DNA of 64,000 nucleotides from Halogeometricum limi (GTDB taxonomy: Archaea > Halobacteriota > Halobacteria > Halobacteriales > Haloferacaceae). The notes beneath the pieces were generated by a model. It worked only from the letters and a program-made list of their open reading frames with translations. It did no database searches and had not been told where the DNA came from. Where the stretch lies: the NCBI RefSeq assembly GCF_900115785.1, contig NZ_FOYS01000003.1:310001-374000 (forward strand), given 5' to 3'. Shown in pieces: positions 1-64,000 of the stretch; position 1 is the stretch's first letter, and every line of letters begins with the position of its first letter. Both the position numbers and the translations under genes were made by a program.

Positions 1-618
1 GACGAGTTCGGGGTCGGAGCGACACATGCCGACGGTGAGCGTCGCCGCCGACCCGACGGTGTGGACCACGTCGTCCATCTCCGCGCGGGAGGGGACGACG
101 CGGCGGGCGTCGCGCGTCGAGACGGCTATCTCTGGCAGGCAGGCGACGAGCGAGATGTCCGTCTCGACGGTGGTGACCGCACCCTCGCGGGCGACGGTGA
201 ACCCGCCGAGAAGCGCCGGAGCGACGTTGTCGGCGTGCGCCTCGCCCGAGACGACGGCCTCTCCCTCGGCGGCGATGGGGACGAGTTCCGAACGCGAGTA
301 GCCCCGGTCGTACAGGGCGTTCAGCGCGAGGGCGGCACCGGCCGAACTGGCCGCGGACGAACCGAGACCCGAAGAAGGCCTGACGCCCTTGTCGATGCGG
401 ATACGCGCCGGGGCGTCGAGTGCCTCGGCGACGGCACCGACGACGTTCTTGTCCGGGTCCTCGGGGATGTACTGGCTCCCGACGCCCGTCACCTCGATAG
501 TCGTCTCCGACGCACGTTCGACGCGAATCACGTCCGCAGGACGGTCGAGGGCCACGCCGAACACGTCGAACCCGCTTCCGAGATTCGCGCTCGTCGCGGG
601 TGCCTTGACCGTCTCCAT
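1..618 (-). CDS. thrB: Homoserine kinase, 5' part (3' end outside window)
   Basis: GHMP-family kinase that phosphorylates homoserine in threonine synthesis. Reading the minus strand from ATG at 618 gives 206 uninterrupted codons to base 1. The N-terminus carries ATSANLGSGFD (about residues 8-18), and the phosphate-binding glycine-rich motif GLGSSAASSAGA follows near residue 90, both hallmarks of GHMP kinases. The combination with the ATP-loop spacing fits homoserine kinase better than mevalonate or shikimate kinase, but the C-terminal third is missing. Its start lies 50 bases from the left end of the inserted IS element, so the element now separates it from the histidine kinase gene upstream. 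Confidence 0.9.
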   Translation of the reverse strand, partial: METVKAPATSANLGSGFDVFGVALDRPADVIRVERASETTIEVTGVGSQYIPEDPDKNVVGAVAEALDAPARIRIDKGVRPSSGLGSSAASSAGAALALNALYDRGYSRSELVPIAAEGEAVVSGEAHADNVAPALLGGFTVAREGAVTTVETDISLVACLPEIAVSTRDARRVVPSRAEMDDVVHTVGSAATLTVGMCRSDPELV

Positions 619-664
619 GGAGCGTTTCTTCCCCAACGGCGGGTAAAAAGGTAGCGAAGCGAAG

Positions 665-767
<103 letters not shown>

Positions 768-802
768 GTCTTTAAGCCGTCCGACCGTGATAGTATGCAT
801 AG

Positions 803-1179
803 ATGGTAAAGAGTACCCGTCACGCGAAATACGAACTCTATTACCACATAGTGTTCGTGCCGAAATGTCGGCGTTCTCACCTGACGGGGAAGACGAAGGA
901 ACGTCTCGAAACCATCTTCGCGGAAATCTGTGAGGACAAGGGCCTCGAACTGGCTGAGTCCGAGGTCATGCCCGACCACGTACACCTGTTTATCGGGAGT
1001 CCACCCAAGAACGCCCCATCCCTCATTGTCAACTGGGTCAAGGGTATCTCCGCCCGCAAGTACAACCAACGCTACGACGACCGCGTGAAGTGGACTCGTT
1101 CCTACTACGTCGGAACAGCGGGAAGTGCCTCGAAGGGCGCTGTCGAACGCTACATCGCTGAACAGGAGGGTGACGGCGG

Positions 1180-1183
<4 letters not shown>
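803..1183 (+). CDS. tnpA: IS200/IS605 Y1 transposase TnpA
   Basis: HUH single-strand transposase of 126 residues, normal length for the family. The metal-binding HUH pair is H59-V-H61 in PDHVHLFI, and the catalytic tyrosine is Y117 in VERYIAEQ. It cuts and rejoins the subterminal hairpin ends as single-stranded DNA. ATG at 803 gives the usual family N-terminus ([10 protein letters not shown]). Its TGA stop overlaps the tnpB ATG (ATGA at 1180-1183), so the two genes are probably translationally coupled. No frameshift or missing catalytic residue is seen, so it is likely active. Confidence 0.95.
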
Positions 1184-2501
<1,318 letters not shown>

Positions 2502-2505
<4 letters not shown>

Positions 2506-4385
2506 TCCGCGGGCGAGAACTCGAAGCGCGCGCCGCCGTTCGTCGCCGCACCGACGCGTACCTCCCACCCGTGTGCGGCGGCTATCTGCTCGACGATGGC
2601 CAACCCGAGGCCGGTTCCGTCCTCGCCGGTGCTGAACCCTCGCTCGAAGACTCTCTCGTGGGTCTCCGGGGGGATTCCCCGGCCGTCGTCCTCGACGTAG
2701 AATCCGCCCTCCGGAAGCGCGCCGACTTCGACGGTCAGGTCCGTCGTCCGACCGTCCGCCGAACCGTGTTCCACGCAGTTCCGAAACAGGTTCTCGAACA
2801 GATGTCGGAGTTGTCCGGCGTCCGCTTCGAGCGTCGTCTCGTCGGCGACGACGAGTGAGGCGGTCACCCCGTCACCCGTCTCCCCGGCCGTGGTGTCGAC
2901 GGACTGCCACGCCGTCCTCGCGGCCGTCGACAGCGACACCGACTCGACCGTTCCGAGCGCGTCCCCCTCGCGGGCGAGGACGAGGAGGTCCGTGACGATG
3001 CGTTCGATGCGTTCGTGCGCCTCTTCGACCCGGTCGAAGTGTCCCCCCTCGCGCGTCTCTCGCGCCAACTCGGTGTAGCCGCGGGCGACGTTGAGCGGGT
3101 TCCTGAGGTCGTGGCTGACGACGCTCGCGAACTGGTCGAGACGCTCGTTCTGCGCCTGCAGACGCATCTCGCGGCGGTGGCGAGACGTCACGTCTCTGAC
3201 GAGGACGAGCGACCCGACCCGCCGACCGCCGCTCTCCAGCGGCGAGCGCTCGATCTCCAGGTGGCGCACGTCGCCGTCGGGTCGTTCGAGCGTCCGCGTG
3301 AGGACCGGGTCGCCGTCCCGAACCGACGAGGCGGGCGTCGCGGCCCCCGAATCGTCTGCCGTTCCCGGCCCGTTCGCCGTCCCCAATCCGCTCGTCGTCC
3401 GCAATCCGTCCGCCGTTCTCGATTCATCCTCCGTCCGCAACTCGCCCGCTTTCGCCCGGAGACCACCGTCTCCGCGCGTCCACGCCGCGGTGGCGATGGT
3501 CGGGTGGAGCACGTCGCGTCCGTCCCGGCCGTGCGCGTCGGCGGGGTCCGACAGGTACGCCTCGGCCGCGGGATTGAACTCCAGTACGCAGCCGTTGGTG
3601 TCGAGCACGATGGCCGCTTCGTCCAGTTGGTCGACGACGGCCTGCCACCCGATGGGGACCAGCGTGAACAGGCCGTGCCGAACGACGCTCCACGCCACCG
3701 TGCCCGCCGCCGCGGCGAACGCGATGGCCGGGAGGTTCAGCGACGGGAACGGGTTCCACGGCGCGACGTACACGGCACCACCGACGGTGGGGAGCGCCGC
3801 GCCCAAGAGGAGCGACAACTCCTGTGTCTGCCGCGCGCCGGTCGTCGTGCGAACGACGCCCACCAGACGAGCCATCCCGGCGAAGATGAGCGCGTACGCG
3901 AAGAGGATGAAGCCGTAGAACGCCGGGCCGTGGTCGTTGATGAGCGAGACGAAGCCGCCGGTGTCGTCGAGGTAGACGGCCTCCCAGACGAGCGAGTGCA
4001 TCCCGCCGTTCGTGAACACCAACGCGAGCGTCACGGCGGGAACCGTCCAGAGGGCGACGGTCCGCCACCGAGGCGACTCGCGGTCACCGCCGGCGTGGAG
4101 ACGCACGTACTCGTACCACAGGACGGGCAGGGTCGCGCTTCCGAGGTACGCGACGCGGTTCAACAGCACCTTCGTCCCGTAGTCGGTCCGAAGCGTCTCG
4201 AAGCCGTACGCCCCGATCCAGATTCCCGCGGCCAGCAGAATCAACACCGCGACGTTGGCCTCTGGCAGTCGCTCGCGGACGTCGTGGCGTCCCGTCAGGT
4301 ACACCGCGAGTCCCACGAAGACCAGCGACGCGAGGACCAGCGGCGGTCCGTGCGCCACGAATTGCCAGTTCTGTGACCAGTCCAT
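2502..4385 (-). CDS. 7TM-PAS sensor histidine kinase
   Basis: 627 residues from ATG 4385 (MDWSQNW); the open frame continues upstream but that part is antisense of the next gene. Order: seven hydrophobic segments in about the first 230 residues (his-kinase 7TM sensor type), a PAS domain (about 235-300), a low-complexity linker of hexapeptide repeats, the phospho-acceptor box VSHDLRNPLNVARGY, and an HATPase domain with N box NLFRNCVEHG, DDGRGIP and GTGLGLAI. An autophosphorylating membrane sensor; no response regulator is adjacent, so its partner is unknown. The IS insertion replaced the last codon and stop (SPAE to SPAD), leaving the protein intact. Confidence 0.92.
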
Positions 4386-4475
4386 CTTCCTATATCTGTT
4401 CTGTTCTCCCGTCCGGGATAAAACCTCCCTCGATTCGACCGGAACCGATTTTCCACGGCGTCTCGAAGCGAGAGC

Positions 4476-5828
4476 ATGATTGGCGTCGTCGGCGGCGGTA
4501 TCGCGGGTCTCGCTGCAGCGTATCGCTTGCGACAACACGGGCACGAGGTGCAGGTGTTCGAGGCCACGGAGGACGTCGGCGGCCTCGCGGCCGTCTACGA
4601 GACGGCGGGTGACGACATCGAGAAGTTCTATCACCACCTCTCGAAGTCCGAAGAGACCATCGTCGAACTCGCCGAGGAGTTGGGCCTCGGCGACAGCCTC
4701 GACTGGCGCATCGGCAAGAACGCCTACTACGTCGACGGCGTGGTCCACCCCCTCGACACCGCGTGGCAGATAGCCGCCTACCCGCACATGAGCGTCTACG
4801 ACAAGTTCCGACTCGGGATGCTCACGCAGGGAATCGACGTACGCGGCGGTATCCCCGACTTCGACGCCTACGACGACCTGAGCGAGTACGAACACGTCAC
4901 CATCCGCGACTTCGTCGTCGAACACACGACGCAGGGCGTCTACGACAACTTCGTCGACCCCCTCCTCGACGGCAAGTTCGGCGACAGGAAAGGCGACATC
5001 TCGGCGGCGTGGTTCCTCGGACGCGTCCGTTTCCGCGGCGAACGCGACTTGCTACGCGGCGAGATTCTCGGCTACTTCGACGGCGGGTTTCGGCCCCTGT
5101 TGGACGCTCTCGTCGACGCCGTCGGCCGCGAGAACATCACCACCGGCGCGCGCGTCACCGAGTTGGAGACGGACGGCGACGCGGTGGGTTCGATGACCGT
5201 CGAGACGGAGACAGGTCGCGAGACGCACGACGTGGACGCCGCCGTCGTCGCCGCGATGCCGAACGTCCTCGAAGACCTGACCGGCTACGAGTGCGACATC
5301 GAGTTCCAGGGGGCCGTCTGCGGCCTCGCGACGATGTCGGAGTCGCTGATGGACACCTACTGGCTCAACGTCGCCCACGACGCCCCGTTCGGCTCTCTCA
5401 TCGAGCACACGAACTTCGTCCCGAAAGAGCGCTACGGCGGCCAACACCTGCTCTACGTCGCCAGTTACGTCCAAGGACCGCACGAAGACCTCTGGCAGAT
5501 GTCCGACGAGGAGGTCGAGGACGTCTGGTTCGACGAGATAGCGTCGATGTTCCCGCAGTTCGACCGCTCCGCCGTCGAGGAGTTCCGCATCGCGCGCAAC
5601 CCCCGCGCCGGTCCCATCTACGAACGCGGCTACCTCGACATGGTCGTGCCCTACGACCTGAGCGACGAGGTTGCGGACGGCGTCTACTACGCCGGGATGG
5701 CCTCGGCGGCGCAGTACCCCGAGCGGTCGCTGAACGGCGGTATCGTCGCGGGCTACGAGTGTGCGGACCGCATCGTAGAGTCGACGCGAGCAGACACGCA
5801 GGTAGCGTCCCCGAGCACCGACGACTGA
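4476..5828 (+). CDS. NAD(P)/FAD-dependent amine-oxidase-like oxidoreductase
   Basis: 450 residues. The Rossmann FAD motif VVGGGIAGLAAAYRL sits at the extreme N-terminus, followed by the E of VFEATEDVGG. The C-terminal GVYYAGMASAAQYPERSLNGGIVAGYE block is the second FAD contact seen in the amine oxidase/protoporphyrinogen oxidase/UDP-galactopyranose mutase superfamily. Substrate cannot be assigned; desaturase-like and HemG-like roles are both possible. It diverges from the histidine kinase gene across 90 bases. A TTTTCC element about 28 bases upstream suits a leaderless transcript. Confidence 0.85.
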   Translation: MIGVVGGGIAGLAAAYRLRQHGHEVQVFEATEDVGGLAAVYETAGDDIEKFYHHLSKSEETIVELAEELGLGDSLDWRIGKNAYYVDGVVHPLDTAWQIAAYPHMSVYDKFRLGMLTQGIDVRGGIPDFDAYDDLSEYEHVTIRDFVVEHTTQGVYDNFVDPLLDGKFGDRKGDISAAWFLGRVRFRGERDLLRGEILGYFDGGFRPLLDALVDAVGRENITTGARVTELETDGDAVGSMTVETETGRETHDVDAAVVAAMPNVLEDLTGYECDIEFQGAVCGLATMSESLMDTYWLNVAHDAPFGSLIEHTNFVPKERYGGQHLLYVASYVQGPHEDLWQMSDEEVEDVWFDEIASMFPQFDRSAVEEFRIARNPRAGPIYERGYLDMVVPYDLSDEVADGVYYAGMASAAQYPERSLNGGIVAGYECADRIVESTRADTQVASPSTDD

Positions 5829-5868
5829 CCGTCTCGCCGTTCTCGAAAAACTCCGGGTCGCGACTCGA

Positions 5869-6468
5869 CTACGCTTCCGTCTCGTCGGTGTCGGCGTCTC
5901 GCATCCCGGGCGCGGCGCTCACGTCCACGTCGTCGGGTTCGTCCTGCCCGCCGACGCGCACCTCACCGTCCTGGCCTTGGACGTAGACGTCGTCGGCGAA
6001 CCCGCCCTCCGCGTGGGGGTGGACCGGGTCGTCGAGTTTCTCCGGCGTCGACGGCGCGTCCGGAATCTCCCGCGTGCGGAAGTCGCCGAGTGGGTCCGCG
6101 ATGGTGATGTCGTAGCGGGTGAAGAAGTCCTCGTAGCGGTCGTAGTGCGCCTCCAGTTCGTCGGCCGGGAACTCCATCATCTCGGTCCAGCCGTGGTTGT
6201 AGAAGTCGAAGTTGGCCTGCACGTGCGTTATCTCCCGCGCCTCCGCCTCGGAAAAGCCCGCCTCCAACGCGGCGACGTACGTGTCGAAGGTGCAGTCGAA
6301 GAACGCCTCCATGTGGGGTTCGCGCTCTTCTCTGTGGGCCGGGTCGGCCTTCTCCCCGAACACCCGCACGTGGAGGTCCACCAGTTTCTGCGTGGCGATG
6401 TCGCCGACGACGGGCATCGTCAGCGCCTTCTTGGCGGCGAAGTGCCGGATGTTCTGTCGAATCTTCAT
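5869..6468 (-). CDS. Conserved haloarchaeal protein of unknown function
   Basis: 199 residues, acidic, soluble, with no signal peptide or membrane segment. The N-terminal half is helical with several aromatic and histidine residues (EPHMEAFFDCTFDTY, HVQANFDFYNHGWTEM), while the last 50 residues are Asp/Glu-rich and probably disordered. I recall a haloarchaeal domain family of this type (possibly DUF6149) but cannot check. Convergent with the flavoprotein gene, with 40 bases between stops. Confidence 0.75.
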   Translation of the reverse strand: MKIRQNIRHFAAKKALTMPVVGDIATQKLVDLHVRVFGEKADPAHREEREPHMEAFFDCTFDTYVAALEAGFSEAEAREITHVQANFDFYNHGWTEMMEFPADELEAHYDRYEDFFTRYDITIADPLGDFRTREIPDAPSTPEKLDDPVHPHAEGGFADDVYVQGQDGEVRVGGQDEPDDVDVSAAPGMRDADTDETEA

Positions 6469-6584
6469 CTCACTCGCGCTTGGGACCGAGCGGACTTCAA
6501 GGGTACGCGTCGCGGACGTTTTCGGGGGCCTCTCCGACCGTCCGTGCGCTGATTATTTGGCTCCTCGGAGTGATGACACCACGT

Positions 6585-7481
6585 ATGAGCGAGACCGACG
6601 CGACGGAGGACCGTCTCCTCACCGACTGTACGGACTGTCTCGCCCCCGCCGAGGCGTTCGCCGCAGTCGGCAACGAGACGCGTCTGGCCATCCTCGAAGC
6701 CCTCTGGCAGTCGCCGGACCGCCCGGTGACGTTCTCGGAGTTGCGACGCCGTGTCGGCATGCGAGACAGCGCCCAGTTCAACTACCACCTCGGCCAACTG
6801 ACGGGACAGTTCGTCCGGAAGACCGACTCGGGGTACGACTTCCGGCACGCGGGCGAGAAAGTCGTCCGCGCCGTCCTCTCGGGGAGTTTCACCGAGAACC
6901 CCACCGTCGAACCGTTCGCCGTCCCCGGCGACTGCGCCGACTGCGGCGGGTCGCTCTCGGCGTCGTACCGGGACGAACATCTCTCGGTCGGATGCGTCGA
7001 CTGCGAGCGACTCCACGCGCACGCGCCGTTTCCGCCGGGCGGACTCACCGACCGGTCCGACGAGGAAGTCGCGCACGCGTTCGACCAGCGCATCCGCCAC
7101 CTCCACTGCCTCGCCGCGGACGGCGTGTGCCCCGAGTGCGGCGGTCGGATGGAGACGACGCTGTCGCGGGAGACGACACCGCTGGACGTGGCGGTCTGTT
7201 CGGTCCACCGCTGCGCGCAGTGTGACCACCGAATCCGCTCGCCCGTCGGGTTGAGTCTCCTCGACCAGTCGGACGTCGTCGGGTTCCACACGACGCACGG
7301 CGTCGACTTGCGCGGGCGTCCGCACTGGACGTTCCAGTGGTGCGTCGGCGACCGTACGACGGTGCTGGACGACGACCCGTGGCGCGTCCGCGTCGACGTT
7401 CCGCTGGACGGCGAAGAACTCCGCGTGACGCTCGACGAACGGTTGGACGTCGTCGCCGTCGAACGCCGACGCCTCGACTGA
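6585..7481 (+). CDS. Winged-helix (ArsR-like) regulator with zinc-ribbon C-terminus
   Basis: 298 residues from ATG 6585; an in-frame ATG at 6573 is possible, but TTATTT at about 6553 favours a leaderless start at 6585. An N-terminal winged helix (FAAVGNETRLAILEALW ... FSELRRRVGM ... FNYHLGQLTGQFV, residues 18-80) is followed by a domain with CXXC pairs (CADCGGS, CVDCERL, CPECGGR, CAQCDHR) likely binding zinc. Predicted DNA-binding transcription regulator; targets unknown. A 10-bp inverted repeat overlaps its stop codon and precedes the next gene. Confidence 0.82.
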   Translation: MSETDATEDRLLTDCTDCLAPAEAFAAVGNETRLAILEALWQSPDRPVTFSELRRRVGMRDSAQFNYHLGQLTGQFVRKTDSGYDFRHAGEKVVRAVLSGSFTENPTVEPFAVPGDCADCGGSLSASYRDEHLSVGCVDCERLHAHAPFPPGGLTDRSDEEVAHAFDQRIRHLHCLAADGVCPECGGRMETTLSRETTPLDVAVCSVHRCAQCDHRIRSPVGLSLLDQSDVVGFHTTHGVDLRGRPHWTFQWCVGDRTTVLDDDPWRVRVDVPLDGEELRVTLDERLDVVAVERRRLD

Positions 7482-7506
7482 GTTACTGAACTCGATTTCA
7501 GTAACT
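7481..7506. promoter_or_regulatory. 10-bp inverted repeat (operator or terminator)
   Basis: Perfect arms AGTTACTGAA (7481-7490) and TTCAGTAACT (7497-7506) with a 6-base spacer. It starts on the last base of the HTH gene's stop codon and lies just upstream of an AT-rich TATA-like stretch (about 7515-7525) serving the gene at 7577. The symmetry and position suggest a protein-binding site, perhaps for the adjacent regulator; a terminator is the alternative, but no U-run follows directly. Confidence 0.5.
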
Positions 7507-7576
7507 TCGTCAACAAAAATATAATTCAGATTACACTTTTTACGTCCTCGCCCGTCTCTCTATCCGTGAGAGAACG

Positions 7577-7918
7577 ATGACGAAACAGCTCCCTCCGGTC
7601 GACTGCACCGCTTCCCGACTCGGCCTCGACGCCGCCCGCCCCCGCCCCCGAACGAGGGCGCTCGACACCGTCGTCGACGTGGTGGCGACGCTCGCGGCGT
7701 TCACCGCGTTCGCAGTCGTCGCCGGACTGTTCGCACCGACCGTCTCGCCCCCCGTGACGTTTCTCGCGCTCTGGGTCGTGGGACTCCCCGTCGCGTTCGC
7801 CGTCCCGGCAGTCGCCGTCGGCGTCGTGAGTCGTGTAGACCACAGACTCCGCCTGTTCGCCTGCGCCCGGTGGCACGTCGGGTGTGAACGCGACGACGTA
7901 ACTCGCCGGTTCGCCTGA
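7577..7918 (+). CDS. Small two-span membrane protein (paralogue of next gene)
   Basis: 113 residues with two hydrophobic segments (about 34-54 and 58-80). The core APTVSPPVTFLALWVVGLPVAFAVP aligns with APSIQSPAVFAGLFLVGLPVTFALP of the next gene, so the two are tandem paralogues. Third-position GC is high, as in neighbouring genes, supporting coding. No functional motif recognised. Confidence 0.65.
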   Translation: MTKQLPPVDCTASRLGLDAARPRPRTRALDTVVDVVATLAAFTAFAVVAGLFAPTVSPPVTFLALWVVGLPVAFAVPAVAVGVVSRVDHRLRLFACARWHVGCERDDVTRRFA

Positions 7919-7975
7919 ACGCCGAAACACAAAACATAACACGATTATCATCTCTGGGCGCGTCGGGACGTGGCG

Positions 7976-8242
7976 ATGACGTCCCCTCGACCACAGACCA
8001 TCCGCGAGCAACTCGACGCGGCGGGCGCACCGACCCACCGCGACCCGGTGGTCTTGCTCGTCTGCTACTGCATCCTCTCAGTCGCCTGTCTACTCGCGTT
8101 CGGCGCTGTCGCCAGCCTCGTCGCCCCGTCGATACAAAGTCCGGCGGTGTTCGCCGGTCTGTTTCTCGTCGGTCTTCCCGTGACGTTCGCCCTTCCGGGT
8201 ATCTTCTTCCGCCGAATCGTCGCCGCCCTCGGCGGGCGATGA
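7976..8242 (+). CDS. Small two-span membrane protein (paralogue of previous gene)
   Basis: 88 residues from ATG 7976 (GTG at 7970 is in frame). GATTATC at about 7943-7949 is well placed for a leaderless start. Two hydrophobic segments joined by a short APSIQSPAVF loop match the preceding gene. Function unknown; the pair may arise by local duplication. Confidence 0.65.
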   Translation: MTSPRPQTIREQLDAAGAPTHRDPVVLLVCYCILSVACLLAFGAVASLVAPSIQSPAVFAGLFLVGLPVTFALPGIFFRRIVAALGGR

Positions 8243-8352
8243 ACACGGCTCGGGAGCGTCGGCCCGGAGCGTGAGGCGCGGACCTCTCGATGGTGTGAGA
8301 CGAATGACGAGGATAGCAATTCACATTAACCCCGACGTCAAAGCTTCCGGAT

Positions 8353-9600
8353 ATGACTCAGTCGTACGTCATCATCGGCGACGGTATCGCGGGGAGTTCC
8401 GCCGCCGAAACCCTCCGCGAGGAGGAACCCGACGCCGACATCACCGTCGTCACGGACGAGGGTGAAGCGCTGTACAACCGCATCCTGATCAAAGAGTTCG
8501 CGAAGGGGAAACTCCCGGAAGCGCCCATCTCCATCCACGACCCCTCGTGGTACGACGAGCGAGACATCGACCTGAAGCTCAACACCCTCGTCACGGACGT
8601 CGACCCCGACGGCCACACCATCGAGACGCACGAGGGCGAAGTGCTCTCGTGGGACAAACTGCTCGTCTCCGTCGGCGGCACGCCGACGCAACTGCCCGTC
8701 GACAACTCCGACGCCGAGGGAGTCCACCACTTCTGGACGTTCCAAGACGCGCGCAAGATTCGCTCGCACATGGAAGAGGCGGACAGTTCCGTCGTCGTCG
8801 GTGCTGGCCTCCTCGGCATCGACCTCGCGGCCATCACGGCCGCCCAAGGCGTCGAAGGCAAGTACCTCATGCGCGGTAACTGCTGGTGGCGCTACGCGCT
8901 CTCGCCGGAGGGCGGCGAGATAATCCACGACGCACTCCGCGAGCGAAACGTCGAGCCCGTCTTCGAGTCCGGCGTCGACCACTTCGAGGTGGACGACGAC
9001 GGCAAGGTCACCACCGCAGTCGACCCCAACGGCGACGAGTACGACGCCGACTTTGTCGGCATCGCCATCGGCCTCGACTTCAACACGGAGATTCTGCAGG
9101 GCACCGACATCGAGTGCGACGACGGTATCATCGTCGACGAGTACATGCGCACGAACCACGAGGACGTGTTCGCCGCGGGCGACATCACCCAGTTCCACGA
9201 CGTCATCCTCGGCGAACGCGCCCAGAACGGCGCGTGGGGCTCCGCGAAGGAACAGGGGACCATCGCCGCGAAGAACATGGTCGACTACGAGTCCGAGGAG
9301 TTCCGCTGGGTCTCCTCGTACTCCATCACGCACTTCGACTTCCCGTTCCTCTCGTTCGGTCACCCGACGCTCGGCGACGACGAAGCGGAGATCAAACACT
9401 CCGACACCGAGTGGCGTCGTCTCGCGTTCAAAGACGGGAAAATCGTCGGCGGCGTCCTCATCGGCGACCTCTCGCCGCAGTCGAAGTACAAGAAGCTCAT
9501 GCGCGAAGAACGCGTCGTCGCCGACCAGAAGGACGTGCTGATGCAAGAGCAGTTCGACATCGAGGACCTCGACCTCGAAGAAGAAGCCCCCGCGGAGTAG
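8353..9600 (+). CDS. FAD/NAD-dependent pyridine nucleotide-disulfide family oxidoreductase
   Basis: 415 residues. FAD motif IIGDGIAGSSAAE at the N-terminus, NAD motif VVGAGLLGIDLAAI (about 147-160), and the GD motif VFAAGDITQFHD (about 273-284) are in the order of NirB/rubredoxin-reductase-like flavoproteins. There is no redox CXXC, so it is not a thioredoxin or lipoamide reductase. It probably passes electrons from NAD(P)H to a small carrier, but the partner is not evident. CACATTAAC about 26 bases upstream supports the start. Confidence 0.88.
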   Translation: MTQSYVIIGDGIAGSSAAETLREEEPDADITVVTDEGEALYNRILIKEFAKGKLPEAPISIHDPSWYDERDIDLKLNTLVTDVDPDGHTIETHEGEVLSWDKLLVSVGGTPTQLPVDNSDAEGVHHFWTFQDARKIRSHMEEADSSVVVGAGLLGIDLAAITAAQGVEGKYLMRGNCWWRYALSPEGGEIIHDALRERNVEPVFESGVDHFEVDDDGKVTTAVDPNGDEYDADFVGIAIGLDFNTEILQGTDIECDDGIIVDEYMRTNHEDVFAAGDITQFHDVILGERAQNGAWGSAKEQGTIAAKNMVDYESEEFRWVSSYSITHFDFPFLSFGHPTLGDDEAEIKHSDTEWRRLAFKDGKIVGGVLIGDLSPQSKYKKLMREERVVADQKDVLMQEQFDIEDLDLEEEAPAE

Positions 9601-9698
9601 CGCCGCCCCGCCCGAACGGCGGTTCTCGATTTTCGTCTCGTCTCTGTCCCGACAGCGTCGCCCAAATCTTTATGGACGACCATGGTATTTGTCACCAC

Positions 9699-9935
9699 AT
9701 GTCACGAACGGCGCGCGGCAGCAGGCACGACGAGTCGACGGCGGACGTCACCGTCGTTCGAACCGGTGCGGCGGACATCGACCCGGACGCGACGGTTCGG
9801 CACTACGACCAACTGTCCGAACGCGGTCAGCGGGCCGTCGCTGCGGCCGCCGAGAGCGAACGTGGTCGAGTCCGAGACGCCGAGTTGAGCGTCGGAGAGG
9901 TCGTCCGATTCACCGACTACTACGTCGTCCGCTGA
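9699..9935 (+). CDS. Small haloarchaeal protein of unknown function
   Basis: 78 residues from ATG 9699, with TCTTTATGG about 28 bases upstream. Sequence is soluble and charged (HYDQLSERGQRAVAAAAES, ELSVGEVVRFTDYYVVR). The C-terminal half reads like a small beta-rich domain. Its frame is also open upstream, but that stretch is the arginine-rich shadow of the oxidoreductase gene. No motif recognised. Confidence 0.65.
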   Translation: MSRTARGSRHDESTADVTVVRTGAADIDPDATVRHYDQLSERGQRAVAAAAESERGRVRDAELSVGEVVRFTDYYVVR

Positions 9936-10019
9936 CGCCCGCCGACGCGACGCGGTGCGGACGACCGCCCGTCCGCTGGAACCGAAGCGACTTTGCCTCC
10001 CACACGACCACGTCTGTGT

Positions 10020-10436
10020 ATGGACGGAGGCGGTTCTACCAACATGACGCTCGCGTTCGAGTTGTCGGCGCTGAAGGCGCTCGCCGACCCGAACGCGGTG
10101 TTCAACGACGCGCGACAGTGGACGGAGTACGTCGGGGTCGTAAGCGACAAGCCGACGTACGTGGTCACGAACTTCACCCGGAAGCACCGCGTCCGTCAGG
10201 ACTTTTTCTCGGGGCCGCGCGGCGTCAAGGAGAGTCTCGAGAACGTCAAACAGCAGTTCGACACCGACCGACACGTGTTCGTCGGGACGACGGAAGAGGA
10301 CCGCGAACTCGCAGCAGAGACCGACTGGGAGTTCCTCCCCCTCGAACAGGCCGCGGAAGCGGCCAACTGGGAACTCGCGGGCGAGGAGACGGAGGAAGAC
10401 CCCTTCGAGTCCGGCGGCCGAGACGACTGGCCCTGA
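10020..10436 (+). CDS. Conserved haloarchaeal protein of unknown function
   Basis: 138 residues from ATG 10020; ATG at 10044 is also possible. Soluble and acidic, with a mixed alpha/beta first hundred residues (TLAFELSALKALADPNAVF, YVGVVSDKPTYVVTNF) and an acidic tail. It resembles widespread haloarchaeal proteins (I recall DUF7124). It lies just before mptA in the same direction, with 99 bases between, so a shared transcript is unlikely because mptA has its own TATA element. Confidence 0.72.
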   Translation: MDGGGSTNMTLAFELSALKALADPNAVFNDARQWTEYVGVVSDKPTYVVTNFTRKHRVRQDFFSGPRGVKESLENVKQQFDTDRHVFVGTTEEDRELAAETDWEFLPLEQAAEAANWELAGEETEEDPFESGGRDDWP

Positions 10437-10535
10437 CCGCATCGGGTCCGAGACGCGGCGAGACGCCCGAATCTCCGCACGTGTGACCTTCCCGTAGCGA
10501 AAGCATTAATCGAACTCACACCTACCGTCTCTACA

Positions 10536-11465
10536 ATGAGTCACCAGTTGCCTGACGTTCAGGCAAGTCGACCCGACGTGACTGTCGGACTGAGTCAAGT
10601 CGGTGTGACGGGCGTCGACAAACTCGTGAAGATCGCTCGCGACGGGAAGCGCCCGCTGATTCTGATGGCGGAGTTCGAGGTGTTCGTCGACCTCCCGGGC
10701 GGCCGGAAAGGCATCGACATGAGCCGCAACATGCAGGTTATCGACGAGACCCTCGAAGACGCCGTCGCCGAACCGACGTACCGGGTCGAGGACATGTGCG
10801 GTGACGCCGCGGAACGACTCCTCGCGAAGCACGACTACACCTCGAAGGCCGAGGTTCGGATGACCGCCGAACTCATCGTCCGCGAGGACACGCCCGCCTC
10901 GAACCTCCAGACGCAGAGCACCATCGACATCATCGCGAGCGCCGTCGCGACGGACGAGGGGACCCGCGAAGAGATCGGTGCGAAAGTCGTCGGGATGACG
11001 GTCTGTCCGTGCTCGCAGGGGATGTCCGCCTCCCGCGCCCGCGACGTGATGCGTGACCTCGGCGTCGACGACGACACCGTCGAAGAGTTCTTAGAGAAAG
11101 TCCCGCAACCGGGCCACTCACAGCGCGGACACGCCACGCTGACGATAGAGACGGAGGGGTCGCCCGACGTCGACCTCATGGACCTCGTGGACGTCGCGCG
11201 CGACTCGATGTCCGCGCGCATCTACAACCTCGCGAAGCGCCCGGACGAAGACCACATGACCTACGAGGCCCACGCCGACGCGAAGTTCGTCGAGGACTGC
11301 GTGCGGTCGATGGCCGATGGCGTCCTCGCGGAGTTCGACCACCTCGAAGACGACGCCGTCGTGCACATGAAGCAGTCGAACGACGAGTCCATCCACCAAC
11401 ACAACGCGCACGCCGAACGCGAAGTCACCTTCGGACAACTCCGCGACGAGATGCACGAACGGTAG
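10536..11465 (+). CDS. mptA: GTP cyclohydrolase MptA (FolE2 type)
   Basis: 309 residues, COG1469/FolE2 fold. It opens the guanine ring of GTP and yields a dihydroneopterin cyclic phosphate, feeding folate-type cofactors and, in haloarchaea, the 7-deazaguanine tRNA base pathway. Recognisable segments are the zinc/substrate block [16 protein letters not shown] (about 150-165), PGHSQRGHA, and [13 protein letters not shown] near the end, all typical of MptA. CATTAATC about 29 bases before the ATG indicates a leaderless transcript. It converges with the TrmB-type regulator gene. Confidence 0.93.
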
Positions 11466-11553
11466 CGAGACGCCCGCTCACGGACCTTCGGTTCGTCTCT
11501 CTCGACCGCGGTGCGCACTGCCTTCTTCCGTCCCCGGACCGTCGAAGAGACGT

Positions 11554-12375
11554 CTAGTCGGCGTCGACGCTCGACAGCGAGAGCGGTTCGGCCCGTTCCC
11601 ACCGGGGGTCGAACATCTCGCGGACGTCGGCGGCGAAGTCGGCGTCCTTCAGGTCTATCATCGCGAACGCCTCGCCGGGGTCGAGCGGGTTCGGAACCTC
11701 GATGCACACCTCGACGTCGTCGATGAGGTTGAACGTCCCCGACAGTTGCGGCGTGGTCCGGACGGTGAACTGCGGGTGGTTCTCTAGTCGGTCGACGTAG
11801 CGTTCGCCGACGCTCCGCGGGAGCGACGTGACGAGGTCCGGCGACATCAACACCGACACGTCGACGCCGCGGTCCAGTGCGGCCTCCAGTTCCTCGGTGA
11901 CGAGTTCGCCGACGTTTCCGAGGTCGAACTGTGGCGAGAGCGTTCCGGCGACGATGACGAGCGACTCGTCCGCCGCAGAGAGGCGCTCGAGGAGTAAGTC
12001 GACCGATTCGTCCATTCCGACGGCCGCGGTCCAGAACTGCCCTTGGACGGGTTCTGCGGTCTCCAACTCGTCGGTGAGTTCGTCGACGACGCTCTGGTAC
12101 TGTTCGGCTTTCTCGTCTAACTCGCGGCGCTTCGTCTCCAACAGGCGGTCTAACGCCGTGTCGGGTTCGACGGCCACGTACTTCTTCGGGCGACTCGCGG
12201 CTTGACTGCGAACGAGGCTGTGTTGTTCGAGGCTGTTCAGGACGTCGTAGATACGCCCCATCGGGACGTCGCTGGCGCGCGACAACTCCTTCGCGGTTGT
12301 CGCGCCCGTCCGCAGCAACGACCGATACGCTCGCGCCTCGTACTCCGACAATCCGAGGTCCCGCAGGCTGGCCAT
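11554..12375 (-). CDS. TrmB-family transcriptional regulator
   Basis: 273 residues from ATG 12375 (MASLRDLGLSEYEARAYRSL). The winged helix at residues 1-70 (GATTAKELSRASDVPMGRIYDVLNSLEQ) is followed by a coiled-coil-like stretch (EQYQSVVDELTDEL) and a C-terminal TrmB ligand-like domain (RGVDVSVLMSPDLV). Haloarchaeal TrmB homologues control sugar metabolism, but there are many paralogues, and no sugar genes sit next to this one, so its regulon is unassigned. The DUF255 gene lies upstream on the same strand, 85 bases away. Confidence 0.85.
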   Translation of the reverse strand: MASLRDLGLSEYEARAYRSLLRTGATTAKELSRASDVPMGRIYDVLNSLEQHSLVRSQAASRPKKYVAVEPDTALDRLLETKRRELDEKAEQYQSVVDELTDELETAEPVQGQFWTAAVGMDESVDLLLERLSAADESLVIVAGTLSPQFDLGNVGELVTEELEAALDRGVDVSVLMSPDLVTSLPRSVGERYVDRLENHPQFTVRTTPQLSGTFNLIDDVEVCIEVPNPLDPGEAFAMIDLKDADFAADVREMFDPRWERAEPLSLSSVDAD

Positions 12376-12460
12376 ACCCCTTCGTCTCACCCCACGCGTA
12401 AAAACTCGCGGGGGTTTACACGTCCTGCCGGTTCACTGGCTTCGGCGTCTCGCCGCTTCG

Positions 12461-14104
12461 TCAGACGTCGTCGGTGAGTGCCGAGACGGCCGTCATCAAC
12501 TGGTCCGGTGTGTCCGCGGTCCGCTGGCGGTCGCCGAGGCGGACGGTCGCCTCGCCGTCGTCGACGCCGTCCGCCGCGGGGAGGACGACCTTCTCGTGGT
12601 CGGCGACGCGGAGTGCGGCGCGGTGGAGGTCCGACCCCGCTTCGGAGCCGACGGCGACGACGAGCGTGGGCCGGGTCAGGCGGGCGGCGACGGAGCCGTA
12701 TCCCGCGACTTGCACGCCGATGCGGTCCCACGCGCCGGCGAACGCGCCGACGGCGTCGCGGGCGGCGGTGTCGTACCGGTCGTCGTCGGTGGCCGCCGCG
12801 AGGTCACAGAGCGCGTCGGCCATCTCGACGTTCGCGTCGAGGGGGCGGAGCGGTCGGTCCAACAGTCCCTCGCCCGAGGCCGGGCCGTCCCTGAACGCGC
12901 CGCCCGCCGTCCCGAGTTCCGCGATGGCCGCGTCGGCGACGGCCCGCGCCACGTCGAGGTAGTCGTCGTCGCCGACGACCTGTCGCGCGCGGACGAACGC
13001 GGCGACGGTTCGCGCGTGGTCCTCCAACAGGAGACGCTCGCCCGTCGTCTCCGCCGCCTCGAAGTGCGTCACGACGCCGTCGTCGACGAGTCGGCTGTCG
13101 AGGTAGTCGAGCGTCCTGACCGCGTAGTCGCGCGCCGTTTCGTCGTCGGTGTACGCCGTCAGCGTCAGGAGTGCGTCGGCCGTGAGCGCGTTCGCACCGG
13201 CGTAGGCAGTCAGGTCGCGACGCGGTCCGGCGTGGTCCGCACGGCCCTCCGCGTCCATGCCGTAGTAGTCCGCGCCGTCGCCCGGCCCGACGCTCCCGCC
13301 GAACGCCCCGCCGTTCCAGAGTCGGTCGACGAGGAAGTCGCGCGTCCGCGTCGCCGGCGCGAGGAGGCCGTCGTCGCCGGTGTAGAGGTAGCCGTTGGCG
13401 AACGCGCGGACGAGGGCGGCGTTCGCGTCCAGCAGTTTCTCGTGGTGCGGGTCGGTCCAGTCGCGGCCGTCGGCGTAGCGGTAGAACCCGCCCTCGACGC
13501 CGTCGAACAGCGTCTCGCGAATCGTCGCGAGCGTCTCGGTGGCCTGCCGACGCGAGCGTTTGAGAGCGAACTCTATCGTCCGCGGGAGGGGAAACTTCGT
13601 CCCGTCGCCCCACCCGGCGAACCGTTCGTCGTACTTCTCGTCGAGTTGCCCGGCGAGATGTTCTTCGATGTGGGTGTCGACCGGTCCCTCGGGCGTGTCG
13701 TTCCCGGCGAGGGCGCGCGGCACTCGCCCGGCACTCGCTCCCTTCTCGGCCCACGTCTCGCGCACCCGTTCGAGCACCTGTCGCATCCCGTCGGGGCCGA
13801 GGTACATCGCACCGGTGACGAGTTCTCCCGACGGCGTACAGAACACCGTCGAGGGGAACCCGCCCATGTTGTAGCGCTCGCGGACGCGCGGGTGTCGGTC
13901 CACGTCGACGCGCACGGGGACGAAGTCGTCGTTCACGTTCGCGGCGATTCGCGGTTCGGCGTACGTCTCTACGTCCATCTCGTGACAGCCGTCGCACCAC
14001 GTCGCCGTCAGCGAGAGCAACAGCGGTTTCTCGGCCGCGGCGGCCGCCTCGAACGCCTCCGGGCCCCACTCGCGCCACTCGACGCGCGTCTCGTCGTCCG
14101 TCAT
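12461..14104 (-). CDS. DUF255/YyaL-like thioredoxin-domain protein
   Basis: 547 residues. The N-terminal thioredoxin-like domain has the redox motif WCDGCHEMD (about residues 37-45) and the cis-Pro region GGFPSTVF; the rest resembles the six-hairpin glycosidase-like domain of the YyaL/SSP411 family (repeated helices, YADGRDWTDPHHEKLLDANAA). Bacterial members are usually about 650-690 residues, so this one is short in the middle. Exact substrate unknown; a role in protein or sugar redox quality control is only guessed from the family. Confidence 0.85.
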   Translation of the reverse strand: MTDDETRVEWREWGPEAFEAAAAAEKPLLLSLTATWCDGCHEMDVETYAEPRIAANVNDDFVPVRVDVDRHPRVRERYNMGGFPSTVFCTPSGELVTGAMYLGPDGMRQVLERVRETWAEKGASAGRVPRALAGNDTPEGPVDTHIEEHLAGQLDEKYDERFAGWGDGTKFPLPRTIEFALKRSRRQATETLATIRETLFDGVEGGFYRYADGRDWTDPHHEKLLDANAALVRAFANGYLYTGDDGLLAPATRTRDFLVDRLWNGGAFGGSVGPGDGADYYGMDAEGRADHAGPRRDLTAYAGANALTADALLTLTAYTDDETARDYAVRTLDYLDSRLVDDGVVTHFEAAETTGERLLLEDHARTVAAFVRARQVVGDDDYLDVARAVADAAIAELGTAGGAFRDGPASGEGLLDRPLRPLDANVEMADALCDLAAATDDDRYDTAARDAVGAFAGAWDRIGVQVAGYGSVAARLTRPTLVVAVGSEAGSDLHRAALRVADHEKVVLPAADGVDDGEATVRLGDRQRTADTPDQLMTAVSALTDDV

Positions 14105-14295
14105 GCCTCGGAGTCGGTGGCCGCGGCGGGTAAGCCCTTCGAGGTGTGTGGCCGCGCGCTGCCGACGTCGACCGTACCGGAGTCGTCAACGCCGCGACAC
14201 CACGACGAAACGACGAGTTAAGCCGGCTGGGAGGGGTTTTATGGACTCACCTACTACGTAGCTGTATTCACGACTGGAAGTGTGCTTCGTACAAC

Positions 14296-14706
14296 ATGAC
14301 GCAGACAACCAACGAGGACGCGAGCGAGGAGCAGAGAGAACAGACCGTCCGTCCCTTCGCCGACGGGGGAACGCTCTCGTTGGACGACGTCTTTCGGATT
14401 CTCAGCAACCGTCGTCGCCGACTCGCGCTCTATCTGCTGTTCGACGCGTCGGGGAGCGTCGACCGAGACGAACTCGCGTCGCAACTGGTGGCGTGGGAGC
14501 GCGGCGTCGACGTGGACGACGTCCCACGAGACGCGGTCACGACGCTCAACGTCGAGTTAGAGCACGTGCACCTCCCGCGACTTCGGGAGGCGAACGTCGT
14601 CTCGTACGGCCGCGACGAACGGACGCTGACGCTCACCGAGACGGCGACTCGACTGAAGCCGTATCTCGACGTCTCTCGCGACGAGGACTTCGAGGCGCTC
14701 GACTGA
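14296..14706 (+). CDS. Haloarchaeal winged-helix-like protein (DUF7344 type)
   Basis: 136 residues from ATG 14296. SLDDVFRILSNRRRRLALYLL (about 34-54), then DRDELASQLVAWE and LPRLREANVVSYG, is the pattern of short haloarchaeal HTH proteins with a domain I recall as DUF7344. Likely DNA-binding, ligand unknown. A GGTTTTATGG element lies further upstream (about 14234), so its leader would be some 35 bases. Confidence 0.75.
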   Translation: MTQTTNEDASEEQREQTVRPFADGGTLSLDDVFRILSNRRRRLALYLLFDASGSVDRDELASQLVAWERGVDVDDVPRDAVTTLNVELEHVHLPRLREANVVSYGRDERTLTLTETATRLKPYLDVSRDEDFEALD

Positions 14707-14838
14707 CGTCCTGAGCGTTCGCGCCGCGCGGTGGCTCTCCGCGCTCCGCGCTCCGCACTCGGAGCGGCGACGTCTCGGGTCGCTGTCACGCTCGCGCGGG
14801 ACAAAAGGGCTATCAACGACGACCGAAAAGGGACGCCC

Positions 14839-15321
14839 ATGCAGACGCGCTGGGTCATCGCGGCACTCCTCGCGATTCCACTCCTCGATACGCTCCTATT
14901 GGTTCCGCTGGCCGGAGCCATCGGGTTCCCCGCCACGGTGATGCTCGTCGTCCTGACGGGTCTCGTCGGGATGCTCCTCGTCCGCGCCGAAGGCCGGCAC
15001 ACGCTCTCGAAACTCCAGCGGAAGGTGGCGACGGGCGGACTGCCGACGAACGAACTGCTCGACGGCGGCCTGCTCATCGCCGCGGGTGCGTTCCTCCTCA
15101 CGCCCGGCGTCGTCACGGACCTCCTCGGGTTCCTCTTCGCCATCCCGGTGACGCGCTACCCGATTCGCGAGGCCCTGAAGCGGTTCGTCGTCCGTCCCTA
15201 CTTAGAGAAGCAGACGAACGGCTTCGCCAGCGGGAACGTCTGGGTCGGTGGGTTCCCCGACGACGACGTCGTCAACCTCGACCCGGAAGACTACGGCCGC
15301 GCGAACGACGACAACTCCTAA
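14839..15321 (+). CDS. FxsA-family membrane protein
   Basis: 160 residues from ATG 14839. Three hydrophobic spans: residues 5-24, 28-48 (GFPATVMLVVLTGLVGMLLVRAEGR), and 80-105 (GGLLIAAGAFLLTPGVVTDLLGFLF), with the FxsA signature LLTPGVVTDLLGF. The acidic C-terminal tail is cytoplasmic. FxsA of E. coli affects phage T7 exclusion when overproduced; its normal role is unknown. Ends 115 bases before tRNA-Ile. Confidence 0.87.
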   Translation: MQTRWVIAALLAIPLLDTLLLVPLAGAIGFPATVMLVVLTGLVGMLLVRAEGRHTLSKLQRKVATGGLPTNELLDGGLLIAAGAFLLTPGVVTDLLGFLFAIPVTRYPIREALKRFVVRPYLEKQTNGFASGNVWVGGFPDDDVVNLDPEDYGRANDDNS

Positions 15322-15436
15322 TCGAGCGCCTGCGCGGGGTCGTCGGGTCGCCGTGACGCACTCTACCACCCGACGGAGTCGTGCCGAAAAGAAACCCTTA
15401 AACGAATCCTCGAACAACGACTGAATGCGCTCACCT

Positions 15437-15510
15437 GGGCCAATAGCTCAGTCAGGTTGAGCGCTCGGCTGATAACCGGGAGGTCCGCGGTTCAAATCCG
15501 CGTTGGCCCA
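15437..15510 (+). tRNA. tRNA-Ile (GAT)
   Basis: Full cloverleaf: acceptor GGGCCAA with TTGGCCC and discriminator A at 15510, anticodon stem CTCGG/CCGGG around loop CTGATAA (anticodon GAT), T arm CCGCGGTTCAAATCCGCG. No intron and no encoded CCA. CCCTTAAACG at about 15397-15406 is the likely TATA element, about 30 bases upstream. Confidence 0.97.
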
Positions 15511-15517
15511 TGCCCAG

Positions 15518-15564
15518 GACAGTCGGTCTCTGACCGACACTGTCTGGGGGGCACAACTCCCCAG
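15518..15564 (+). terminator. Tandem hairpins after tRNA-Ile
   Basis: Eight bases after the tRNA a stem GACAG-TCGGTC/GACCGA-CTGTC (two-base bulge, TCT loop, 15518-15544) is followed directly by CTGGGG/CCCCAG (15544-15564). No U-run follows. They may stop transcription, guide 3' trimming, or belong to a small RNA; the choice cannot be made here. Confidence 0.4.
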
Positions 15565-15737
15565 CCATCTAACTTCGTTGTACCACAGTTCCGAGCGGTC
15601 GCTCCGTCGCGTTCGCGCGTTCTCCGCCGGTCACTCGACGACGAACCCGAGCCTCCGGCTCCGGCGTCCGAAAGGAGTGAACCAGAGAGGGTAGCCAAAA
15701 GAGAGCAGTTCGGAGGTCCCGAGACGCCGCCGCGACG

Positions 15738-16733
15738 CTACTTTCGGAACCGGCTCTGGGTGAGTCGACTGACGAGGTAGTACCCCTCGCTCACCGCGTA
15801 CCGCGCCGCCTTCGTGGAGAACCCGATGGGGTTGTCGGAGAGTCGCGTCAGGTACTCGGTTCCCTTGTCGTACGCCCGGTCGATGTGTCCGGGGCTGAGC
15901 ATCTCGTTGGCCTCGTAGCAGTGGACGGGCTTCTTCGAGCGCTCGCATATCTCGGCCGCCTGCGACATCGAACTCTCGATGAACAGGTCCGCGCCGGTCT
16001 GCTTGTACACCTCCGCTTTGTACTCCGCGTGGTCGCCCTGTTGCTGACGCGCCGCCTTCGAGGGCACGTCCATCATGACGAGGTTCTCGTACTCGATGCC
16101 GTGTTCGTCCAGCCACGCTTCGGTCTCGTCGCGGTACTTCTCGAGTCGGCACGTGACCAGCCACCCGATCTTCTCGCTCGGGACGACGCGGGGTTCGACC
16201 GTCTGCAGGAACTCCCGGTAGCGCGGACCGTCGTCGTTCTCTTCGCGCGTCGGGTCGCGGCAGAGGACGCCGTCGATGTCGACGCAGAAGTACTTGAGCA
16301 TCGGGTGATGCATCATGTTCCACTCGAACACGCGCGGTTTGCTCACGACGTCGACCCAGTGGTCGACGTGCTGGTGTCCCTTCGAGGAGATGTATATCGC
16401 CCCGAACTCTAAGTCGAAGTCGAAGTCCTCTTGCGCGAGTCTCGCCTTCGTCTCTTTCATCTGTCTGCCCGTGTCGACCGAGTCGTCGACGACCAGCACC
16501 GTCTCCAGATTGTCGAACGAGACCTCGCCGTCGTAGCGGTGGCCCGTCTGGAGGACGCGCCCCTCGCACAGTCCGTCCACGTCGGTCATCGGCACGTCGA
16601 GGTTCAAACAGAGGAGGTTCGCGGCGAGAAGACCGCTTCGAGGAATACCAACCACCAGATCGATTCGATCCGGAAGCTCACGAGCTAGTTGGCGTGCATC
16701 TCTGTTCAGCTCGGATACACTTCTGTAGTTCAC
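15738..16733 (-). CDS. Phosphoribosyltransferase-HAD fusion protein
   Basis: 331 residues from GTG 16733 (GTGAACTACAGA), supported by AGTAATAG about 29 bases upstream. The first half is a type I phosphoribosyltransferase fold with the PRPP loop VLVVDDSVDTGRQM (about 80-93). The second half begins with a HAD-like nucleophile motif FCVDIDGVLCRDP (about 148-160) and continues to DLFIESSMSQAAEICE, a HAD-like acidic motif. Fusion suggests a two-step nucleotide or sugar-phosphate reaction. No neighbours indicate the pathway. Start codon and both motifs are intact. Confidence 0.82.
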   Translation of the reverse strand: MNYRSVSELNRDARQLARELPDRIDLVVGIPRSGLLAANLLCLNLDVPMTDVDGLCEGRVLQTGHRYDGEVSFDNLETVLVVDDSVDTGRQMKETKARLAQEDFDFDLEFGAIYISSKGHQHVDHWVDVVSKPRVFEWNMMHHPMLKYFCVDIDGVLCRDPTREENDDGPRYREFLQTVEPRVVPSEKIGWLVTCRLEKYRDETEAWLDEHGIEYENLVMMDVPSKAARQQQGDHAEYKAEVYKQTGADLFIESSMSQAAEICERSKKPVHCYEANEMLSPGHIDRAYDKGTEYLTRLSDNPIGFSTKAARYAVSEGYYLVSRLTQSRFRK

Positions 16734-17030
16734 TATATCACATTCACACGGATGTGCACTATTACTCTACCTACGATAACACGAGTTAAGACGAACAAAA
16801 CTCCAGAATTATGGACTCTCTTCCGTGGAACAATGACTTCGCTTGACGTTCCTTCGGCGTGTTAATTCCCGCACATCGTTCCTGTCCGCCCGACCTCGAC
16901 ACGTCGTCTATCTCCGCGACGGCGTCTGATTCTCCCCGCGCGCCGCCCGTCTCGACGGCTTCGCACGGGACAATTTACTCGATTCCGTCTCACAGTACTA
17001 TTAAATCCTCGACCATCGTACTCGGTGTCG
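16734..17030. other. Intergenic region, relatively AT-rich
   Basis: Divergent promoter region. It contains AGTAATAG (16759-16766 region, minus-strand promoter for the fusion gene) and CTATTAAATC near 17000 (plus-strand TATA for the small gene at 17031). No convincing gene, tRNA or repeat is seen in the rest. Confidence 0.6.
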
Positions 17031-17159
17031 ATGCCCGAAATAACCGTCTCTGACAGCCTGTACCGCCAACTCGTCTCCGTTTCGGAGGACGGAGACCTCG
17101 ACAAGACGATGTGGCGAATGGTGGCGCACTACGGGCGCGGCAACCATCCGGGCGACTGA
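17031..17159 (+). CDS. Small haloarchaeal protein, antitoxin-like sequence
   Basis: 42 residues (MPEITVSDSLYRQL ... MWRMVAHYGRGNHPGD). The start is supported by CTATTAAATC 27-30 bases upstream, ideal for a leaderless gene, and a T-run (GGCTTTTTCGG) follows the stop. The opening resembles ribbon-helix-helix or VapB-like N-termini, but no toxin gene is adjacent, so calling it an antitoxin is not justified. Confidence 0.6.
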   Translation: MPEITVSDSLYRQLVSVSEDGDLDKTMWRMVAHYGRGNHPGD

Positions 17160-17280
17160 GTCGGCTTTTTCGGGCCGTCCCGTCCTCCGTACCGTCCGAC
17201 TGGACAGTGACCTCGGTCGGTCGCCCACGGCCCGCACACGCGGGGCGAACGGGTATATCCTCTCGGCGTCTACAGTGGTC

Positions 17281-17586
17281 GTGGCCAAGAAGGACGACCT
17301 CTCGTCGATAGCCGGTCTCCCGGACGAACTCGGTATCGACCAGGACCTCGCGAAGTCCCAGCAACGACTCAGCATCCACGTCGACACCCGCCGGTACGGG
17401 AAGGCCGTCACCGTCGTGTCGGGGTTCGACCGCACGGGGAGCGAACTTCGCGACGTGGCATCCCAGTTGAAGCGGAAACTCGCCTGCGGCGGAACGGTCG
17501 AAGACGACGCCGTCGAGTTACAGGGAGACCACACGAACCGCGTCGGAGACGTACTGCGCGAGATGGGATACGAGATTCGGACCTGA
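17281..17586 (+). CDS. SUI1/eIF1-like translation factor (YciH type)
   Basis: 101 residues. GTG at 17281 is chosen over GTG 17275 because GGTATATCC lies about 27 bases upstream. The SUI1 core is QQRLSIHVDTRRYGKAVTVVSGFD ... LKRKLACGGTVEDDAVELQGDHTNRVGDVLREMGY. It would act in start-site selection on the small ribosomal subunit. Archaea commonly carry this protein as the aIF1 homologue. Length is normal. Confidence 0.9.
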   Translation: MAKKDDLSSIAGLPDELGIDQDLAKSQQRLSIHVDTRRYGKAVTVVSGFDRTGSELRDVASQLKRKLACGGTVEDDAVELQGDHTNRVGDVLREMGYEIRT

Positions 17587-17685
17587 CCACGTCGGCCCGC
17601 GAGACGTGCCGTCCGCCGACCGGTACGCCCCGCGACCCGAACACGACAGCGAAACGACTATTCTTCTCGACGTGACATCTCGACT

Positions 17686-18624
17686 GTGGTCTCCGATTCG
17701 ATTCCCTTCACCGACCGACTCGCCGACGGGTGGCGACGCTCCGCCGACGCGGTCTGGTTGGCGTTCGTCCCCGTCCTCACCGCACTGTTCTCCGTCGACA
17801 AACTCGCCAGCGTGGCCGAGATGGACGGCTTCCACGTCGGTGTCAACTTCCTCGGGTTCCCCTCGCCCGCGGAGAACGTCTGGCAGTTCGTCAGCACCCC
17901 GCAGTCGGGTGTCGTCGTCGACCTCACGTCCTCGCTGAGCGTCCTCTTCGTCTCGTTCGTCGTGACGACGCCGCTTCTCGGTGGCTACCTCGGAAGCGTT
18001 CGCAGACTCCTCGACGACGGGGAGACGGACCTGCGTTTCGTCGACGACGCCCTCGCGTATCTCGCCCCGATGGCGGTCTGGGTGGGCGTGCCGACGGCCG
18101 CCACCGGCGCACTCGCCGTCACCACCGGCGGATTCCGGACGGTCCCGGGGTCCGGTGGCCTCCTTCCGCTCGTTCTCCTCCTCTTCGTCGCGTACGTCGT
18201 TCTGGGTTACCTGTTCTACGCCGCCCCGTTCCTCGTCGCCCTCCGCGAGACGGGCCTCGTCGACGCCCTCCGCGCGAGTTACGGACTCGCGGTCGACGGC
18301 GGCCCCTACGCCGCCTACACGCTCGGTTACGTCCTGTTCGTCGTGGTGGTCTCCCCGTTCGCGACGCTCCTCGTGGTCAACCTCGGCGTCCTCGGACTCG
18401 CTCTGGGCGTCCCGCTCGGTGCTCGACTCGGCCTCGCCGCCACGACGGCGACGATGCGGTTTCTCGCCGACGTCGACGACCGGTCGCCGACGCTCCGGTC
18501 GTGGTCCAACGACCGAGACGACGGCAACCGAGACGACGGAGACCGTCCGCTATCCGACGAACGACGTGAAGCCGACGCTCTCGGCGACCAACCAACAGAG
18601 GAAGCCGGCGTAGAGGGCGATTAG
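17686..18624 (+). CDS. Haloarchaeal polytopic membrane protein
   Basis: 312 residues from GTG 17686, with GACTATTCTT about 28 bases upstream. Five or six hydrophobic spans cover residues 25-260 (VWLAFVPVLTALF, VLFVSFVVTTPLLGGYLG, PLVLLLFVAYVVLGYLFYAAPF, LGYVLFVVVVSPFATLLVV), then a charged Asp/Arg-rich tail. It resembles haloarchaeal DUF-type glycerophosphoryl/permease-like membrane proteins without a known role. The last 75 bases overlap the 3' end of the opposite-strand antiporter gene. Confidence 0.75.
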   Translation: MVSDSIPFTDRLADGWRRSADAVWLAFVPVLTALFSVDKLASVAEMDGFHVGVNFLGFPSPAENVWQFVSTPQSGVVVDLTSSLSVLFVSFVVTTPLLGGYLGSVRRLLDDGETDLRFVDDALAYLAPMAVWVGVPTAATGALAVTTGGFRTVPGSGGLLPLVLLLFVAYVVLGYLFYAAPFLVALRETGLVDALRASYGLAVDGGPYAAYTLGYVLFVVVVSPFATLLVVNLGVLGLALGVPLGARLGLAATTATMRFLADVDDRSPTLRSWSNDRDDGNRDDGDRPLSDERREADALGDQPTEEAGVEGD

Positions 18625-19587
18625 GAGGTACGCTTCGTTCCGCGTGAGGCGCATCTCCGTCCGCAGGACGGCGAAGAACGCGACGGACGCGACGACGAGA
18701 AAGCCCATCATCGGGACGACGGTGCCGAGCGAGATAGTCGCCTGCCCGGCCGCGAGGATGCCCGCGGGAAGGACGACCAACAGCGCGAAGATGTTGCTCC
18801 CGAGGACGTTCGCGAGGCTCACGTCGGCGTTGCCGCGGCGTGCGGCGACGACGCTCACGAACGTGTCGGGGAGGCTCGTCCCCGCGGCGACGACGGTGAG
18901 ACCCCAGAGAAACGTCGAGGTACCGAAGGCGTCGCCGAACCCGACGGCGGCGCGGACGAGCAACTCCGCGGAGACGACGATGACGGCGAGCGAGACGACG
19001 AGGCGTATCCACTCGCGTTCGACGTTCACCGTCGCGGGGTCGACGCCGAACGGCGACTCGAAGCGGTAGTCGAGCGTGTCGTGGTACTGGATGAAGATGT
19101 ACAGTCCGTACAGGAGAAGCGGTGCGACGGCGAGTCCGGCCGTCACCGTCCCGGAGAGCGCGTCGCCGTCGGGCGCGCCGTCGTAGACGACGGCCAACGT
19201 GAAGGTCAGAAAGATTACGGCGATGGAGAGCAGGTAGAACTGCGCCTCTTTGAACACGATGTCGCGGTTCGACGCCAGCGAACCGCCGCCGGCGAGCGCC
19301 GAGATGGCGGGGATGACGAGGATGTTGAACACCGCCGACCCGACGACGGCACCGACGCCGATGTCGAACGCGCCGTACCGCACCGCGGCGATGACGGTAC
19401 TCGACAGTTCGGGAAAACTCGACCCGACGGCGGCGACGACGGCCCCCTGCACGACGGCCGGGAGGCCGTAGTACGCGCCGAGACTGTCCGCCGCCTCCAC
19501 CAATAGCTCGCCACCGCGAAACGCGAGTGCCGCACCGACGACGGCCGCGACGAGGTAGAGCGTCAGTGTGAACGCCGTCGCGCTCAT
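18550..19587 (-). CDS. Sodium/calcium antiporter (CaCA family)
   Basis: 345 residues, about ten hydrophobic spans. The two alpha-repeats are visible: VVAAVGSSFPELSSTVIAAV with GAVVGSAVFNILV (about 50-90) and TVVAAGTSLPDTFVSVVAAR with NVLGSNIFALLVV (about 230-270). The first repeat carries the conserved Glu, while the second has Asp in its place (SLPDT), a conservative change. Exports Ca2+ (or takes up) in exchange for Na+ at the membrane. Starts 6 bases after the stop of the GNAT gene, so the two are likely co-transcribed. Confidence 0.88.
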   Translation of the reverse strand: MSATAFTLTLYLVAAVVGAALAFRGGELLVEAADSLGAYYGLPAVVQGAVVAAVGSSFPELSSTVIAAVRYGAFDIGVGAVVGSAVFNILVIPAISALAGGGSLASNRDIVFKEAQFYLLSIAVIFLTFTLAVVYDGAPDGDALSGTVTAGLAVAPLLLYGLYIFIQYHDTLDYRFESPFGVDPATVNVEREWIRLVVSLAVIVVSAELLVRAAVGFGDAFGTSTFLWGLTVVAAGTSLPDTFVSVVAARRGNADVSLANVLGSNIFALLVVLPAGILAAGQATISLGTVVPMMGFLVVASVAFFAVLRTEMRLTRNEAYLLIALYAGFLCWLVAESVGFTSFVG

Positions 19588-19593
19588 CGGCGC

Positions 19594-20820
19594 TCAGAAC
19601 CCCTCCCTGAGGAACGTCCGTTCCCGGGGGAACAGACCGTCGAGCGTCGACCGAACCGGCGCGTCCGAGACGGTCAGGTTCCCGACGCGTTCCAGCGCCG
19701 CCGCGTCGCGCGCGCCGACGGCCAACTGCGACAACGCGCCGACGTCGAGTTCCGCGTCGGGCGTCTCGCTCTCGACGCGGTTCACGCGCGCTCCCGCCGC
19801 GTCCACGCGGAGTTCGAACGTGCCGTCGTTCCACGCGCACCGGTCGTCGTCGACGGCGAGGACGACGCTGTCCCGTCGCTCGTACGAGAGCGACGAGAGG
19901 GCCGCCTCCACGTCGACGATGCGGACCATCGGTCCGGGCTTCACCTCCAGCGTCGCCGCGCGCGGGTCGGGTAACTCGTCGATGGGTCGGGCCCACTCGG
20001 GGAGCGAGGTGAAGGTGACGTTCGCCACCTGCGAGTCGTGGTCACGACAGAACCGAAGCAGGTGTGACCGGGCCTCCTCGTCGGCGTACGCGCACTCCCA
20101 GACGCGCATCTCTCGGTCGTCGCCGTCCTCGGAGACGGTGTAGACGAGGTAGCCGCAGAGCGTCTCCTCGTCGTCGAACCAGCCGTAGACGTACGGGTCC
20201 TTCTTCCACCCGCGGAAGACGCGTTCGCGCCACCAGCCGTCGGTCCTGCGGACGGCCAGTTCCTCCGTCGCCCACGCCTCGTGCACTGCGCGAATCGCCG
20301 CCAGGTCCTCGTCCGCGTCGAGCGTTCGAAAGAACCCGGCGGGGTCGGGGACGACGTCGGCGAGTTCCTCGGGCGGGAGCGTCGCCGTCGCGTAGTTACT
20401 GCCGGTGGCCCAGCCGAATCGACGGTAGAATCCGTACTCGAACGGCCAGAGCGCGGAGAACGCCGCTCCCTCCGCGCGGTACCGTTCGAGGAGTGCGTCC
20501 AGCATCCCGCCGACCGTTCCCCGTCGCCGGTGCTCCGGCGGGGACGCGACGGCGGAGACGCCGGGCATCGCGTGCCAGTCGCCGCGGACGCGAGCCGTGA
20601 AGTCGTAGCTCCCGCAGACGGTCACGATGTCGTCCGGCGAGAGGGTCTCTGTCGGCGCGTCGGCGTCGGCGTCGGTGTCGTAGTAGCCGAACGCGGTGAA
20701 CAGGTCGGGCCAGTCTCTGTCTCTGTCGTCCCAGTCGGGCCCCTCGGCCGGTCGGAAGGCGTAGTCGACCATCGCGCGGAAGGCGTCGCGATGGTCCTCG
20801 GGGAGCGTCCGGAGGTGCAT
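19594..20820 (-). CDS. GNAT acetyltransferase, Eis-like
   Basis: 408 residues from ATG 20820. The acetyl-CoA region GVSAVASPPEHRRRGTVGGMLDALLERYRAEG (about 95-126, RRRGxVGGML loop) is followed by the Eis-type ALWPFEYGFYRRFGW. The C-terminal 110 residues resemble the SCP2-like domain of Eis proteins. Probably N-acetylates amino groups of small molecules or proteins; substrate unknown. First gene of a probable two-gene unit with the antiporter. Confidence 0.83.
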   Translation of the reverse strand: MHLRTLPEDHRDAFRAMVDYAFRPAEGPDWDDRDRDWPDLFTAFGYYDTDADADAPTETLSPDDIVTVCGSYDFTARVRGDWHAMPGVSAVASPPEHRRRGTVGGMLDALLERYRAEGAAFSALWPFEYGFYRRFGWATGSNYATATLPPEELADVVPDPAGFFRTLDADEDLAAIRAVHEAWATEELAVRRTDGWWRERVFRGWKKDPYVYGWFDDEETLCGYLVYTVSEDGDDREMRVWECAYADEEARSHLLRFCRDHDSQVANVTFTSLPEWARPIDELPDPRAATLEVKPGPMVRIVDVEAALSSLSYERRDSVVLAVDDDRCAWNDGTFELRVDAAGARVNRVESETPDAELDVGALSQLAVGARDAAALERVGNLTVSDAPVRSTLDGLFPRERTFLREGF

Positions 20821-20919
20821 ACCTCTCCGTCTCCGTCTCGGGACAAAAACCTCCTCCCGCCGGACGGCGCCGACGCGCGAACCGTGCGATTCAGGGTCGT
20901 GTGGTCCCGAGTGTGCGCT

Positions 20920-21186
20920 ATGAGTCACGACGAGACGGGGACGGGCGACGACGGGGACGGCAGTCTGTTCACGCTCACGCGCGACAAACTGCTCCTGTTG
21001 GTCGTCCTCTTCGTGGGCGTCGCCGGAACCGGACTCCTGCGGCGGTTCCTCGGCGAACTCGGCTACAACGGAATCGGGCGTCTCGTGTTCATCCTCGGCT
21101 ACGGCGGGATGGTGTTCATCATCTGGTACGGCTGGGTCCGGCCCATCGATATCTCCGGTCCCGACGGCCGCGACGGACGCGAGTGA
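20920..21186 (+). CDS. Small membrane protein
   Basis: 88 residues from ATG 20920. An acidic N-terminus (SHDETGTGDDGDG) is followed by two hydrophobic spans, LLLLVVLFVGVAGTGLL and LVFILGYGGMVFIIWYGWV, and a short polar tail. No known motif. Divergent from the GNAT gene. Confidence 0.68.
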   Translation: MSHDETGTGDDGDGSLFTLTRDKLLLLVVLFVGVAGTGLLRRFLGELGYNGIGRLVFILGYGGMVFIIWYGWVRPIDISGPDGRDGRE

Positions 21187-21243
21187 TTCTCCCGAGGAGA
21201 ACGGAACTTTAATACTCGATTCGCGCCGATTCTCGCGGTAAGG

Positions 21244-21495
21244 ATGCTCCCCTTACAGATCATCGACAGCTTCCTGCTCAACTACAACGTCGGGCAGGTG
21301 CTGTTGCTCGTCTTCATCTTGGCGACGGTGGGTTCGCTCCCACTGAAGTCCGCGAAGATAATCGCGCTCAACACCATGGCGTTCGGCGTCATCTTCATCT
21401 TGACGCCGCAGTCTCTCGTCCCCACGCACTACCTCTTCCTCGGTATCGCACTCCTCGTCGTCGGTCCGCTTCTGTGGACCACGTCGCGGAACTGA
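21244..21495 (+). CDS. Small membrane protein
   Basis: 83 residues, nearly all hydrophobic, with three short spans (LLLVFILATVGSL, ALNTMAFGVIFIL, YLFLGIALLVVGPLLW). AACTTTAATACT 30 bases upstream suits a leaderless start. Its location 58 bases after another small membrane protein suggests a related role, but function is unknown. Confidence 0.72.
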   Translation: MLPLQIIDSFLLNYNVGQVLLLVFILATVGSLPLKSAKIIALNTMAFGVIFILTPQSLVPTHYLFLGIALLVVGPLLWTTSRN

Positions 21496-21628
21496 CCCGA
21501 CCGTCGCTCGCGCCCGCATCCTTTCTGCTCCCGTTGGACGGCCCCCGCACAGCGTCGCCGAAGCGTCCGCCGACGGGCGGACGACCGAGAACGCGACGTT
21601 TAACCCACCACGACGACAACGACCGGCC

Positions 21629-22162
21629 ATGGCACAACCGCGCGTCCCGGGCGGCCGTGGTGAGGAACTCGACCTCCCGTGCGGGGAGACGAAACGGGTC
21701 CGAAGCCTCGACCTCGGTCTCCGCGAGTTCGACTGTCCCTGCGGCGAGGCGCACGCCGTCGTCATGGACGTGCACCCGCCGGAGCGGTTCTTACCCGAGT
21801 TCCTCGTCGCCGTCCTCCGCGAGGCGATAGAGACGACGAGCGAGGACATGCCCGAGTTCGGCACGCCGCACCTGATGGGCATCGTCTTAGAGGAGTTCCC
21901 GAAGCGCGTCGTCTCCGCGGACGTGAGCGACGACGGCGAAATCGGGACGGGAATCGTCTGGGTGACCGACTTCGACTCGCGCAGACTCCACGAGATAATC
22001 GTCGAACTCGTCGTCGAACTGATGGAACACGCCGTCTCGCACGCCGAGGACGACTCGGCCGTCTCGCAGTTCGAGACGCAGATGCTCGACTTCGACGTGA
22101 GCGAGTTCGTCGAACAGTACCGCGCGGAACGCGACCTGTCCGAAGACGACGTGTACGCGTAG
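21629..22162 (+). CDS. Haloarchaeal protein, DUF5815-like
   Basis: 177 residues, soluble, with a short N-terminal CXC pair region (LPCGETKRVRSLDLGLREFDCPCGEAHAV) that could bind a metal. The rest is alpha/beta (LPEFLVAVLREAIETTSEDM, RLHEIIVELVVELMEHAVSHAED). I recall this as DUF5815, haloarchaea-specific. TATA-like TTTAACC about 29 bases upstream. Confidence 0.78.
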   Translation: MAQPRVPGGRGEELDLPCGETKRVRSLDLGLREFDCPCGEAHAVVMDVHPPERFLPEFLVAVLREAIETTSEDMPEFGTPHLMGIVLEEFPKRVVSADVSDDGEIGTGIVWVTDFDSRRLHEIIVELVVELMEHAVSHAEDDSAVSQFETQMLDFDVSEFVEQYRAERDLSEDDVYA

Positions 22163-22311
22163 GTCGCTTCGCTCCGTTCTCCGTTCGTTCCGCGATTCGT
22201 AGCCGTTGTCCGCGGACAGGCGTCTCTCGGTCGTGACTCACGGCTTCCACCCACCGCCAGCGACGGCGCTCGACGCCCGAGACCCGTAGATTCGACACAC
22301 TCCCGCCCCAC

Positions 22312-22346
22312 CTACGATATTCGAAACTGTGTTTCGTATCTCGTAG
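22312..22346. promoter_or_regulatory. 35-bp dyad upstream of carB
   Basis: Two 16-base arms around a TGT centre match at 14 of 16 positions: outer CTACGA/TCGTAG and inner CGAAAC/GTTTCG are perfect. The carB TATA-like element (CTTATTACG, about 22359-22367) begins 13 bases after it, and the carB ATG is at 22390. Position immediately upstream of the BRE/TATA suits an activator or repressor site. It could also be a hairpin after the DUF5815-like gene, but that gene ended 150 bases earlier. Confidence 0.6.
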
Positions 22347-22389
22347 CCTTTCGCCGGGCTTATTACGATGTGCTGATTTTCTACCCACG

Positions 22390-25300
22390 ATGACCGACGA
22401 GGACACCTCGACTGGCTCTCCCCAAGAGGGCGAGAACAGGACCATTCTGCTCATCGGAAGCGGGCCCATACAGATCGGACAGGCGGCAGAGTTCGACTAC
22501 TCCGGCGCGCAGGCGTGCCGAGCACTACAGGAAGAAGGGGCACGAGTCGTCCTCGTCAACTCGAATCCGGCGACGATAATGACCGACCCCGAGATGGCCG
22601 ACAAAGTCTACATCGAACCCATCACGACCGAGGCCATCTCCGAAGTAATCGCCACGGAGAACCCCGACGGCGTCATCGCCGGACTCGGGGGTCAGACCGG
22701 ACTGAACGTCACCGCCGAACTCGCCGAAGAGGGCGTGTTAGACGAGTACGACGTGGACATCATGGGGACGCCCTTAGACACCATCTACGCGACGGAGGAC
22801 CGCGACCTGTTCCGTCAGCGCATGGAGGACATCGGCCAACCGGTTCCGCGTTCGACCACTATCTCCTTAGAGGAAGACGAGGCGGTGTCGGGAATCACGG
22901 AGGACGATTTGGCCGAACGCGTCGAGGCGTCCGTCGACGCCGTCGGCGGCCTCCCCGTCATCTCCCGGACGACGTACACGCTCGGCGGGTCCGGGTCGGG
23001 CGTCGTCCACGAGATGGAGGAACTGAAAGAACGCGTGCGCAAGGGCCTCCGCCTCTCGCGCAACAGCGAAGTGCTCATCACCGAGTCCATCGCGGGCTGG
23101 GTCGAACTGGAGTACGAGGTGATGCGCGACGCCGACGACTCCTGTATCATCATCTGCAACATGGAGAACATCGACCCGATGGGCATCCACACCGGCGAGT
23201 CGATGGTCGTCACGCCGTCGCAGGTGATTCCCGACGAGGGCCACCAGGAGATGCGCGACGCGGCACTCGAAGTCATCCGTGACCTCGGGATTCAGGGCGG
23301 GTGTAACATCCAGTTCGCGTGGCACGACGACGGCACCCCCGGCGGCGAGTACCGCGTCGTCGAGGTGAACCCGCGCGTCTCGCGTTCGTCCGCGCTGGCC
23401 TCGAAGGCGACGGGCTACCCCATCGCCCGCGTGACGGCGAAGGTCGCACTCGGCAAGCGCCTCCACGAGATTGAGAACGAGATTACGGGCGAGACCACCG
23501 CCGCCTTCGAACCCGCCATCGACTACGTGGTGACGAAGATTCCGCGGTGGCCCAAGGACAAGTTCGACGACGTGGACTTCGAACTCTCGACGGCGATGAA
23601 GTCCACCGGCGAGGCGATGGCCATCGGACGGACGTTCGAGGAGTCGATGCTGAAGTGCCTCCGCTCGACGGAGTACGAACCGGCCGCCGACTGGGCGGAC
23701 GTCGGCGACGACGAACTCGAATCGGCGTTCCTCGAATCGCCGACGCCGGACCGTCCGTACGCCATCTTCGAGGCGTTCGACCGCGGCTACTCCGTCGAAG
23801 ACGTGGTGGAGATGACCGGCATGAAGACGTGGTACGTCGAACGCTTCAAGCGCATCACCGACTCCGTCGCCGCCGCGCAGGAGGGCGACTTCACCGCCGC
23901 CGCCACCGCGGGGCACACGAACGCCGAGATAGCCACCGCGACGGGGTCGGACGTCGGCACCGTCGAGACGCAGGTGCCCGGCCGCACGTACAAACAGGTC
24001 GACACCTGCGCCGGCGAGTTCGCCGCGCAGACGCCGTACTACTACTCCTCGCGCAAGCCGGAGTTCTTCACCGGTCCGTACGAGGGCGACGCCGCGGCGG
24101 GCGAACTCCGCGTCGACCGCGACGTCGAGAGCGTCGTCGTCGTCGGCGGCGGTCCCATCCGCATCGGGCAGGGCGTGGAGTTCGACTACTGTTCGGTCCA
24201 CGCCGTCCGCGCCCTCCGCGAGATGGGCATCGACGCGCACGTCGTCAACAACAACCCCGAGACGGTGTCGACGGACTACGACACCTCCGACGGCCTGTTC
24301 TTCGAGCCAATCACGGCCGAGGAAGTCGCCGACGTGATAGAGGCCGTCGACGCCGACGGCGTGATGGTCCAGTTCGGCGGTCAGACCTCCGTCAACATCG
24401 GCGAGAAACTGGAGGACGAACTCGTCCGTCGCGGCGTCGACTGCGAGATTCTCGGAACGACGGTGGAGGCGATGGACCTCGCGGAAGACCGCGACCGGTT
24501 CAACCGCCTGATGGACGAGTTGGAGATTCTCCAGCCCGAAGGTGGCTCCGCGACGAGTGAGGAAGAGGCGCTCGAACTCGCGAGCGACATCGGCTACCCC
24601 GTCCTCGTCCGCCCGTCGTACGTCCTCGGCGGCCGCGCGATGGACGTCGTTCACTCCGACGAGGAACTGAAGACGTACATCGAGGAAGCCGTCCGCGTCT
24701 CGCCGGACAAGCCCATCCTCGTGGACGAGTTCCTCGCCGACGCCGTCGAACTCGACGTGGACGCCGTCAGCGACGGCCGCCGCACGCTCATCGGCGGCGT
24801 GATGGAACACGTCGAGAGCGCGGGCGTCCACTCCGGCGACTCCGCCTGCATGATTCCGCCGCGGTCGCTCGACGCCGAGACGATGGCGCGCGTCCGCGAG
24901 GTGACCGAAGACATCGCCGACGCCCTCGACACCGTCGGCTTGCTCAACGTCCAACTCGCGGTCAAGGACGGCGACGTGTACGTCCTCGAAGCGAATCCGC
25001 GCTCCTCGCGCACGGTGCCGTTCGTCTCGAAGGCGACGGGCGTCCCCATCGCCAAACTCGCCGCACAGGTGATGGCGGGCGAGACGCTGGCGACGATGGG
25101 CGTCGACGAGCAGATTCCCGAACACGTCTCCGTGAAGGAAGTCGTCCTCCCGTTCGACCGTCTCCCGGGGTCGGACCCGCGTCTCGGCCCGGAGATGAAG
25201 TCGACGGGCGAGGTGATGGGAACGGCAACCTCGTTCGCGAAAGCGTACGACAAGGCCCAAGACGCGACGAACAAGTCCGTCCCCGCCGCGGGGACGGCCA

Positions 25301-25626
25301 TCGTCGACCTCACCGCAGAGGAGTTCCCGGACGCCGACACCGACGAGGGTGAGGCCCTCCGCGAGGGCTTCGCCGACTACTTCGACCTCGTCTCGTTCGA
25401 CGACGCGGAGGCGCGCCACGACGCCATCCGCGCGGGCGAGATAGACCTCGTGGTGTCGCGTGACCGCGACACCCTCGAACTGTGCGTCGAAGAGGAGATT
25501 ACGTACTTCTCCACGCACGCCTCCGCGTCTGCGGCCCTCGAAGCCCTCGGCGCGAAGGACGACCCACTCGACGTCCTCGCCGTCTCCGAACGACCGAAAC
25601 GGACGGCCGACTGGGGCGCCGAGTAA
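22390..25626 (+). CDS. carB: Carbamoyl-phosphate synthase large subunit
   Basis: 1078 residues, full length. It joins bicarbonate, ammonia and two ATP to make carbamoyl phosphate for arginine and pyrimidines. Two homologous ATP-grasp halves are seen: LLIGSGPIQIGQAAEFDYSG at about 18-37 and VVVGGGPIRIGQGVEFDYCS at about 578-597, each followed by ANPRxSRxxxxxSKATG-type metal-binding blocks (EVNPRVSRSSALASKATG, EANPRSSRTVPFVSKATG). The C-terminal 140 residues form the MGS-like regulatory domain. The small subunit gene is not adjacent here. A dyad sits in the promoter region. Confidence 0.97.
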   Translation: MTDEDTSTGSPQEGENRTILLIGSGPIQIGQAAEFDYSGAQACRALQEEGARVVLVNSNPATIMTDPEMADKVYIEPITTEAISEVIATENPDGVIAGLGGQTGLNVTAELAEEGVLDEYDVDIMGTPLDTIYATEDRDLFRQRMEDIGQPVPRSTTISLEEDEAVSGITEDDLAERVEASVDAVGGLPVISRTTYTLGGSGSGVVHEMEELKERVRKGLRLSRNSEVLITESIAGWVELEYEVMRDADDSCIIICNMENIDPMGIHTGESMVVTPSQVIPDEGHQEMRDAALEVIRDLGIQGGCNIQFAWHDDGTPGGEYRVVEVNPRVSRSSALASKATGYPIARVTAKVALGKRLHEIENEITGETTAAFEPAIDYVVTKIPRWPKDKFDDVDFELSTAMKSTGEAMAIGRTFEESMLKCLRSTEYEPAADWADVGDDELESAFLESPTPDRPYAIFEAFDRGYSVEDVVEMTGMKTWYVERFKRITDSVAAAQEGDFTAAATAGHTNAEIATATGSDVGTVETQVPGRTYKQVDTCAGEFAAQTPYYYSSRKPEFFTGPYEGDAAAGELRVDRDVESVVVVGGGPIRIGQGVEFDYCSVHAVRALREMGIDAHVVNNNPETVSTDYDTSDGLFFEPITAEEVADVIEAVDADGVMVQFGGQTSVNIGEKLEDELVRRGVDCEILGTTVEAMDLAEDRDRFNRLMDELEILQPEGGSATSEEEALELASDIGYPVLVRPSYVLGGRAMDVVHSDEELKTYIEEAVRVSPDKPILVDEFLADAVELDVDAVSDGRRTLIGGVMEHVESAGVHSGDSACMIPPRSLDAETMARVREVTEDIADALDTVGLLNVQLAVKDGDVYVLEANPRSSRTVPFVSKATGVPIAKLAAQVMAGETLATMGVDEQIPEHVSVKEVVLPFDRLPGSDPRLGPEMKSTGEVMGTATSFAKAYDKAQDATNKSVPAAGTAIVDLTAEEFPDADTDEGEALREGFADYFDLVSFDDAEARHDAIRAGEIDLVVSRDRDTLELCVEEEITYFSTHASASAALEALGAKDDPLDVLAVSERPKRTADWGAE

Positions 25627-25854
25627 CCGCCGTCGGCGGTGACCGGCGGGACGTCTCCCCCGTTCGCCACCCGCGCCGACGCGTTCTTGTCTCCGTGCGA
25701 CGTAGTACCAGACGGAGGAAACGCCGTCCACGAGGTTGGTGACCTGGTCACCGTTCTGTATCGCCGTGGGCGGACGCCCTCACTCGGATTCTCGCGGCCG
25801 CAAATTTCGTCGTCCGAACGAACCGTTATGTGTGTTCGGGAGCCACGGTACCGC

Positions 25855-26625
25855 ATGACGTTCACGAGCGGGCGCGTGTTGGTCGCCGGTGCGACCGGCG
25901 GCACCGGACGACGCGTCCTCGACGTACTCCGCCGGACCGACGCCGAGGTGGTCGTCCGCGCGATGACCCGTTCGACCGACGACGAGCGTCGACTCCGGGA
26001 CGGCGGGGCCGACGAAGTCGTCGTCGCGGACGCGATGGACAGAGACGCCGTCTCGACGGCGCTCGAAGGCGTCGACGCCGTCGTCTGCACCCTCGGCTCT
26101 TCGCCCGGACTCGACGTACTCACGTCCGACCGCGTCGACGGTACCGGCGTCCAGAACGTCGTCGACGCCGCCCGCGCGGCCGACGTCGACCAGTTCGTCC
26201 TCGTCTCCTCTATCGGCGTCGGCGACTCGGGACCCGGGATGTCGCTCGGTCTCCGCCTGCTACTCCTCGGCCTCGGTATCCTCTCGGCGAAGCGACGCGC
26301 GGAGGACCACCTCCGCGAGTCGGGACTCTCGTACACGATTCTTCGGCCGGGCGGGCTGACGAACGCCGACCCGACGGGCGACGTCGTGGTCGGAGAGGGC
26401 GGCGACACCGTCTCGGGGAGCGTCCCGCGCGCCGACGTGGCCGGCCTCTGCGTCGCCGCGTTGTTCACGCCCGAGGCGGCGAACCGCACGTTCGAAGTCG
26501 TCGCCAGACGCGGCCTCCGAGGGCCGCCCGAGGGCGTCGTCGAACTCGACTGGCGGACCACCCCGCGGTCCGCGGCGGCCGACCCGACCGGCGACGCCGC
26601 AGAGGAGAGCGAGTCGGCGGACTGA
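25855..26625 (+). CDS. NAD(P)H-binding SDR-like protein
   Basis: 256 residues from ATG 25855 (ATG 25828 is in frame). An N-terminal Rossmann motif VLVAGATGGTGRRVLDVL, then VCTLGSSPG, VLVSSIGVG and LRPGGLTN, is the pattern of the NAD(P)H-binding/NmrA-like atypical SDR family. The active-site YxxxK is replaced by SAKRRAEDHL, usual for these members that often do not catalyse reduction. Possibly a redox sensor or isomerase; role unknown. Convergent with nadK. Confidence 0.85.
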   Translation: MTFTSGRVLVAGATGGTGRRVLDVLRRTDAEVVVRAMTRSTDDERRLRDGGADEVVVADAMDRDAVSTALEGVDAVVCTLGSSPGLDVLTSDRVDGTGVQNVVDAARAADVDQFVLVSSIGVGDSGPGMSLGLRLLLLGLGILSAKRRAEDHLRESGLSYTILRPGGLTNADPTGDVVVGEGGDTVSGSVPRADVAGLCVAALFTPEAANRTFEVVARRGLRGPPEGVVELDWRTTPRSAAADPTGDAAEESESAD

Positions 26626-26654
26626 GTCAGGGAGACCGGCGACCGAGGCCGAAG

Positions 26655-27479
26655 TCAGTCCAGTTTACCGAGCGCCTCGAAGAAGTCGGGTGCCGGTCCG
26701 GCGAGGCGGACGGGTTCGTCGGTCTGCGCTATCGTCACTTCTGCCGGCGGCGTGACGTACCGACGACGACGGCCGTCGCTGACGACGACGGCCTCTTCGG
26801 CGTCGGTCAGCGTGATGCTCACCTCCGCGTCCGGAGCGACGACCAGCGGCGGCATCCCGCTGTCGGGTGCCATCTCGTTGACGACGAGGCCGTCGACGCT
26901 CGGGTGGACGAGCGGACCGCGTTCGCTCAGGTTGTACGCCGTGCTCCCCGTCGGTGTCGCGACGAGGACGCCGTCGGCGTGGCCGCCGGTGTACAGCGAC
27001 CCGTCGACGCGGACTTCGAGGCCGACGCCGCCGCCGTGCCCGCGTCTCGGCCCCTGGACGACGACTTCGTTCATCGCCGGTCGCTCGGTCCATCCGTCGC
27101 CGCGGGCGGCGATACGCGGGACTTCGCGGACGGCCAGCGACTCGCCGTCGTCGAAGCGTCTCACCTCGGCCATCACGGCTTCGACGGCCCCGTCCGGGCC
27201 GACGGCGTTCAGGAAGCCGACTTCGCCGAGGTTGACCCCGAGGATGGGCGTCCCGTTCGCGCCGCGTGCGGCGAACAGGAAGGTGCCGTCGCCGCCGATG
27301 CTCACCACGAGGTCGGCCGTCCCGAACGTCTCGACCGGGTGGCCCGCGACGCCGAGCGTCTCCGCCGTCTCCGCGTCGACCCGAACCTCGACACCCTCCC
27401 TGACGAGTCGCTCGCGGAGGTCGTCGGTCAGGTACGCGGCCCGACTGTTCCCCCGTTGTGCGACGATGGCCACCTGCAT
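26655..27479 (-). CDS. nadK: NAD kinase
   Basis: 274 residues, standard length. Makes NADP from NAD using ATP or polyphosphate. The catalytic GGDGTFL motif is at about 62-68, the NE pair in AMNEVVV at about 140, and the glycine-rich [12 protein letters not shown] at about 178-189, all diagnostic. The start ATG 27479 is preceded by GGGGTTGGCC with no clear TATA. Cytoplasmic. Confidence 0.95.
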
Positions 27480-27604
27480 GCTCGTCTCCGGGGTTGGCCC
27501 CCACCCGGCAAAAGCCCACCGTCACCCGGTCCGACCCGTCAGCACGATCCGTGTTCAGACGGGCAACATTCATCAAGTTTGACTCCTACGTGTACACGAC
27601 TGCG

Positions 27605-27673
27605 ATGGAATCGACCGCTTGGGGGGGTCGTCGGACCGAACCCGACGATACGGAGGGGAGAGAGGGACCGTGA
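27605..27673 (+). other. Possible 22-codon leader ORF before the KaiC-like gene
   Basis: ATG 27605 opens a 22-codon frame (MESTAWGGRRTEP...) whose TGA stop at 27671-27673 overlaps the GTG start of the next gene (GTGA). A run of seven G (27621-27627) lies inside. One extra G would fuse this ATG to the downstream frame. Translation coupling, phase variation or a chance frame are all possible; no proof of translation. Confidence 0.35.
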
Positions 27674-28878
27674 GCGACGACGACTGGTTCGAGCGTGCGT
27701 TCGCGGACGACACCGACGGAGCGACGGCGTCGGAGACCGAGGATGGGGCGACCGACGAGAACTCGGCGGCCGACAGGCGGTCGGAGACCGACGCGGGCGG
27801 CGACGACGGGGCCGGACCGCCCGGTGACGCTGACGCCTCGGTCGTAGACGACGCCTCGTCCTCGTCCGCAGACGCCGTCTCGGAGTCGGGGGGCTTCGAG
27901 AACGCGTTCGACTTCGACACGGACGGGTCCGAGGAGTCGCTCGGCTTCGACGCCGCCGAGAGCGCCTCCGACCCGTTCGGCGGGGTTCGCGGTGAGGCGG
28001 CCGGACAGTCTCGAAGCGGCCAGTCGCCGAACGGTCAGTCTGACCAGTACGACCCGTTCCCCGACGACTTCGCCGCCGCGATGAAAGACGCTCCGGCGTT
28101 CGGTGCCGGTGGAACGATGGAAGGCCCGGAACCCGCCGGCCCGAGCGCAGAAACCTTCGGCGACGAGGAGTTCGACTCCGACATCGACCGTCTCGACATC
28201 GGTATCGAAGGGTTAGACGAGATGATTCTCGGCGGCGTTCCCGAACGTTCGCTCATGGTCGCCATCGGGTCGGCCGGGACGGGGAAGACGACGTTCGGTC
28301 TGCAGTTCCTCAACGAAGCGCTACAGAACGGCGAGAAGGCCGTCTACATCACCTTAGAGGAGAGTCGCCAGCGCATCTTCGACACCGCCGAAGAGAAGGG
28401 ATGGGCGTTCGAGTCGTACGCCGACGAGGACCGCCTCGTCGTCATCGACTTAGACCCCGTCGAGATGGCGAACAGCCTCTCGAACATCCAGAACGACCTC
28501 CCGCGTCTCGTCGCCGACTTCGACGCCGAACGCCTCGTCTTGGACTCCGTCTCGCTGTTGGAGATGATGTACGACCACCCCGCGGAACGCCGGAGTCAGG
28601 TGTTCGACTTCGCTCGCTCGTTGAAGGAGGCCGGTGTGACGACGCTTCTCACCTCCGAAGCCAAAGAGGGCAACGCCTACTCCTCGCGACACGGACTGGT
28701 CGAGTACCTCGCCGACGCCGTGTTCGTCCTGCAGTACGTCCGCCCGAGCGACTTCCGCGAGACGCGACTCGCCATCGAGATTCAGAAGATACGCGACGCG
28801 AGTCACTCTCGCGAGACGAAGCCGTACGAACTCACGAACGGCGGTATCAGCGTCTATCGGCAGGCGAACATCTTCTAG
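27670..28878 (+). CDS. KaiC-like RecA-superfamily ATPase
   Basis: 402 residues from GTG 27670 (SDDDWFERAFADD). The first 165 residues are acidic, serine-rich and probably disordered. The KaiC-like domain starts near DIDRLDIGIEGLDEMILGGVP with Walker A GSAGTGKTTF, Walker B-like RLVLDSVSLLEMM, and continues to the end with one ATPase unit only (cyanobacterial KaiC has two). The C-terminus lacks the KaiC phosphorylation segment. Archaeal single-domain homologues act in signalling or motility; target unknown. An alternative TTG start at 27619 is less likely. Confidence 0.85.
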   Translation: MSDDDWFERAFADDTDGATASETEDGATDENSAADRRSETDAGGDDGAGPPGDADASVVDDASSSSADAVSESGGFENAFDFDTDGSEESLGFDAAESASDPFGGVRGEAAGQSRSGQSPNGQSDQYDPFPDDFAAAMKDAPAFGAGGTMEGPEPAGPSAETFGDEEFDSDIDRLDIGIEGLDEMILGGVPERSLMVAIGSAGTGKTTFGLQFLNEALQNGEKAVYITLEESRQRIFDTAEEKGWAFESYADEDRLVVIDLDPVEMANSLSNIQNDLPRLVADFDAERLVLDSVSLLEMMYDHPAERRSQVFDFARSLKEAGVTTLLTSEAKEGNAYSSRHGLVEYLADAVFVLQYVRPSDFRETRLAIEIQKIRDASHSRETKPYELTNGGISVYRQANIF

Positions 28879-28885
28879 AACCTCC

Positions 28886-29025
28886 AGCTTTTTGCGGACT
28901 CGGGGGCGCTCCGCGACCCGCTCGTTGCAAAAAGCTGTCTCACCGAGCATCGCGAGGTGAGGCTCGATGGGCGCGAAGCGCCCATCGGTGCACCAAAAAG
29001 TGTCGTGACTCGCTTCGCTCGTCGC
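28886..29025 (+). repeat. Structured 3'-end repeat, copy 1
   Basis: Starts 7 bases after the KaiC-like stop. Outer arms AGCTTTTTGC (28886-28895) and GCAAAAAGCT (28927-28936) are perfect. Then come a perfect 10-bp GAA-loop hairpin CGATGGGCGC/GCGCCCATCG, the core ACCAAAAA (28992-28999), and the second hairpin core GACTCGCTTCGCTCGTC (29007-29023). Shares these blocks in order with copies at 46825 and 47766. Ends 11 bases before the stop of the opposite-strand membrane gene. Confidence 0.7.
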
Positions 29026-29035
29026 CAGCGTCGAA

Positions 29036-29641
29036 CTACGTCCGAGACGCCCCGGAGTCTAGGAGAGCGGTGAATCGGACCAGAAAGAGGAGGACCATCG
29101 AAAGACCGAGAACGGGATACTCGACCGCGACCACAGCCCACTTCGCCGACTGCGTGGCGTTCATCAGGCCGATGAGAACGGTGGGATAGCCATCGGGGTC
29201 GGTGTATATCAGGATGACCCAGAGGTTTTCCAGCGAATCGAGAAGCCGCGAACAGACGGTCAGCACCATCCCGACTTTCGGAACCAACACCAGTCGCTCG
29301 TCGGGCGACAGTCGCTTCATCGCGAGCGAGTGAAGCGAGAAGAAGAGGAAGAACCCGGCGACGATGAAGAGGTAATCGAGCGCGGAGAGGAGGACGACGG
29401 ACTCCATAACCGGCTCGAAGGCTCGTAAGATGGTGTCCACCTCGCTTCGGGTCGTCGCCTCCTGTAGGTCTGCGGTGGAGTAGCCGGACGTCTCGATGTC
29501 TCTCGTGACCGGGACGAATCCGAAGACGATGGTGCCGACGAAGACACAGAACGAGACGAGAGCGACGACGCCGTGCGCTCTGGGAGACATCGAATCCGCG
29601 TACGCTTCGACCGGCCGGAAGACGCTCCGTTCTCTTCGCAT
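29036..29641 (-). CDS. Four-span membrane protein of unknown function
   Basis: 201 residues from ATG 29641 (MRRERSVFRPVEAY); ATG 29683 is in frame. Hydrophobic spans: about 27-48, 84-106, 120-145 and 168-190 (VVLLSALDYLFIVAGFFLFFSL, YPVLGLSMVLLFLVRF). Resembles a large and vague group of haloarchaeal four-helix membrane proteins; no catalytic motif. Converges with the KaiC-like gene across copy 1 of the repeat. Confidence 0.72.
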   Translation of the reverse strand: MRRERSVFRPVEAYADSMSPRAHGVVALVSFCVFVGTIVFGFVPVTRDIETSGYSTADLQEATTRSEVDTILRAFEPVMESVVLLSALDYLFIVAGFFLFFSLHSLAMKRLSPDERLVLVPKVGMVLTVCSRLLDSLENLWVILIYTDPDGYPTVLIGLMNATQSAKWAVVAVEYPVLGLSMVLLFLVRFTALLDSGASRT

Positions 29642-29745
29642 GGTTGCAACTGGTTCTGCACGCTGTTGGGCGGCCGCTACCATAAAGCGGTGAGCTGTCG
29701 CCGGCGGAGTCGCGAAGCGACCCCGAGTCCGAAGAAAGCTGGGAG

Positions 29746-30438
29746 TTAGTCGTCCGAGGGAGCCGCTTCGGCGACGTCCTCGGGCAGTTCCGTCGACTCG
29801 ACGGGGTCGAACTCGTCGTAGTGGACGATTTCGTCGACGGGACGGCGGAACTTCCCTTCGTTCTGCATCTCGGGGGCGTCCTCCGCGGCGTAGCCCATCG
29901 TGACGAGCATCACGGGTTCGTACTGGTCGCCGTCGATGTCGAACGCGTCCACGACGCCCTCGGGGTCGAACCCACCCATCGGACAGGTGGCGACGCCCTC
30001 CTCCCACGCGGCGTCCATGAGCGTCGTCGCGGCGATGGTCGTCGACCGAACCGTCCAGACGCGACGCTCCTGTTCGGGCAAGTCGGCCATGCCCTCGATG
30101 TTGCCCATGACGGCTTCGCGGGCGTCCTCGTTCGGCAGGTAGCCCTTCGCCACCCAGTCGTCGAGGACGGCCTCGGCGTGCGCCGAGGGGTCCTTGTTGC
30201 CGAGGACGACGACGGCGACGGGCGCGTCCGTGACGTGCGCTTGGTCGTACGCCACCTCGCGGAGTTGCTGGCGCTTCTCGTCGTCGGTGAGGACGAGGAA
30301 CTCCCACGGTTGGAGGTTGTAACTGGACGGCGACTGCCGGACGTTCTCGAATATCGATTCGACGACTTCGTTCGAGAGGTCTTCGTCGGTGTACTGGTGG
30401 ACCGACCGTCGAGACGCGACGACTTCGGAGTACTCCAT
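29746..30438 (-). CDS. Nitroreductase-family flavoprotein
   Basis: 230 residues from ATG 30438 (MEYSEVVASRRSVHQYTDEDL). FMN contacts RRSVHQY and SPSSYNLQPWEFLV near the N-terminus, then GTxLMDAAWEEGVATCPMGGF and MLVTMGYAAED, are those of the nitroreductase/NAD(P)H-flavin fold. Reduces quinones, nitro compounds or flavin; natural substrate unknown. The acidic tail is haloarchaeal. Likely homodimeric and cytoplasmic. Confidence 0.88.
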   Translation of the reverse strand: MEYSEVVASRRSVHQYTDEDLSNEVVESIFENVRQSPSSYNLQPWEFLVLTDDEKRQQLREVAYDQAHVTDAPVAVVVLGNKDPSAHAEAVLDDWVAKGYLPNEDAREAVMGNIEGMADLPEQERRVWTVRSTTIAATTLMDAAWEEGVATCPMGGFDPEGVVDAFDIDGDQYEPVMLVTMGYAAEDAPEMQNEGKFRRPVDEIVHYDEFDPVESTELPEDVAEAAPSDD

Positions 30439-30594
30439 CACCGACGACTACGCGGGTGAGAGAGAAAGGGTCGGGCGACACCGGCGGGGCCCGCCGGGAG
30501 TCCGGTCGTGTTCTCACGCCTCGTTGGTGACGCGCCACCCGGTTACGTCGACGACACCGACGCGCGGACGCCATCGTCGGCACCGACCTCTCGC

Positions 30595-31014
30595 TCAGTG
30601 GACGATAGTCACCGGCACGGGCGACCGCCTGACGACGGCTTCGGCGACGCTTCCGAGGAGGATGCGCGAGATGCCCTCGCGGCCGTGACTCCCGACGACG
30701 AGGTGGTCTACGTCGCCCTCGCCCGCCACGTCGAGGATGGTCGCCGCCGGTCTGCCCACCTCGATGCGCGTGTGGACGGTCATCTCCGACGAGAGGACGG
30801 CCTTCGCCTCCTCGAACATCTCGCGTGCACGCTCGCGGGCGGTCTGATACCACTCCTCGGACCCCGCGGGCAGTCCGCTCCGGTAACTCGCCTCCGTCGG
30901 GTCGATGACGTGGAGGAGGGTGACGTCCGCGTCGCGCCACTCGCCGGCGGCGAACCGGAGCGCTTCGACCGACTGCGGCGACCCGTCGACCGGAAGAAGG
31001 AGGTGATGTACCAT
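30595..31014 (-). CDS. Universal stress protein (UspA family)
   Basis: 139 residues from ATG 31014 (MVHHLLLPVDGSPQSVEAL). The ATP-binding motif VGSHGREGISRILLGSVAEAVVRRSPVPVTIVH closes the protein (G-2X-G-9X-G-S). One Usp domain, ATP-binding type. It follows the nitroreductase gene in the same direction upstream; 156 bases separate them. Role in stress survival is inferred from the family. Confidence 0.92.
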   Translation of the reverse strand: MVHHLLLPVDGSPQSVEALRFAAGEWRDADVTLLHVIDPTEASYRSGLPAGSEEWYQTARERAREMFEEAKAVLSSEMTVHTRIEVGRPAATILDVAGEGDVDHLVVGSHGREGISRILLGSVAEAVVRRSPVPVTIVH

Positions 31015-31083
31015 AGCAGGTAGTATGTCACACACTCACAAAAAGAGTCGCGCCGTTCGCCCGCCGTCGCCGACTTCCCGTCG

Positions 31084-32979
31084 TCACTCGCCGTGTCTCG
31101 TCACGCACGTCGGGAGGCCGACGAGTTCGACGGGTTCGGAGTTGTCGGGCGAGTAGACGACCATCTGTCCCTTCTCCATGTACGGCACCTTGTGTTCGAG
31201 GTTCGACGGGATGTTCACGCTCTTGATGGCGTCGTCGTCGCCGAGGTTGAGCACGAGTTTCGTGTTCACCTGTTTGAACACGGGTTCGGCGATATCCTGG
31301 GGGTCCTGCGTGATGAGGAACAGACCGAGTCGCTCCTTTCGACCCTGTTTCGCCGCCTCGGTGAACTTCGAGACGACCTTTCTCGCCTGCACGTTGTCGG
31401 CGTCGGTGAGGAAGTTGTGCGCTTCGTCCATCCCGAGGACGAGCGGAGTCTCCTTGATTCGCCGGGAGTCGGGCGTGTTCGACAGTTTGTCGTCGATGAG
31501 CAGGCTCGACACCGCGAGGACGAACATCTCTTTCGCGCGCGTCGTCGACAGGTGGTAGGTGGGGATGACGGTCAGGCCGCCGGGGCGGACGAGTTCGTGG
31601 TCCAGTTCCGTGATGGGGCGCGCGGACTGGTCGAACACGCCGCTCGGAACGCCGCGGACGCGACGCTTGACGGCGTCGTACGTCGCCTCGTGGACGCGTC
31701 CGGCCTCGTGGAGTTCCTCTTTCAGCGCCGGGTCGTCCAGGAACGTCAGGAACTCGCGGTACTCGCCGTCGTCGCCGTACTGCCGGAAGAAGCGACGCAG
31801 GAGTTCTTTGAGGGCGGGGAACTGGTTCTCGTTGAGGCTACTGCCCGCGACCAACCACGGTCGGTCCCGCGCCATCGAGAACGGGATGGTGAACTCCAGT
31901 TGCTCGGCGCGGTGGTTGTCGCCCCCGTAGGGGACGCCGTCCTCCTTCGGGACGAGACAGAGCGTGTCGTCGTGGCCGCCGTGGGCGACGCCTTCGCGTT
32001 CGTACCGCCGGGACACCGAGTCGGTCATCCCGGGGTTGTCGTCGTGCATCTGGGCGTACTCGTCCTGCGGGTCGAACTGTACGACGGCCATCCGGGCGTC
32101 GCGGCCGTCGTCCATCCGGTACGTTCGGTCGCCGTCCAGCAGTTGCCGAAGCAGGTTCTTCGAGGCGTGCGTCTTCCCGGACCCCGTCCCCCCGGCGACG
32201 AGTGTGTGCCGGAAGACGAGTGGGTCGCCGTCGGCGTAGTCGTCTTTCAGGCGGTAGTCGATGGTGGGCGGTTCCGCCGCCGTCCGGACCTTCTCGCCGC
32301 CGACGGAGAGATGCCCGAGGAAGACGCCGTCGCCCGGAATCTTCAGTCCCGTCTTTATCTGTTCGGGGTCGGTCGCTTCGGCGACGACGGACCCGGGTTT
32401 CGGCACCCGGTCGACCATCCGGCGCTTCAGTTCGCCGCCCTGTTCGAAGAGGACGGCGACGGGGTCGAGCGCGGCGACGAACTTGTAGTCGCGCTCTTCG
32501 AAGCCCTGCCGTCGCATCGCCCGCCGGGCGTGAATCTCCGTCGCGTCGTCGGTCTGGAACTCCTGGGCGTACTCCAGGGCGGTGATACGGCAGAACAGGA
32601 GTTCGTCGTCCGGGTAGGGGACGAGGAGGTACTTCCCGAGGCGCACGTCGTCTCGGTTGCCGGTGGTGACGAACGCGCGGAGTGTGGTGTCGTCGCCGTC
32701 TTCGGCCACGCGAAGGCCCTGCGAGACGGAGACGGCCCCGAGGCCGCGGTCGTCGCCCGCGGGCGACACGTCGAGCGTCTCGAATGACACCTCGTCGCGG
32801 CCCGTCGAACCGTTTGCGTCGGAGTCGCCGGCGCGTCCGGTGGAAGACGCACCGTCGGTCGGCTGTGCTGTCGCGTCCGCGCGCGTCTCCTCGGTCGCTG
32901 ACGCGTCGGTCGGACGCGAGGAGGGGTCGCCGTCGGACTCCACCTCGAAGTCGTCGGTGAAGTCACCGAGGTCGGACAT
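31084..32979 (-). CDS. HerA/VirB4-like DUF87 ATPase
   Basis: 631 residues. The N-terminal 80 residues are acidic and low complexity; a HAS-barrel-like region follows; Walker A is VAGGTGSGKTHASKNLL (about 265-281), Walker B is PLVLGMDEAHNFL (about 510-522) and an arginine-rich RKERLGLFLITQDPQDI follows. Pattern fits HerA-type hexameric DNA translocases that work with NurA nuclease in end resection. A NurA-domain gene is 1.4 kb away on the same strand (34430-35686), separated by two opposite-strand genes. Confidence 0.86.
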   Translation of the reverse strand: MSDLGDFTDDFEVESDGDPSSRPTDASATEETRADATAQPTDGASSTGRAGDSDANGSTGRDEVSFETLDVSPAGDDRGLGAVSVSQGLRVAEDGDDTTLRAFVTTGNRDDVRLGKYLLVPYPDDELLFCRITALEYAQEFQTDDATEIHARRAMRRQGFEERDYKFVAALDPVAVLFEQGGELKRRMVDRVPKPGSVVAEATDPEQIKTGLKIPGDGVFLGHLSVGGEKVRTAAEPPTIDYRLKDDYADGDPLVFRHTLVAGGTGSGKTHASKNLLRQLLDGDRTYRMDDGRDARMAVVQFDPQDEYAQMHDDNPGMTDSVSRRYEREGVAHGGHDDTLCLVPKEDGVPYGGDNHRAEQLEFTIPFSMARDRPWLVAGSSLNENQFPALKELLRRFFRQYGDDGEYREFLTFLDDPALKEELHEAGRVHEATYDAVKRRVRGVPSGVFDQSARPITELDHELVRPGGLTVIPTYHLSTTRAKEMFVLAVSSLLIDDKLSNTPDSRRIKETPLVLGMDEAHNFLTDADNVQARKVVSKFTEAAKQGRKERLGLFLITQDPQDIAEPVFKQVNTKLVLNLGDDDAIKSVNIPSNLEHKVPYMEKGQMVVYSPDNSEPVELVGLPTCVTRHGE

Positions 32980-33086
32980 GTTCTCCGACAGGGCGGCGCG
33001 TGACTAAAAAGACCACCTTCGGCCGGCCGGGGCTTCCAAAAGCGTTAGAACCGCCTCGGTCGAAGCGGAGACGATGCGTGACGACC

Positions 33087-33980
33087 ATGCGTGAGGAAAC
33101 CGTCGGCGCACTCCTCGTCGCCGGGTCCGCCGTCGGATTCGGCACGCTCGCGATATTCGGCAAACTCGCGGAGTCCGCGGGGTTGGGCCGGCCCTCCCTC
33201 CTGTTCTTTCGCTTCCTGGTCGGCGGCGTCCTCGTCTGGGCGTTCCTCGCGGTTCGCGGCGACGTGCGGGTGCTCTCGGGGCGGTCGGCGTGGTCCGCCG
33301 CCGGTCTCGGGACGATGTACGCGGTGTTGACTATCGCCTATTTCGCCGGTCTCGCACACCTCACGGCCGGGTTGGCGGCCGTCGTCTTCTTCACCTACCC
33401 GGTGTACGTGTTGCTGCTCTCGGCGACGTTCCTCGACGAACCGCTCACGCCGCGTCTCGTCGTCTCGCTGGCTCTCGCGCTCTCGGGACTCGGTCTCGTC
33501 CTCGGCGGCGACACCGCCGGTGCGACCCCACTCGGCGTCGTCCTCCTCGTCGCCGCGGCGGTGGGCTACGCGGTGTACATCGTCGGCGGCCGCGTTCTGA
33601 CGGCCGACACGCAGGGGAGCGTCCTCACGGCCCACGTGCTGACCGTGGTGACGGCGCTTCTCGGCGTCCGCTGGGTCGCACTCGGCGCACCGCTTCCCGC
33701 CGGTCCGACGCAGTGGGGTGTCGTCCTCGGCATCGGCTTTCTCGGGACGGGCGTCCCACTCGTCCTCCTGTACGAGGGTCTCGGCTCGCTGCAGGCCAAC
33801 CGGGCGAGCGTCCTCGGCACCGCCGAACCCGTCACGACCGTCGCACTCGGCGTGTTGCTCCTCGGAGAACCGCTGACGGCCGAGACGGCCGCCGGCGGCG
33901 GTCTCGTCCTCGTCGGCGTCCTCCTCTCGCAGGTCGACGACCCGTGGGGGACGGTCAGGCGGTCCATCCAGCGCGGATGA
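33087..33980 (+). CDS. EamA/DMT-family transporter
   Basis: 297 residues from ATG 33087 (MREETVGALLV), with about ten transmembrane helices in two EamA repeats: 1-140 and 150-290. The second repeat ends in LGTAEPVTTVALGVLLLGEPLTAETAAGG, the typical EamA signature. Likely exports an amino acid or metabolite; substrate not predictable. Divergent from the HerA-like gene with 107 bases between starts. Confidence 0.88.
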   Translation: MREETVGALLVAGSAVGFGTLAIFGKLAESAGLGRPSLLFFRFLVGGVLVWAFLAVRGDVRVLSGRSAWSAAGLGTMYAVLTIAYFAGLAHLTAGLAAVVFFTYPVYVLLLSATFLDEPLTPRLVVSLALALSGLGLVLGGDTAGATPLGVVLLVAAAVGYAVYIVGGRVLTADTQGSVLTAHVLTVVTALLGVRWVALGAPLPAGPTQWGVVLGIGFLGTGVPLVLLYEGLGSLQANRASVLGTAEPVTTVALGVLLLGEPLTAETAAGGGLVLVGVLLSQVDDPWGTVRRSIQRG

Positions 33981-34076
33981 CGCGGCCCGTCGCGACGTCG
34001 CTGCCGGAACGCGTCACCGCGTCCACCCGAGACGCCTCCGCGCGTCTTTTCACGTTCCGGACCGTACCGCTACGAT

Positions 34077-34418
34077 ATGCTTTTAGTTCGCGGTCACGGC
34101 GGGGGCACGACGCTCACCGGCACGGTGTTCGAACGGGGTGAGGAGGCACCCACGTACAAGGGAGCACCCGACGAAGGCGCGCCGTACGTCTGGGTCTGCG
34201 ACGAGTTCTACGAGGTCGAGAGCGGCGGGTCGGAGACGGAGATAGACGGCCGGACCATCAACGTCGCGTTCGACTCGCCGATGCCCCGCGGGTTCGACAC
34301 GCGCGAACAGGCGGTCGCGGCGGCGAAAGAGCACGTCCGGACGCAGTTCGCCCGCGTCGGCGTCGCCGCCGAGGACGTGCGAATCGAAGTCGTGAAGTCC
34401 GAACCCGGCGCGACCTGA
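34077..34418 (+). CDS. Haloarchaeal protein of unknown function (DUF7113-like)
   Basis: 113 residues, soluble. MLLVRGHGGGTTLTGTVFERGEEAPTYKGAPDEGAPYVWVCDEFYEVESGG suggests a beta-rich domain with a single cysteine; the second half has helix TREQAVAAAKEHVRTQF. I recall it as DUF7113. Stop lies 11 bases from the stop of the convergent NurA-domain gene. Confidence 0.75.
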   Translation: MLLVRGHGGGTTLTGTVFERGEEAPTYKGAPDEGAPYVWVCDEFYEVESGGSETEIDGRTINVAFDSPMPRGFDTREQAVAAAKEHVRTQFARVGVAAEDVRIEVVKSEPGAT

Positions 34419-34429
34419 GACCGTTCTCT

Positions 34430-35686
34430 CTACTCTTCTGGGGCCCACCGCACGTCGTCGTACTGGCGGACCGCGTCCGAATCGAGGTTCTCTTCGAGCT
34501 TTCGTCTGAGTGCTATCTTCTCGCGCGCGCTGATTCGGGCCAACTCGTCGGCCTTCTCCACGGCTTCCGGCGGCCCGCGCGTCGCCGCGACGCTACTGAG
34601 TATCTGCGTCGTGAGACGACGGCGGACGTCGTCGTCGCGGACGAACGCCGTCGGCGACTCGACGCGGTACAACACGTCCGTTCGGGGGTCGTAGAGGACG
34701 AAGAACGCGACTTCGTACTGCTCGTCGTCGAGTTCGCGTTCGACGCCGTAGGCGTCGCCGTCCGTCGAGAACGCGCGGTCGGACCCGCCGCGGGAGACGA
34801 ACCAGTTGGTGAACGTCAGTTCGGACGTGTCTCGGCCTTCGGTCCCCCGATTTCCGACGGCGCGGCGTTCGAGCAGTCGGGTGAAGAAGGCGGTGTCGTC
34901 GGTCCACGGCGCGTCCATCCCCCTGTCGCGGACGGCGTTCACGAGGTGTTTCGACGCGGGATTTTTCACGAACCCGCAGAGCGGGACGTCGCGTTCGACG
35001 AACGACTCGACCAGTCGCACGTAGTTGCCGACGATGTCCTTCGGTTTCGCCTCGCGCGAGAGTTCGCTGAGTTCGCTGTCGCGGTTGCGCCAGTTCAGGA
35101 GTTCCTTCGGATACACCGGCCCGTCGAGGACGAGGAGGTCATCCACCGCCTCGGCGTGTTCCAGCGCGTGCGTGCTCTCGGAGAGGTACAGCGAGAGGGC
35201 GTGGACGACGCCCTCCGCGTAGCGACTCACGCGCGGGGCGTGGATGATTCGCCACCGGCAGTAGCCCTCGTCGCGCCTGCGCCACGGTTCGTCCAGTTTG
35301 AGCGTCGTATCGTTCGCGTGCGTCGTCGCGACGATGCTCCGGTGGCGATGCAGGTCCAAGTCCGAGGGCACCGACGCCATCGCCGCCTGCGCCACGTCGA
35401 GGACGATGCCGTTCTTGAACGTCGTCGGGTTGATGGTGCCGGAGTCGAGGCCGTGAACCGTCTCGAACGGTCGCTCGACGAGAGCCACGTCGTCGATGTC
35501 GACCGACCGGAGTCGTCTCTCGCCGAGGGGTTCGAGGACGACGTCGCCGCCCGGACCGTACAACGGGTCGAGATACTGTTCCCAGACGGTCCGCGCGAGG
35601 TCGACGTGTTCGTCGTCGTCGACGTGTTTCGCGAGGTAGGTGGCGAGGTCCGCGATTCCGTCCACGTGGACGGGGTCGAGCGTCAT
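34430..35686 (-). CDS. NurA-domain nuclease
   Basis: 418 residues from ATG 35686 (MTLDPVHVDGIADLATYL). NurA is a 5'-3' exonuclease working with HerA. The central motif VHGLDSGTINPTTFKNGIVLDVAQAAM holds the first Asp of the RNase H-like fold, and LLVLDGPVYPKELLNW is the second acidic block; a third is in LSELTFTNWFVSRGG region. Length agrees with archaeal NurA (about 350-450). Its start region is divergent from the HAD gene with 112 bases between. Catalysis inferred from motif only. Confidence 0.85.
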   Translation of the reverse strand: MTLDPVHVDGIADLATYLAKHVDDDEHVDLARTVWEQYLDPLYGPGGDVVLEPLGERRLRSVDIDDVALVERPFETVHGLDSGTINPTTFKNGIVLDVAQAAMASVPSDLDLHRHRSIVATTHANDTTLKLDEPWRRRDEGYCRWRIIHAPRVSRYAEGVVHALSLYLSESTHALEHAEAVDDLLVLDGPVYPKELLNWRNRDSELSELSREAKPKDIVGNYVRLVESFVERDVPLCGFVKNPASKHLVNAVRDRGMDAPWTDDTAFFTRLLERRAVGNRGTEGRDTSELTFTNWFVSRGGSDRAFSTDGDAYGVERELDDEQYEVAFFVLYDPRTDVLYRVESPTAFVRDDDVRRRLTTQILSSVAATRGPPEAVEKADELARISAREKIALRRKLEENLDSDAVRQYDDVRWAPEE

Positions 35687-35798
35687 GAGGCATCCGTGGA
35701 CGTGCGAACGCAAAAACCCCGCCGACATCGAGACTGTGACGAGACACGTCGTTACAGGAACGGGAACGGTCTTGAGGCTCGGCCCCGTAGCCCCGAGC

Positions 35799-36458
35799 GT
35801 GACTATCCGGGCGGTCGGCTTCGACCTCGACTACACACTCGCGGTACCGACGCGTGACCGAGCGACGATACTGCAGGACGCCGCGACGGCCGCCGGTGCG
35901 CCGCCGCTCTCCAGAGAGGCGTATCTCGACGCGCACCAGCGCAACCTCACGCGCGAGACGCGGACGCCCATCTTCGAGGACCTCCTCGACGCGCGGGACT
36001 CCGACGCCGACGCCGCCGCCGTGGCGACGGCGTACCGCGAGCACATCGCGGACGCACTCGTCCCACTGGCCGGCGCGGAGACGTTCCTCTCGGACCTCAG
36101 AGAGCGGTACCGCGTCGGTCTCCTCACGAACGGTCCGCGCGTCGCCCAGCGAGACAAACTCGACACGCTCGGCTGGCAGCACGTCTTCGACGTGGCGCTC
36201 GTGACGGGCGAACTCCCCGCGGGAAAGCCTGACGCGGCGGCGTTCGAGGCGCTCTTGGACGGACTCGGAACCGACGCCGGGGAGACGGCGTACGTCGGCG
36301 ACGACGTGGACGCGGACATCGGCGGCGCGGCCAACGCCGGACTCGTCCCGATTCAGGTCGTGTTCGACGGCGGACCGGACCCCGACCCGCGCGCGGCCGA
36401 ACACGTCGAACGGGACGACCTCTTCTCGCGACTCCCCGAGGTCCTCGACGACCTCTGA
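35799..36458 (+). CDS. HAD-family hydrolase
   Basis: 219 residues from GTG 35799 (VTIRAVGFDLDYTLAVPTRD). The earlier in-frame starts belong to the divergent promoter. Motif I FDLDYTLAV, motif II LLTNGPRVAQRD, motif III GELPAGKPDAAAFEALL and motif IV AYVGDDVDADIGGAANAG are complete and in order. Likely phosphatase of a small sugar or nucleotide; substrate unknown. Confidence 0.9.
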   Translation: MTIRAVGFDLDYTLAVPTRDRATILQDAATAAGAPPLSREAYLDAHQRNLTRETRTPIFEDLLDARDSDADAAAVATAYREHIADALVPLAGAETFLSDLRERYRVGLLTNGPRVAQRDKLDTLGWQHVFDVALVTGELPAGKPDAAAFEALLDGLGTDAGETAYVGDDVDADIGGAANAGLVPIQVVFDGGPDPDPRAAEHVERDDLFSRLPEVLDDL

Positions 36459-36535
36459 GACGGCTGTTTTCGTCGTCACTCGCCGCTCGACGGGGGTCGG
36501 GTGCGGCCGGAAAAAGACGAGACGGGATTCGAACG

Positions 36536-36964
36536 TTACGCACGGAACGCCTTCGAGACGCCGCGGCGAGCCACGCTGATGAGGAACAGCGCGAACACCG
36601 CCACGACGAGCCATCGGCCCGTCTGCGAACTGATCGCGTCCGCGAACAGTCCCAACAGGTCGAACCCGACGGCTTGTCCGAGGGCGAACAGGAACAGAAC
36701 GAACCCAGCGATACCGATTCCCCAGCGCATCGCGGCGCTGGCGAAGAGCGCACCGAGCCCCGAACCGGGACCGGAACCGGACCGCGTGGTGTTCCCCTGC
36801 TGCCCGTCAGCGCGTTCGTTCGCGGCTGTCTGGGTCTGATTTCGGGGTTGCCCCTGGGACTGGCCCTGAGGCGGTTCGTTTCGTCCCTGCGGATTCTGGG
36901 CGTCAGTTGCCTGTGTCTCGCTCTGTGCGCGCCGTGAGTCCGCGTTTTCGCCTTTACGGGTCAT
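36536..36964 (-). CDS. Membrane protein with Gln/Asn-rich N-terminus
   Basis: 142 residues. The first 65 are low complexity and rich in Gln, Asn and Gly (QGQSQGQPRNQTQTAANERADGQQGN), then two hydrophobic spans, MRWGIGIAGFVLFLFALGQAVGF and RWLVVAVFALFLISVARRG. The Q/N-rich head is unusual for this genome's Asp/Glu bias. Function unknown. Confidence 0.7.
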   Translation of the reverse strand: MTRKGENADSRRAQSETQATDAQNPQGRNEPPQGQSQGQPRNQTQTAANERADGQQGNTTRSGSGPGSGLGALFASAAMRWGIGIAGFVLFLFALGQAVGFDLLGLFADAISSQTGRWLVVAVFALFLISVARRGVSKAFRA

Positions 36965-37051
36965 CGTGATGACCCCAAGGGGGAATCGTCACCGACCCAT
37001 TTGGTTAGGAGGTGCTTAGCCGGCCGTTACGATGCCCTTCGGCCGAGAGCG

Positions 37052-37423
37052 TCACTCGCTGGCGACGACGCGAAGCGCGGGTAAGAGCCACTTCACCTGC
37101 GCGCCGTCTTCGACGAAGACGAGCGTTCGCGGCGGGCGGACGGCCTTCGGGCGGACGCGCAGTCCCTCGCTCTCGGCCGCCTCGGCGACGGCGTCCATCC
37201 GGGCGACGAACTCGACGCGCGCGCGGTCCGGGTGGACGAACACGTCGGCGACGCGTTCGCCGTCGCGTTCGATGGCGAAGGCGAACGCGCCGTCTTCCGT
37301 CGGTTCGACGTCTCGGTCGGCGTCGACCACCGAGAGCGACGCGAACGCGCGTTCGTGGCCCGTCACCTCGCTGGCGAGGAGTTGGGCGATGCGCTTTCCG
37401 TCCGTGAGTCGGTCCTCGACCAT
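37052..37423 (-). CDS. Hypothetical haloarchaeal protein
   Basis: 123 residues, soluble, acidic. MVEDRLTDGKRIAQLLASEVTGHER suggests an N-terminal helix, and DGAFAFAIERDGERVADVFVHPDRARVEFV a beta domain, ending in KAVRPPRTLVFVEDGAQVKWLLPALR. No motif recognised. Followed on the same strand upstream by the DUF2240-like gene 41 bases away, a likely operon. Confidence 0.7.
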   Translation of the reverse strand: MVEDRLTDGKRIAQLLASEVTGHERAFASLSVVDADRDVEPTEDGAFAFAIERDGERVADVFVHPDRARVEFVARMDAVAEAAESEGLRVRPKAVRPPRTLVFVEDGAQVKWLLPALRVVASE

Positions 37424-37464
37424 ACGCCCCGTTCGCCGCGTTCCGGTTTAGCCGGCGTGGTTCG

Positions 37465-37911
37465 TCACCGGCCGAGTTCGTCTCTGGCCGTCCGGGCGGC
37501 GTCGCCGACGTCGACGCCGCGTCGTCGCGCGTACAGGGCGGCGGCCGCCTCGACGCTCACGCCGAGTCGCCGTTGCAGGTCGTTCACGCCCGCGACGGCG
37601 GACTGCTTGTCGTGGCCGGCGGCGACGAGTGCGTCCAGCATCCGCTCGAAGGAGGACTGCTCGCGGAGGATAGACTGGTCGGGTTCGTAGTCCTCGGGAA
37701 CCGAGACGGCCGCCGGGTCGAACGCGGCGACGACGTGGTCGTCCTCGCGCGAGAGCAACCCGCGGCCGGTGGCCACGTCGATGAGTCGCTTCGCTTGGTC
37801 CGGCGAGAACCAATCGCGGTCCAACGAGAGTGCGACGACAAACTCGCCCTCGCCCATGCGGTCGGTCCCGCGTTGCTTGAACGGTACCGCCACCGCGACG
37901 TCGAGGCTCAT
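37465..37911 (-). CDS. DUF2240-family protein
   Basis: 148 residues from ATG 37911 (MSLDVAVAVPFKQRGTDRMGEGEFVVALSLDRDWFSPDQAKRLIDVATGRGLL). The mix of winged-helix-like start and C-terminal helical region (VAGVNDLQRRLGVSVEAAAALYARRRGV) matches what I recall of archaeal DUF2240. Role unknown. The longer frame upstream (38124) crosses the S8e gene and is rejected. Confidence 0.75.
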   Translation of the reverse strand: MSLDVAVAVPFKQRGTDRMGEGEFVVALSLDRDWFSPDQAKRLIDVATGRGLLSREDDHVVAAFDPAAVSVPEDYEPDQSILREQSSFERMLDALVAAGHDKQSAVAGVNDLQRRLGVSVEAAAALYARRRGVDVGDAARTARDELGR

Positions 37912-38062
37912 GTCTCCGTGTCGGGCGGGCGCGGCACAAGGAGTTCCCGGTTTCGGTCCTCGCGCGCGGGGGTCTCCACGCGACGGGAGTGTGAGTCCGG
38001 AACACGCACACCTCGCGGGCCGATTCGAGCGATTGAAGTACTTTCCGGGATTTCCAACCCGT

Positions 38063-38440
38063 ATGAAGGACCAAGGACGCTCGAAGCGAAAGCGTACCGG
38101 CGGGCGACTTCGACCCTCGCACAAGAAGAAGCGACACCAACTCGGCCGTCAACCGACCGAGACCACCGTCGCAGAGCCTCGATTCCGCGTCGTCGACTCC
38201 CGCGGGAACCAGAAGAAGGTCCGCGCGCTCTCGACCAACGTCGCACAGGTCGCAGACGGCGGCGAGGTCAGCGAAGCCGAGATAGAGAACGTCGTGGACA
38301 ACCCCTCGAACGTCAACTACATCCGCCGAAACATCATCACGAAGGGCGCTATCATCGAGACCAGCGCCGGCACGGCCCGCGTCACGTCGCGTCCCGGTCA
38401 GGACGGACAGGTCAACGCCGTCCTCGTCGACGACGAGTAA
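38063..38440 (+). CDS. rps8e: 30S ribosomal protein S8e
   Basis: 125 residues from ATG 38063. The archaeal S8e core is present: KDQGRSKRKRTGGRLRPSHKKKRHQLGRQPTETTV at the N-terminus, RFRVVDSRGNQKKVRAL, and IIRRNIITKGAIIETSAGTARVTSRPGQDGQVNAVLV at the end. Binds 16S rRNA in the small subunit. A U-containing hairpin (38530-38550) ends the convergent interval with phoU. Confidence 0.96.
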   Translation: MKDQGRSKRKRTGGRLRPSHKKKRHQLGRQPTETTVAEPRFRVVDSRGNQKKVRALSTNVAQVADGGEVSEAEIENVVDNPSNVNYIRRNIITKGAIIETSAGTARVTSRPGQDGQVNAVLVDDE

Positions 38441-38529
38441 TCTCTCCGGATTCTCTCGTTTCTCTCACGCGCCAGCGACGGCGCTCGGCGTCTGTTCTGG
38501 ACAGTCGCCGGACGGTCGAGTTCGAGAAG

Positions 38530-38550
38530 AGCGGTGCGAAGCGAGCCGCT
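38530..38550. terminator. Hairpin between convergent rps8e and phoU genes
   Basis: AGCGG (38530-38534) pairs with CCGCT (38546-38550) around an 11-base loop; GTTTTC follows on the plus strand. Lies 89 bases after rps8e and 5 bases before the minus-strand phoU stop, so could end transcription from both sides. Weak by stem length. Confidence 0.4.
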
Positions 38551-38554
38551 GTTT

Positions 38555-39556
38555 TCAGGGCGTCGGCGCGGCCTTCTGAAGCGCCGTCTCGGCGATGTTC
38601 CCGCCGTAGTCCGCGCTTCGGGAGACGGAGTCGACGATGAGGCCGAGCAGTTGCGCGCGTGCGGGGTCCAGTTCTCGCAGGAGTTCGTCTATCTTCCGGG
38701 CGCGTTCGTCTATCTCCTGGACGGCCTCGCGGGCGTCGTTCGCGAGTCGCGACGCCTCGTCGGGGTCGTCGGTGAACAACGCGTCCATCCCGTCGTCGAC
38801 CACTTTCCGGGCTTCGACGTACAGTTCTTCGAGCGCCTCGGCGACTTCCTCGGAGACGGGTTCCTCGAAGTTGAGCGTCAGGTGGGCTATCTTCGTCGCG
38901 TGGTCCCCGATGCGCTCTAACTGCCGGGCGGCGGACTGGTAGTCGAAGCACACCTCGCGCGGCAGGCCGAGTTCTTCGGCGGCCTTCGGCGTCCGGAGCG
39001 TCGCGCGGAAGATACGCGAGACGACCATCCAGAGTCGGTCCACGTCGTCGTCGCGTTGGATGACGTCGCGGGCCATGTCGTCGTCCAGTTCCGCGATGGC
39101 GGCGATGGCGTCTTCGAGCATCGAGAGGGCGATGAGCCGCATCCGCGTGACGGCGTTGTGGATAGAGAGTTCCGAGGAGTCCAACAGGTCGCGGATGACG
39201 ACTCTGTCGCGCGTCTCTTCGAGGACTTCCAGTCCGACGAGACTCTGCGTCGCCTCGCGGATGGTGCGCCGTTGTTCGGTCGTGATGCGCCCGCTCTCTA
39301 AGGCGATGATGTCGAACCCGCTGACGTACATCGTCATCACCGCGCGCGTGAGCTCGTCACCCTCCAGATTCGCGATGTCGAGGGTCCCCTCCGTGCGTTC
39401 GTCCCCGGTTCGGGGCGTCAGGAACAGCGAGTCGCCCTCGGGGTAGAACTCGACTTCGCTCCCCGCAGAGACGTCGTTCTCCGTCGCCCAGTCTTTGGGA
39501 ATCGAGACGGTGTACGTCGACCCGCCAGTGACCTGCACCTTTCGCGTTTCGACCAT
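38555..39556 (-). CDS. phoU: AbrB-PhoU phosphate regulator
   Basis: 333 residues. Residues 1-45 form an AbrB/SpoVT-like DNA-binding swapped hairpin (VETRKVQVTGGSTYTVSIPKDWATENDVSAGSEVEFY). Two PhoU helical bundles follow (about 100-200 and 215-325) with the repeated SAARQLERIGDHATKIAHL-type motif. Probably a phosphate-responsive transcription factor, unlike plain PhoU. Divergent from the pst operon; ATAAAT-type promoter 27 bases upstream makes it leaderless. Likely controls pst, by analogy with haloarchaeal pst loci. Confidence 0.9.
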   Translation of the reverse strand: MVETRKVQVTGGSTYTVSIPKDWATENDVSAGSEVEFYPEGDSLFLTPRTGDERTEGTLDIANLEGDELTRAVMTMYVSGFDIIALESGRITTEQRRTIREATQSLVGLEVLEETRDRVVIRDLLDSSELSIHNAVTRMRLIALSMLEDAIAAIAELDDDMARDVIQRDDDVDRLWMVVSRIFRATLRTPKAAEELGLPREVCFDYQSAARQLERIGDHATKIAHLTLNFEEPVSEEVAEALEELYVEARKVVDDGMDALFTDDPDEASRLANDAREAVQEIDERARKIDELLRELDPARAQLLGLIVDSVSRSADYGGNIAETALQKAAPTP

Positions 39557-40020
39557 ACCGTTGTTCGGACAGTGGCCGACATAAATCTGCCCATGTCTAT
39601 ATACTCTGCAATTTCACTCCGGATTTTTGTGGGCCGAACGGCTGAGTCGCCCGCTTTCGACGGCTCTCGGCGACAAATTACACACGTCCGCTCGACGACT
39701 CTCTCGAACCTGTGAACGTGTGGTCGTCTCGTGCGGCCGTTCGCGAAGAAGTATATACTCATATATCTTCCTCTGGTGGACGTGCGACTCCGGCGCATTC
39801 GACGACCGGTTGACAGACTCTCGGGAGACCAGTGCGACCGTTCGAACCGCGACCGTCTCTCTCCTCAACCCCGAATACGTCATTTTGAGCGGTTTCAGAG
39901 GAGATTCAGCGTTCACCTGCCGACCGATAGACCCCGGACACACTATCTCTCTGGAGCCACATTTTTTCTATATAGTCGTAATAGCAGGGGTTTTACAGCG
40001 TCTTCGGATATCAACAGGTG
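39557..40020. promoter_or_regulatory. Divergent pho promoter region with repeated AT-rich sites
   Basis: 464 bases without a convincing gene. The 9-mer TATATACTC occurs at 39598-39606 and 39752-39760; the second is within a perfect palindrome AGTATATACT. TCTATATAG (about 39967) and GTTTTACAG (about 39990) are candidate TATA elements for pstS. A small AT-rich window in a GC-rich genome is compatible with phosphate-dependent regulator sites. Their role is unproven. Confidence 0.5.
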
Positions 40021-41151
40021 ATGACGCGCGACAACTCCACGGGAGCGGACTACACGCGGCGTAAATTCATCGTTGCATCGGGCGCGGCCGGCGTCGCCGG
40101 TCTCGCTGGCTGTTCCGGCGACAGTGGTGCCGGAGCGGAAGCCGAAGCAGGTGGCGAAGCGTCGGGCTCCGGTGGCGAGGGAACCGGAACGCAGGGGTCC
40201 AGCGGCAGTCAGTCGGACGGGAGCCCGCTGACGGCCGACGGCTCCTCGACGGTCTACCCCATCACGTCCGACGGGGCGGCGGTCTGGAACTCCAACCCGC
40301 CCGCGGACGACGAGGAGTACTGGGGTCCGGGTCAGTACGACATCGACACGAGCGAGAACATGGCCGACTACTGGGGCGGCCTCTACGGCTTCAGCAGTTC
40401 CGAGGAGGGCCAGCCCCCGTTCCTCGTGAACGTCGGTCTCTCGCACTCCGGCACCGGTGTCGAGAAGGTCAAGAACGGACAGGTCGACATCGGTGACTCC
40501 TCGGCGCCCGTCGAGGACGAACTCCCCGACGCCGACCAGTCCACCATCGACAAGTTCGTCGACCACGTCGTCGGTGTCGACGGCCAGCCTATCGTCGTCT
40601 CCAACGAGATATACGAGGCGGGCGTCACGAAACTCACCGGCGACGAGCTTCGCGCGATATACAAAAAGGAAATCACCAACTGGAGCGAAGTCGGCGGCCC
40701 GGACCGCGAGATTCAGGCGGTCGGCCGCGCAGAGGGGTCCGGGACGGACACCGCGTTCCGCGCGAACCTCTACGGCGACGCTCAGGCCGAGATGAGTCCC
40801 GACATCCGCAAGGGACAGAACCAGCAGGTCGCGACGCTCGTCCGCAACTCCGACAACGCCATCGCGTACATGGCACTCGCGTTCGTCGGCGACGGCGTCA
40901 GCGCTATCTCGCTCGAACTCGACGGCAAGACGTACACGCCGGGCGAGAACCTCTCGGACAAGGGGTACCCGCTCAGCCGTGACCTCCACTGCTACACGTA
41001 CGACGGAACCTCCGAGAAGGAGTCCGCGTTCCTCCGAATGCTCATCAGCGACTACGGCCAGACGATGTTCGTCGAGCCGAACAACTACTTCGTCCTGTCC
41101 GACGCGCGCCAGGAAGAAGAGATGGGCAAGCTGGCCGAACCCTCGAACTGA
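40021..41151 (+). CDS. pstS: Phosphate-binding lipoprotein PstS
   Basis: 376 residues from ATG 40021. A twin-arginine lipoprotein signal, YTRRKFIVASGAAGVAGLAGC, puts it on the cell surface anchored by Cys about 32. A Gly/Ser/Glu-rich linker follows. The phosphate-binding loop DGSSTVYPIT (about 73-82), GLSHSGTGVEK, VDIGDSSAPVEDE and GRAEGSGTDTAFR match PstS. Captures phosphate for PstCAB. First gene of pstSCAB, 77 bases before pstC. Confidence 0.93.
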   Translation: MTRDNSTGADYTRRKFIVASGAAGVAGLAGCSGDSGAGAEAEAGGEASGSGGEGTGTQGSSGSQSDGSPLTADGSSTVYPITSDGAAVWNSNPPADDEEYWGPGQYDIDTSENMADYWGGLYGFSSSEEGQPPFLVNVGLSHSGTGVEKVKNGQVDIGDSSAPVEDELPDADQSTIDKFVDHVVGVDGQPIVVSNEIYEAGVTKLTGDELRAIYKKEITNWSEVGGPDREIQAVGRAEGSGTDTAFRANLYGDAQAEMSPDIRKGQNQQVATLVRNSDNAIAYMALAFVGDGVSAISLELDGKTYTPGENLSDKGYPLSRDLHCYTYDGTSEKESAFLRMLISDYGQTMFVEPNNYFVLSDARQEEEMGKLAEPSN

Positions 41152-41228
41152 GGTCGGTCCGCCTCCGACGCATCGTCAGGAATTAAAGCGAGCACATCCC
41201 TCTCTTTCCGTACATACAGAACTCAAAG

Positions 41229-42341
41229 ATGGCAGAATCAAGTTTAAAACAGTCGTTCGACACGTTCCGAGCGGCCGAAGATATCGACGCGAGCGCGCTC
41301 CTCGCGGGCGCGGTGGGAGTCGTGTTCCTCCTGACGGCGCTGACGTCGTTCGTGCTTCGGCTCGGCCTCGAAGTCCCGGCCATCGTCGGGTTCGTCGTGG
41401 TCCTCGGATACGGATGGTACGCCCACCAGGGTCTCACGGCGAAGGCGGTCACGTTCTTGATGACGGTGTCGACGGTGCTCATCCTCGGGATGATAACCGT
41501 CTTCCTCGTCTTAGAGTCGCTTCACGCCTTCAGACTCATGGGTGTGAATATGCTGGTCGGAATGGACGAACCCGTCACCGTCTTCGGTGTCACCGTCCTC
41601 CCCGGTCTCGGCAACTTCTGGCAGCCGAGTTCGGCGACGTACTCGCTCGTCCCCGCGATGTGGGGGACGTTCGTGACGACGCTCATCGCGACGGCGGTGG
41701 CGGCACCGCTCGGCGTCGCCTGCGCGTTGTTCCTCGCCGAAATCGCGCCCAACTGGGCGCGCGAGATAGTGAAGCCCGGCATCGAGATTCTGGCCGGCAT
41801 CCCCTCTATCGTTTACGGGTTCATCGGGTTCACCGTGCTGAACACGTACGTGTTCCAGAACTTCCAGACGCCCTCGCAGGGGAGCTTCTTCCTCGTCGGC
41901 GGCGTCATCGGCGTGATGGCGCTTCCGACCGTCGTCTCCGTCGCCGAGGACTCGCTGGACACAGTCCCGGACTCGATGAAAGACGGCGCGCTCGCGCTGG
42001 GGTCGACCGACTGGCAGACGATGACCAGTATCACGCTCCCGGCGGCGTTCTCGGGCGTCTCGGCGGCCGTCTTGCTCGGCGTCGGCCGTGCCATCGGCGA
42101 GACGATGGCCGCGACGGTCATCCTCGGCAACACCGTCGGCCTCCCGCAACCGCTGTACGACGTGTTCGGGAACAACGTGACGCTCACGACGCTCATCGCC
42201 AGCCAGTACGGCGACGCCGGCGAGACGCAGTTGAGCGCGCTGTTCGCGGCAGGTGTCGTCCTGTTCGTGACGGTGTTGTTCCTCTCTCTCACGTCGCTTC
42301 GCATCGAAGCCAAACTGAAACAGGAGCTGAGTGGTGACTAA
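41229..42341 (+). CDS. pstC: Phosphate ABC transporter permease PstC
   Basis: 370 residues with about eight hydrophobic spans. The ABC permease EAA-like loop is SMKDGALALGSTDWQTMTSITLPAAFSGVSAAVLLGVGRAIGETMA (about 245-290), diagnostic for PstC/PstA. An extra N-terminal pair of spans (about 25-85) precedes the transport core. Starts after pstS and ends 2 bases before pstA. Inner-membrane channel half. Confidence 0.93.
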   Translation: MAESSLKQSFDTFRAAEDIDASALLAGAVGVVFLLTALTSFVLRLGLEVPAIVGFVVVLGYGWYAHQGLTAKAVTFLMTVSTVLILGMITVFLVLESLHAFRLMGVNMLVGMDEPVTVFGVTVLPGLGNFWQPSSATYSLVPAMWGTFVTTLIATAVAAPLGVACALFLAEIAPNWAREIVKPGIEILAGIPSIVYGFIGFTVLNTYVFQNFQTPSQGSFFLVGGVIGVMALPTVVSVAEDSLDTVPDSMKDGALALGSTDWQTMTSITLPAAFSGVSAAVLLGVGRAIGETMAATVILGNTVGLPQPLYDVFGNNVTLTTLIASQYGDAGETQLSALFAAGVVLFVTVLFLSLTSLRIEAKLKQELSGD

Positions 42342-42343
42342 CG

Positions 42344-43918
42344 ATGAGTGACGCATACGACCGAAATCTCGTCGAAAGCGAGTCGTCGACGTACCAACGG
42401 CTTGCCGCGAGCATCGTCGGCGTCGGCATCCTCGCGTTCGCCTTCGCGTTGGCGGCGCTGTTCGACCTGACCGCCATCGACGCGACGTTCGTGGGACTGT
42501 CGCTGTCGAACCTCCTCGGCGTCGGGACGACGCTCGTCGGCCTCGGCGTCGTCGGCCTCGGTGCCGTCTCCTACGTCGGCTACGTCGAGACGACGCCCGA
42601 CCGGAGCGCCGGACTCGTTCCCGCGGTGCTGTTCGGTCTCCTGTGGTTCTGCGTCGCAGGACTCGTCGTCTCGCAGACGTTCGGCTTCGGTGCGCTCGTC
42701 TGGCTTCCGGCCGCACTCCTCGTCGGCGCCGGTGCCGCGGGGGTCGCCATCTTCCCCCGCGAGGACATCGGCTCGACGCTCCCTGCGGGCGCGTTCGCGC
42801 TCCTCGTCGGCCTCGTCTTCCTGACGAACGTCATCGGGCCGGACTGGGCGTGGTCGCCGACCGACTTCTCGGCGACGTTCACGCCGAAAATCGTCGTCCC
42901 GTTCCTCACGGTTCTCGCCGTCCTCGTGGCCAGTTGGGCCGCCGGCAAGGCGTACGACGACTTCGGCGCACGCGGCCGACAGACGGGCGCGTACATGCTC
43001 ATCGCGCTGAACGCGCTGGGCATCCTCTCGGTGCTCGTCATCCTCGTGGCCTTCGTCGTCAGCAAGGGTATCGGCCCGCTGTTCGAGGGCTTCTCTGTCG
43101 GCGCGTCGGGCATCGACTGGCCGTTCGTACAGAACGGGAACCAACTGACCAACGACGTCAACGGGGTGTTCCCCGCCATCGTCGGGACGTTCTGGCTCGT
43201 CGTCGGGTCCGTCATCATGGCGGTTCCCTTGGCCGTCGGCGCGGCGGTGTTCCTCACCGAGTACGCCGAAGAGGGCCGATTCACGCAGGTGGTCGAACTC
43301 GCGACGAACGGGCTGTGGTCGACGCCCTCCATCGTCTTCGGACTGTTCGGCTACGCGTTCCTCGTCCCCCGCCTCGGTAACAGCACGTCGCTTCTGTCGG
43401 GGATATTCGTGCTCGGCTTTATGCTGATACCGCTGGTACTCATCACCAGCCGAGAGGCGATCAACGCCGTGCCAGACGAATACCGCGACGCGAGTGCCGC
43501 CCTCGGGGTCAGTCAGTGGCAAACCATCAAGAGCGTCGTCGTTCCCGCGGCGATGCCGGGCGTCATCACCGGCGTCATCCTCGGTGTCGGACGTATCGCG
43601 GGCGAGACGGCACCCATCCTTCTCGTCATGAGTGGGTCGCCGTTCCCCTCGAAGCGACAGGCTCCGAACGTTCTCGACATCAGTTTCTCCTTTACGAGTT
43701 CGTTCCCGTTCGTGGACGCCAGCCTCATCAGTCAAGAGGCACTGCTGAACTCTGCAAGCGCCCTTCCCTACCAGCTCTACGCCATCATCACGGCCGGCGT
43801 CGGTCAGAGCGAGGCGTTCGGGTGGGGGACGACGCTCGTTCTCCTCCTCGTCGTTCTGTCCTTCTACGCGGTCGGTATCGCATCACGAGCGTACTTCCGT
43901 AACAAACTCCGATCATGA
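42344..43918 (+). CDS. pstA: Phosphate ABC transporter permease PstA, extended
   Basis: 524 residues, much longer than common PstA (about 280-300). The first 250 residues carry about seven additional hydrophobic spans; the PstA core starts near [30 protein letters not shown] and has the EAA-like loop [47 protein letters not shown] (about 385-430). Overlaps pstB by 4 bases (ATGA at 43915-43918), so translation is coupled. The extension is probably an insertion of a domain specific to haloarchaea. Confidence 0.9.
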
Positions 43919-44838
43919 GCGAGACAACATCCAAAGCACAGACGCAGGCGGACGCACAGACCGGTCAACAGAGCGGTGGCACGACCGTCGAAGGCGAGAC
44001 CCAAGAAGAACTCCGCGAGGAGTGGGTCCAGTACGAGTTCGACGGCCAACCCGCCATCAGCACGAGAGACGTCAACGTCCACTACGGCGACGACCACGCG
44101 CTTCACGACATCTCCATCGACATCCCGAAAAACAGCGTCACCGCGCTCATCGGGCCGTCCGGGTGCGGGAAGTCGACGTTCCTCCGGTGTCTCAACCGGA
44201 TGAACGACCGCATCAAGGCCGCAGACGTCTCCGGCGAAGTCGAGTTCAACGGGAAGAACATCTACGACAAGGGGACGAACCTCGTCGAACTCAGAAAGCG
44301 CATCGGACAGGTGTTCCAGTCGCCGAACCCGTTCCCGAAGTCCATCCGCAAGAACATCTCCTACGGCCCGCGCAAGCACGGCGACATCGACGTGAGTCTG
44401 CTCTCGCGACTGCTCGGCCGCGACGACAGCGACGAAGAGGACGAACTCGTCGAGCGCTGTCTCCGGCAGGCCGCGCTGTGGGACGAGGTGAAAGACCGCC
44501 TGGACGACAACGCACTCGGCCTCTCCGGCGGCCAACAACAGCGTCTCTGCATCGCGCGTGCGCTGGCGACGGACCCCGAGGTGCTCCTGATGGACGAACC
44601 CGCTTCTGCGCTCGACCCCATCGCCACCTCGCGCATCGAGGACCTCATCAGCGACCTCGCGGAGGACTACACCGTCGTCATCGTCACCCACAGCATGCAG
44701 CAGGCCGCGCGTATCTCCGACCAGACGGCCGTCTTCCTCACCGGCGGCTATCTCGTCGAGTACGACGACACCGACAAGATATTCGAGAACCCCGAGAGTC
44801 AACGCGTCGAAGACTACATCACGGGCAAGTTCGGATAA
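43915..44838 (+). CDS. pstB: Phosphate ABC transporter ATPase PstB
   Basis: 307 residues. Walker [14 protein letters not shown]-loop [10 protein letters not shown], signature [15 protein letters not shown], Walker [14 protein letters not shown] and H-loop VTHS are all intact and in order. The first 50 residues are an acidic leader. Hydrolyses ATP to drive uptake through PstCA. Last gene of pstSCAB. Confidence 0.96.
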
Positions 44839-44923
44839 CGTCGCTCGCGGTCGGACGACGGCCCGGCGCGCCGTCCGCTCTGTCTGCGTCTCGCGCCGAC
44901 GCGTTCTCTCTGTCTCTCTCGGG

Positions 44924-45970
44924 TCAGGTCGCTCTGACCGACACCTGAACCCCCGCCTCGTCGACGACCACCCACACCGGTCCGCGCGGTGGGCAGACCT
45001 CCCAGACGTAGCTGGCTTCGTCTCCGCGCTCCGAGCGAATCCGGAACTCGTACGAACCGGCGTTCTCCACCACCTTCGGGTCCAGTACGGTCTCTCCGGG
45101 GCCGAGGTCGTACGTCTCCTCGAACAGCGTGTCGCCGTCGGTCAGAACGCTCACCGTGAGGCGGTGAGCCGTCTCGTCCTCGTTGACGACTCGGAGGTCA
45201 CGATTCCGCCAGCCGCATCGAAAGCGCGCGTCCGTCTCCGTCACGTCGACGTAGAGTCTGTCTCCGCCACCGACGCCCCAGTCGAACGACGCGGACTCGC
45301 CGCCGCGTTCGACGACGACGCGGTAGCCCGACCCGCGACCGTACGCCGGTATCGCGAGCGTCGTGTTGGCGGGCACGGCGTACTCGTACTCGGCCAGCGT
45401 CTCGTCACCGTCGAGGAGACGGACTCCGACCGTCCGTGCCGCGCTCCCCTCGTTCCGCAACTCGACGGTCCCTCGTGCCGGGGGCCGTTCGCTCCACGCC
45501 GTCCGTCCGCCCCGCGAGACGGGTGGACAGTCGAGTTCGCAGTACACCTGTTGGACGACGGTCACGCCGTCGGGTTCGACGCGCGCGGCGAGTCCCGTGT
45601 CGTCGTCGGTGACCGCCCACGTCTGACTCTGTCTCCGGCCGTCCGCCGTCTCGACGACCACGTCGTACGTTCCCGCTTCGAGGGGGAACTCACCGAACGA
45701 CCGCGTCTCGCCCGGCGGGACCTCGGCGCTCTCGATGAACCGCGTCGTGCCGCCGTCCGCGACGACGACGGAGACGTACGCCGCGTCCGTCGTGTCGTTC
45801 GAGACGCGAACCGCACGCGACGGTGGGCCTTCGGGCGTCTCCGATGCGGTCCGCCCGCCCGTCGTCGGGTTCGACGTTCGAGTTCGAGTCCCTGTCTCTC
45901 TCTTCTCTCGGCGGCCACCGCACCCGGCCACCGCCACCGAGAGCACAGAGAGCAGCGTCCGGCGATACAC
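44924..45970 (-). CDS. Putative surface lipoprotein
   Basis: 348 residues. Signal MYRRTLLSVLSVAVAGC has a lipobox with Cys 17; a Thr/Arg-rich linker follows. The rest is three or so repeated beta-sandwich domains each starting like RAVRVSNDTTDAAYVSVVV, GTVELRNEGSAARTVGVRLLDGDETL and DLRVVNEDETAHRLTVSVLTDGDTL, plus cysteine pairs (CELDC; CG..C). Immunoglobulin-like adhesion or sensing role, not provable. Convergent with pstB (85 bases). Confidence 0.75.
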   Translation of the reverse strand: MYRRTLLSVLSVAVAGCGGRREKRETGTRTRTSNPTTGGRTASETPEGPPSRAVRVSNDTTDAAYVSVVVADGGTTRFIESAEVPPGETRSFGEFPLEAGTYDVVVETADGRRQSQTWAVTDDDTGLAARVEPDGVTVVQQVYCELDCPPVSRGGRTAWSERPPARGTVELRNEGSAARTVGVRLLDGDETLAEYEYAVPANTTLAIPAYGRGSGYRVVVERGGESASFDWGVGGGDRLYVDVTETDARFRCGWRNRDLRVVNEDETAHRLTVSVLTDGDTLFEETYDLGPGETVLDPKVVENAGSYEFRIRSERGDEASYVWEVCPPRGPVWVVVDEAGVQVSVRAT

Positions 45971-46141
45971 GACGTACCGTTGGTTCGACGCCGCAAAGAG
46001 TCACCGACCGCACGGGGATACGTAGCTCGGTCGTCGTTTCGTGAGTCCTCCAGATTCGTCTATAGCCGTTCCCTCCCGAACGTTCGTGTCTGTACCGCCG
46101 CGCACGACACGTTTATTCGGGGCCACCGTGTGAACGGAACT

Positions 46142-46819
46142 ATGCCCCGACAGAAGTACCAAGACGCCCTCGAAGAACTTCGGGACGACGTCCTCTACAT
46201 GAGCGAAGTCGTCGCCGAGCGACTTCGGATGGGTCTGGACGCGCTCGAACAGAAAGACGACGCCCTCGCAGAGGAGGTCATCGAAGGCGACGGCGAGGTC
46301 AACCGGATGTATCTCGACCTCGAACAGGACTGTATCGACCTCGTCGCCCTCCAGCAACCGGTCGCCTCCGACCTGCGCTTCATCGCCGCGTCGTTCAAGA
46401 TCATCACCGACCTCGAACGCATCGGCGACCTGGCGACGAACCTCGCGGGCTACGCCACGGAGGCGGACCGCGACGTGTTCCCCGAGGTCGACATCCAACA
46501 GATCGGTGAGGAGACGCTGTCGATGCTGGAGATGGCGATGGACGCCTACGCCGAGGAGGACCCCGACCGGTGTCGCGAGGTGGCGACCCGCGACGACGAG
46601 ATAGACGCGATGTGCGAGGCGGCCAGCGAGATGGTCGTCCGCGACCTCATCAAAGCCGACCCGTTCGGCGAGTCGGACCTCGACGAGGAGGCGTACATGT
46701 CCGACGTGTCGCGACTCCTCCTCACGATTCGCGACCTCGAACGCGTCGGCGACCACGGCGTCAACATCGCCGCGCGTGCGCTCTACATGGTCGAAGACGA
46801 CGACGAACTGTTGTACTAG
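46142..46819 (+). CDS. phoU: Phosphate-specific transport regulator PhoU
   Basis: 225 residues, standard PhoU length from ATG 46142. Two bundles with LQQPVASDLRFIAASFKIITDLERIGDLATNLAG (about 65-98) and LLLTIRDLERVGDHGVNIAARALYMVED (about 190-218), each holding the metal-binding ERIGD/ERVGD signature. A TTTATT element about 31 bases upstream supports the start. Unlike the other PhoU-like gene (38555), it lacks a DNA-binding domain. Copy 2 of the repeat follows 5 bases later. Confidence 0.94.
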   Translation: MPRQKYQDALEELRDDVLYMSEVVAERLRMGLDALEQKDDALAEEVIEGDGEVNRMYLDLEQDCIDLVALQQPVASDLRFIAASFKIITDLERIGDLATNLAGYATEADRDVFPEVDIQQIGEETLSMLEMAMDAYAEEDPDRCREVATRDDEIDAMCEAASEMVVRDLIKADPFGESDLDEEAYMSDVSRLLLTIRDLERVGDHGVNIAARALYMVEDDDELLY

Positions 46820-46824
46820 GACCA

Positions 46825-46937
46825 CGAGCTTTTTGAGGACTCGGGTTTCCTCGTGTCGCCTTCGGCGACACTGCGGGAACCGCTCGTTGCAAAAAGCTCG
46901 ACCAAAAATCTGCTGTGACTCGCTTCGCTCGTCACAG
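46825..46937 (+). repeat. Structured 3'-end repeat, copy 2
   Basis: Starts 5 bases after the phoU stop. Arms CGAGCTTTTTG (46825-46835) and CAAAAAGCTCG (46890-46900) enclose a perfect 8-bp inner hairpin GTGTCGCC/GGCGACAC (TTC loop). Core ACCAAAAA follows at 46901-46908, then a second hairpin with arms CTGTGAC (46913-46919) and GTCACAG (46931-46937) and the same 11-base loop TCGCTTCGCTC found in other copies. Confidence 0.75.
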
Positions 46938-47186
46938 TACAGTTGCTCGACACCGACTTGTCAGTTCGACGCAGTCGGGCCGAAGGTCGTACCTCCGTCG
47001 AGTGTTGTTTACCCGGGTGCGAACGAGGCGACCGCTCGGAAAGTGTTGCGGCACGTGCCACTCCGTGACCGTTGTCGCTACGTCAGTACCGGTCCGCGGA
47101 ACACAAAAAGCGCGTCGCTATCTCTGCTAACGCTGAGATAATCACACGTGCATAGTTTTACCAGACGAGTATGTACTCAAAATCAC

Positions 47187-47672
47187 ATGAAGATGCGCGG
47201 CTGCATCGTCGTCCTTCTCCTTCTATCTACGTCTGGATGTATCGGGCTGTTCGGCCAAGAGAGCAGTTCGTCCGCAGTGTTCGTAGGCACGAATCAAGGC
47301 AACGATACCGTCACGTTCGAAGTGTTCGTAGTTAACAGTTCAGCGGAGTACAGAGTGGTAATCTCTGATGGAAGGACATACGTGGACCAACTGTACGGGA
47401 GAGTGAGAACTTCTAACCCAGGGGATGGAAGACATTTCACCTCAGTCGACCCGGTAGAGAGCTATCACTCCGAGAACCTCTCGGTGACTCCCGGAAACTC
47501 GACGGAGATATCCGTTCCAATCACGGCAGAGGGGTCGGCTTTACTCGTCGCCGTGCACAACGAGAGCGGAGAAATCGTCACTATCGTCTCTCTGAACTGT
47601 AGCCGAGGGACACCCGAGCTAGAGGCGACGTATTACGGACACTCGGCAGCGGGAACCTCGTACTGTCTGTGA
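47187..47672 (+). CDS. Low-GC small lipoprotein
   Basis: 161 residues from ATG 47187 (MKMRGCIVVLLLLSTSGC). The signal peptide ends in a lipobox with Cys about 18. The mature part is Ser/Thr/Asn-rich with NDT, NSS, NLS and NST sites that could be N-glycosylated, and two C-terminal cysteines (LNCSRG, SYCL). Its base composition is visibly poorer in G and C than neighbours, and codons such as GTA, AGA and TTA recur, suggesting transfer. A TTTTA element about 30 bases upstream. Bracketed by inverted repeat copies 2 and 3. Confidence 0.75.
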   Translation: MKMRGCIVVLLLLSTSGCIGLFGQESSSSAVFVGTNQGNDTVTFEVFVVNSSAEYRVVISDGRTYVDQLYGRVRTSNPGDGRHFTSVDPVESYHSENLSVTPGNSTEISVPITAEGSALLVAVHNESGEIVTIVSLNCSRGTPELEATYYGHSAAGTSYCL

Positions 47673-47765
47673 CGCTACTACGGAACCATATTTTCACCGT
47701 ACTGGACGCTCGCTGATTCTGCTTCTCGAACGTCGACTACTCCAACCCCTCTGCGAGCAATCGTA

Positions 47766-47860
47766 CCGCGACGAGCGAAGCGAGTCGCGGCATGTTTTTG
47801 GTGAAGCTTTTTGCGATGAGTGGTCGCGCTACGCGCGACCCGAATCTGCAAAAAGCTTCA
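47766..47860 (-). repeat. Structured 3'-end repeat, copy 3 (minus orientation)
   Basis: Read on the minus strand it begins on the cdc48 stop codon: TGAAGCTTTTTGC (47860-47848), inner hairpin GGTCGCGC/GCGCGACC, then GCAAAAAGCTTCA (47814-47802), ACCAAAAA core, then second hairpin with arms CCGCGAC and GTCGCGG (47790-47784 and 47772-47766) around loop TCGCTTCGCTC. Arms differ from copy 2 by matched changes (TGTGAC/GTCACA to CGCGAC/GTCGCG). Confidence 0.75.
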
Positions 47861-50083
47861 TTGGAACCCAATCCGACCGTCGCGCCGGTCGGTGAGTTGG
47901 TCGCGCGCGCCGCCTTTGAACTGGTCCTGCATCTGTTCGTAGTAGTCCATCAGGTCGTCCGTGATGGTCGGCCGGACGGACTCCATCGCCTTGCGGAAGT
48001 GACGCATCTCTATCTCTTCTGCGTCGTCGTCCTCGCGAAGCGCCTCGATGGCGGCCTCGCGCGCGATGGATTCGAGGTCCGACCCGACGTAGCCGCCCGT
48101 GATTTCGGCTATCTCGCGGAGGCTCACGTCGGGCGCGAGCGGACTCGACTTCGTGTGAATCTTCAGAATCTGTTCGCGCCCCTCCTCGCCGGGTTCGCCG
48201 ATGAGGACGAGGCGGTCGAACCGACCCGAGCGGATGAGCGCGGGGTCGATCATATCCGGGCGGTTGGTCGCGCCGATGACCATCACGTCGCCGTTCTCTT
48301 CGAGGCCGTCCAACTCCGTCAGGAGTTGGTTGACGACCCGTTCGGAGACGTTGTTGCCCATGTCCTGTCCGCGCGAGGGGGCGAGGCTGTCCAACTCGTC
48401 GAAGAAGATGATGGTCGGACTGACCTGCCGCGCCTTGCGGAACGTCTGCCGAATCGCCTTCTCGGACTCGCCGACCCACTTCGACAGCAGTTGCGGGCCG
48501 CGCACCGAGATGAAGTTCGCGTTCGTCTCGTTGGCGACGGCCTTCGCGATGAGCGTCTTCCCCGTGCCGGGCGGCCCGTACAGGAGGACGCCCTTCGGCG
48601 GTTCGATGCCCATGCGCTCGAACTTCCCACGGGAGGTCAGGGGCCACTCGACGCTCTCTTTGACCTTCTGTTTGGGCCCTTCGAGGCCGCCGACGTCGTC
48701 CCACGACACCTTCGGTAGTTCGACGAGAACTTCGCGCATCGCCGAGGGTTCCACCTCGGTCAGCGCACCCTCGAAGTCGCCGCGCTTGACGATCATCCGG
48801 TCGATGAGACTCGGCGGGATGTCCTCTTCGTCTAAGTCTATCTCGGGGAGGTACCGCCGGAGCGCCTTCATCGCGGCCTCTTTCGTCAGCGACTCGATGT
48901 CCGCGCCGACGAAGCCGTGCGTCTCGTCGGCGAGGTGGTCCAAGGAGACGTCGTCCGACAGCGGCATCCCGCGCGTGTGAATCTGGAGAATCTCCTTTCT
49001 GCCACCTTCGTCGGGGACGCCGATTTCTATCTCGCGGTCGAACCGACCGGGGCGACGCAGTGCGGGGTCGACGGAGTCGACGCGGTTCGTCGCGGCGATG
49101 ACGATGACCTGCCCGCGAGTCTCCAGTCCGTCCATCATCGTCAGGAGTTGGGCGACGACGCGGCGTTCGACTTCGCCGGTCACGTCCTCGCGTTTGGGCG
49201 CGATGGAGTCCAGTTCGTCGATGAAGATGATGGACGGCGACTCCTCTTTGGCGTCCTCGAATATCTCTCTGAGTTGCTGTTCGGACTCGCCGTAGTACTT
49301 CGAGATGATTTCGGGACCCGCGATAGAGAAGAAACTCGCGGACGTCTCGTTGGCGACGGCTTTCGCCAAGAGCGTCTTCCCGGTGCCGGGCGGGCCGTGA
49401 AGCAGCACCCCTTGCGGGGGTTCGATACCCAACTTCTTGAATATCTGCGGGTGCTTCATCGGGAGTTCGACCATCTCCCGGACGCGCTGAATCTCGCCTT
49501 GAAGCCCACCGATGTCTTCGTACGTGATTCCACCACCCGTCTTCTCGAAGCCGGAGATGGGCTCCTCGCGGAGTTCCACCTCGGTGTCCTCGGTGACGAG
49601 GACGACGCCTTCGGGGTCGGTTTCGACGGCGATGAGCGGTATCGCCTGTCCGGGCGACCGCATGAACGGGTGGTTCGTCGAGGACATCACGGGGACGATG
49701 TCGCGTTCGACGACGGGCCGTTTGAGAATCTGCCGTTTCACCATCCCGGCGGCGTCGGAACCGAACTGGACGCTCGCCTCTTCGGGGGGTGCGAGCACCA
49801 GTTTCTCGGCTTTCGTCGCTTCTGCTTTTCGGATCGTCACTCGTTCGCCGATTCCCACGTCGGCGTTCTGACGAGTGAAGCCGTCGATACGAACGGTGTC
49901 CGTGTTCCAGTCCTGCCGGTCCGCACGCCACACCTTCGCTGCCGTCGTCTCACCACCCTCGATCTCGATGATGTCGCCCGGTGAGAGTTTGAGATGGAGC
50001 AACGTGTCCGGGTCAAGACGGGCGATACCGCGCCCCGAGTCGTTCGGGTACGCTTTCGCCACTTCGAGTTGCACTTCGTTCAT
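47858..50083 (-). CDS. cdc48: Cdc48/VCP-type AAA+ ATPase
   Basis: 741 residues. N-terminal substrate-binding double-psi barrel (1-180), then two AAA+ modules: D1 with Walker [18 protein letters not shown] (about 228-244) and Walker [15 protein letters not shown]2 with Walker [18 protein letters not shown] (about 503-519) and Walker [13 protein letters not shown]. Arginine fingers RRPGRFDRE and RSGRFDR are intact. Unfolds proteins for degradation or extraction, usually with the proteasome in archaea. Stop codon lies inside repeat copy 3. Divergent from larC. Confidence 0.96.
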
Positions 50084-50274
50084 GATTGTCTCGCGGGGAT
50101 ATGTCTGATTCCTCGGTCTCGATGCGGGTTAAGTGCTTCCCCAGCAGGGAAATCTTGCACCCGCCTCGCTAAGAGTGACACTCCATAGCACAGTACGGTT
50201 CGGAGATACAAATCCCTACCGACTCCGTCCATCGATGCCGTGGAATTTTCACGTGGCACGGCCTCCGAGCAGAC

Positions 50275-51567
50275 ATGCGTACACTCGCGTTCGACGGACG
50301 GATGGGTGCAAGCGGCGATATGGTTCTCGCCGCGCTTCTCGCGGCCGGTGCTGACCGGGGCGCACTCTCCCCCGTCGAAGACGCACTCGACGTTCACTAC
50401 GACGTGTCGACGGTGGAGAAGAACGGCATCGCGGCGACGACGGTTCGTGTGCTCTTAGACGAAGACGGCGATTCGGACTCGCACGACCACGGCCACTCGC
50501 ACGACCATAACCACTCGCACGACGACCACGGCCACTCGCACGGCCACGACGGCGACGACACCCTCGCGGAGGGTCACGGCCCGCACCGAACATACGCGGA
50601 AGTCGTCGATATCGTCGAGTCGATGGGGCTTCCCAGCGCCGTCGAGACCGACGCGAAGGCTATCTTCCGCGTCCTCGGAGAGGCGGAGGCGGCGGTCCAC
50701 GGAACCGACCTCTCGGAGACGCACTTTCACGAAGTCGGCGCGGACGACGCCATCGCGGACGTGGTCGGCGCGTGTCTCCTCCTCTCGGACCTCGACGTCG
50801 AACGCGTCGTCACCACGCCACTCGCCACCGGCGGCGGCGAGCAGTCGATGGCGCACGGCACCTATCCCGTGCCGACGCCCGCCGTCGTCGAAATCGCACA
50901 GCGCGCGGATTGGTCGCTGAAGGGCGGTCCCGTCGAAGCCGAACTGCTGACACCGACGGGCGCGGCCATCCTCGCGCACGTCGCCGAGGGCGTCGAGACG
51001 CTCCCCGCACTGAAGATAACCGACTCGGGCTACGGCGCGGGCGGATACGACTTTCCCGACCACCCGAACGTCCTCCGCGTCCTCGTCGGCGACGGCGCGG
51101 GACGTCTCTCTCGCGACGAGATAACCGTCTTAGAGACGAACCTCGACGACGCCGCGCCCGAACTCCTCGGGAGTCTCCAGACGACGCTGAAGGAGGCGGG
51201 TGCGCGCGACGTGACCGTTCTCCCGGCGACGATGAAGAAGTCCCGTCCGGGTCACCTCGTGAAGGTCATCGTCAAACCGGAGGACGCCGAACGCGTGGCG
51301 CACCGACTCGCCGTCGAGACCGGAACCTTGGGCATCAGAGAGCACGGCGCGGGTCACCGCTGGGTCGCGTCCAGGCGCTTCGAGACGGCCGAAATCGACC
51401 ACGAGGGTGAGACGTTCGAGGTGACGGTCAAGGTGGCCGCGGACGCCGGCGGCGCGGTGTACGACTACAGCGCCGAGTTCGATGACGCGCTCGCCGTCGC
51501 CGAGGCCACGGGACTCCCCGTCAGAGTAGTCATGCGGCGGGCCGAAGCACTCGTTCGAGACTCGTAG
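50275..51567 (+). CDS. larC: Nickel-pincer cofactor biosynthesis protein LarC
   Basis: 430 residues. Inserts nickel into the pyridinium pincer nucleotide used by lactate racemase and related enzymes. LarC motifs: FDGRMGASGDMVLAALL at the N-terminus, HFHEVGADDAIADVVG (about 145-160), and the TNLDDAAPELLG and PGHLVKVIVKPED segments at the C-terminus. A His-rich stretch of about 30 residues (60-90, HDHGHSHDHNHSHDDHGHSHGHD) likely binds nickel. It is one unbroken frame, not split as in Lactobacillus larC. TATA-like GAATTTTC 28 bases upstream. Confidence 0.93.
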   Translation: MRTLAFDGRMGASGDMVLAALLAAGADRGALSPVEDALDVHYDVSTVEKNGIAATTVRVLLDEDGDSDSHDHGHSHDHNHSHDDHGHSHGHDGDDTLAEGHGPHRTYAEVVDIVESMGLPSAVETDAKAIFRVLGEAEAAVHGTDLSETHFHEVGADDAIADVVGACLLLSDLDVERVVTTPLATGGGEQSMAHGTYPVPTPAVVEIAQRADWSLKGGPVEAELLTPTGAAILAHVAEGVETLPALKITDSGYGAGGYDFPDHPNVLRVLVGDGAGRLSRDEITVLETNLDDAAPELLGSLQTTLKEAGARDVTVLPATMKKSRPGHLVKVIVKPEDAERVAHRLAVETGTLGIREHGAGHRWVASRRFETAEIDHEGETFEVTVKVAADAGGAVYDYSAEFDDALAVAEATGLPVRVVMRRAEALVRDS

Positions 51568-51577
51568 TCGCTCCGAC

Positions 51578-52534
51578 TCAGTCGGCGTAGCCCGTCTCGT
51601 CCTCGCTCCCCAACGATTCGAGGAACTCCCGGACGTACGGCACGAGGTCCTCGCCCATCTCTTCTTGCACGTAGTGGCCGACGCCGCGGAGACGGACGAC
51701 GCTGGCCTCCTCGAACCACCCCTCGAACGTCCGCAGTTCGCTCGCCCGGAACGCGGCGTCGTTCATCCCCCAGACGATTCTCGTCGGGAGGTGCGCGATT
51801 CGCTCGCGTCTGTTCCACAGCGACGCCAACCACCCGGAGGACCCGACGACACGGCGGGGGAACATCCACGTGCCCGTCCGGTCGCGTCCCCGGTGGGCCG
51901 CGACGTACTGCTCGCGGACGGACGCCGGGAATCTCCGCCGGTCGCCGAACGCGAGGGGCATCACGACCCGGGTGAACAGGTCGTAGCGCTCGCAGAGCAC
52001 CCGGCCGAGTGCGCCGCCGAAGAGCGCCGAGAACCGTCGGAAGTGCGCGTCGTCGTCGACGGGCCACGCGAACGTGTTCATCACGACGAGCGCGCGGACG
52101 TTCTCGGGGTGGTCGACGGCGTACGAGAGACCGATGGGGCCGCCCCAGTCCTGCACGACGAGAATCACGTCTTCGAGGCCCAACGCCTCGACGAACTCCT
52201 CGACGACGACGGCGTGGTCCTCGGGCCGGTAGGAGAACTCCTCCGGTCGCTCCGAGAGGCCGAACCCGAGGTAGTCGAGAGCGACGCAGCGATACCGGTC
52301 CGAGAGTCCACGGACCAGATGTCGGTAGAGGAACGACCACGTCGGGTTCCCGTGGAGCATCAGGAGCGTCCCGGCGGGGTCGCTCGGCCCTTCGTCGACG
52401 TAGTTCACCGCGCCTTCGGTGAGGCGTAGACAGTCGGTCTCGAACGGATAGGCGTCTCTATCCACCCACGACGTGTCGGTGTGCGCGTCCTCGGGCGACT
52501 CGCTCCGCTCGGAAGCGACGGATTCGGACTCCAT
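51578..52534 (-). CDS. Alpha/beta hydrolase, haloalkane-dehalogenase-like
   Basis: 318 residues. HGNPTWSFLYRHLV (oxyanion region), nucleophile VVQDWGGPIG (Asp-Trp, as in dehalogenases rather than Ser), WGMNDAAFR acid loop and VGHYVQEE catalytic His. Asp nucleophile with following Trp is the dehalogenase/epoxide-hydrolase style. A 40-residue acidic N-terminal tail is haloarchaeal. Natural substrate unknown. Converges with larC (10 bases). Confidence 0.85.
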   Translation of the reverse strand: MESESVASERSESPEDAHTDTSWVDRDAYPFETDCLRLTEGAVNYVDEGPSDPAGTLLMLHGNPTWSFLYRHLVRGLSDRYRCVALDYLGFGLSERPEEFSYRPEDHAVVVEEFVEALGLEDVILVVQDWGGPIGLSYAVDHPENVRALVVMNTFAWPVDDDAHFRRFSALFGGALGRVLCERYDLFTRVVMPLAFGDRRRFPASVREQYVAAHRGRDRTGTWMFPRRVVGSSGWLASLWNRRERIAHLPTRIVWGMNDAAFRASELRTFEGWFEEASVVRLRGVGHYVQEEMGEDLVPYVREFLESLGSEDETGYAD

Positions 52535-52574
52535 GAGGGAGGTACGCGCCGAACGCGGATAAGCCGGTGCGCCG

Positions 52575-53351
52575 TCAGGAGTCGCCCGCGTCCTCGGCGT
52601 CCTCGGTCTCTCCGTCGCGACTCTCGCCGCGGTGTTCGGTCAGGGCCTCCGAGACGGTGAGTTCCCCGGCGGCGACGCGCCGCGCGAGGCGTTCGTCGAT
52701 GGTGCGGTTGTCCTCGCTCACGCGTCGCGAGTGGTCTTTGATTCGCTGGAGTTCGCCCTGCGTCGGTTCGATGTCGCGCGAGTCGACGACGTCGCCGGGC
52801 ATCCGAGCGATGTTGACCGCGGCGAGGACGTCGCCCATCCCGCGCGCGCCGGTGCCGAGGTACGGCGTCGTCCCCGTCTCGTCGACGAGTTCGACGGTCA
52901 CGCCGTCCAGTTCGTTCACGATGGTCGCCCCCTGCAACCGCGCCCCGTCGCCGATTCGGACGATGGCGTCGGGGCTGTCCTCGACTTCGTCCCGGATGGT
53001 CTCGACCGTATCCGCGAGGGGGACGTGGAACGCGGCGACGACGGTGTCCCCCACGAGGACGGCGACGCCCGGGCGCGTGCCGGGGTCGACGCCGACGACG
53101 ACGCGTCCGCCGCCACCGCGGAGGAGCGACACGGCCTCTTCGACGGCGCGCCGGGATTCGTCAGCGGTCGCGACGACGGTTTCGACGCCCGCAGGCGCGT
53201 CCACGTCGTCCGTCGGCGAGACGACGACCACCTTCGCGCGGTCGGGAATCTCGTCTCCGGGTTCGACCGTCGTGAACGACACCCCCCGGTCTCTGAGGTC
53301 ACTCACGACGTCGTGGTAGAGTTCGAAGTCCGCGGTGGCGACGACTATCAC
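52575..53351 (-). CDS. RuvC/RNase H-fold protein (putative nuclease)
   Basis: 258 residues from GTG 53351, supported by TTTTATT 27 bases upstream. The mid-protein strand VVVGVDPGTRPGVAVLVGD carries the DPG typical of RuvC/YqgF folds; VELVDETGTTP supplies an acidic residue, and GARGMGDVLAAVNIARMPG the final conserved Asp region. C-terminal tail acidic. A Holliday-junction or DNA-linked nuclease role is plausible next to radB, but catalysis is not shown. No family name recalled with certainty. Confidence 0.7.
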   Translation of the reverse strand: MIVVATADFELYHDVVSDLRDRGVSFTTVEPGDEIPDRAKVVVVSPTDDVDAPAGVETVVATADESRRAVEEAVSLLRGGGGRVVVGVDPGTRPGVAVLVGDTVVAAFHVPLADTVETIRDEVEDSPDAIVRIGDGARLQGATIVNELDGVTVELVDETGTTPYLGTGARGMGDVLAAVNIARMPGDVVDSRDIEPTQGELQRIKDHSRRVSEDNRTIDERLARRVAAGELTVSEALTEHRGESRDGETEDAEDAGDS

Positions 53352-53484
53352 GTCACGGAACTTCGCGAGGCGGGGAATAAAACGTGTCGCGAGCGTGCCG
53401 ACCCGTCGCACCACCCCCGCGCTCTCCGTCCCTCGCTCGGGCCGGACCGGGGGGTTTTTCGGCGAATACGACTCACCTCCTCTC

Positions 53485-54180
53485 GTGTCCGACGCAGTCA
53501 CTACCGGGTGTCGTCCGCTGGACGACCTCTTGGGCGGCGGGTTCGAGCGGGGGACCGTCACGCAGGTGTACGGGCCGCCGGCGGCCGGAAAGACGAACGT
53601 CGCACTGTCGGCGGCGGTGCGCGTCGCCGCCGCGGGCGGCACCGTCGTCTACATCGACACCGAGGGGCTCTCGGTGGACCGCTTCCGGCAACTCGCAGAA
53701 CACGTCGCCGGACCGGACCAGTCCATCGAGGACGTGACCTCTCGACTCATCGTCTCGGAGGCGCACGACTTCGAAGAACAGGAGGAGGCCGTCCGCGACG
53801 CGAGCGAGTTCGCCGAGATGGCGGACCTCGTCGTCCTCGACAGTGCGACGGGGTTCTACCGCCTCGAACGCACCCTCGGAAACGACGGTGGCGAGTCGCT
53901 CAGGCGGGTCGCCCGGCAGGTGACGCACCTGCTCTCTCTCGCACGCAAACACGACCTCGCGGTGGTCATCACGAACCAGGTGTTCTCGGACCCCGACAGC
54001 GACGCCATCCGCGCGCTCGGCGGTCACACCTTAGAGCACTGGACCGGCGCGGTCCTCCGCATCGACCGCTTCCGCGGCGGCAACCGGCGGGCGACGCTGG
54101 AGAAACACCGCGCGAAACCCGCCGGCGAGACGGTGACGTTCGAGATTACCGACGGCGGTCTGTCGGCGACGACTCTGTAG
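53485..54180 (+). CDS. radB: DNA repair/recombination protein RadB
   Basis: 231 residues from GTG 53485 (VSDAVTTGCRPLDDLLGGGFERGTVTQVYGPPAAGKTN), normal length. Walker A GPPAAGKTN and Walker B MADLVVLDSATGF are those of archaeal RadB, the short RadA paralogue that helps load RadA. Lacks the N-terminal HhH domain of RadA. Longer upstream in-frame starts lie in the divergent promoter. Divergent from the RuvC-like gene. Confidence 0.94.
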   Translation: MSDAVTTGCRPLDDLLGGGFERGTVTQVYGPPAAGKTNVALSAAVRVAAAGGTVVYIDTEGLSVDRFRQLAEHVAGPDQSIEDVTSRLIVSEAHDFEEQEEAVRDASEFAEMADLVVLDSATGFYRLERTLGNDGGESLRRVARQVTHLLSLARKHDLAVVITNQVFSDPDSDAIRALGGHTLEHWTGAVLRIDRFRGGNRRATLEKHRAKPAGETVTFEITDGGLSATTL

Positions 54181-54235
54181 CGCAGTCGGCCGGGTTTCCC
54201 GGTCTTTATGCCGGTCGTTCGGCGAGTGGCACTCG

Positions 54236-55018
54236 ATGTCACTGCGCCGAAACGACGGCGTCGGCACGCTCGCGTTCGCGCCGACGCTCCTCTCGAACCT
54301 CCTCCCCCTCGTCGGCGTCGTCGCCCTCGACTGGCGCGTCGTCGAAGTGCTGACGATTTACTGGTTGGAACTCGGAACGACGTTTCTCGTCTACGGCGTC
54401 GCCGCCCTGTTCGCCCGACGTCCGGTCGTCCTCGACGGCCGCAATCTCCATCTGCCGGGCGTGAGCAGAGACACCGACCGTCGTGGGAAGTGGGAGCGCG
54501 ACCCCTCGTCAGTCGCACTGCCGGGGCCGCTTCCGCCCGTCTACCCGCGGAACCTCCGACTGGTCAGGATGTCCCTGATATGGGGATTCGGCTTCCTCGC
54601 GCTTCCGCTGTTCGGAAACTGGGGTCTCGTCGGGGACGTCCTCTCGCCGGCGCTGGCGCTCACCGCACTCGCGATGGTCGCCTCCCACCTCGACCAACTC
54701 CGGCGCGAGTACTTCGGCGAGAAGCAGTACGAGGAGATGTCCGCGCACATGGTGCTCGAGATTCCCGGCCGACTCCTGTTCTTCGCGGCCTGCTATCTCG
54801 CGTTGGTCGGGTCCGCCGGAATCGTGCTCGCGTTGTTCGCCGTCGGCGTCGACGACTCGAACACGGTCCTCCTCACCGCGTTCGAGGCTGAACTGGCGGT
54901 CGTGACCGTCGTCGTGTTCGGCATGCTCTTCGTCGAGTGGTCGCGGTTTCGGGCCGAACACGACCCCGACCCGAGCGGACTCGCGACGTGGTTCCTGCCG
55001 GAGAACCCGCGGGAGTAG
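54236..55018 (+). CDS. Haloarchaeal membrane protein (DUF6498-like)
   Basis: 260 residues with about six hydrophobic spans (APTLLSNLLPLVGVVALDW, IWGFGFLALPLFGNWGLV, LLFFAACYLALVGSAGIVLALFAVG, ELAVVTVVVFGMLFVEW). The sequence resembles what I recall of DUF6498. Role unknown. Ends 131 bases before the CBS gene's stop. Confidence 0.75.
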   Translation: MSLRRNDGVGTLAFAPTLLSNLLPLVGVVALDWRVVEVLTIYWLELGTTFLVYGVAALFARRPVVLDGRNLHLPGVSRDTDRRGKWERDPSSVALPGPLPPVYPRNLRLVRMSLIWGFGFLALPLFGNWGLVGDVLSPALALTALAMVASHLDQLRREYFGEKQYEEMSAHMVLEIPGRLLFFAACYLALVGSAGIVLALFAVGVDDSNTVLLTAFEAELAVVTVVVFGMLFVEWSRFRAEHDPDPSGLATWFLPENPRE

Positions 55019-55149
55019 CGTGCGGCTCGACGCCCCGCGGGACGACGTCGACACGTCCCCGTCTGTGGGACACGCCTGTAGAGCTACGACCCCGTCTGCG
55101 GGCGTTCGCGAGAAGAGAAGAGGGAGACGTCTCCCGGTGTGTCCGTACG

Positions 55150-56292
55150 CTACAGGTCGCCGAGTTTCCGCATGACCTGTCCTTGGTACTTCTCGTCGGC
55201 GTTGACGCCTTTCACTTCGAGCACGTTGCGTTCGAGTTTGTCGAGCGCGACGTGGAAGGCGTGCTCGGAGCCGTAGCCCTCACCGCTGCCGGCGATCTGT
55301 CCGTGACTGGTGCGGAGTCGAATCTGCGACTGGATGAGGGGCGTCCCGCGGAGTTTCTCCTTGTGCTCGTGGAAGCGGACGTGCGCGTGGTGCACCTGCA
55401 TCTGCTGGTACTTGTCCACGACCTGCGTGATGGACTCGACGATGTCCTCGCGCGTCAGCGTCTCCAGCAGGCTGACGTTGGTAATCTGTACGTCCATCTG
55501 CTCCTCTTCGGTGAACGTCAGCGCGCGGAGCACGTCGGTCTTGGTGACGACGCCGAGCACTTCCGTGTCGCTCTCCGTCGGCGTCACGACGAGACCGTCG
55601 ATGTCGTTCTCGAACATCCGAGAGACGGCCGCTTTGACCGTCTCGCCGGGCGTCGCCGTGATGACGGGCGAGGACATCAGGTCGTACACCGGCAGGTCGA
55701 GCATCCGGTCGATGTCGCCCCGTCGGTCGCCGCGGCCCTGTCTATCGGCGTTGCGGACCGAGAAGTCGATGATGTCGTGGGTGGTCAGCACGCCGGTGAG
55801 TTTGCCGTCGTCGCCCACGACGGGGAGTCGAGAGATGCCGTTTTCGCGCAGGTGATTGATGGCCTGCCCGAGGTGCGATTTCTCGCCGACGGTGACGACG
55901 TCCTCGGTGACGATGTCCTGGACGGTGATGGCGTCGAGGTTCTCCAACACCGCTTCGAGGATGGCGTCGCCCGTGATGATGCCGTAGAGTTTCTCGCCCT
56001 CGTAGACGGGTGCGATACGCGTGTCGCCTTCGACGAGCATCCGCGCCGCCTCGCGGACGTTCTCGTCGCGGTCTATCTTCGGGGCGGACTTCATCACCGC
56101 AGACGCCTTCGTGTCGTCTTCCATCCGCGAACGAACGAGCTGTTTCTGCCCGATGACGCCCGCGTACGCTCCGTCCTCGGTCACGATGATACCGCGAGAG
56201 TTCTCGCGTTCGAAGATGGATCGGACTTTACCCAGTCGTTTGCTTGCATCAACCTCGACGAAATCGGGAGTGGCAATATCTACAATATCCAT
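55150..56292 (-). CDS. Four-CBS-domain protein with HPF-like C-terminus
   Basis: 380 residues from ATG 56292 (MDIVDIATPDFVEV). Four CBS motifs span about 1-260 (GIIVTEDGAYAGVIGQKQL, IAPVYEGEKLYGIITGDAIL, RLPVVGDDGKLTGVLTTHDII, LVVTPTESDTEVLGVVTKTDVL), then a 100-residue tail MDVQITNVSLLETL ... AFHVALDKLERNVLEVKGV, a beta-alpha-beta-beta-beta-alpha pattern like ribosome-hibernation factor HPF/YfiA. CBS pairs bind adenosine nucleotides, suggesting energy-gated ribosome binding. The longer frame up to 56706 is rejected. Mechanism is inference. Confidence 0.83.
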   Translation of the reverse strand: MDIVDIATPDFVEVDASKRLGKVRSIFERENSRGIIVTEDGAYAGVIGQKQLVRSRMEDDTKASAVMKSAPKIDRDENVREAARMLVEGDTRIAPVYEGEKLYGIITGDAILEAVLENLDAITVQDIVTEDVVTVGEKSHLGQAINHLRENGISRLPVVGDDGKLTGVLTTHDIIDFSVRNADRQGRGDRRGDIDRMLDLPVYDLMSSPVITATPGETVKAAVSRMFENDIDGLVVTPTESDTEVLGVVTKTDVLRALTFTEEEQMDVQITNVSLLETLTREDIVESITQVVDKYQQMQVHHAHVRFHEHKEKLRGTPLIQSQIRLRTSHGQIAGSGEGYGSEHAFHVALDKLERNVLEVKGVNADEKYQGQVMRKLGDL

Positions 56293-56863
56293 AGTCCGAA
56301 TAACCTCACCGGGAACGTACTCCGCCCTCGGTCTTGAAACTTCGCGCCGTTCGCAACCCGTAGGAGTATCTTTTGGCCGTCTTCGGGAGGTAGATGTACC
56401 TATCTGGGGATTGTGTGACAATTTCACGCATTGACTGGTCGTCGCGAGTGCGGTATCGTCTTCAGACTCCGTCCGAGATGTCGACTCTGCGAACCGCTCG
56501 GCCCGCCGGTGTGCCATGACCGGCGAGGACCGCTGGACGTTGTTCGTCATCGTCGTCTGTGTCACGCTCGTCACCGCCAGCATCGGCCGTCCCCGTCTCG
56601 GTCCCGAACCGTCGCGGTGTCTTCCGCCGCGGCGACGCCGACGGGTCCGACGGCGGCGCAGAGGACGCACGCCAAGAGCACGAGGCCGAATCGGCTCATC
56701 GTTCACCTCTGTCGATACGGGTCTGTGTGCGGATGCTGGAGGGCATCGTACCCGAGAGATGGACGGTCGAACGGTTAGTAAAACCGATAGCTCAAAGCGC
56801 GGATTGAGGAACGCCGCGACCGACTACCAAAAAGAAGATAACGGTACGAGGGAGCCAATCGGT
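56293..56863. other. Gap of 570 bases, mostly non-coding
   Basis: Contains the CBS gene promoter, a possible 42-codon exported peptide on the minus strand (56571-56699), and a plus-strand frame from 56516 with one hydrophobic span. Neither strand shows a long frame with haloarchaeal codon pattern. No tRNA or repeat seen. Confidence 0.5.
56571..56699 (-). CDS. Possible small exported peptide
   Basis: 42 codons from ATG 56699: MSRFGLVLLACVLCAAVGPVGVAAA is a good Sec signal peptide ending in AAA|E, with only 17 residues after it. GAGGTGA lies 4-10 bases before the start, a strong Shine-Dalgarno match to the 16S tail. The short mature part and overlap with a plus-strand frame make it uncertain; a frameshifted longer protein is an alternative. 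Confidence 0.35.
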   Translation of the reverse strand: MSRFGLVLLACVLCAAVGPVGVAAAEDTATVRDRDGDGRCWR

Positions 56864-57121
56864 ATGTCCAGCGGACTACTCGCGATGCTCCCGGAAGTCC
56901 TCGAACTCCTGTTCTTCGGAGTCGGAACCGTCGCACTCTCCGGCGTCGGCCTCTACGCCGAGCGCTTCGCCCTCTCGTTGCTCGAAAGCGGACAGGTGAA
57001 ACTGAGCGCGTGGGCCGCGCTGATGGGCGCCGTGGCGTTCGGCTTCGCGTACCTCCTCGCGACGGACCAGTTCCGCCCCCGCCTCCGACGTCTGCTCGGT
57101 GCCGACGCGAAGCGCCAGTAG
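56864..57121 (+). CDS. Small membrane protein
   Basis: 85 residues from ATG 56864 (MSSGLLAMLPEVLELLFFGVGTVALSGVGLYAE). Two hydrophobic spans and an arginine-rich end. GATAACGG upstream at about 56837. Function unknown. Confidence 0.68.
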   Translation: MSSGLLAMLPEVLELLFFGVGTVALSGVGLYAERFALSLLESGQVKLSAWAALMGAVAFGFAYLLATDQFRPRLRRLLGADAKRQ

Positions 57122-57166
57122 CGCCGCCGGGGTCCTCCTTATCCCGGTAGCGAGCCACTACTGCGT

Positions 57167-57406
57167 ATGTCACGCTACGAGGCGTCGTTCGAAGTCGAGT
57201 CTCCCGCGGACCTGTCGGCGGTCAGGCGCATCTTCGACCAGGCGTACGACGCGGTTCGAGAGGAGTCGCGGACGCTCGGGGAGGACGCCGAGGACGCGAC
57301 GGCGTTGCTCGAATCGTTCGAGACGCTCCGTGCGGCCACCGAACGGCCCTCGGCGGGGAAACTGACCATTTCGTACGAACGGTACGACGACCGATTCGAC
57401 AACTAG
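57167..57406 (+). CDS. Small acidic protein of unknown function
   Basis: 79 residues, soluble, mostly helical (SPADLSAVRRIFDQAYDAVREESRTLGEDAEDATALLESFETL) with two short strands. Resembles no family with confidence; Pcc1-like was considered and rejected. 46 bases after the previous gene. Coding pattern is good. Confidence 0.7.
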   Translation: MSRYEASFEVESPADLSAVRRIFDQAYDAVREESRTLGEDAEDATALLESFETLRAATERPSAGKLTISYERYDDRFDN

Positions 57407-57509
57407 CCGGGGTCGCTCGTTACTCGGAACCGCGTCGGCGGCCCACGGTACTCTCAGAGCGTTGACGACCGTATAGCGACTCCGCTCGGCGTTGCGAGGA
57501 ATCAGAAAA

Positions 57510-57584
57510 TGGGTTGGGGCAGATTTGAACTGCCGGCCTCCTCCATGTCAAGGAGGTGTCATAACCAGACTAGACCACCAACCC
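57510..57584 (-). tRNA. tRNA-Val (GAC)
   Basis: On the minus strand GGGTTGG pairs with CCAACCC and discriminator A (base 57510). Anticodon stem CCTCC/GGAGG closes loop TTGACAT, anticodon GAC. T arm GGCAGTTCAAATCTGCC. No intron and no encoded CCA. Confidence 0.97.
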
Positions 57585-57830
57585 GGTGTGCTGCGTACAT
57601 CGCGCCCGTCTGAGCGCATCTCTTCGTATTCCGGGGATACAATTAAGGGTTGCGAATTGAAACGCCGTCGTTCGATTCGCCCGACGGAACGGCGCTTCGT
57701 CGAAGCCGACCCCGACGCCCTCCGCTTCGGAGACGAGAGGTACTCGCGTGGCGAGCGGAACCCCGACAGGCTTAAGCCGATGTACTTGTTTGTACATTAT
57801 AACCCGAACACGTACATCGGTGTCTCTACC
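57585..57830. other. tRNA-trp intergenic region
   Basis: Divergent region between tRNA-Val (minus) and trpD. A TATA-like TTATAA at 57797-57802 and TGTACA-type boxes serve trpD. The rest shows an open frame without support and no further feature. Confidence 0.6.
57777..57820 (+). promoter_or_regulatory. TGTACA boxes around the trp operon TATA element
   Basis: Three half-related sites: TGTACt at 57781-57786, perfect TGTACA at 57791-57796, and cGTACA at 57811-57816. CCGATGTAC (57777-57785) and GTACATCGG (57812-57820) form a perfect 9-bp inverted repeat. They flank TTATAA, 31 bases from the trpD ATG. TGTACA is the consensus of the TRP box bound by TrpY in Methanothermobacter; whether a TrpY-like protein acts here is inference. 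Confidence 0.6.
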
Positions 57831-58865
57831 ATGACGCTTCAAACCTACATCGAACGAGCGACGGAGGGCGAGGACCTGACGCTGGACGAGGCCCGCGAGG
57901 CCGCGCGACTCGTCTTCGAGGAAGCGACCGACGCGCAGATCGGCGCGCTGTTGACCGCTCTCCGCGCCAAGGGCGAGACGGAGACCGAAATCGCGGGGTT
58001 CGCGCGGGGGATGCGCGACGCCGCGCTCACCATCGAACCCGACCGACGACCGCTCGTCGACACCTGCGGCACCGGCGGCGACGACTACGACACCATCAAC
58101 GTCTCGACGACCAGCGCCATCGTCGCCGCGGGCGCGGGCGCGGCCGTCGCCAAACATGGCAACTACTCCGTCTCCTCCTCGTCGGGGAGCGCGGACGTGC
58201 TGGAAGTCGCTGGCGCGGACGTGGCCGCGGAACCGCCGGCCGTCGAGGAGGCCATCGAACGCGACGGCATCGGCTTCATGCTCGCGCCGGTGTTCCACCC
58301 CGCGATGAAGGCCGTCATCGGCCCGCGCAAGGAACTCGGCATGCGGACCATCTTCAACGTCCTCGGCCCGCTTACGAACCCCGCGGGCGCGCAGGCGCAG
58401 GTCGTCGGCGTCTACGACCCCGACCTCGTCCCCGTCCTCGCCCGCGCGCTCACGCAGATGCCCGTCGAACGCGCACTCGTCGTCCACGGTTCCGGGATGG
58501 ACGAGATAGCCCTGCACGACGAGACGGTCGTCGCCGAAGTCCGCGGCGACGAGATAGAGGAGTACACCATCTCGCCCGCGGACCTCGGCCTCGATTCGGC
58601 ACCCGTCTCCGAGGTGGCGGGCGGCACGCCCGAGGAGAACGCGGCGGACCTGCGCGGCATCGTCACCGGCGAGGTGACCGGCCCGAAGCGCGACATCATC
58701 CTCGCGAACGCGGGCGCGGCAATCTACGTCGCCGGACTGGCCGACTCGCTCGCCGAGGGGGTCGAGGCGGCCGCCGAGGCCATCGACTCCGGCGCGGCCG
58801 CGGAGACGTTCGCGGACCTCTGCGGCACCGACGCCGAGACGACGACCGAGTCGGCGGAGGCCTGA
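57831..58865 (+). CDS. trpD: Anthranilate phosphoribosyltransferase
   Basis: 344 residues from ATG 57831. Joins anthranilate to PRPP, the second tryptophan step. VDTCGTGGDDYDTINVSTTSAIVAAG (PRPP/Mg site), KHGNYSVSSSSGSADVLE (anthranilate/PRPP site), PVFHPAMKAVIGPRKELGMRTIFNVLGPLTNP are complete. First gene of trpDFEG, the arrangement known from Haloferax volcanii. Next gene starts 1 base after the stop. Confidence 0.96.
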   Translation: MTLQTYIERATEGEDLTLDEAREAARLVFEEATDAQIGALLTALRAKGETETEIAGFARGMRDAALTIEPDRRPLVDTCGTGGDDYDTINVSTTSAIVAAGAGAAVAKHGNYSVSSSSGSADVLEVAGADVAAEPPAVEEAIERDGIGFMLAPVFHPAMKAVIGPRKELGMRTIFNVLGPLTNPAGAQAQVVGVYDPDLVPVLARALTQMPVERALVVHGSGMDEIALHDETVVAEVRGDEIEEYTISPADLGLDSAPVSEVAGGTPEENAADLRGIVTGEVTGPKRDIILANAGAAIYVAGLADSLAEGVEAAAEAIDSGAAAETFADLCGTDAETTTESAEA

Positions 58866-58866
58866 G

Positions 58867-59520
58867 ATGGTCCGCGTCAAGATCTGCGGCGTGACCTCCG
58901 AGGCGGACCTCGACGCGGTGGAGGCGGCCGGTGCGGACGCCGTCGGCCTCATCGCGGACGTCCCGGTCGACACGCCGCGCGAACTGTCGCTCGTCCGGGC
59001 GGGCGAACTGGCCGCCGCGGCCCCGCCGTTCCTGACGACGACGCTCGTGACGATGCCGGAGACGGTCGGCGACGCCATCGACGCCGGGACCGCGGTGAAC
59101 CCCGACGTGCTCCAGATTCACGGCGACTTCGACGGCGAGGACTTCCGCGCGATTCGCGCCGGTGCCGACGCGCGCGTGTTCGCCGTCGTCGACGCCGAAG
59201 CCCCCCAGCGCGCGCGAGCGCTCGACGGCGCGGTTGACGGCGTCGTCGTCGACTCCGTCACCGCGGGCGGCGCGGGCGGGACGGGAGAGACGCACGACTG
59301 GAAGCAGACGGCGGACGTCGTCTCGACGCTCGACTCGCCGGTCGTCCTCGCCGGCGGACTCACGCCCGAGAACGTCGCCGAGGCCGTCGAGACCGTCGCT
59401 CCTTACGCCGTCGACGTTGCCAGCGGTGTCGAGTCCAGCGGCGGCGTGAAAGACCACGACGCGGTCCGGCGATTCGTCCGCGAAGCGAAGGCGGTCGAGA
59501 CGCGGGAGGCGACGGCGTGA
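58867..59520 (+). CDS. trpF: Phosphoribosylanthranilate isomerase
   Basis: 217 residues. MVRVKICGVTSEADLD holds the catalytic Cys 7 (KICGVT); the catalytic Asp is in the central VDSVTAGG block; VVLAGGLTPENVAEAV is the phosphate-binding end of the TIM barrel. Third step. One base from trpD and 4-base overlap with trpE (GTGA at 59517-59520). Confidence 0.94.
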   Translation: MVRVKICGVTSEADLDAVEAAGADAVGLIADVPVDTPRELSLVRAGELAAAAPPFLTTTLVTMPETVGDAIDAGTAVNPDVLQIHGDFDGEDFRAIRAGADARVFAVVDAEAPQRARALDGAVDGVVVDSVTAGGAGGTGETHDWKQTADVVSTLDSPVVLAGGLTPENVAEAVETVAPYAVDVASGVESSGGVKDHDAVRRFVREAKAVETREATA

Positions 59521-61136
59521 GTCGTTCCGACGGCGCGGAGACGCCGCTCTCGCTCACGCGCGAGGCGTTCCGCTCGCTCGTCGCGGACGAGGACGAGGCC
59601 GTCGTCGCGCACCTCACCGCCGACCTGCCGACGACGACGCCGCTCACCGCCTACGCCGCACTCGCAGACCGGAGCGACTACGGCTTCCTCTTAGAGAGCG
59701 CGGAGAAGACGGCGTCCAGTGACCCCGCTGGCGCGTTCGCTCCGGACCACGCGACGGCCGACAGACACGCGCGCTACTCGTTCGTCGGCTACGACCCCGA
59801 CGCCGTCGTCACCGTCGGCCCCGACGGGTCGACCGTCGAATCGCTCGGTGGGCGCGCCGCCGACTACGTCGTCCCGGACGACGGCGACGTGTTGGACAGT
59901 CTCCGCGGCGCGTTGCCGAACCTCTCGCGCGTCGGCTTCCCCGACGACGACAGACAGCGACTGCGCGGCGGCCTCGTCGGCTTCCTCGCGTACGAGGCCG
60001 TCTACGACCTCTGGCTGAACGAGGTGGGCGTCGAACGCCCCGAGACTGACACGCCCGACGCGCAGTTCGTCCTCACCACGAAGACGCTCTCGTTCGACCA
60101 CGCCGAGGAGACGGCGACGCTCGTCTTCACGCCCGTCGTCGGCCCCGAAGACGACCCCGACGAGGTGTACGACGAACTCCGCGCCGAGGCCGAACGGGTC
60201 CGAGCGACGCTCCGCGACGCCGAACGTCCCGAGACGGGCGGGTTCGTCCGCACGGACGAGACGGCCGGACCGCAGGCGGAGTACGAAGCCGCCGTCAGGA
60301 CGACGAAAGAGCACGTCTTGGACGGCGACATCTATCAGGGCGTGATATCCCGCGTCCGCGAACTCCGCGGGCAGGTGGACCCGATGGGGCTGTACGAGGC
60401 GCTCCGCGAGGTGAACCCCTCGCCGTACATGTACCTGCTCCGCCACGACGACAGACACGTCGTCGGCGCGAGTCCGGAGACGCTCGTCTCCGTCCACGGC
60501 GACAGAGTCGTCTCGAACCCCATCGCGGGCACCTGCGAACGCGGAACCAGTCCGGTGGAGGACCGCCGACTCGCCGGAGAGATGCTCGCCGACGGCAAAG
60601 AGCGTGCGGAGCACACGATGCTCGTGGACCTCGCGCGGAACGACGTGCGGCGCGTCAGCGAGGCCGGGAGCGTCCGCGTCGAGGAGTTCATGAACGTGCT
60701 GAAGTACAGCCACGTCCAGCACATCGAGTCCACCGTGACGGGGACGCTCGCGCCCGAGTACGACTCGTTCGACGCGACGCGGGCGACGTTCCCGGCGGGG
60801 ACGCTCACCGGTGCGCCGAAAGTGCGCGCGATGGAGATAATCGACGACCTCGAACTGACGCCGCGCGGCGTCTACGGCGGCGGCGTCGGCTACTACTCGT
60901 GGTCCGGCGACGCCGACTTCGCCATCGTCATCCGGACGGCGACGGTCGAACGCAGAGACGACGAAGACGTGATATCCGTCCGCGCGGGCGCGGGACTCGT
61001 CGCCGACAGCGACCCGACCGCCGAGTACGAGGAGACCGAACAGAAGATGGGCGGCGTCCTCGCGGCCGTCGAGCGCATCGAATGCGAAACTGCCCCCGAA
61101 ACGGTCGAAGACGGGCCGGAGGCGGTGAGTCGATGA
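59517..61136 (+). CDS. trpE: Anthranilate synthase component I
   Basis: 539 residues from GTG 59517. Makes anthranilate from chorismate with TrpG. The tryptophan feedback motif LLES is present (DYGFLLESAEKT, about 57-68). Catalytic region YQGVISRVREL, GTCERGTSPVEDRRLAGEML, EHTMLVDLARNDVRRVSEAGSV, AGTLTGAPKVRAMEI and VRAGAGLVADSDP are in order. End overlaps trpG by 4 bases (ATGA). The feedback motif suggests control by tryptophan. Confidence 0.96.
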   Translation: MSRSDGAETPLSLTREAFRSLVADEDEAVVAHLTADLPTTTPLTAYAALADRSDYGFLLESAEKTASSDPAGAFAPDHATADRHARYSFVGYDPDAVVTVGPDGSTVESLGGRAADYVVPDDGDVLDSLRGALPNLSRVGFPDDDRQRLRGGLVGFLAYEAVYDLWLNEVGVERPETDTPDAQFVLTTKTLSFDHAEETATLVFTPVVGPEDDPDEVYDELRAEAERVRATLRDAERPETGGFVRTDETAGPQAEYEAAVRTTKEHVLDGDIYQGVISRVRELRGQVDPMGLYEALREVNPSPYMYLLRHDDRHVVGASPETLVSVHGDRVVSNPIAGTCERGTSPVEDRRLAGEMLADGKERAEHTMLVDLARNDVRRVSEAGSVRVEEFMNVLKYSHVQHIESTVTGTLAPEYDSFDATRATFPAGTLTGAPKVRAMEIIDDLELTPRGVYGGGVGYYSWSGDADFAIVIRTATVERRDDEDVISVRAGAGLVADSDPTAEYEETEQKMGGVLAAVERIECETAPETVEDGPEAVSR

Positions 61137-61756
61137 GTCTCCGCGTCGTCGTCGTCGACAACTTCGACTCGTTCACGTACAACCTCGTGGAGTATCTCTC
61201 CGAGCAACGCGTCGACGGCGAGGCGGTCGAGGTCCTCGTCAGGAAGAACACGGCCTCGCTCGACGAGATTCGCGAGTTGGACCCGGACGCACTCGTTCTC
61301 AGTCCGGGGCCGGGACACCCGAAGAACGACCGCGACGTCGGCGTGACGAACGAGGTGCTCACGACGCTCTCCCAGTCGGTTCCGACGCTGGGCGTCTGCC
61401 TCGGCCTCGAAGCGGCGGTGTACGCCTACGGCGGCGAGATAGGCCACGCGCCCGAACCGATTCACGGCAAGGCGTTCCCCGTCGACCACGACGGCCGCGG
61501 CGTGTTCGCCGGACTCGAACAGGGCTTTCAGGCCGGGCGTTACCACTCGCTCGTCGCCACGAGCGTTCCCGACTGCTACGAGGTGTCGGCGACGACGGAC
61601 CACTTCGGCGAGGAACTCGTGATGGGCGTCCGCCACCGCGAGTTCCCCATCGAGGCGGTGCAGTTCCACCCCGAGAGCGTCCTCACGGCCGTCGGTCACG
61701 ACGTCGTCCGGAACTTCCTGGACGTCGTCGTCGCCGACGAACGCGCGGTCGTCTGA
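61133..61756 (+). CDS. trpG: Anthranilate synthase component II (glutamine amidotransferase)
   Basis: 207 residues from ATG 61133; a GGAGG at about 61118 precedes it. Class I GATase: VVDNFDSFTYN, LSPGPGHPKNDRD, nucleophile Cys in LGVCLGLEAAV, catalytic HPE in VQFHPES. The usual Gln after the nucleophile loop is Glu (GLE not GHQ), as I recall in other haloarchaeal TrpG; effect unclear. Last gene of trpDFEG. Confidence 0.94.
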   Translation: MSLRVVVVDNFDSFTYNLVEYLSEQRVDGEAVEVLVRKNTASLDEIRELDPDALVLSPGPGHPKNDRDVGVTNEVLTTLSQSVPTLGVCLGLEAAVYAYGGEIGHAPEPIHGKAFPVDHDGRGVFAGLEQGFQAGRYHSLVATSVPDCYEVSATTDHFGEELVMGVRHREFPIEAVQFHPESVLTAVGHDVVRNFLDVVVADERAVV

Positions 61757-61805
61757 CGGCGACGGAAGCGGAGTCCGCGGACGCGACGAGACCGCTTCTC
61801 CGCGT

Positions 61806-62636
61806 CTACGACGCGTTCGGCGTGACCCGGTGGACCAGTATCGGAGCCACCAACACCCCGGCGAGGACGACGGCCACCACCGGAGCGACGACGAGTAGCG
61901 GCGGGTCGAGTTCGGTCGCGAAGTAGGCTAACACGCCGAGGACGGGCAGGACGACGGCGGTGAGGAGGGCTCTGCTGAGGTTCGTCTCGATGACGGGAAC
62001 GGAGTCGAACGCCCGCCACGCGAGGAGGGCACCGACTGCACCGCCGAAGACGGCGAGGCCCGACTGGTTCGCACCCGTGACCGCGAGGGCGGCCAGCGAG
62101 AACGCGCCCGCCAGCCAGAACGCCGTGCTGGGTTCGTCGTCCGTGACGTACAACGCGCCGGCGACGAACAGGAGGGCGACGATAACGCCCGCGGTGACGT
62201 CCCTGACGTAGTGGACGCCGATGACGACGCGGGACAGCGAGACGAGCGTGATGAGGACGGCGGCGACGGCGTACCGGAGGCGGCGCGTCCCGACGTCGAG
62301 CGTGTACGCGAGGAGCGAGTAGCCGATGGTCGACTGCATCGCGTGGCCACTCGGGAAACTGTAGCCGTCGATGGTGACGGCCGCGATGGAGTCGGACGGC
62401 CGCGGGAGGGCGAAACCGTTCTTCAGCGTGTAGATGAGGCCCATTCCGGCGAGGAGGACGCCGAGTCCGTGCGCGCCCCGCCGCCTGTCGCCGAACCAGT
62501 AGTCGGCGATGAACAGCGCGAACAACACGCCCGCGTCGCCGAGATACGTTACCGCGACGAAGACGGGGACGAGTTCCGGCGGAATCAGTTCTCGAATCGC
62601 GGTTCCGAGTTCCTGTCCGACGACCTGTGTCTGCAT
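61806..62636 (-). CDS. PAP2-family membrane phosphatase
   Basis: 276 residues with about eight hydrophobic spans. The three phosphatase motifs are KNGFALPRP (about 72-80), SFPSGHAM (about 93-100) and SRVVIGVHYVRDV (about 137-149). Acts on lipid phosphates or pyrophosphates at the membrane; substrate unknown. TATA-like ACAATTACG about 28 bases upstream. Confidence 0.92.
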   Translation of the reverse strand: MQTQVVGQELGTAIRELIPPELVPVFVAVTYLGDAGVLFALFIADYWFGDRRRGAHGLGVLLAGMGLIYTLKNGFALPRPSDSIAAVTIDGYSFPSGHAMQSTIGYSLLAYTLDVGTRRLRYAVAAVLITLVSLSRVVIGVHYVRDVTAGVIVALLFVAGALYVTDDEPSTAFWLAGAFSLAALAVTGANQSGLAVFGGAVGALLAWRAFDSVPVIETNLSRALLTAVVLPVLGVLAYFATELDPPLLVVAPVVAVVLAGVLVAPILVHRVTPNAS

Positions 62637-62710
62637 TCCCCGAATAGTCGGGCTTCGGCGTAATTGTATGTGGTGGCCGGAAGAAGGCTACATCGACCGC
62701 TTCGGTCCTC

Positions 62711-62938
62711 TCAGATGCCGAGCCCGAAGAACGAGAGCACGAGGAGGATACCGATAATCAGCGCCGCGATGGTGACGAGACGCCACGCGACGTTCAGCAC
62801 GATGCGCCCGAGGAGGACGACGACGGCGAGTGCGACGACGACGACGAACGCCTGTCCGAGCGTCGTGTCGAGCAGGCCACCCAACTGCAGTGCGAGTGCC
62901 GAGAACGCGGCGGGGACGGCGAGGAGTGACGGGTGCAT
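62711..62938 (-). CDS. Small membrane protein
   Basis: 75 residues with two to three hydrophobic spans (LLAVPAAFSALALQLGGLL, AFVVVVALAVVVLLGRIVL, LVTIAALIIGILLVLSFFGLGI). CTTAATCG about 28 bases upstream. No motif recognised. Confidence 0.7.
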   Translation of the reverse strand: MHPSLLAVPAAFSALALQLGGLLDTTLGQAFVVVVALAVVVLLGRIVLNVAWRLVTIAALIIGILLVLSFFGLGI

Positions 62939-63058
62939 AGTGCACGTATCACCGCGAGAACGATTAAGTATGTGGTGGTGCCCGCGCCTCGGTGGACCGT
63001 TTCGAGCGTGGCATCATCGTGTAGATACTAATTCTGATAGCTTCTGGCGTGAGAGATA

Positions 63059-63077
63059 GTATTTGAAGTTCAAATAC
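63059..63077. promoter_or_regulatory. 19-bp near-perfect palindrome
   Basis: GTATTTGAA and TTCAAATAC, 9-bp perfect arms with a single G between. It is 378 bases before nrdJ and 121 bases after the minus-strand gene's start. A dimeric regulator site is the likely meaning, but its target is not identified. Confidence 0.4.
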
Positions 63078-63122
63078 CCACGGCGGGCGACGCCGAACCG
63101 TCGTTTCACCCGCCAATCCGCT

Positions 63123-63147
63123 AGCCGAACCCCCCTTCGGTTCGGCT
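63123..63147 (+). other. 9-bp stem hairpin
   Basis: AGCCGAACC (63123-63131) pairs with GGTTCGGCT (63139-63147) with a 7-base loop. No U-run follows. Could be part of a transcribed leader or a terminator of unseen origin. Confidence 0.4.
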
Positions 63148-63364
63148 GGATATCGCGCCGTAGTCGTGCGATTCCGGCTCCGAGCAGTTCACTTTCGCTC
63201 CGCTACGGCCAGCGTTAATGAGCGGCGGACCGTACGTACAGTCAGTGCTGTGCGATTGGTTGGGTGCCGAGCAAACTTCGTATCGAAAATCCGATAATTC
63301 GGTGAGCGAGATACCGATACCGAAGCCTTAACGGACGCACCCAACTTCACAAGCCATCGTTACA

Positions 63365-63433
63365 ATGACTGGAACTGAGTTAGCGACCCGATTCGAAAAC
63401 GCCCGGTGTGGGGTCACTGGGCGGGAGGAATAG
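63365..63433 (+). other. Possible 22-codon leader ORF upstream of nrdJ
   Basis: ATG 63365 to TAG 63431-63433 (MTGTELATRFENARC...). The stop lies 3 bases before the nrdJ ATG, and the frame covers both the hairpin and the Shine-Dalgarno of nrdJ. CCTTAACGG upstream could start the transcript. Translation through it would open the hairpin; this is inference and the frame could be chance. Confidence 0.4.
63400..63428 (+). promoter_or_regulatory. Leader hairpin adjacent to nrdJ Shine-Dalgarno
   Basis: CGCCCGGTG (63400-63408) pairs with CACTGGGCG (63415-63423), 9 pairs with one G-T, loop TGGGGT. GGAGG (63424-63428) follows directly, 8 bases before the ATG. SD-led starts are uncommon in a leaderless-rich genome, so the pair suggests translation control. 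Confidence 0.5.
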
Positions 63434-63436
63434 TAG

Positions 63437-64000
63437 ATGAGTCACGCGGACCTTTCGGCGGACGAACTCGTCCTGCCCATCAAACGCACGGAGGGGGACA
63501 CGCTCGAAGAACGTCTGACCTCGAACGCCTACAACAACATCCTGCCGGCGCGGTACCTGCGCAAGGACGCCAACGGCGACCTGACCGAGACGCAAGAGGA
63601 ACTGTTCGTTCGCGTCGCGAAGAACATCTCGCTGGCGGAGGCGGTGTACGAGGCGGAGAAACGCGACGTCGAGATACCCGTCACGCCCGAGCAGTTGAAG
63701 CCGGGCCATCCGCGGCGCGACGAACTCGCCGCCGAGGTGTTCGGGAAGGGCGTCACCGCGGAGGACACCGCGGAGGCGACGCTCTCGGTGTACAACGTCA
63801 ACAAGTTCGCCTACGACACCGTCGTCCCGGAACTCCCCGAGGAGATTCGCTCCGTCGTCGAGGAGAAGCGCGACACGTTCCAAGAGATGATGGAGTCGCT
63901 GTCGTTCATGCCGAACTCGCCGACGCTGATGAACGCGGGCGACGAACTCCAACAGCTCTCGGCCTGTTTCGTCGACTCGCCCGACGACGACATCACGGAC
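63437..64000 (+). CDS. nrdJ: Adenosylcobalamin-dependent ribonucleotide reductase, 5' part
   Basis: 188 codons from ATG 63437 to the window end. It reads into the class II reductase start: LTSNAYNNILPARYLRKDANGDLTETQEELFVRVAKNIS, then SLSFMPNSPTLMNAGDELQQLSACFV, where the Cys in SACFV is the first active-site cysteine. Makes deoxyribonucleotides for DNA synthesis in a B12-dependent, oxygen-independent way. B12 dependence is inferred from family resemblance because the diagnostic middle lies outside the window. Confidence 0.85.
   Translation, partial: MSHADLSADELVLPIKRTEGDTLEERLTSNAYNNILPARYLRKDANGDLTETQEELFVRVAKNISLAEAVYEAEKRDVEIPVTPEQLKPGHPRRDELAAEVFGKGVTAEDTAEATLSVYNVNKFAYDTVVPELPEEIRSVVEEKRDTFQEMMESLSFMPNSPTLMNAGDELQQLSACFVDSPDDDITD

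Follow-up and report, generated by a model that had tools for sequence, protein, structure and literature searches.

Conservation of a dyad upstream of carB

In a 64,000-nucleotide stretch of the Halogeometricum limi genome (hereafter, the window), carB is preceded by a 35-base inverted repeat, which raises the question of whether this dyad is a regulatory element and, if so, which protein reads it. A repeat search confirmed the dyad described by the first-pass annotation, with a left arm (CTACGATATTCGAAAC, 22312-22327) and a right arm (GTTTCGTATCTCGTAG, 22331-22346) that form 14 of 16 pairs (88% complementary) with 3 nt between them. Its placement immediately 5' of the carB TATA element also held, with the dyad 14 bp before TTATTA and the downstream gene identified as carB by its Pfam domains (Table 1). 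Pairing by itself is mildly unusual: a scan of the window for 16-nt arms with a loop of 0-8 and at least 14 pairs returned 4 entries, two of them overlapping, while 40 Markov-1 sequences of matching composition averaged 1.0 such entries, with 5 as the highest count. It is through conservation that the dyad exceeds chance. Further dyads with at least 14/16 pairs lie in the window at 33878 (loop 0) and 37251-37252 (loop 6-8). In the genome as a whole, the 35-bp palindrome pattern, allowing up to 3 mismatches, matched a single place, the carB dyad.

Table 1. Features of the carB promoter region, in window coordinates
Feature	Position	Strand	Remarks
DUF5815 protein gene	21629-22162	+	Upstream of carB
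Probable operator site 1, CTACGATATTCGAAA	22312-22326	.	15-bp palindrome CG-N5-CG, centre 22319
Probable operator site 2, TTTCGTATCTCGTAG	22332-22346	.	Centre 22339, 20 bp from site 1
Possible weak third site, TTACGATGTGCTGAT	22363-22377	.	Centre 22370, 51 bp from site 1
Presumed BRE	about 22352-22359		Just 5' of TTATTA
carB TATA element, TTATTA	22360-22365	+	Sequence; role presumed from ~28-nt spacing to ATG
carB, carbamoyl-phosphate synthase large subunit, 1078 aa	22390-25626	+	ORF, ATG at 22390; Pfam CPSase_L_D1/D2/D3

To assess conservation, genome contigs were searched with CarB, and 80 loci were kept, of which 67 are haloarchaeal (L002-L067 and L079); the resulting 67 alignment rows comprise 66 named relatives and the window. 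When anchored on the TATA block, 66/67 loci aligned gap-free, with L045 alone showing more than 4 mismatches to the anchor. The left half of the dyad is in exact register with the TATA box at 65/67 haloarchaeal carB loci and displaced at the other two. At L045, two CG-N5-CG sites are kept 20 bp apart, farther from the promoter, and at L030 site 1 is shifted by one base. Across the 67 rows, the 20 bp preceding the dyad carry a mean of 0.16 bit of information per column; the value rises to 1.44 at 22312-22326, falls to 0.35 in a 5-bp gap, and returns to 1.18 at 22332-22346. The promoter, at 1.45 bit per column over 22347-22378, is thus as conserved as the dyad, and TATA columns 22360-22364 are invariant, with 22365 at 1.89 bits. 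The DUF5815 gene is also a conserved neighbor of carB, present in the upstream flank of 44 of the 67 loci.

A wider search gave the same picture. A 58-bp ungapped pattern running through the TATA box, with at most 3 mismatches, matched 177 of 194 genomes of the class and 58 of 65 genera, and its reversed control had zero matches in the 194 genomes. All 17 genomes missed by the pattern were opened and scored with a matrix derived from carA and carB sites in the named genomes; 15 have a site scoring at least 19.8 before carB, among them L155, where site 2 (19.9) outscores site 1 (15.0). For the remaining two, G071 and G179, no operator was found before carB. The first-pass annotation had named a lack of conservation in relatives as the outcome that would speak against its reading, and the opposite is clearly the case: the dyad is a real conserved regulatory element just 5' of the carB TATA box.

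The information profile argues against one long palindrome with 16-bp arms, as conservation splits into two 15-bp palindromes around the variable gap. A pair of distinct 15-bp palindromic sites of the TTWCGAWWTTCGWAA type, 20 bp apart, describes the 35-base dyad better. At two carB promoters (G104:C12:467930 and G125:C1:29369), decay of site 1 is accompanied by a change of site 2 into TACGAAATTCGTA, a pattern suggesting that the two sites undergo compensating turnover.

With its 3-nt loop and its position about 150 bp past the DUF5815 stop codon, the inverted repeat might also act as an RNA hairpin, either as a carB attenuator or as a terminator of the DUF5815 gene. We regard this as highly improbable. 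The dyad lies upstream of the presumed TATA box, and so would be outside the carB transcript expected from TTATTA; the conserved part is the CG-N5-CG of each half, not covarying arms; the dyad is kept where DUF5815 is not found upstream; and the same motif is present in the trh3/carA gap described below.

A matching site between trh3 and carA

A genome search suggested by the first-pass annotation found the same motif at carA. When up to 3 mismatches were allowed, the two-site pattern had one match in the genome besides carB, C3:589214, in the 97-bp gap between carA and a divergent gene for a 140-aa Lrp/AsnC protein, here called Trh3. This protein has an AsnC-type HTH and a RAM domain (PF13404, 67.1 bits; PF01037, AsnC_trans_reg, 49.1 bits; both above cut-off), and its gene lies ~257 kb from carB. 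We then sought carA in 50 of the 67 named genomes and obtained 49 long matches (none in G018), which together with the window genome gave 50 gaps. At 49/50 of these loci trh3 is divergent from carA. Likewise, carA site 1 differs from TTACGAATTTCGTAAC by 0-2 mismatches in 49/50 gaps and by 5 in L113, and it stands 65 or 66 bp from the carA start in 48/50 and 62 bp in the other two, with start codons as we chose them.

In two lineages, insertions between trh3 and carA provide natural experiments on autoregulation. In Haloparvum (G014; L147, 1684-5195), the one exception among the 50 loci, trh3 lies ~3 kb from carA and each side carries the perfect-type TTACGATATTCGTAAC. In Halorubrum cibi (L107), a 794-bp gap has a site at either end: TTACGAAGATCGTAA, 31 bp away from where trh3 starts, and TTACGAATTTCGCAA, next to carA.

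A matrix built from the carA site alone was then scanned over carB. It gave three peaks, with mean scores of 18.9 at 22319, 7.7 at 22339 and 1.0 at 22370 (next, -16.4), and so ranked the two halves of the dyad as the top two carB sites. For site 1 the window score is 19.3, and 66/67 rows exceed 5 in exact register, the one miss being L030; site 2 scores 8.3 in the window, above 0 in 62/67 rows and above 5 in 50/67. The possible third site, which overlaps the TATA box, is degenerate in the window genome (-5.6) and exceeds 0 in 51/67 rows and 5 in 2/67; a column-permuted null reached its observed mean in 0.0007 of 3000 draws (17 rows). The best offsets from site 1 are +20 in 67/67 rows and +51 in 64/67.

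In the reciprocal scan, the carB matrix scored 24.7 at carA site 1 and 4.2 at a +52 site over the start codon (13.5 when +51 is also allowed). The second carA site is only a half, scoring -9.2 at +20, which is the best offset in 21/50 loci, and a peak of 3.5 at -7 comes from an overlapping half-site. The third-site offset at carA is +51 in 12/50 loci and +52 in 38/50. The distance from site 1 to TTAT is 48 in carB and 35 in carA, a difference of 13 bp; the third-site offsets therefore agree (51 in carB, 51-52 in carA) while the TATA distances differ. At 25 loci, a GAGAT-N-CG element is also found next to the trh3 start. The spacings between sites correspond to two, three and five helical turns and would suit a single multi-dimer Lrp complex.

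Extent of the regulon

To measure specificity, the exact 15-mer TTWCGAWWTTCGWAA was searched in 51 genomes (25 + 26), a search that misses variants. It occurs at 56 places in 41/51 genomes: 40 in the trh3/carA gap and 14 at carB, with one more at trh3 in G014, where that gene has moved, and 1 elsewhere. Thus, 55/56 exact sites are at trh3, carA or carB. The exact site is absent from 10/51 genomes (2/25 and 8/26), where there are variants alone. The remaining occurrence, G016:C11:61795, was taken as chance, with no recognized arg, pyr, trh3 or car gene downstream among ORFs inspected by eye.

The first-pass annotation had also proposed looking for the motif near arg and pyr genes. Apart from carA, this expectation was not supported in the window genome, where the single-site pattern with up to 2 mismatches occurs at 13 places. 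The 11 non-car places look chance-like, several being within ORFs, and carA and carB alone look real. At five of the 11, no arg or pyr family was found among the seven flanking ORFs scanned, which matched YdjM, glyoxalase or nothing; the other six were judged from the ORF listing. Outside haloarchaea, T-N-CG-N5-CG-N-A is absent from the 160 bp before carA at the 7 loci checked.

Identity of the regulator

Based on the motif, on synteny and on ChIP in a relative, the dyad is very probably the operator through which the Lrp/AsnC-type (feast/famine) regulator Trh3 acts on carB. The first-pass annotation knew of no archaeal regulator for this motif, a view that the literature overturns: a Trh3 circuit has been published for Halobacterium salinarum, with sites predicted at trh3, carA and carB and confirmed by ChIP (PMC4177876). 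The carB promoter motif is conserved in 18 halobacterial species according to the legend of Fig. S7 in the same source, and we matched the window dyad to the published motif by gene and position, not by logo comparison (PMC4177876). The H. salinarum NRC-1 circuit resembles that of the window genome in having an Lrp-type regulator divergent from carA, with sites at the regulator gene as well as at carA and carB; in contrast, carB adjoins carA in NRC-1, whereas the two are ~257 kb apart here. In H. salinarum, expression of carA and carB is correlated (0.69; PMC4177876). Two published observations speak against the assignment: trh3 correlates only weakly with carA and carB (0.45 and 0.40; PMC4177876), and deletion of trh3, which is VNG1816G there, is listed in a table as having no growth effect (PMC4236453). 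Arg, Gln or Lys are predicted as Trh3 effectors (PMC4236453).

Another Lrp paralogue, or several feast/famine regulators (FFRPs), could conceivably recognize the operator, rather than Trh3 alone. Overlapping targets and similar motifs are described for H. salinarum FFRPs, especially Trh3 and Trh4, in sections of PMC4236453. We nevertheless consider this reading unlikely, given that the best site is syntenic with trh3 itself and that the site is duplicated where trh3 and carA have parted (Haloparvum and Halorubrum cibi). Joint loss in G179, despite the persistence of five weaker Lrp relatives, argues in the same direction. This genome (one contig, 98% complete) has kept carA (66%) and carB, but the protein in it that best matches Trh3 reaches 34% across residues 1-91 (E 6.8e-10), compared with 75% in G186 of the same family, and no operator was found at its carA (best score 4.0) or carB. 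Judging from these comparisons, a close trh3 has disappeared from G179 along with both operators.

The second genome with a site-less carB, G071 (120 contigs, 98% complete; L168/L178), has a Trh3 of 57% identity encoded at another place, with TTACGAAGTTCGTAA 54 bp before the trh3 start. There, trh3 is followed by genes for a LysW/ArgW carrier (TIGR01206, 60.9 bits; cut-off 53.2) and LysX/ArgX (TIGR02144, 326 bits; cut-off 275.6) and by argC, which is cut by the locus end; a carbamate kinase gene lies upstream, with an extra site-like 15-mer inside its end. No site was found at carA or carB in G071 despite the presence of trh3 with its operator, and the trh3-car link is thus not universal. No second genome with this arrangement was found, the G071 family holding one genome. 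A site present only where the regulator is fits both site-less carB genomes among the 194, although these are only two cases. The trh3-argW-argX-argC cluster is possibly an ancestral, or else a rewired, arginine regulon. Arginine is a candidate effector because trh3 with its own operator heads this cluster and because of the published Arg/Gln/Lys prediction.

Among NCBIfam models, the best for Trh3 is LysM, the regulator of lysWXJK in Sulfolobus solfataricus described in parts of PMC2995911. The score of 119.2 bits lies below the curated cut-off of 180 for the LysM equivalog NF040947; the proteins of G071 and G184 score 113 and 110, and five other haloarchaeal Lrp proteins 46-67 (two partial). 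The likeness extends to G071, where trh3 precedes argW-argX-argC, relatives of lysW/lysX, while the usual haloarchaeal targets of Trh3 differ in being carA and carB instead of a LysW/ArgW operon. Among orthologues whose DNA specificity has been measured, TvFL3 of Thermoplasma volcanium is described as the closest; its specificity fits the carA and trh3 sites, and lysine is listed as its effector; this likeness is by published description, not by sequence (passages of PMC4177876 and PMC2995911).

Mode of action

We propose that Trh3 dimers would bind the 15-bp palindromes, with the carB pair two helical turns apart just upstream of the BRE/TATA and the weaker third site three turns further on, over the TATA box. 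With the shared trh3/carA promoter under the same motif, an autoregulated Trh3 could match expression of both subunits of an enzyme that supplies arginine and pyrimidine synthesis and whose genes have ceased to form an operon, and coexpression of carA and carB is published for H. salinarum (in part of PMC4177876). An amino-acid effector, probably arginine, may promote a multi-dimer complex over the sites that excludes TBP/TFB, such that carA, carB and trh3 would be repressed in plenty and released in shortage. Repression by occlusion is the mode toward which we lean.

Alternatively, Trh3 may be an activator of the kind proposed for Ptr2, LysM and Ss-LrpB, with its dimer at site 2 recruiting TBP under scarcity of arginine or another effector, a possibility that we take seriously without favoring it. 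About 5-6 bp separate the end of site 2 (22346) from the presumed BRE. Passages of PMC2995911 describe a dimer site a few bp 5' of the BRE as shared by Lrp-type activators, which speaks against pure repression, and list LysM, the best family model for Trh3 (below its cut-off, as noted above), as an activator. In contrast, the half-site and third site of carA overlie the BRE/TATA and the start codon, and carA site 1 adjoins the presumed trh3 promoter, both of which suit repression; moreover, the unequal site-to-TATA distances in carB and carA are unlike the constrained position of an activator.

Origin and meaning of the circuit

The core finding, that Trh3 binds at trh3, carA and carB, is already known from H. 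salinarum. The additions made here are the count of 55/56 exact sites, the co-loss in G179, the argWXC linkage in G071 and the weaker third site 51-52 bp from the first in both carB and carA. The passages of published Trh3 texts available within the open-licence PubMed Central literature contain no such regulon count and no mention of the co-loss, the linkage to argWXC or the geometry of three sites. Specifically, the parts of PMC4177876 on H. salinarum NRC-1 describe neither a pair of carB sites 20 bp apart nor a third site, and mention neither the co-loss nor the argWXC link; those of PMC6801745, on another Lrp (HVO_A0307), make no mention of the haloarchaeal carA/carB tags searched.

Like Trh3, bacterial ArgR and PurR control carbamoyl-phosphate synthase genes for arginine and pyrimidines. 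They act on a carAB operon, whereas Trh3 acts on two parted genes, and ArgR and PurR belong, going by name, to protein families unrelated to that of Trh3.

In non-haloarchaeal loci, carA is directly 5' of carB on the same strand in 9/13, while in haloarchaea carA falls within the 2.5-kb flank of carB, and is then convergent, in 10/67. This implies that an operon may have been split up, with the separated genes retaining or acquiring matching operators. Speculatively, Trh3 could correspond in haloarchaea to LysM, as a sensor of arginine that was formerly linked to argW-argX-argC, as it still is in G071, and then re-aimed at the split carA and carB. A three-site array of fixed geometry (0, +20, +51/52 bp) lying over both promoters, whatever the position of the TATA box, and wrapping DNA might then make two unlinked genes act as one operon, with loss of the array or of trh3 taking both together.

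The circuit shows an archaeal route in which a small dedicated regulator replaces an operon for subunit genes hundreds of kilobases apart, with matching carA and carB operators kept in nearly all sampled haloarchaea. Its narrow regulon, in which all but one of the exact sites are at three genes, offers a clean system for Lrp-type action on a TBP/TFB promoter, and the G071 lineage makes both the arginine effector and the rewiring of the regulator directly testable.

Follow-up and report, generated by a model that had tools for sequence, protein, structure and literature searches.

The trpDFEG locus and its promoter

The DNA analysed, hereafter the window, is a stretch of 64,000 nucleotides of Halogeometricum limi (assembly GCF_900115785.1, contig NZ_FOYS01000003.1, positions 310,001–374,000 of the forward strand); coordinates are positions within it. 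The four genes of trpDFEG are located as follows.

57831–58865, forward strand: trpD (anthranilate phosphoribosyltransferase), the first gene of trpDFEG; Pfam PF00591/PF02885
58867–59520, forward strand: trpF; Pfam PF00697
59517–61136, forward strand: trpE; Pfam PF00425/PF04715
61133–61756, forward strand: trpG; Pfam PF00117, start inferred from the ORF

A tRNA-Val (GAC) gene (57510–57584) is divergent to trpD, with approximately 246 bp in between. The promoter region contains the following elements, whose column conservation was computed over 80 non-redundant trpD promoters.

57764–57776, forward strand: BRE/TATA element CGACAGGCTTAAG, TATA being CTTAAG at 57771–57776; columns −7 to +4, up to 2.2 bits, n = 80
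57779–57786, forward strand: box 1, GATGTACT, core GTAC at 57782–57785; columns T, G, A and C conserved in 77–80 of 80
57790–57797, forward strand: box 2, TTGTACAT, core GTAC at 57792–57795; G, C and A in 80 of 80; unique exact match in the genome
57801–57805, forward strand: degenerate third box AACCC; A in 79 of 80 and C at 57805 in 80 of 80
57811–57817, forward strand: box 4, CGTACAT, core GTAC at 57812–57815, in the predicted 5′ leader; C and A in 80 of 80
57819–57823, forward strand: Shine–Dalgarno-like GGTGT (consensus GGTGA); G, G, T and G in 71–73 of 80

The perfect TGTACA of the original prediction is present at 57791–57796, as are the two near-copies it named, TGTACT (57781–57786) and CGTACA (57811–57816). 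The 9-bp inverted repeat is also exact, with CCGATGTAC at 57777–57785 and GTACATCGG at 57812–57820. Its outer CCG/CGG is weakly conserved across relatives, and the conserved symmetry is ATGTAC-N6-GTACAT, formed by boxes 1 and 2. The third box reads AACAC in relatives and AACCC in the window.

The boxes had also been thought to flank the TATA element, and this part has to be corrected. The TTATAA at 57797–57802 is not conserved among trpD promoters, where relatives show CACAAC, TGTAAG and other sequences, whereas CTTAAG or CTTATA at 57771–57776, preceded by a BRE-like CGACAGG, is conserved across them. Thus, the boxes do not flank the TATA box; all the trpD boxes are downstream of it. In haloarchaea, transcription usually starts approximately 30 bp from the beginning of the TATA hexamer. 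The predicted trpD transcription start is the A at 57801, a position occupied by A in 79 of the 80 promoters. The array begins just past the TATA box, spans this predicted start site and reaches the translation start. The GGTG at 57819–57822, which is presumably complementary to the 3′ end of 16S rRNA, is Shine–Dalgarno-like and is located 8 bp ahead of the ATG, so a short leader fits.

A conserved block in this place could be read as a leader peptide or an RNA attenuator sensing charged tRNA. In the window, the reading frame that begins with the ATG at 57780 runs on into trpD (MYLFVHYNPNTYIGVSTMTLQ), and the conservation of the block continues past the predicted start site. However, in many relatives the third codon of this frame is a stop (ATGTACTGA), the frame differs, or the ATG is missing. 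The ATG at 57780 is only a few bp past the TATA box and would therefore be upstream of the transcript, and at trpC the gene begins at the end of an array of the same boxes. The leader peptide was rejected because of the in-frame stops in many relatives, and we regard this explanation as very improbable.

Conservation of the array at both trp operons

The trpD set (n = 105) comprised 80 named haloarchaeal loci, four congeners, 20 further genomes drawn from family-level groups of the class, and the window; the sampling spans approximately ten family-level groups. The trpC set comprised the promoters of 40 genomes, all from the family of the window. The original prediction would be contradicted by trpD promoters of related genomes lacking the boxes; in fact, all 105 carry them, with the consensus matched at 32–49 of 51 positions versus a maximum of 24 for shuffled upstream sequence. 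One locus (L091) initially appeared to be box-less; its block is displaced approximately 140 bp further upstream. The trpD block reaches 2.3 bits per column, whereas the region 10–40 bp upstream of the TATA box has approximately 0.05 bits. In the comparison of trpD and trpC, the upstream background was 0.05–0.15 bits per column.

It had been suggested that the same boxes be sought at trpCBA, and related boxes were indeed found in 40 of 40 trpC promoters, which match the consensus GCAAGNCTTATGAACAGATACGTACATTAGTGTACANTRATGRACG at 31–43 of 48 positions. In the genome of the window, the trpC promoter reads GCAAGCCTTATGTGCAGATGAGTGCGTTATTGTACAATGATGAAC. At trpC, box 1 abuts the TATA box and box 4 coincides with the start codon region, where coding constraint may also hold part of the conservation.

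The box cores of trpD and trpC follow a common plan with 10-bp steps. Counting from the start of the TATA box, a conserved C is found at +14, +24, +34 and +44 of trpD (77, 80, 80 and 80 of 80 promoters) and at +8, +18, +28 and +38 of trpC (34, 34, 33 and 30 of 34). For trpC, the self-similarity at lag 10 was reached by none of 5000 column permutations; for trpD, self-similarity was detected at lag 20 (p = 0.0002) and at lag 10 (p = 0.029). The best alignment of the two profiles is in register, with an offset of +2. Together, the periodicity of the C columns and the lag self-similarity indicate that the array consists of four boxes on one helix face with a 10-bp period. The trpD and trpC arrays are shifted by 6 bp relative to the TATA box, so the boxes, rather than the TATA box, would set the position of the bound protein.

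The resemblance to TGTACA could also be a matter of chance in an ordinary promoter, as the hexamer by itself is not rare in the window (8 occurrences versus 2.5 expected). A single copy is therefore uninformative, and it is the arrangement and conservation that matter. The conservation of the boxes refutes this reading, and the exact 10-bp spacing and the occurrence at both trp operons also speak against it; in the same genomes, nothing beyond a TATA box is seen in the trpY promoters. We consider such a coincidence scarcely credible.

The specificity of the array was analysed at the genome level. Within the 3.6-Mb genome, only the trpD promoter matches RTGTACNNNNTTGTACAY exactly. Across 40 genomes, RTGWAC-N6-GTWCAY occurs 94 times, versus 15 for the reversed pattern, and many of these occurrences are at trpD or trpC. 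Among the matches listed, the other sites inspected were intragenic, at unremarkable gene starts or at unrelated positions, and no other recurrent promoter was noted in this two-box scan. In five congeners scanned for three boxes, promoter recurrence was confined to trpC. With no further recurrent promoter among the hits examined in either scan, the regulon seems to comprise only the two trp operons.

A candidate regulator and the proposed mechanism

Conserved, evenly spaced sites at both trp operons make the array almost certainly a docking site for a regulator of the trp pathway. Its placement suggests that it probably mediates repression. None of the boxes precedes the TATA box, which favours a repressor over an activator such as Tar. 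With all of them confined to the stretch from the TATA box to the start codon, obstruction of RNA polymerase, and at trpC of TBP as well, would be the simplest effect of a bound protein. The geometry originally proposed, in which TBP/TFB would be blocked, is unsupported in that form, given that the trpD boxes are downstream of the TATA box; a block of RNA polymerase is likelier.

An ACT-domain search of the genome revealed one short protein of fitting build. It belongs to the TrpY family (167 aa; G000:C8:58690–59190, minus strand; L155) and scores 239.8 bits against NCBIfam NF053754 (cut-off 180). A TrpY-like HTH-ACT protein, which the original prediction recommended searching for, was found in 194 of 194 near-complete haloarchaeal genomes sampled. 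The family is present in 118 of 119 genomes of a sample of the phylum, so its co-occurrence with trp genes is non-discriminating; phylogenetic profiling, with both trpD and TrpY in 194 of 194 genomes, was set aside as uninformative. The only genome of the family without TrpY (G021) is 82% complete and has kept the trpC boxes. Two TrpY-family genes, one of them below the cut-off, can be noted in the metagenome-derived genome of the L091 locus (G211), which possibly reflects a mixed bin or a paralog.

The trpY gene and trpC share contig C8 at a distance of 0.85 Mb, with a hisB-like gene beside trpY, and trpDFEG is on C3; linkage of trpY to trp operons was absent in the haloarchaea examined. In some other Halobacteriota, outside the haloarchaea (L368 and L371), a trpY-family gene is found near a gene that by eye resembles that of EPSP synthase (aroA), a tenuous connection to the synthesis of aromatic compounds. 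No conserved boxes were found upstream of trpY in 30 genomes, only a TATA box. Autoregulation of TrpY was considered on account of ACGTGCATTAATGAAC upstream of trpY in the genome of the window and rejected, this sequence being unconserved beyond the genus. Directly before the trpY TATA box, GTGCATTAATGA(AC) or a GTGTACA-like half-box was observed in L155, L156 and L157–L159 and not elsewhere; in the genus of the window and a few neighbours, this may be either lineage-specific autoregulation or chance.

Haloarchaeal TrpY proteins (L155–L184) have Phe at position 2, and 28 of 30 contain no Trp at all, while Trp2 is present in 12 of 12 aligned non-haloarchaeal proteins of the family (among L354–L371). 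In M. thermautotrophicus, Trp2 is reportedly the only Trp of TrpY, and a role is said to have been proposed for the Trp2 codon. A solved structure of a TrpY relative was looked for and none was found. Haloarchaeal TrpY homologs form branches apart from the M. thermautotrophicus TrpY and have been described as unexamined, and trp is not under the control of the T. kodakarensis homolog (PMC6737238). TrpY is the best single candidate binder of the array, leading rather than proven, and we judge the chances for and against it to be about even.

The operator may instead belong to a regulator other than TrpY, for example the Lrp/AsnC-type LrpA2 or a TrmB homolog, that would repress both trp operons upon supply of aromatic amino acids. 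Proteins of the Lrp type commonly bind helically phased arrays as octamers. In H. salinarum, LrpA2 is up 14.9-fold without aromatic amino acids and has been proposed as a regulator (PMC4162585); a TrmB homolog has been proposed in Har. hispanica (PMC10817205). However, no TGTAC-type site of LrpA2 or TrmB was found in the literature searched, the archaeal Lrp sites described are AT-rich inverted repeats, and no regulator gene regularly adjoins trpDFEG in the gene neighbourhoods of 80 loci. We hold this explanation to be possible, though rather doubtful. In eight loci, including L035, a gene that by eye is Lrp/AsnC-like precedes trpD by approximately 5 kb; it is too distant and too rare for a general trp regulator.

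Published physiology also concerns both operons. In H. salinarum, a lack of aromatic amino acids strongly induces trpCBA, and crippling the pathway raises the expression of both trp operons (PMC4162585). In Har. hispanica, both trp operons change together with no TrmB site nearby, and another factor is expected (PMC10817205). For H. volcanii, a passage that cites Large 2007 reports a lack of tight regulation at the trpCBA promoter (PMC13147458). These published data suggest that both trp operons co-respond to aromatic amino acids via a further factor. No prior description of the boxes was found in the open-licence papers examined.

Returning to a repressor of the TrpY type, the following mechanism can be proposed. 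A repressor, dimeric or multimeric, would occupy the array under an ample supply of tryptophan or aromatic amino acids, with the ACT domain of the single-copy TrpY-family HTH-ACT protein as the sensor. Once bound, it would exclude RNA polymerase from the start site, and both trp operons would be shut together through their like arrays. On balance, we lean towards 57764–57823 being the trpDFEG promoter and operator, at which a TrpY-type repressor on the array would shut both operons. With similar confidence, we propose a haloarchaea-wide TGTAC operator of four phased boxes, running from the TATA box to the start codon, with both trp operons as its only consistent locations. Its reader would be either TrpY without its Trp2 signal and autoregulation or a regulator newly linked to tryptophan in archaea.

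The array pinpoints the exact site at both trp operons, in tractable model genera such as Haloferax and Haloarcula, and together with a candidate of one protein, it makes haloarchaeal tryptophan control directly testable. It could also assign a function to the branch of TrpY described as unexamined (PMC6737238).

Comparison with known archaeal systems

LrpA1 and LrpA2 of Halobacterium resemble the expected regulator in that LrpA2 responds to aromatic amino acid starvation and that phased arrays are typical of such proteins. They differ in the AT-rich inverted repeats described for them and in the lack of a TGTAC-type site in the literature searched.

Tar (TK0271) of Thermococcus kodakarensis is an activator that is encoded within the aro operon and uses TGGACA-N8-TGTCCA upstream of BRE/TATA (PMC6737238). 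As in haloarchaea, one palindromic site is common to separate aromatic amino acid operons, and the boxes might be read as an activator site like that of Tar in Thermococcales. However, Tar sites are upstream of BRE/TATA. The boxes found here begin no earlier than the TATA box and extend over the start site, so that a protein occupying them would obstruct the polymerase. The spacer between boxes also differs from the N8 of Tar. An activator site is therefore improbable.

The closest comparison is with the TrpY/TRP-box system. In Methanothermobacter, TrpY represses trp genes through TGTACA boxes, blocking TBP/TFB. The TRP box of the M. thermautotrophicus TrpY, which we take to be TGTACA, matches the box core found here. 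Binding of that TrpY to TRP boxes in the trp promoter has been described (PMC6737238). There are several differences. At haloarchaeal trpD, four boxes follow the TATA box at intervals of 10 bp, and the haloarchaeal site is common to two separate trp operons. In M. thermautotrophicus, trpY is next to and divergent from trp and has autoregulatory TRP boxes, whereas in haloarchaea it is unlinked and has no conserved boxes; Trp2 is replaced by Phe2. In these respects, namely linkage, trpY boxes and Trp2, the analogy drawn originally does not extend to haloarchaea. It stands as regards TGTACA-type boxes in the promoters of both trp operons (105 of 105 trpD and 40 of 40 trpC) and the TrpY-family HTH-ACT protein encoded in the haloarchaeal genome, and by analogy tryptophan-dependent repression would be expected here. 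Thus, the operator is a variant of the archaeal TRP-box type, with TrpY as its putative binder.
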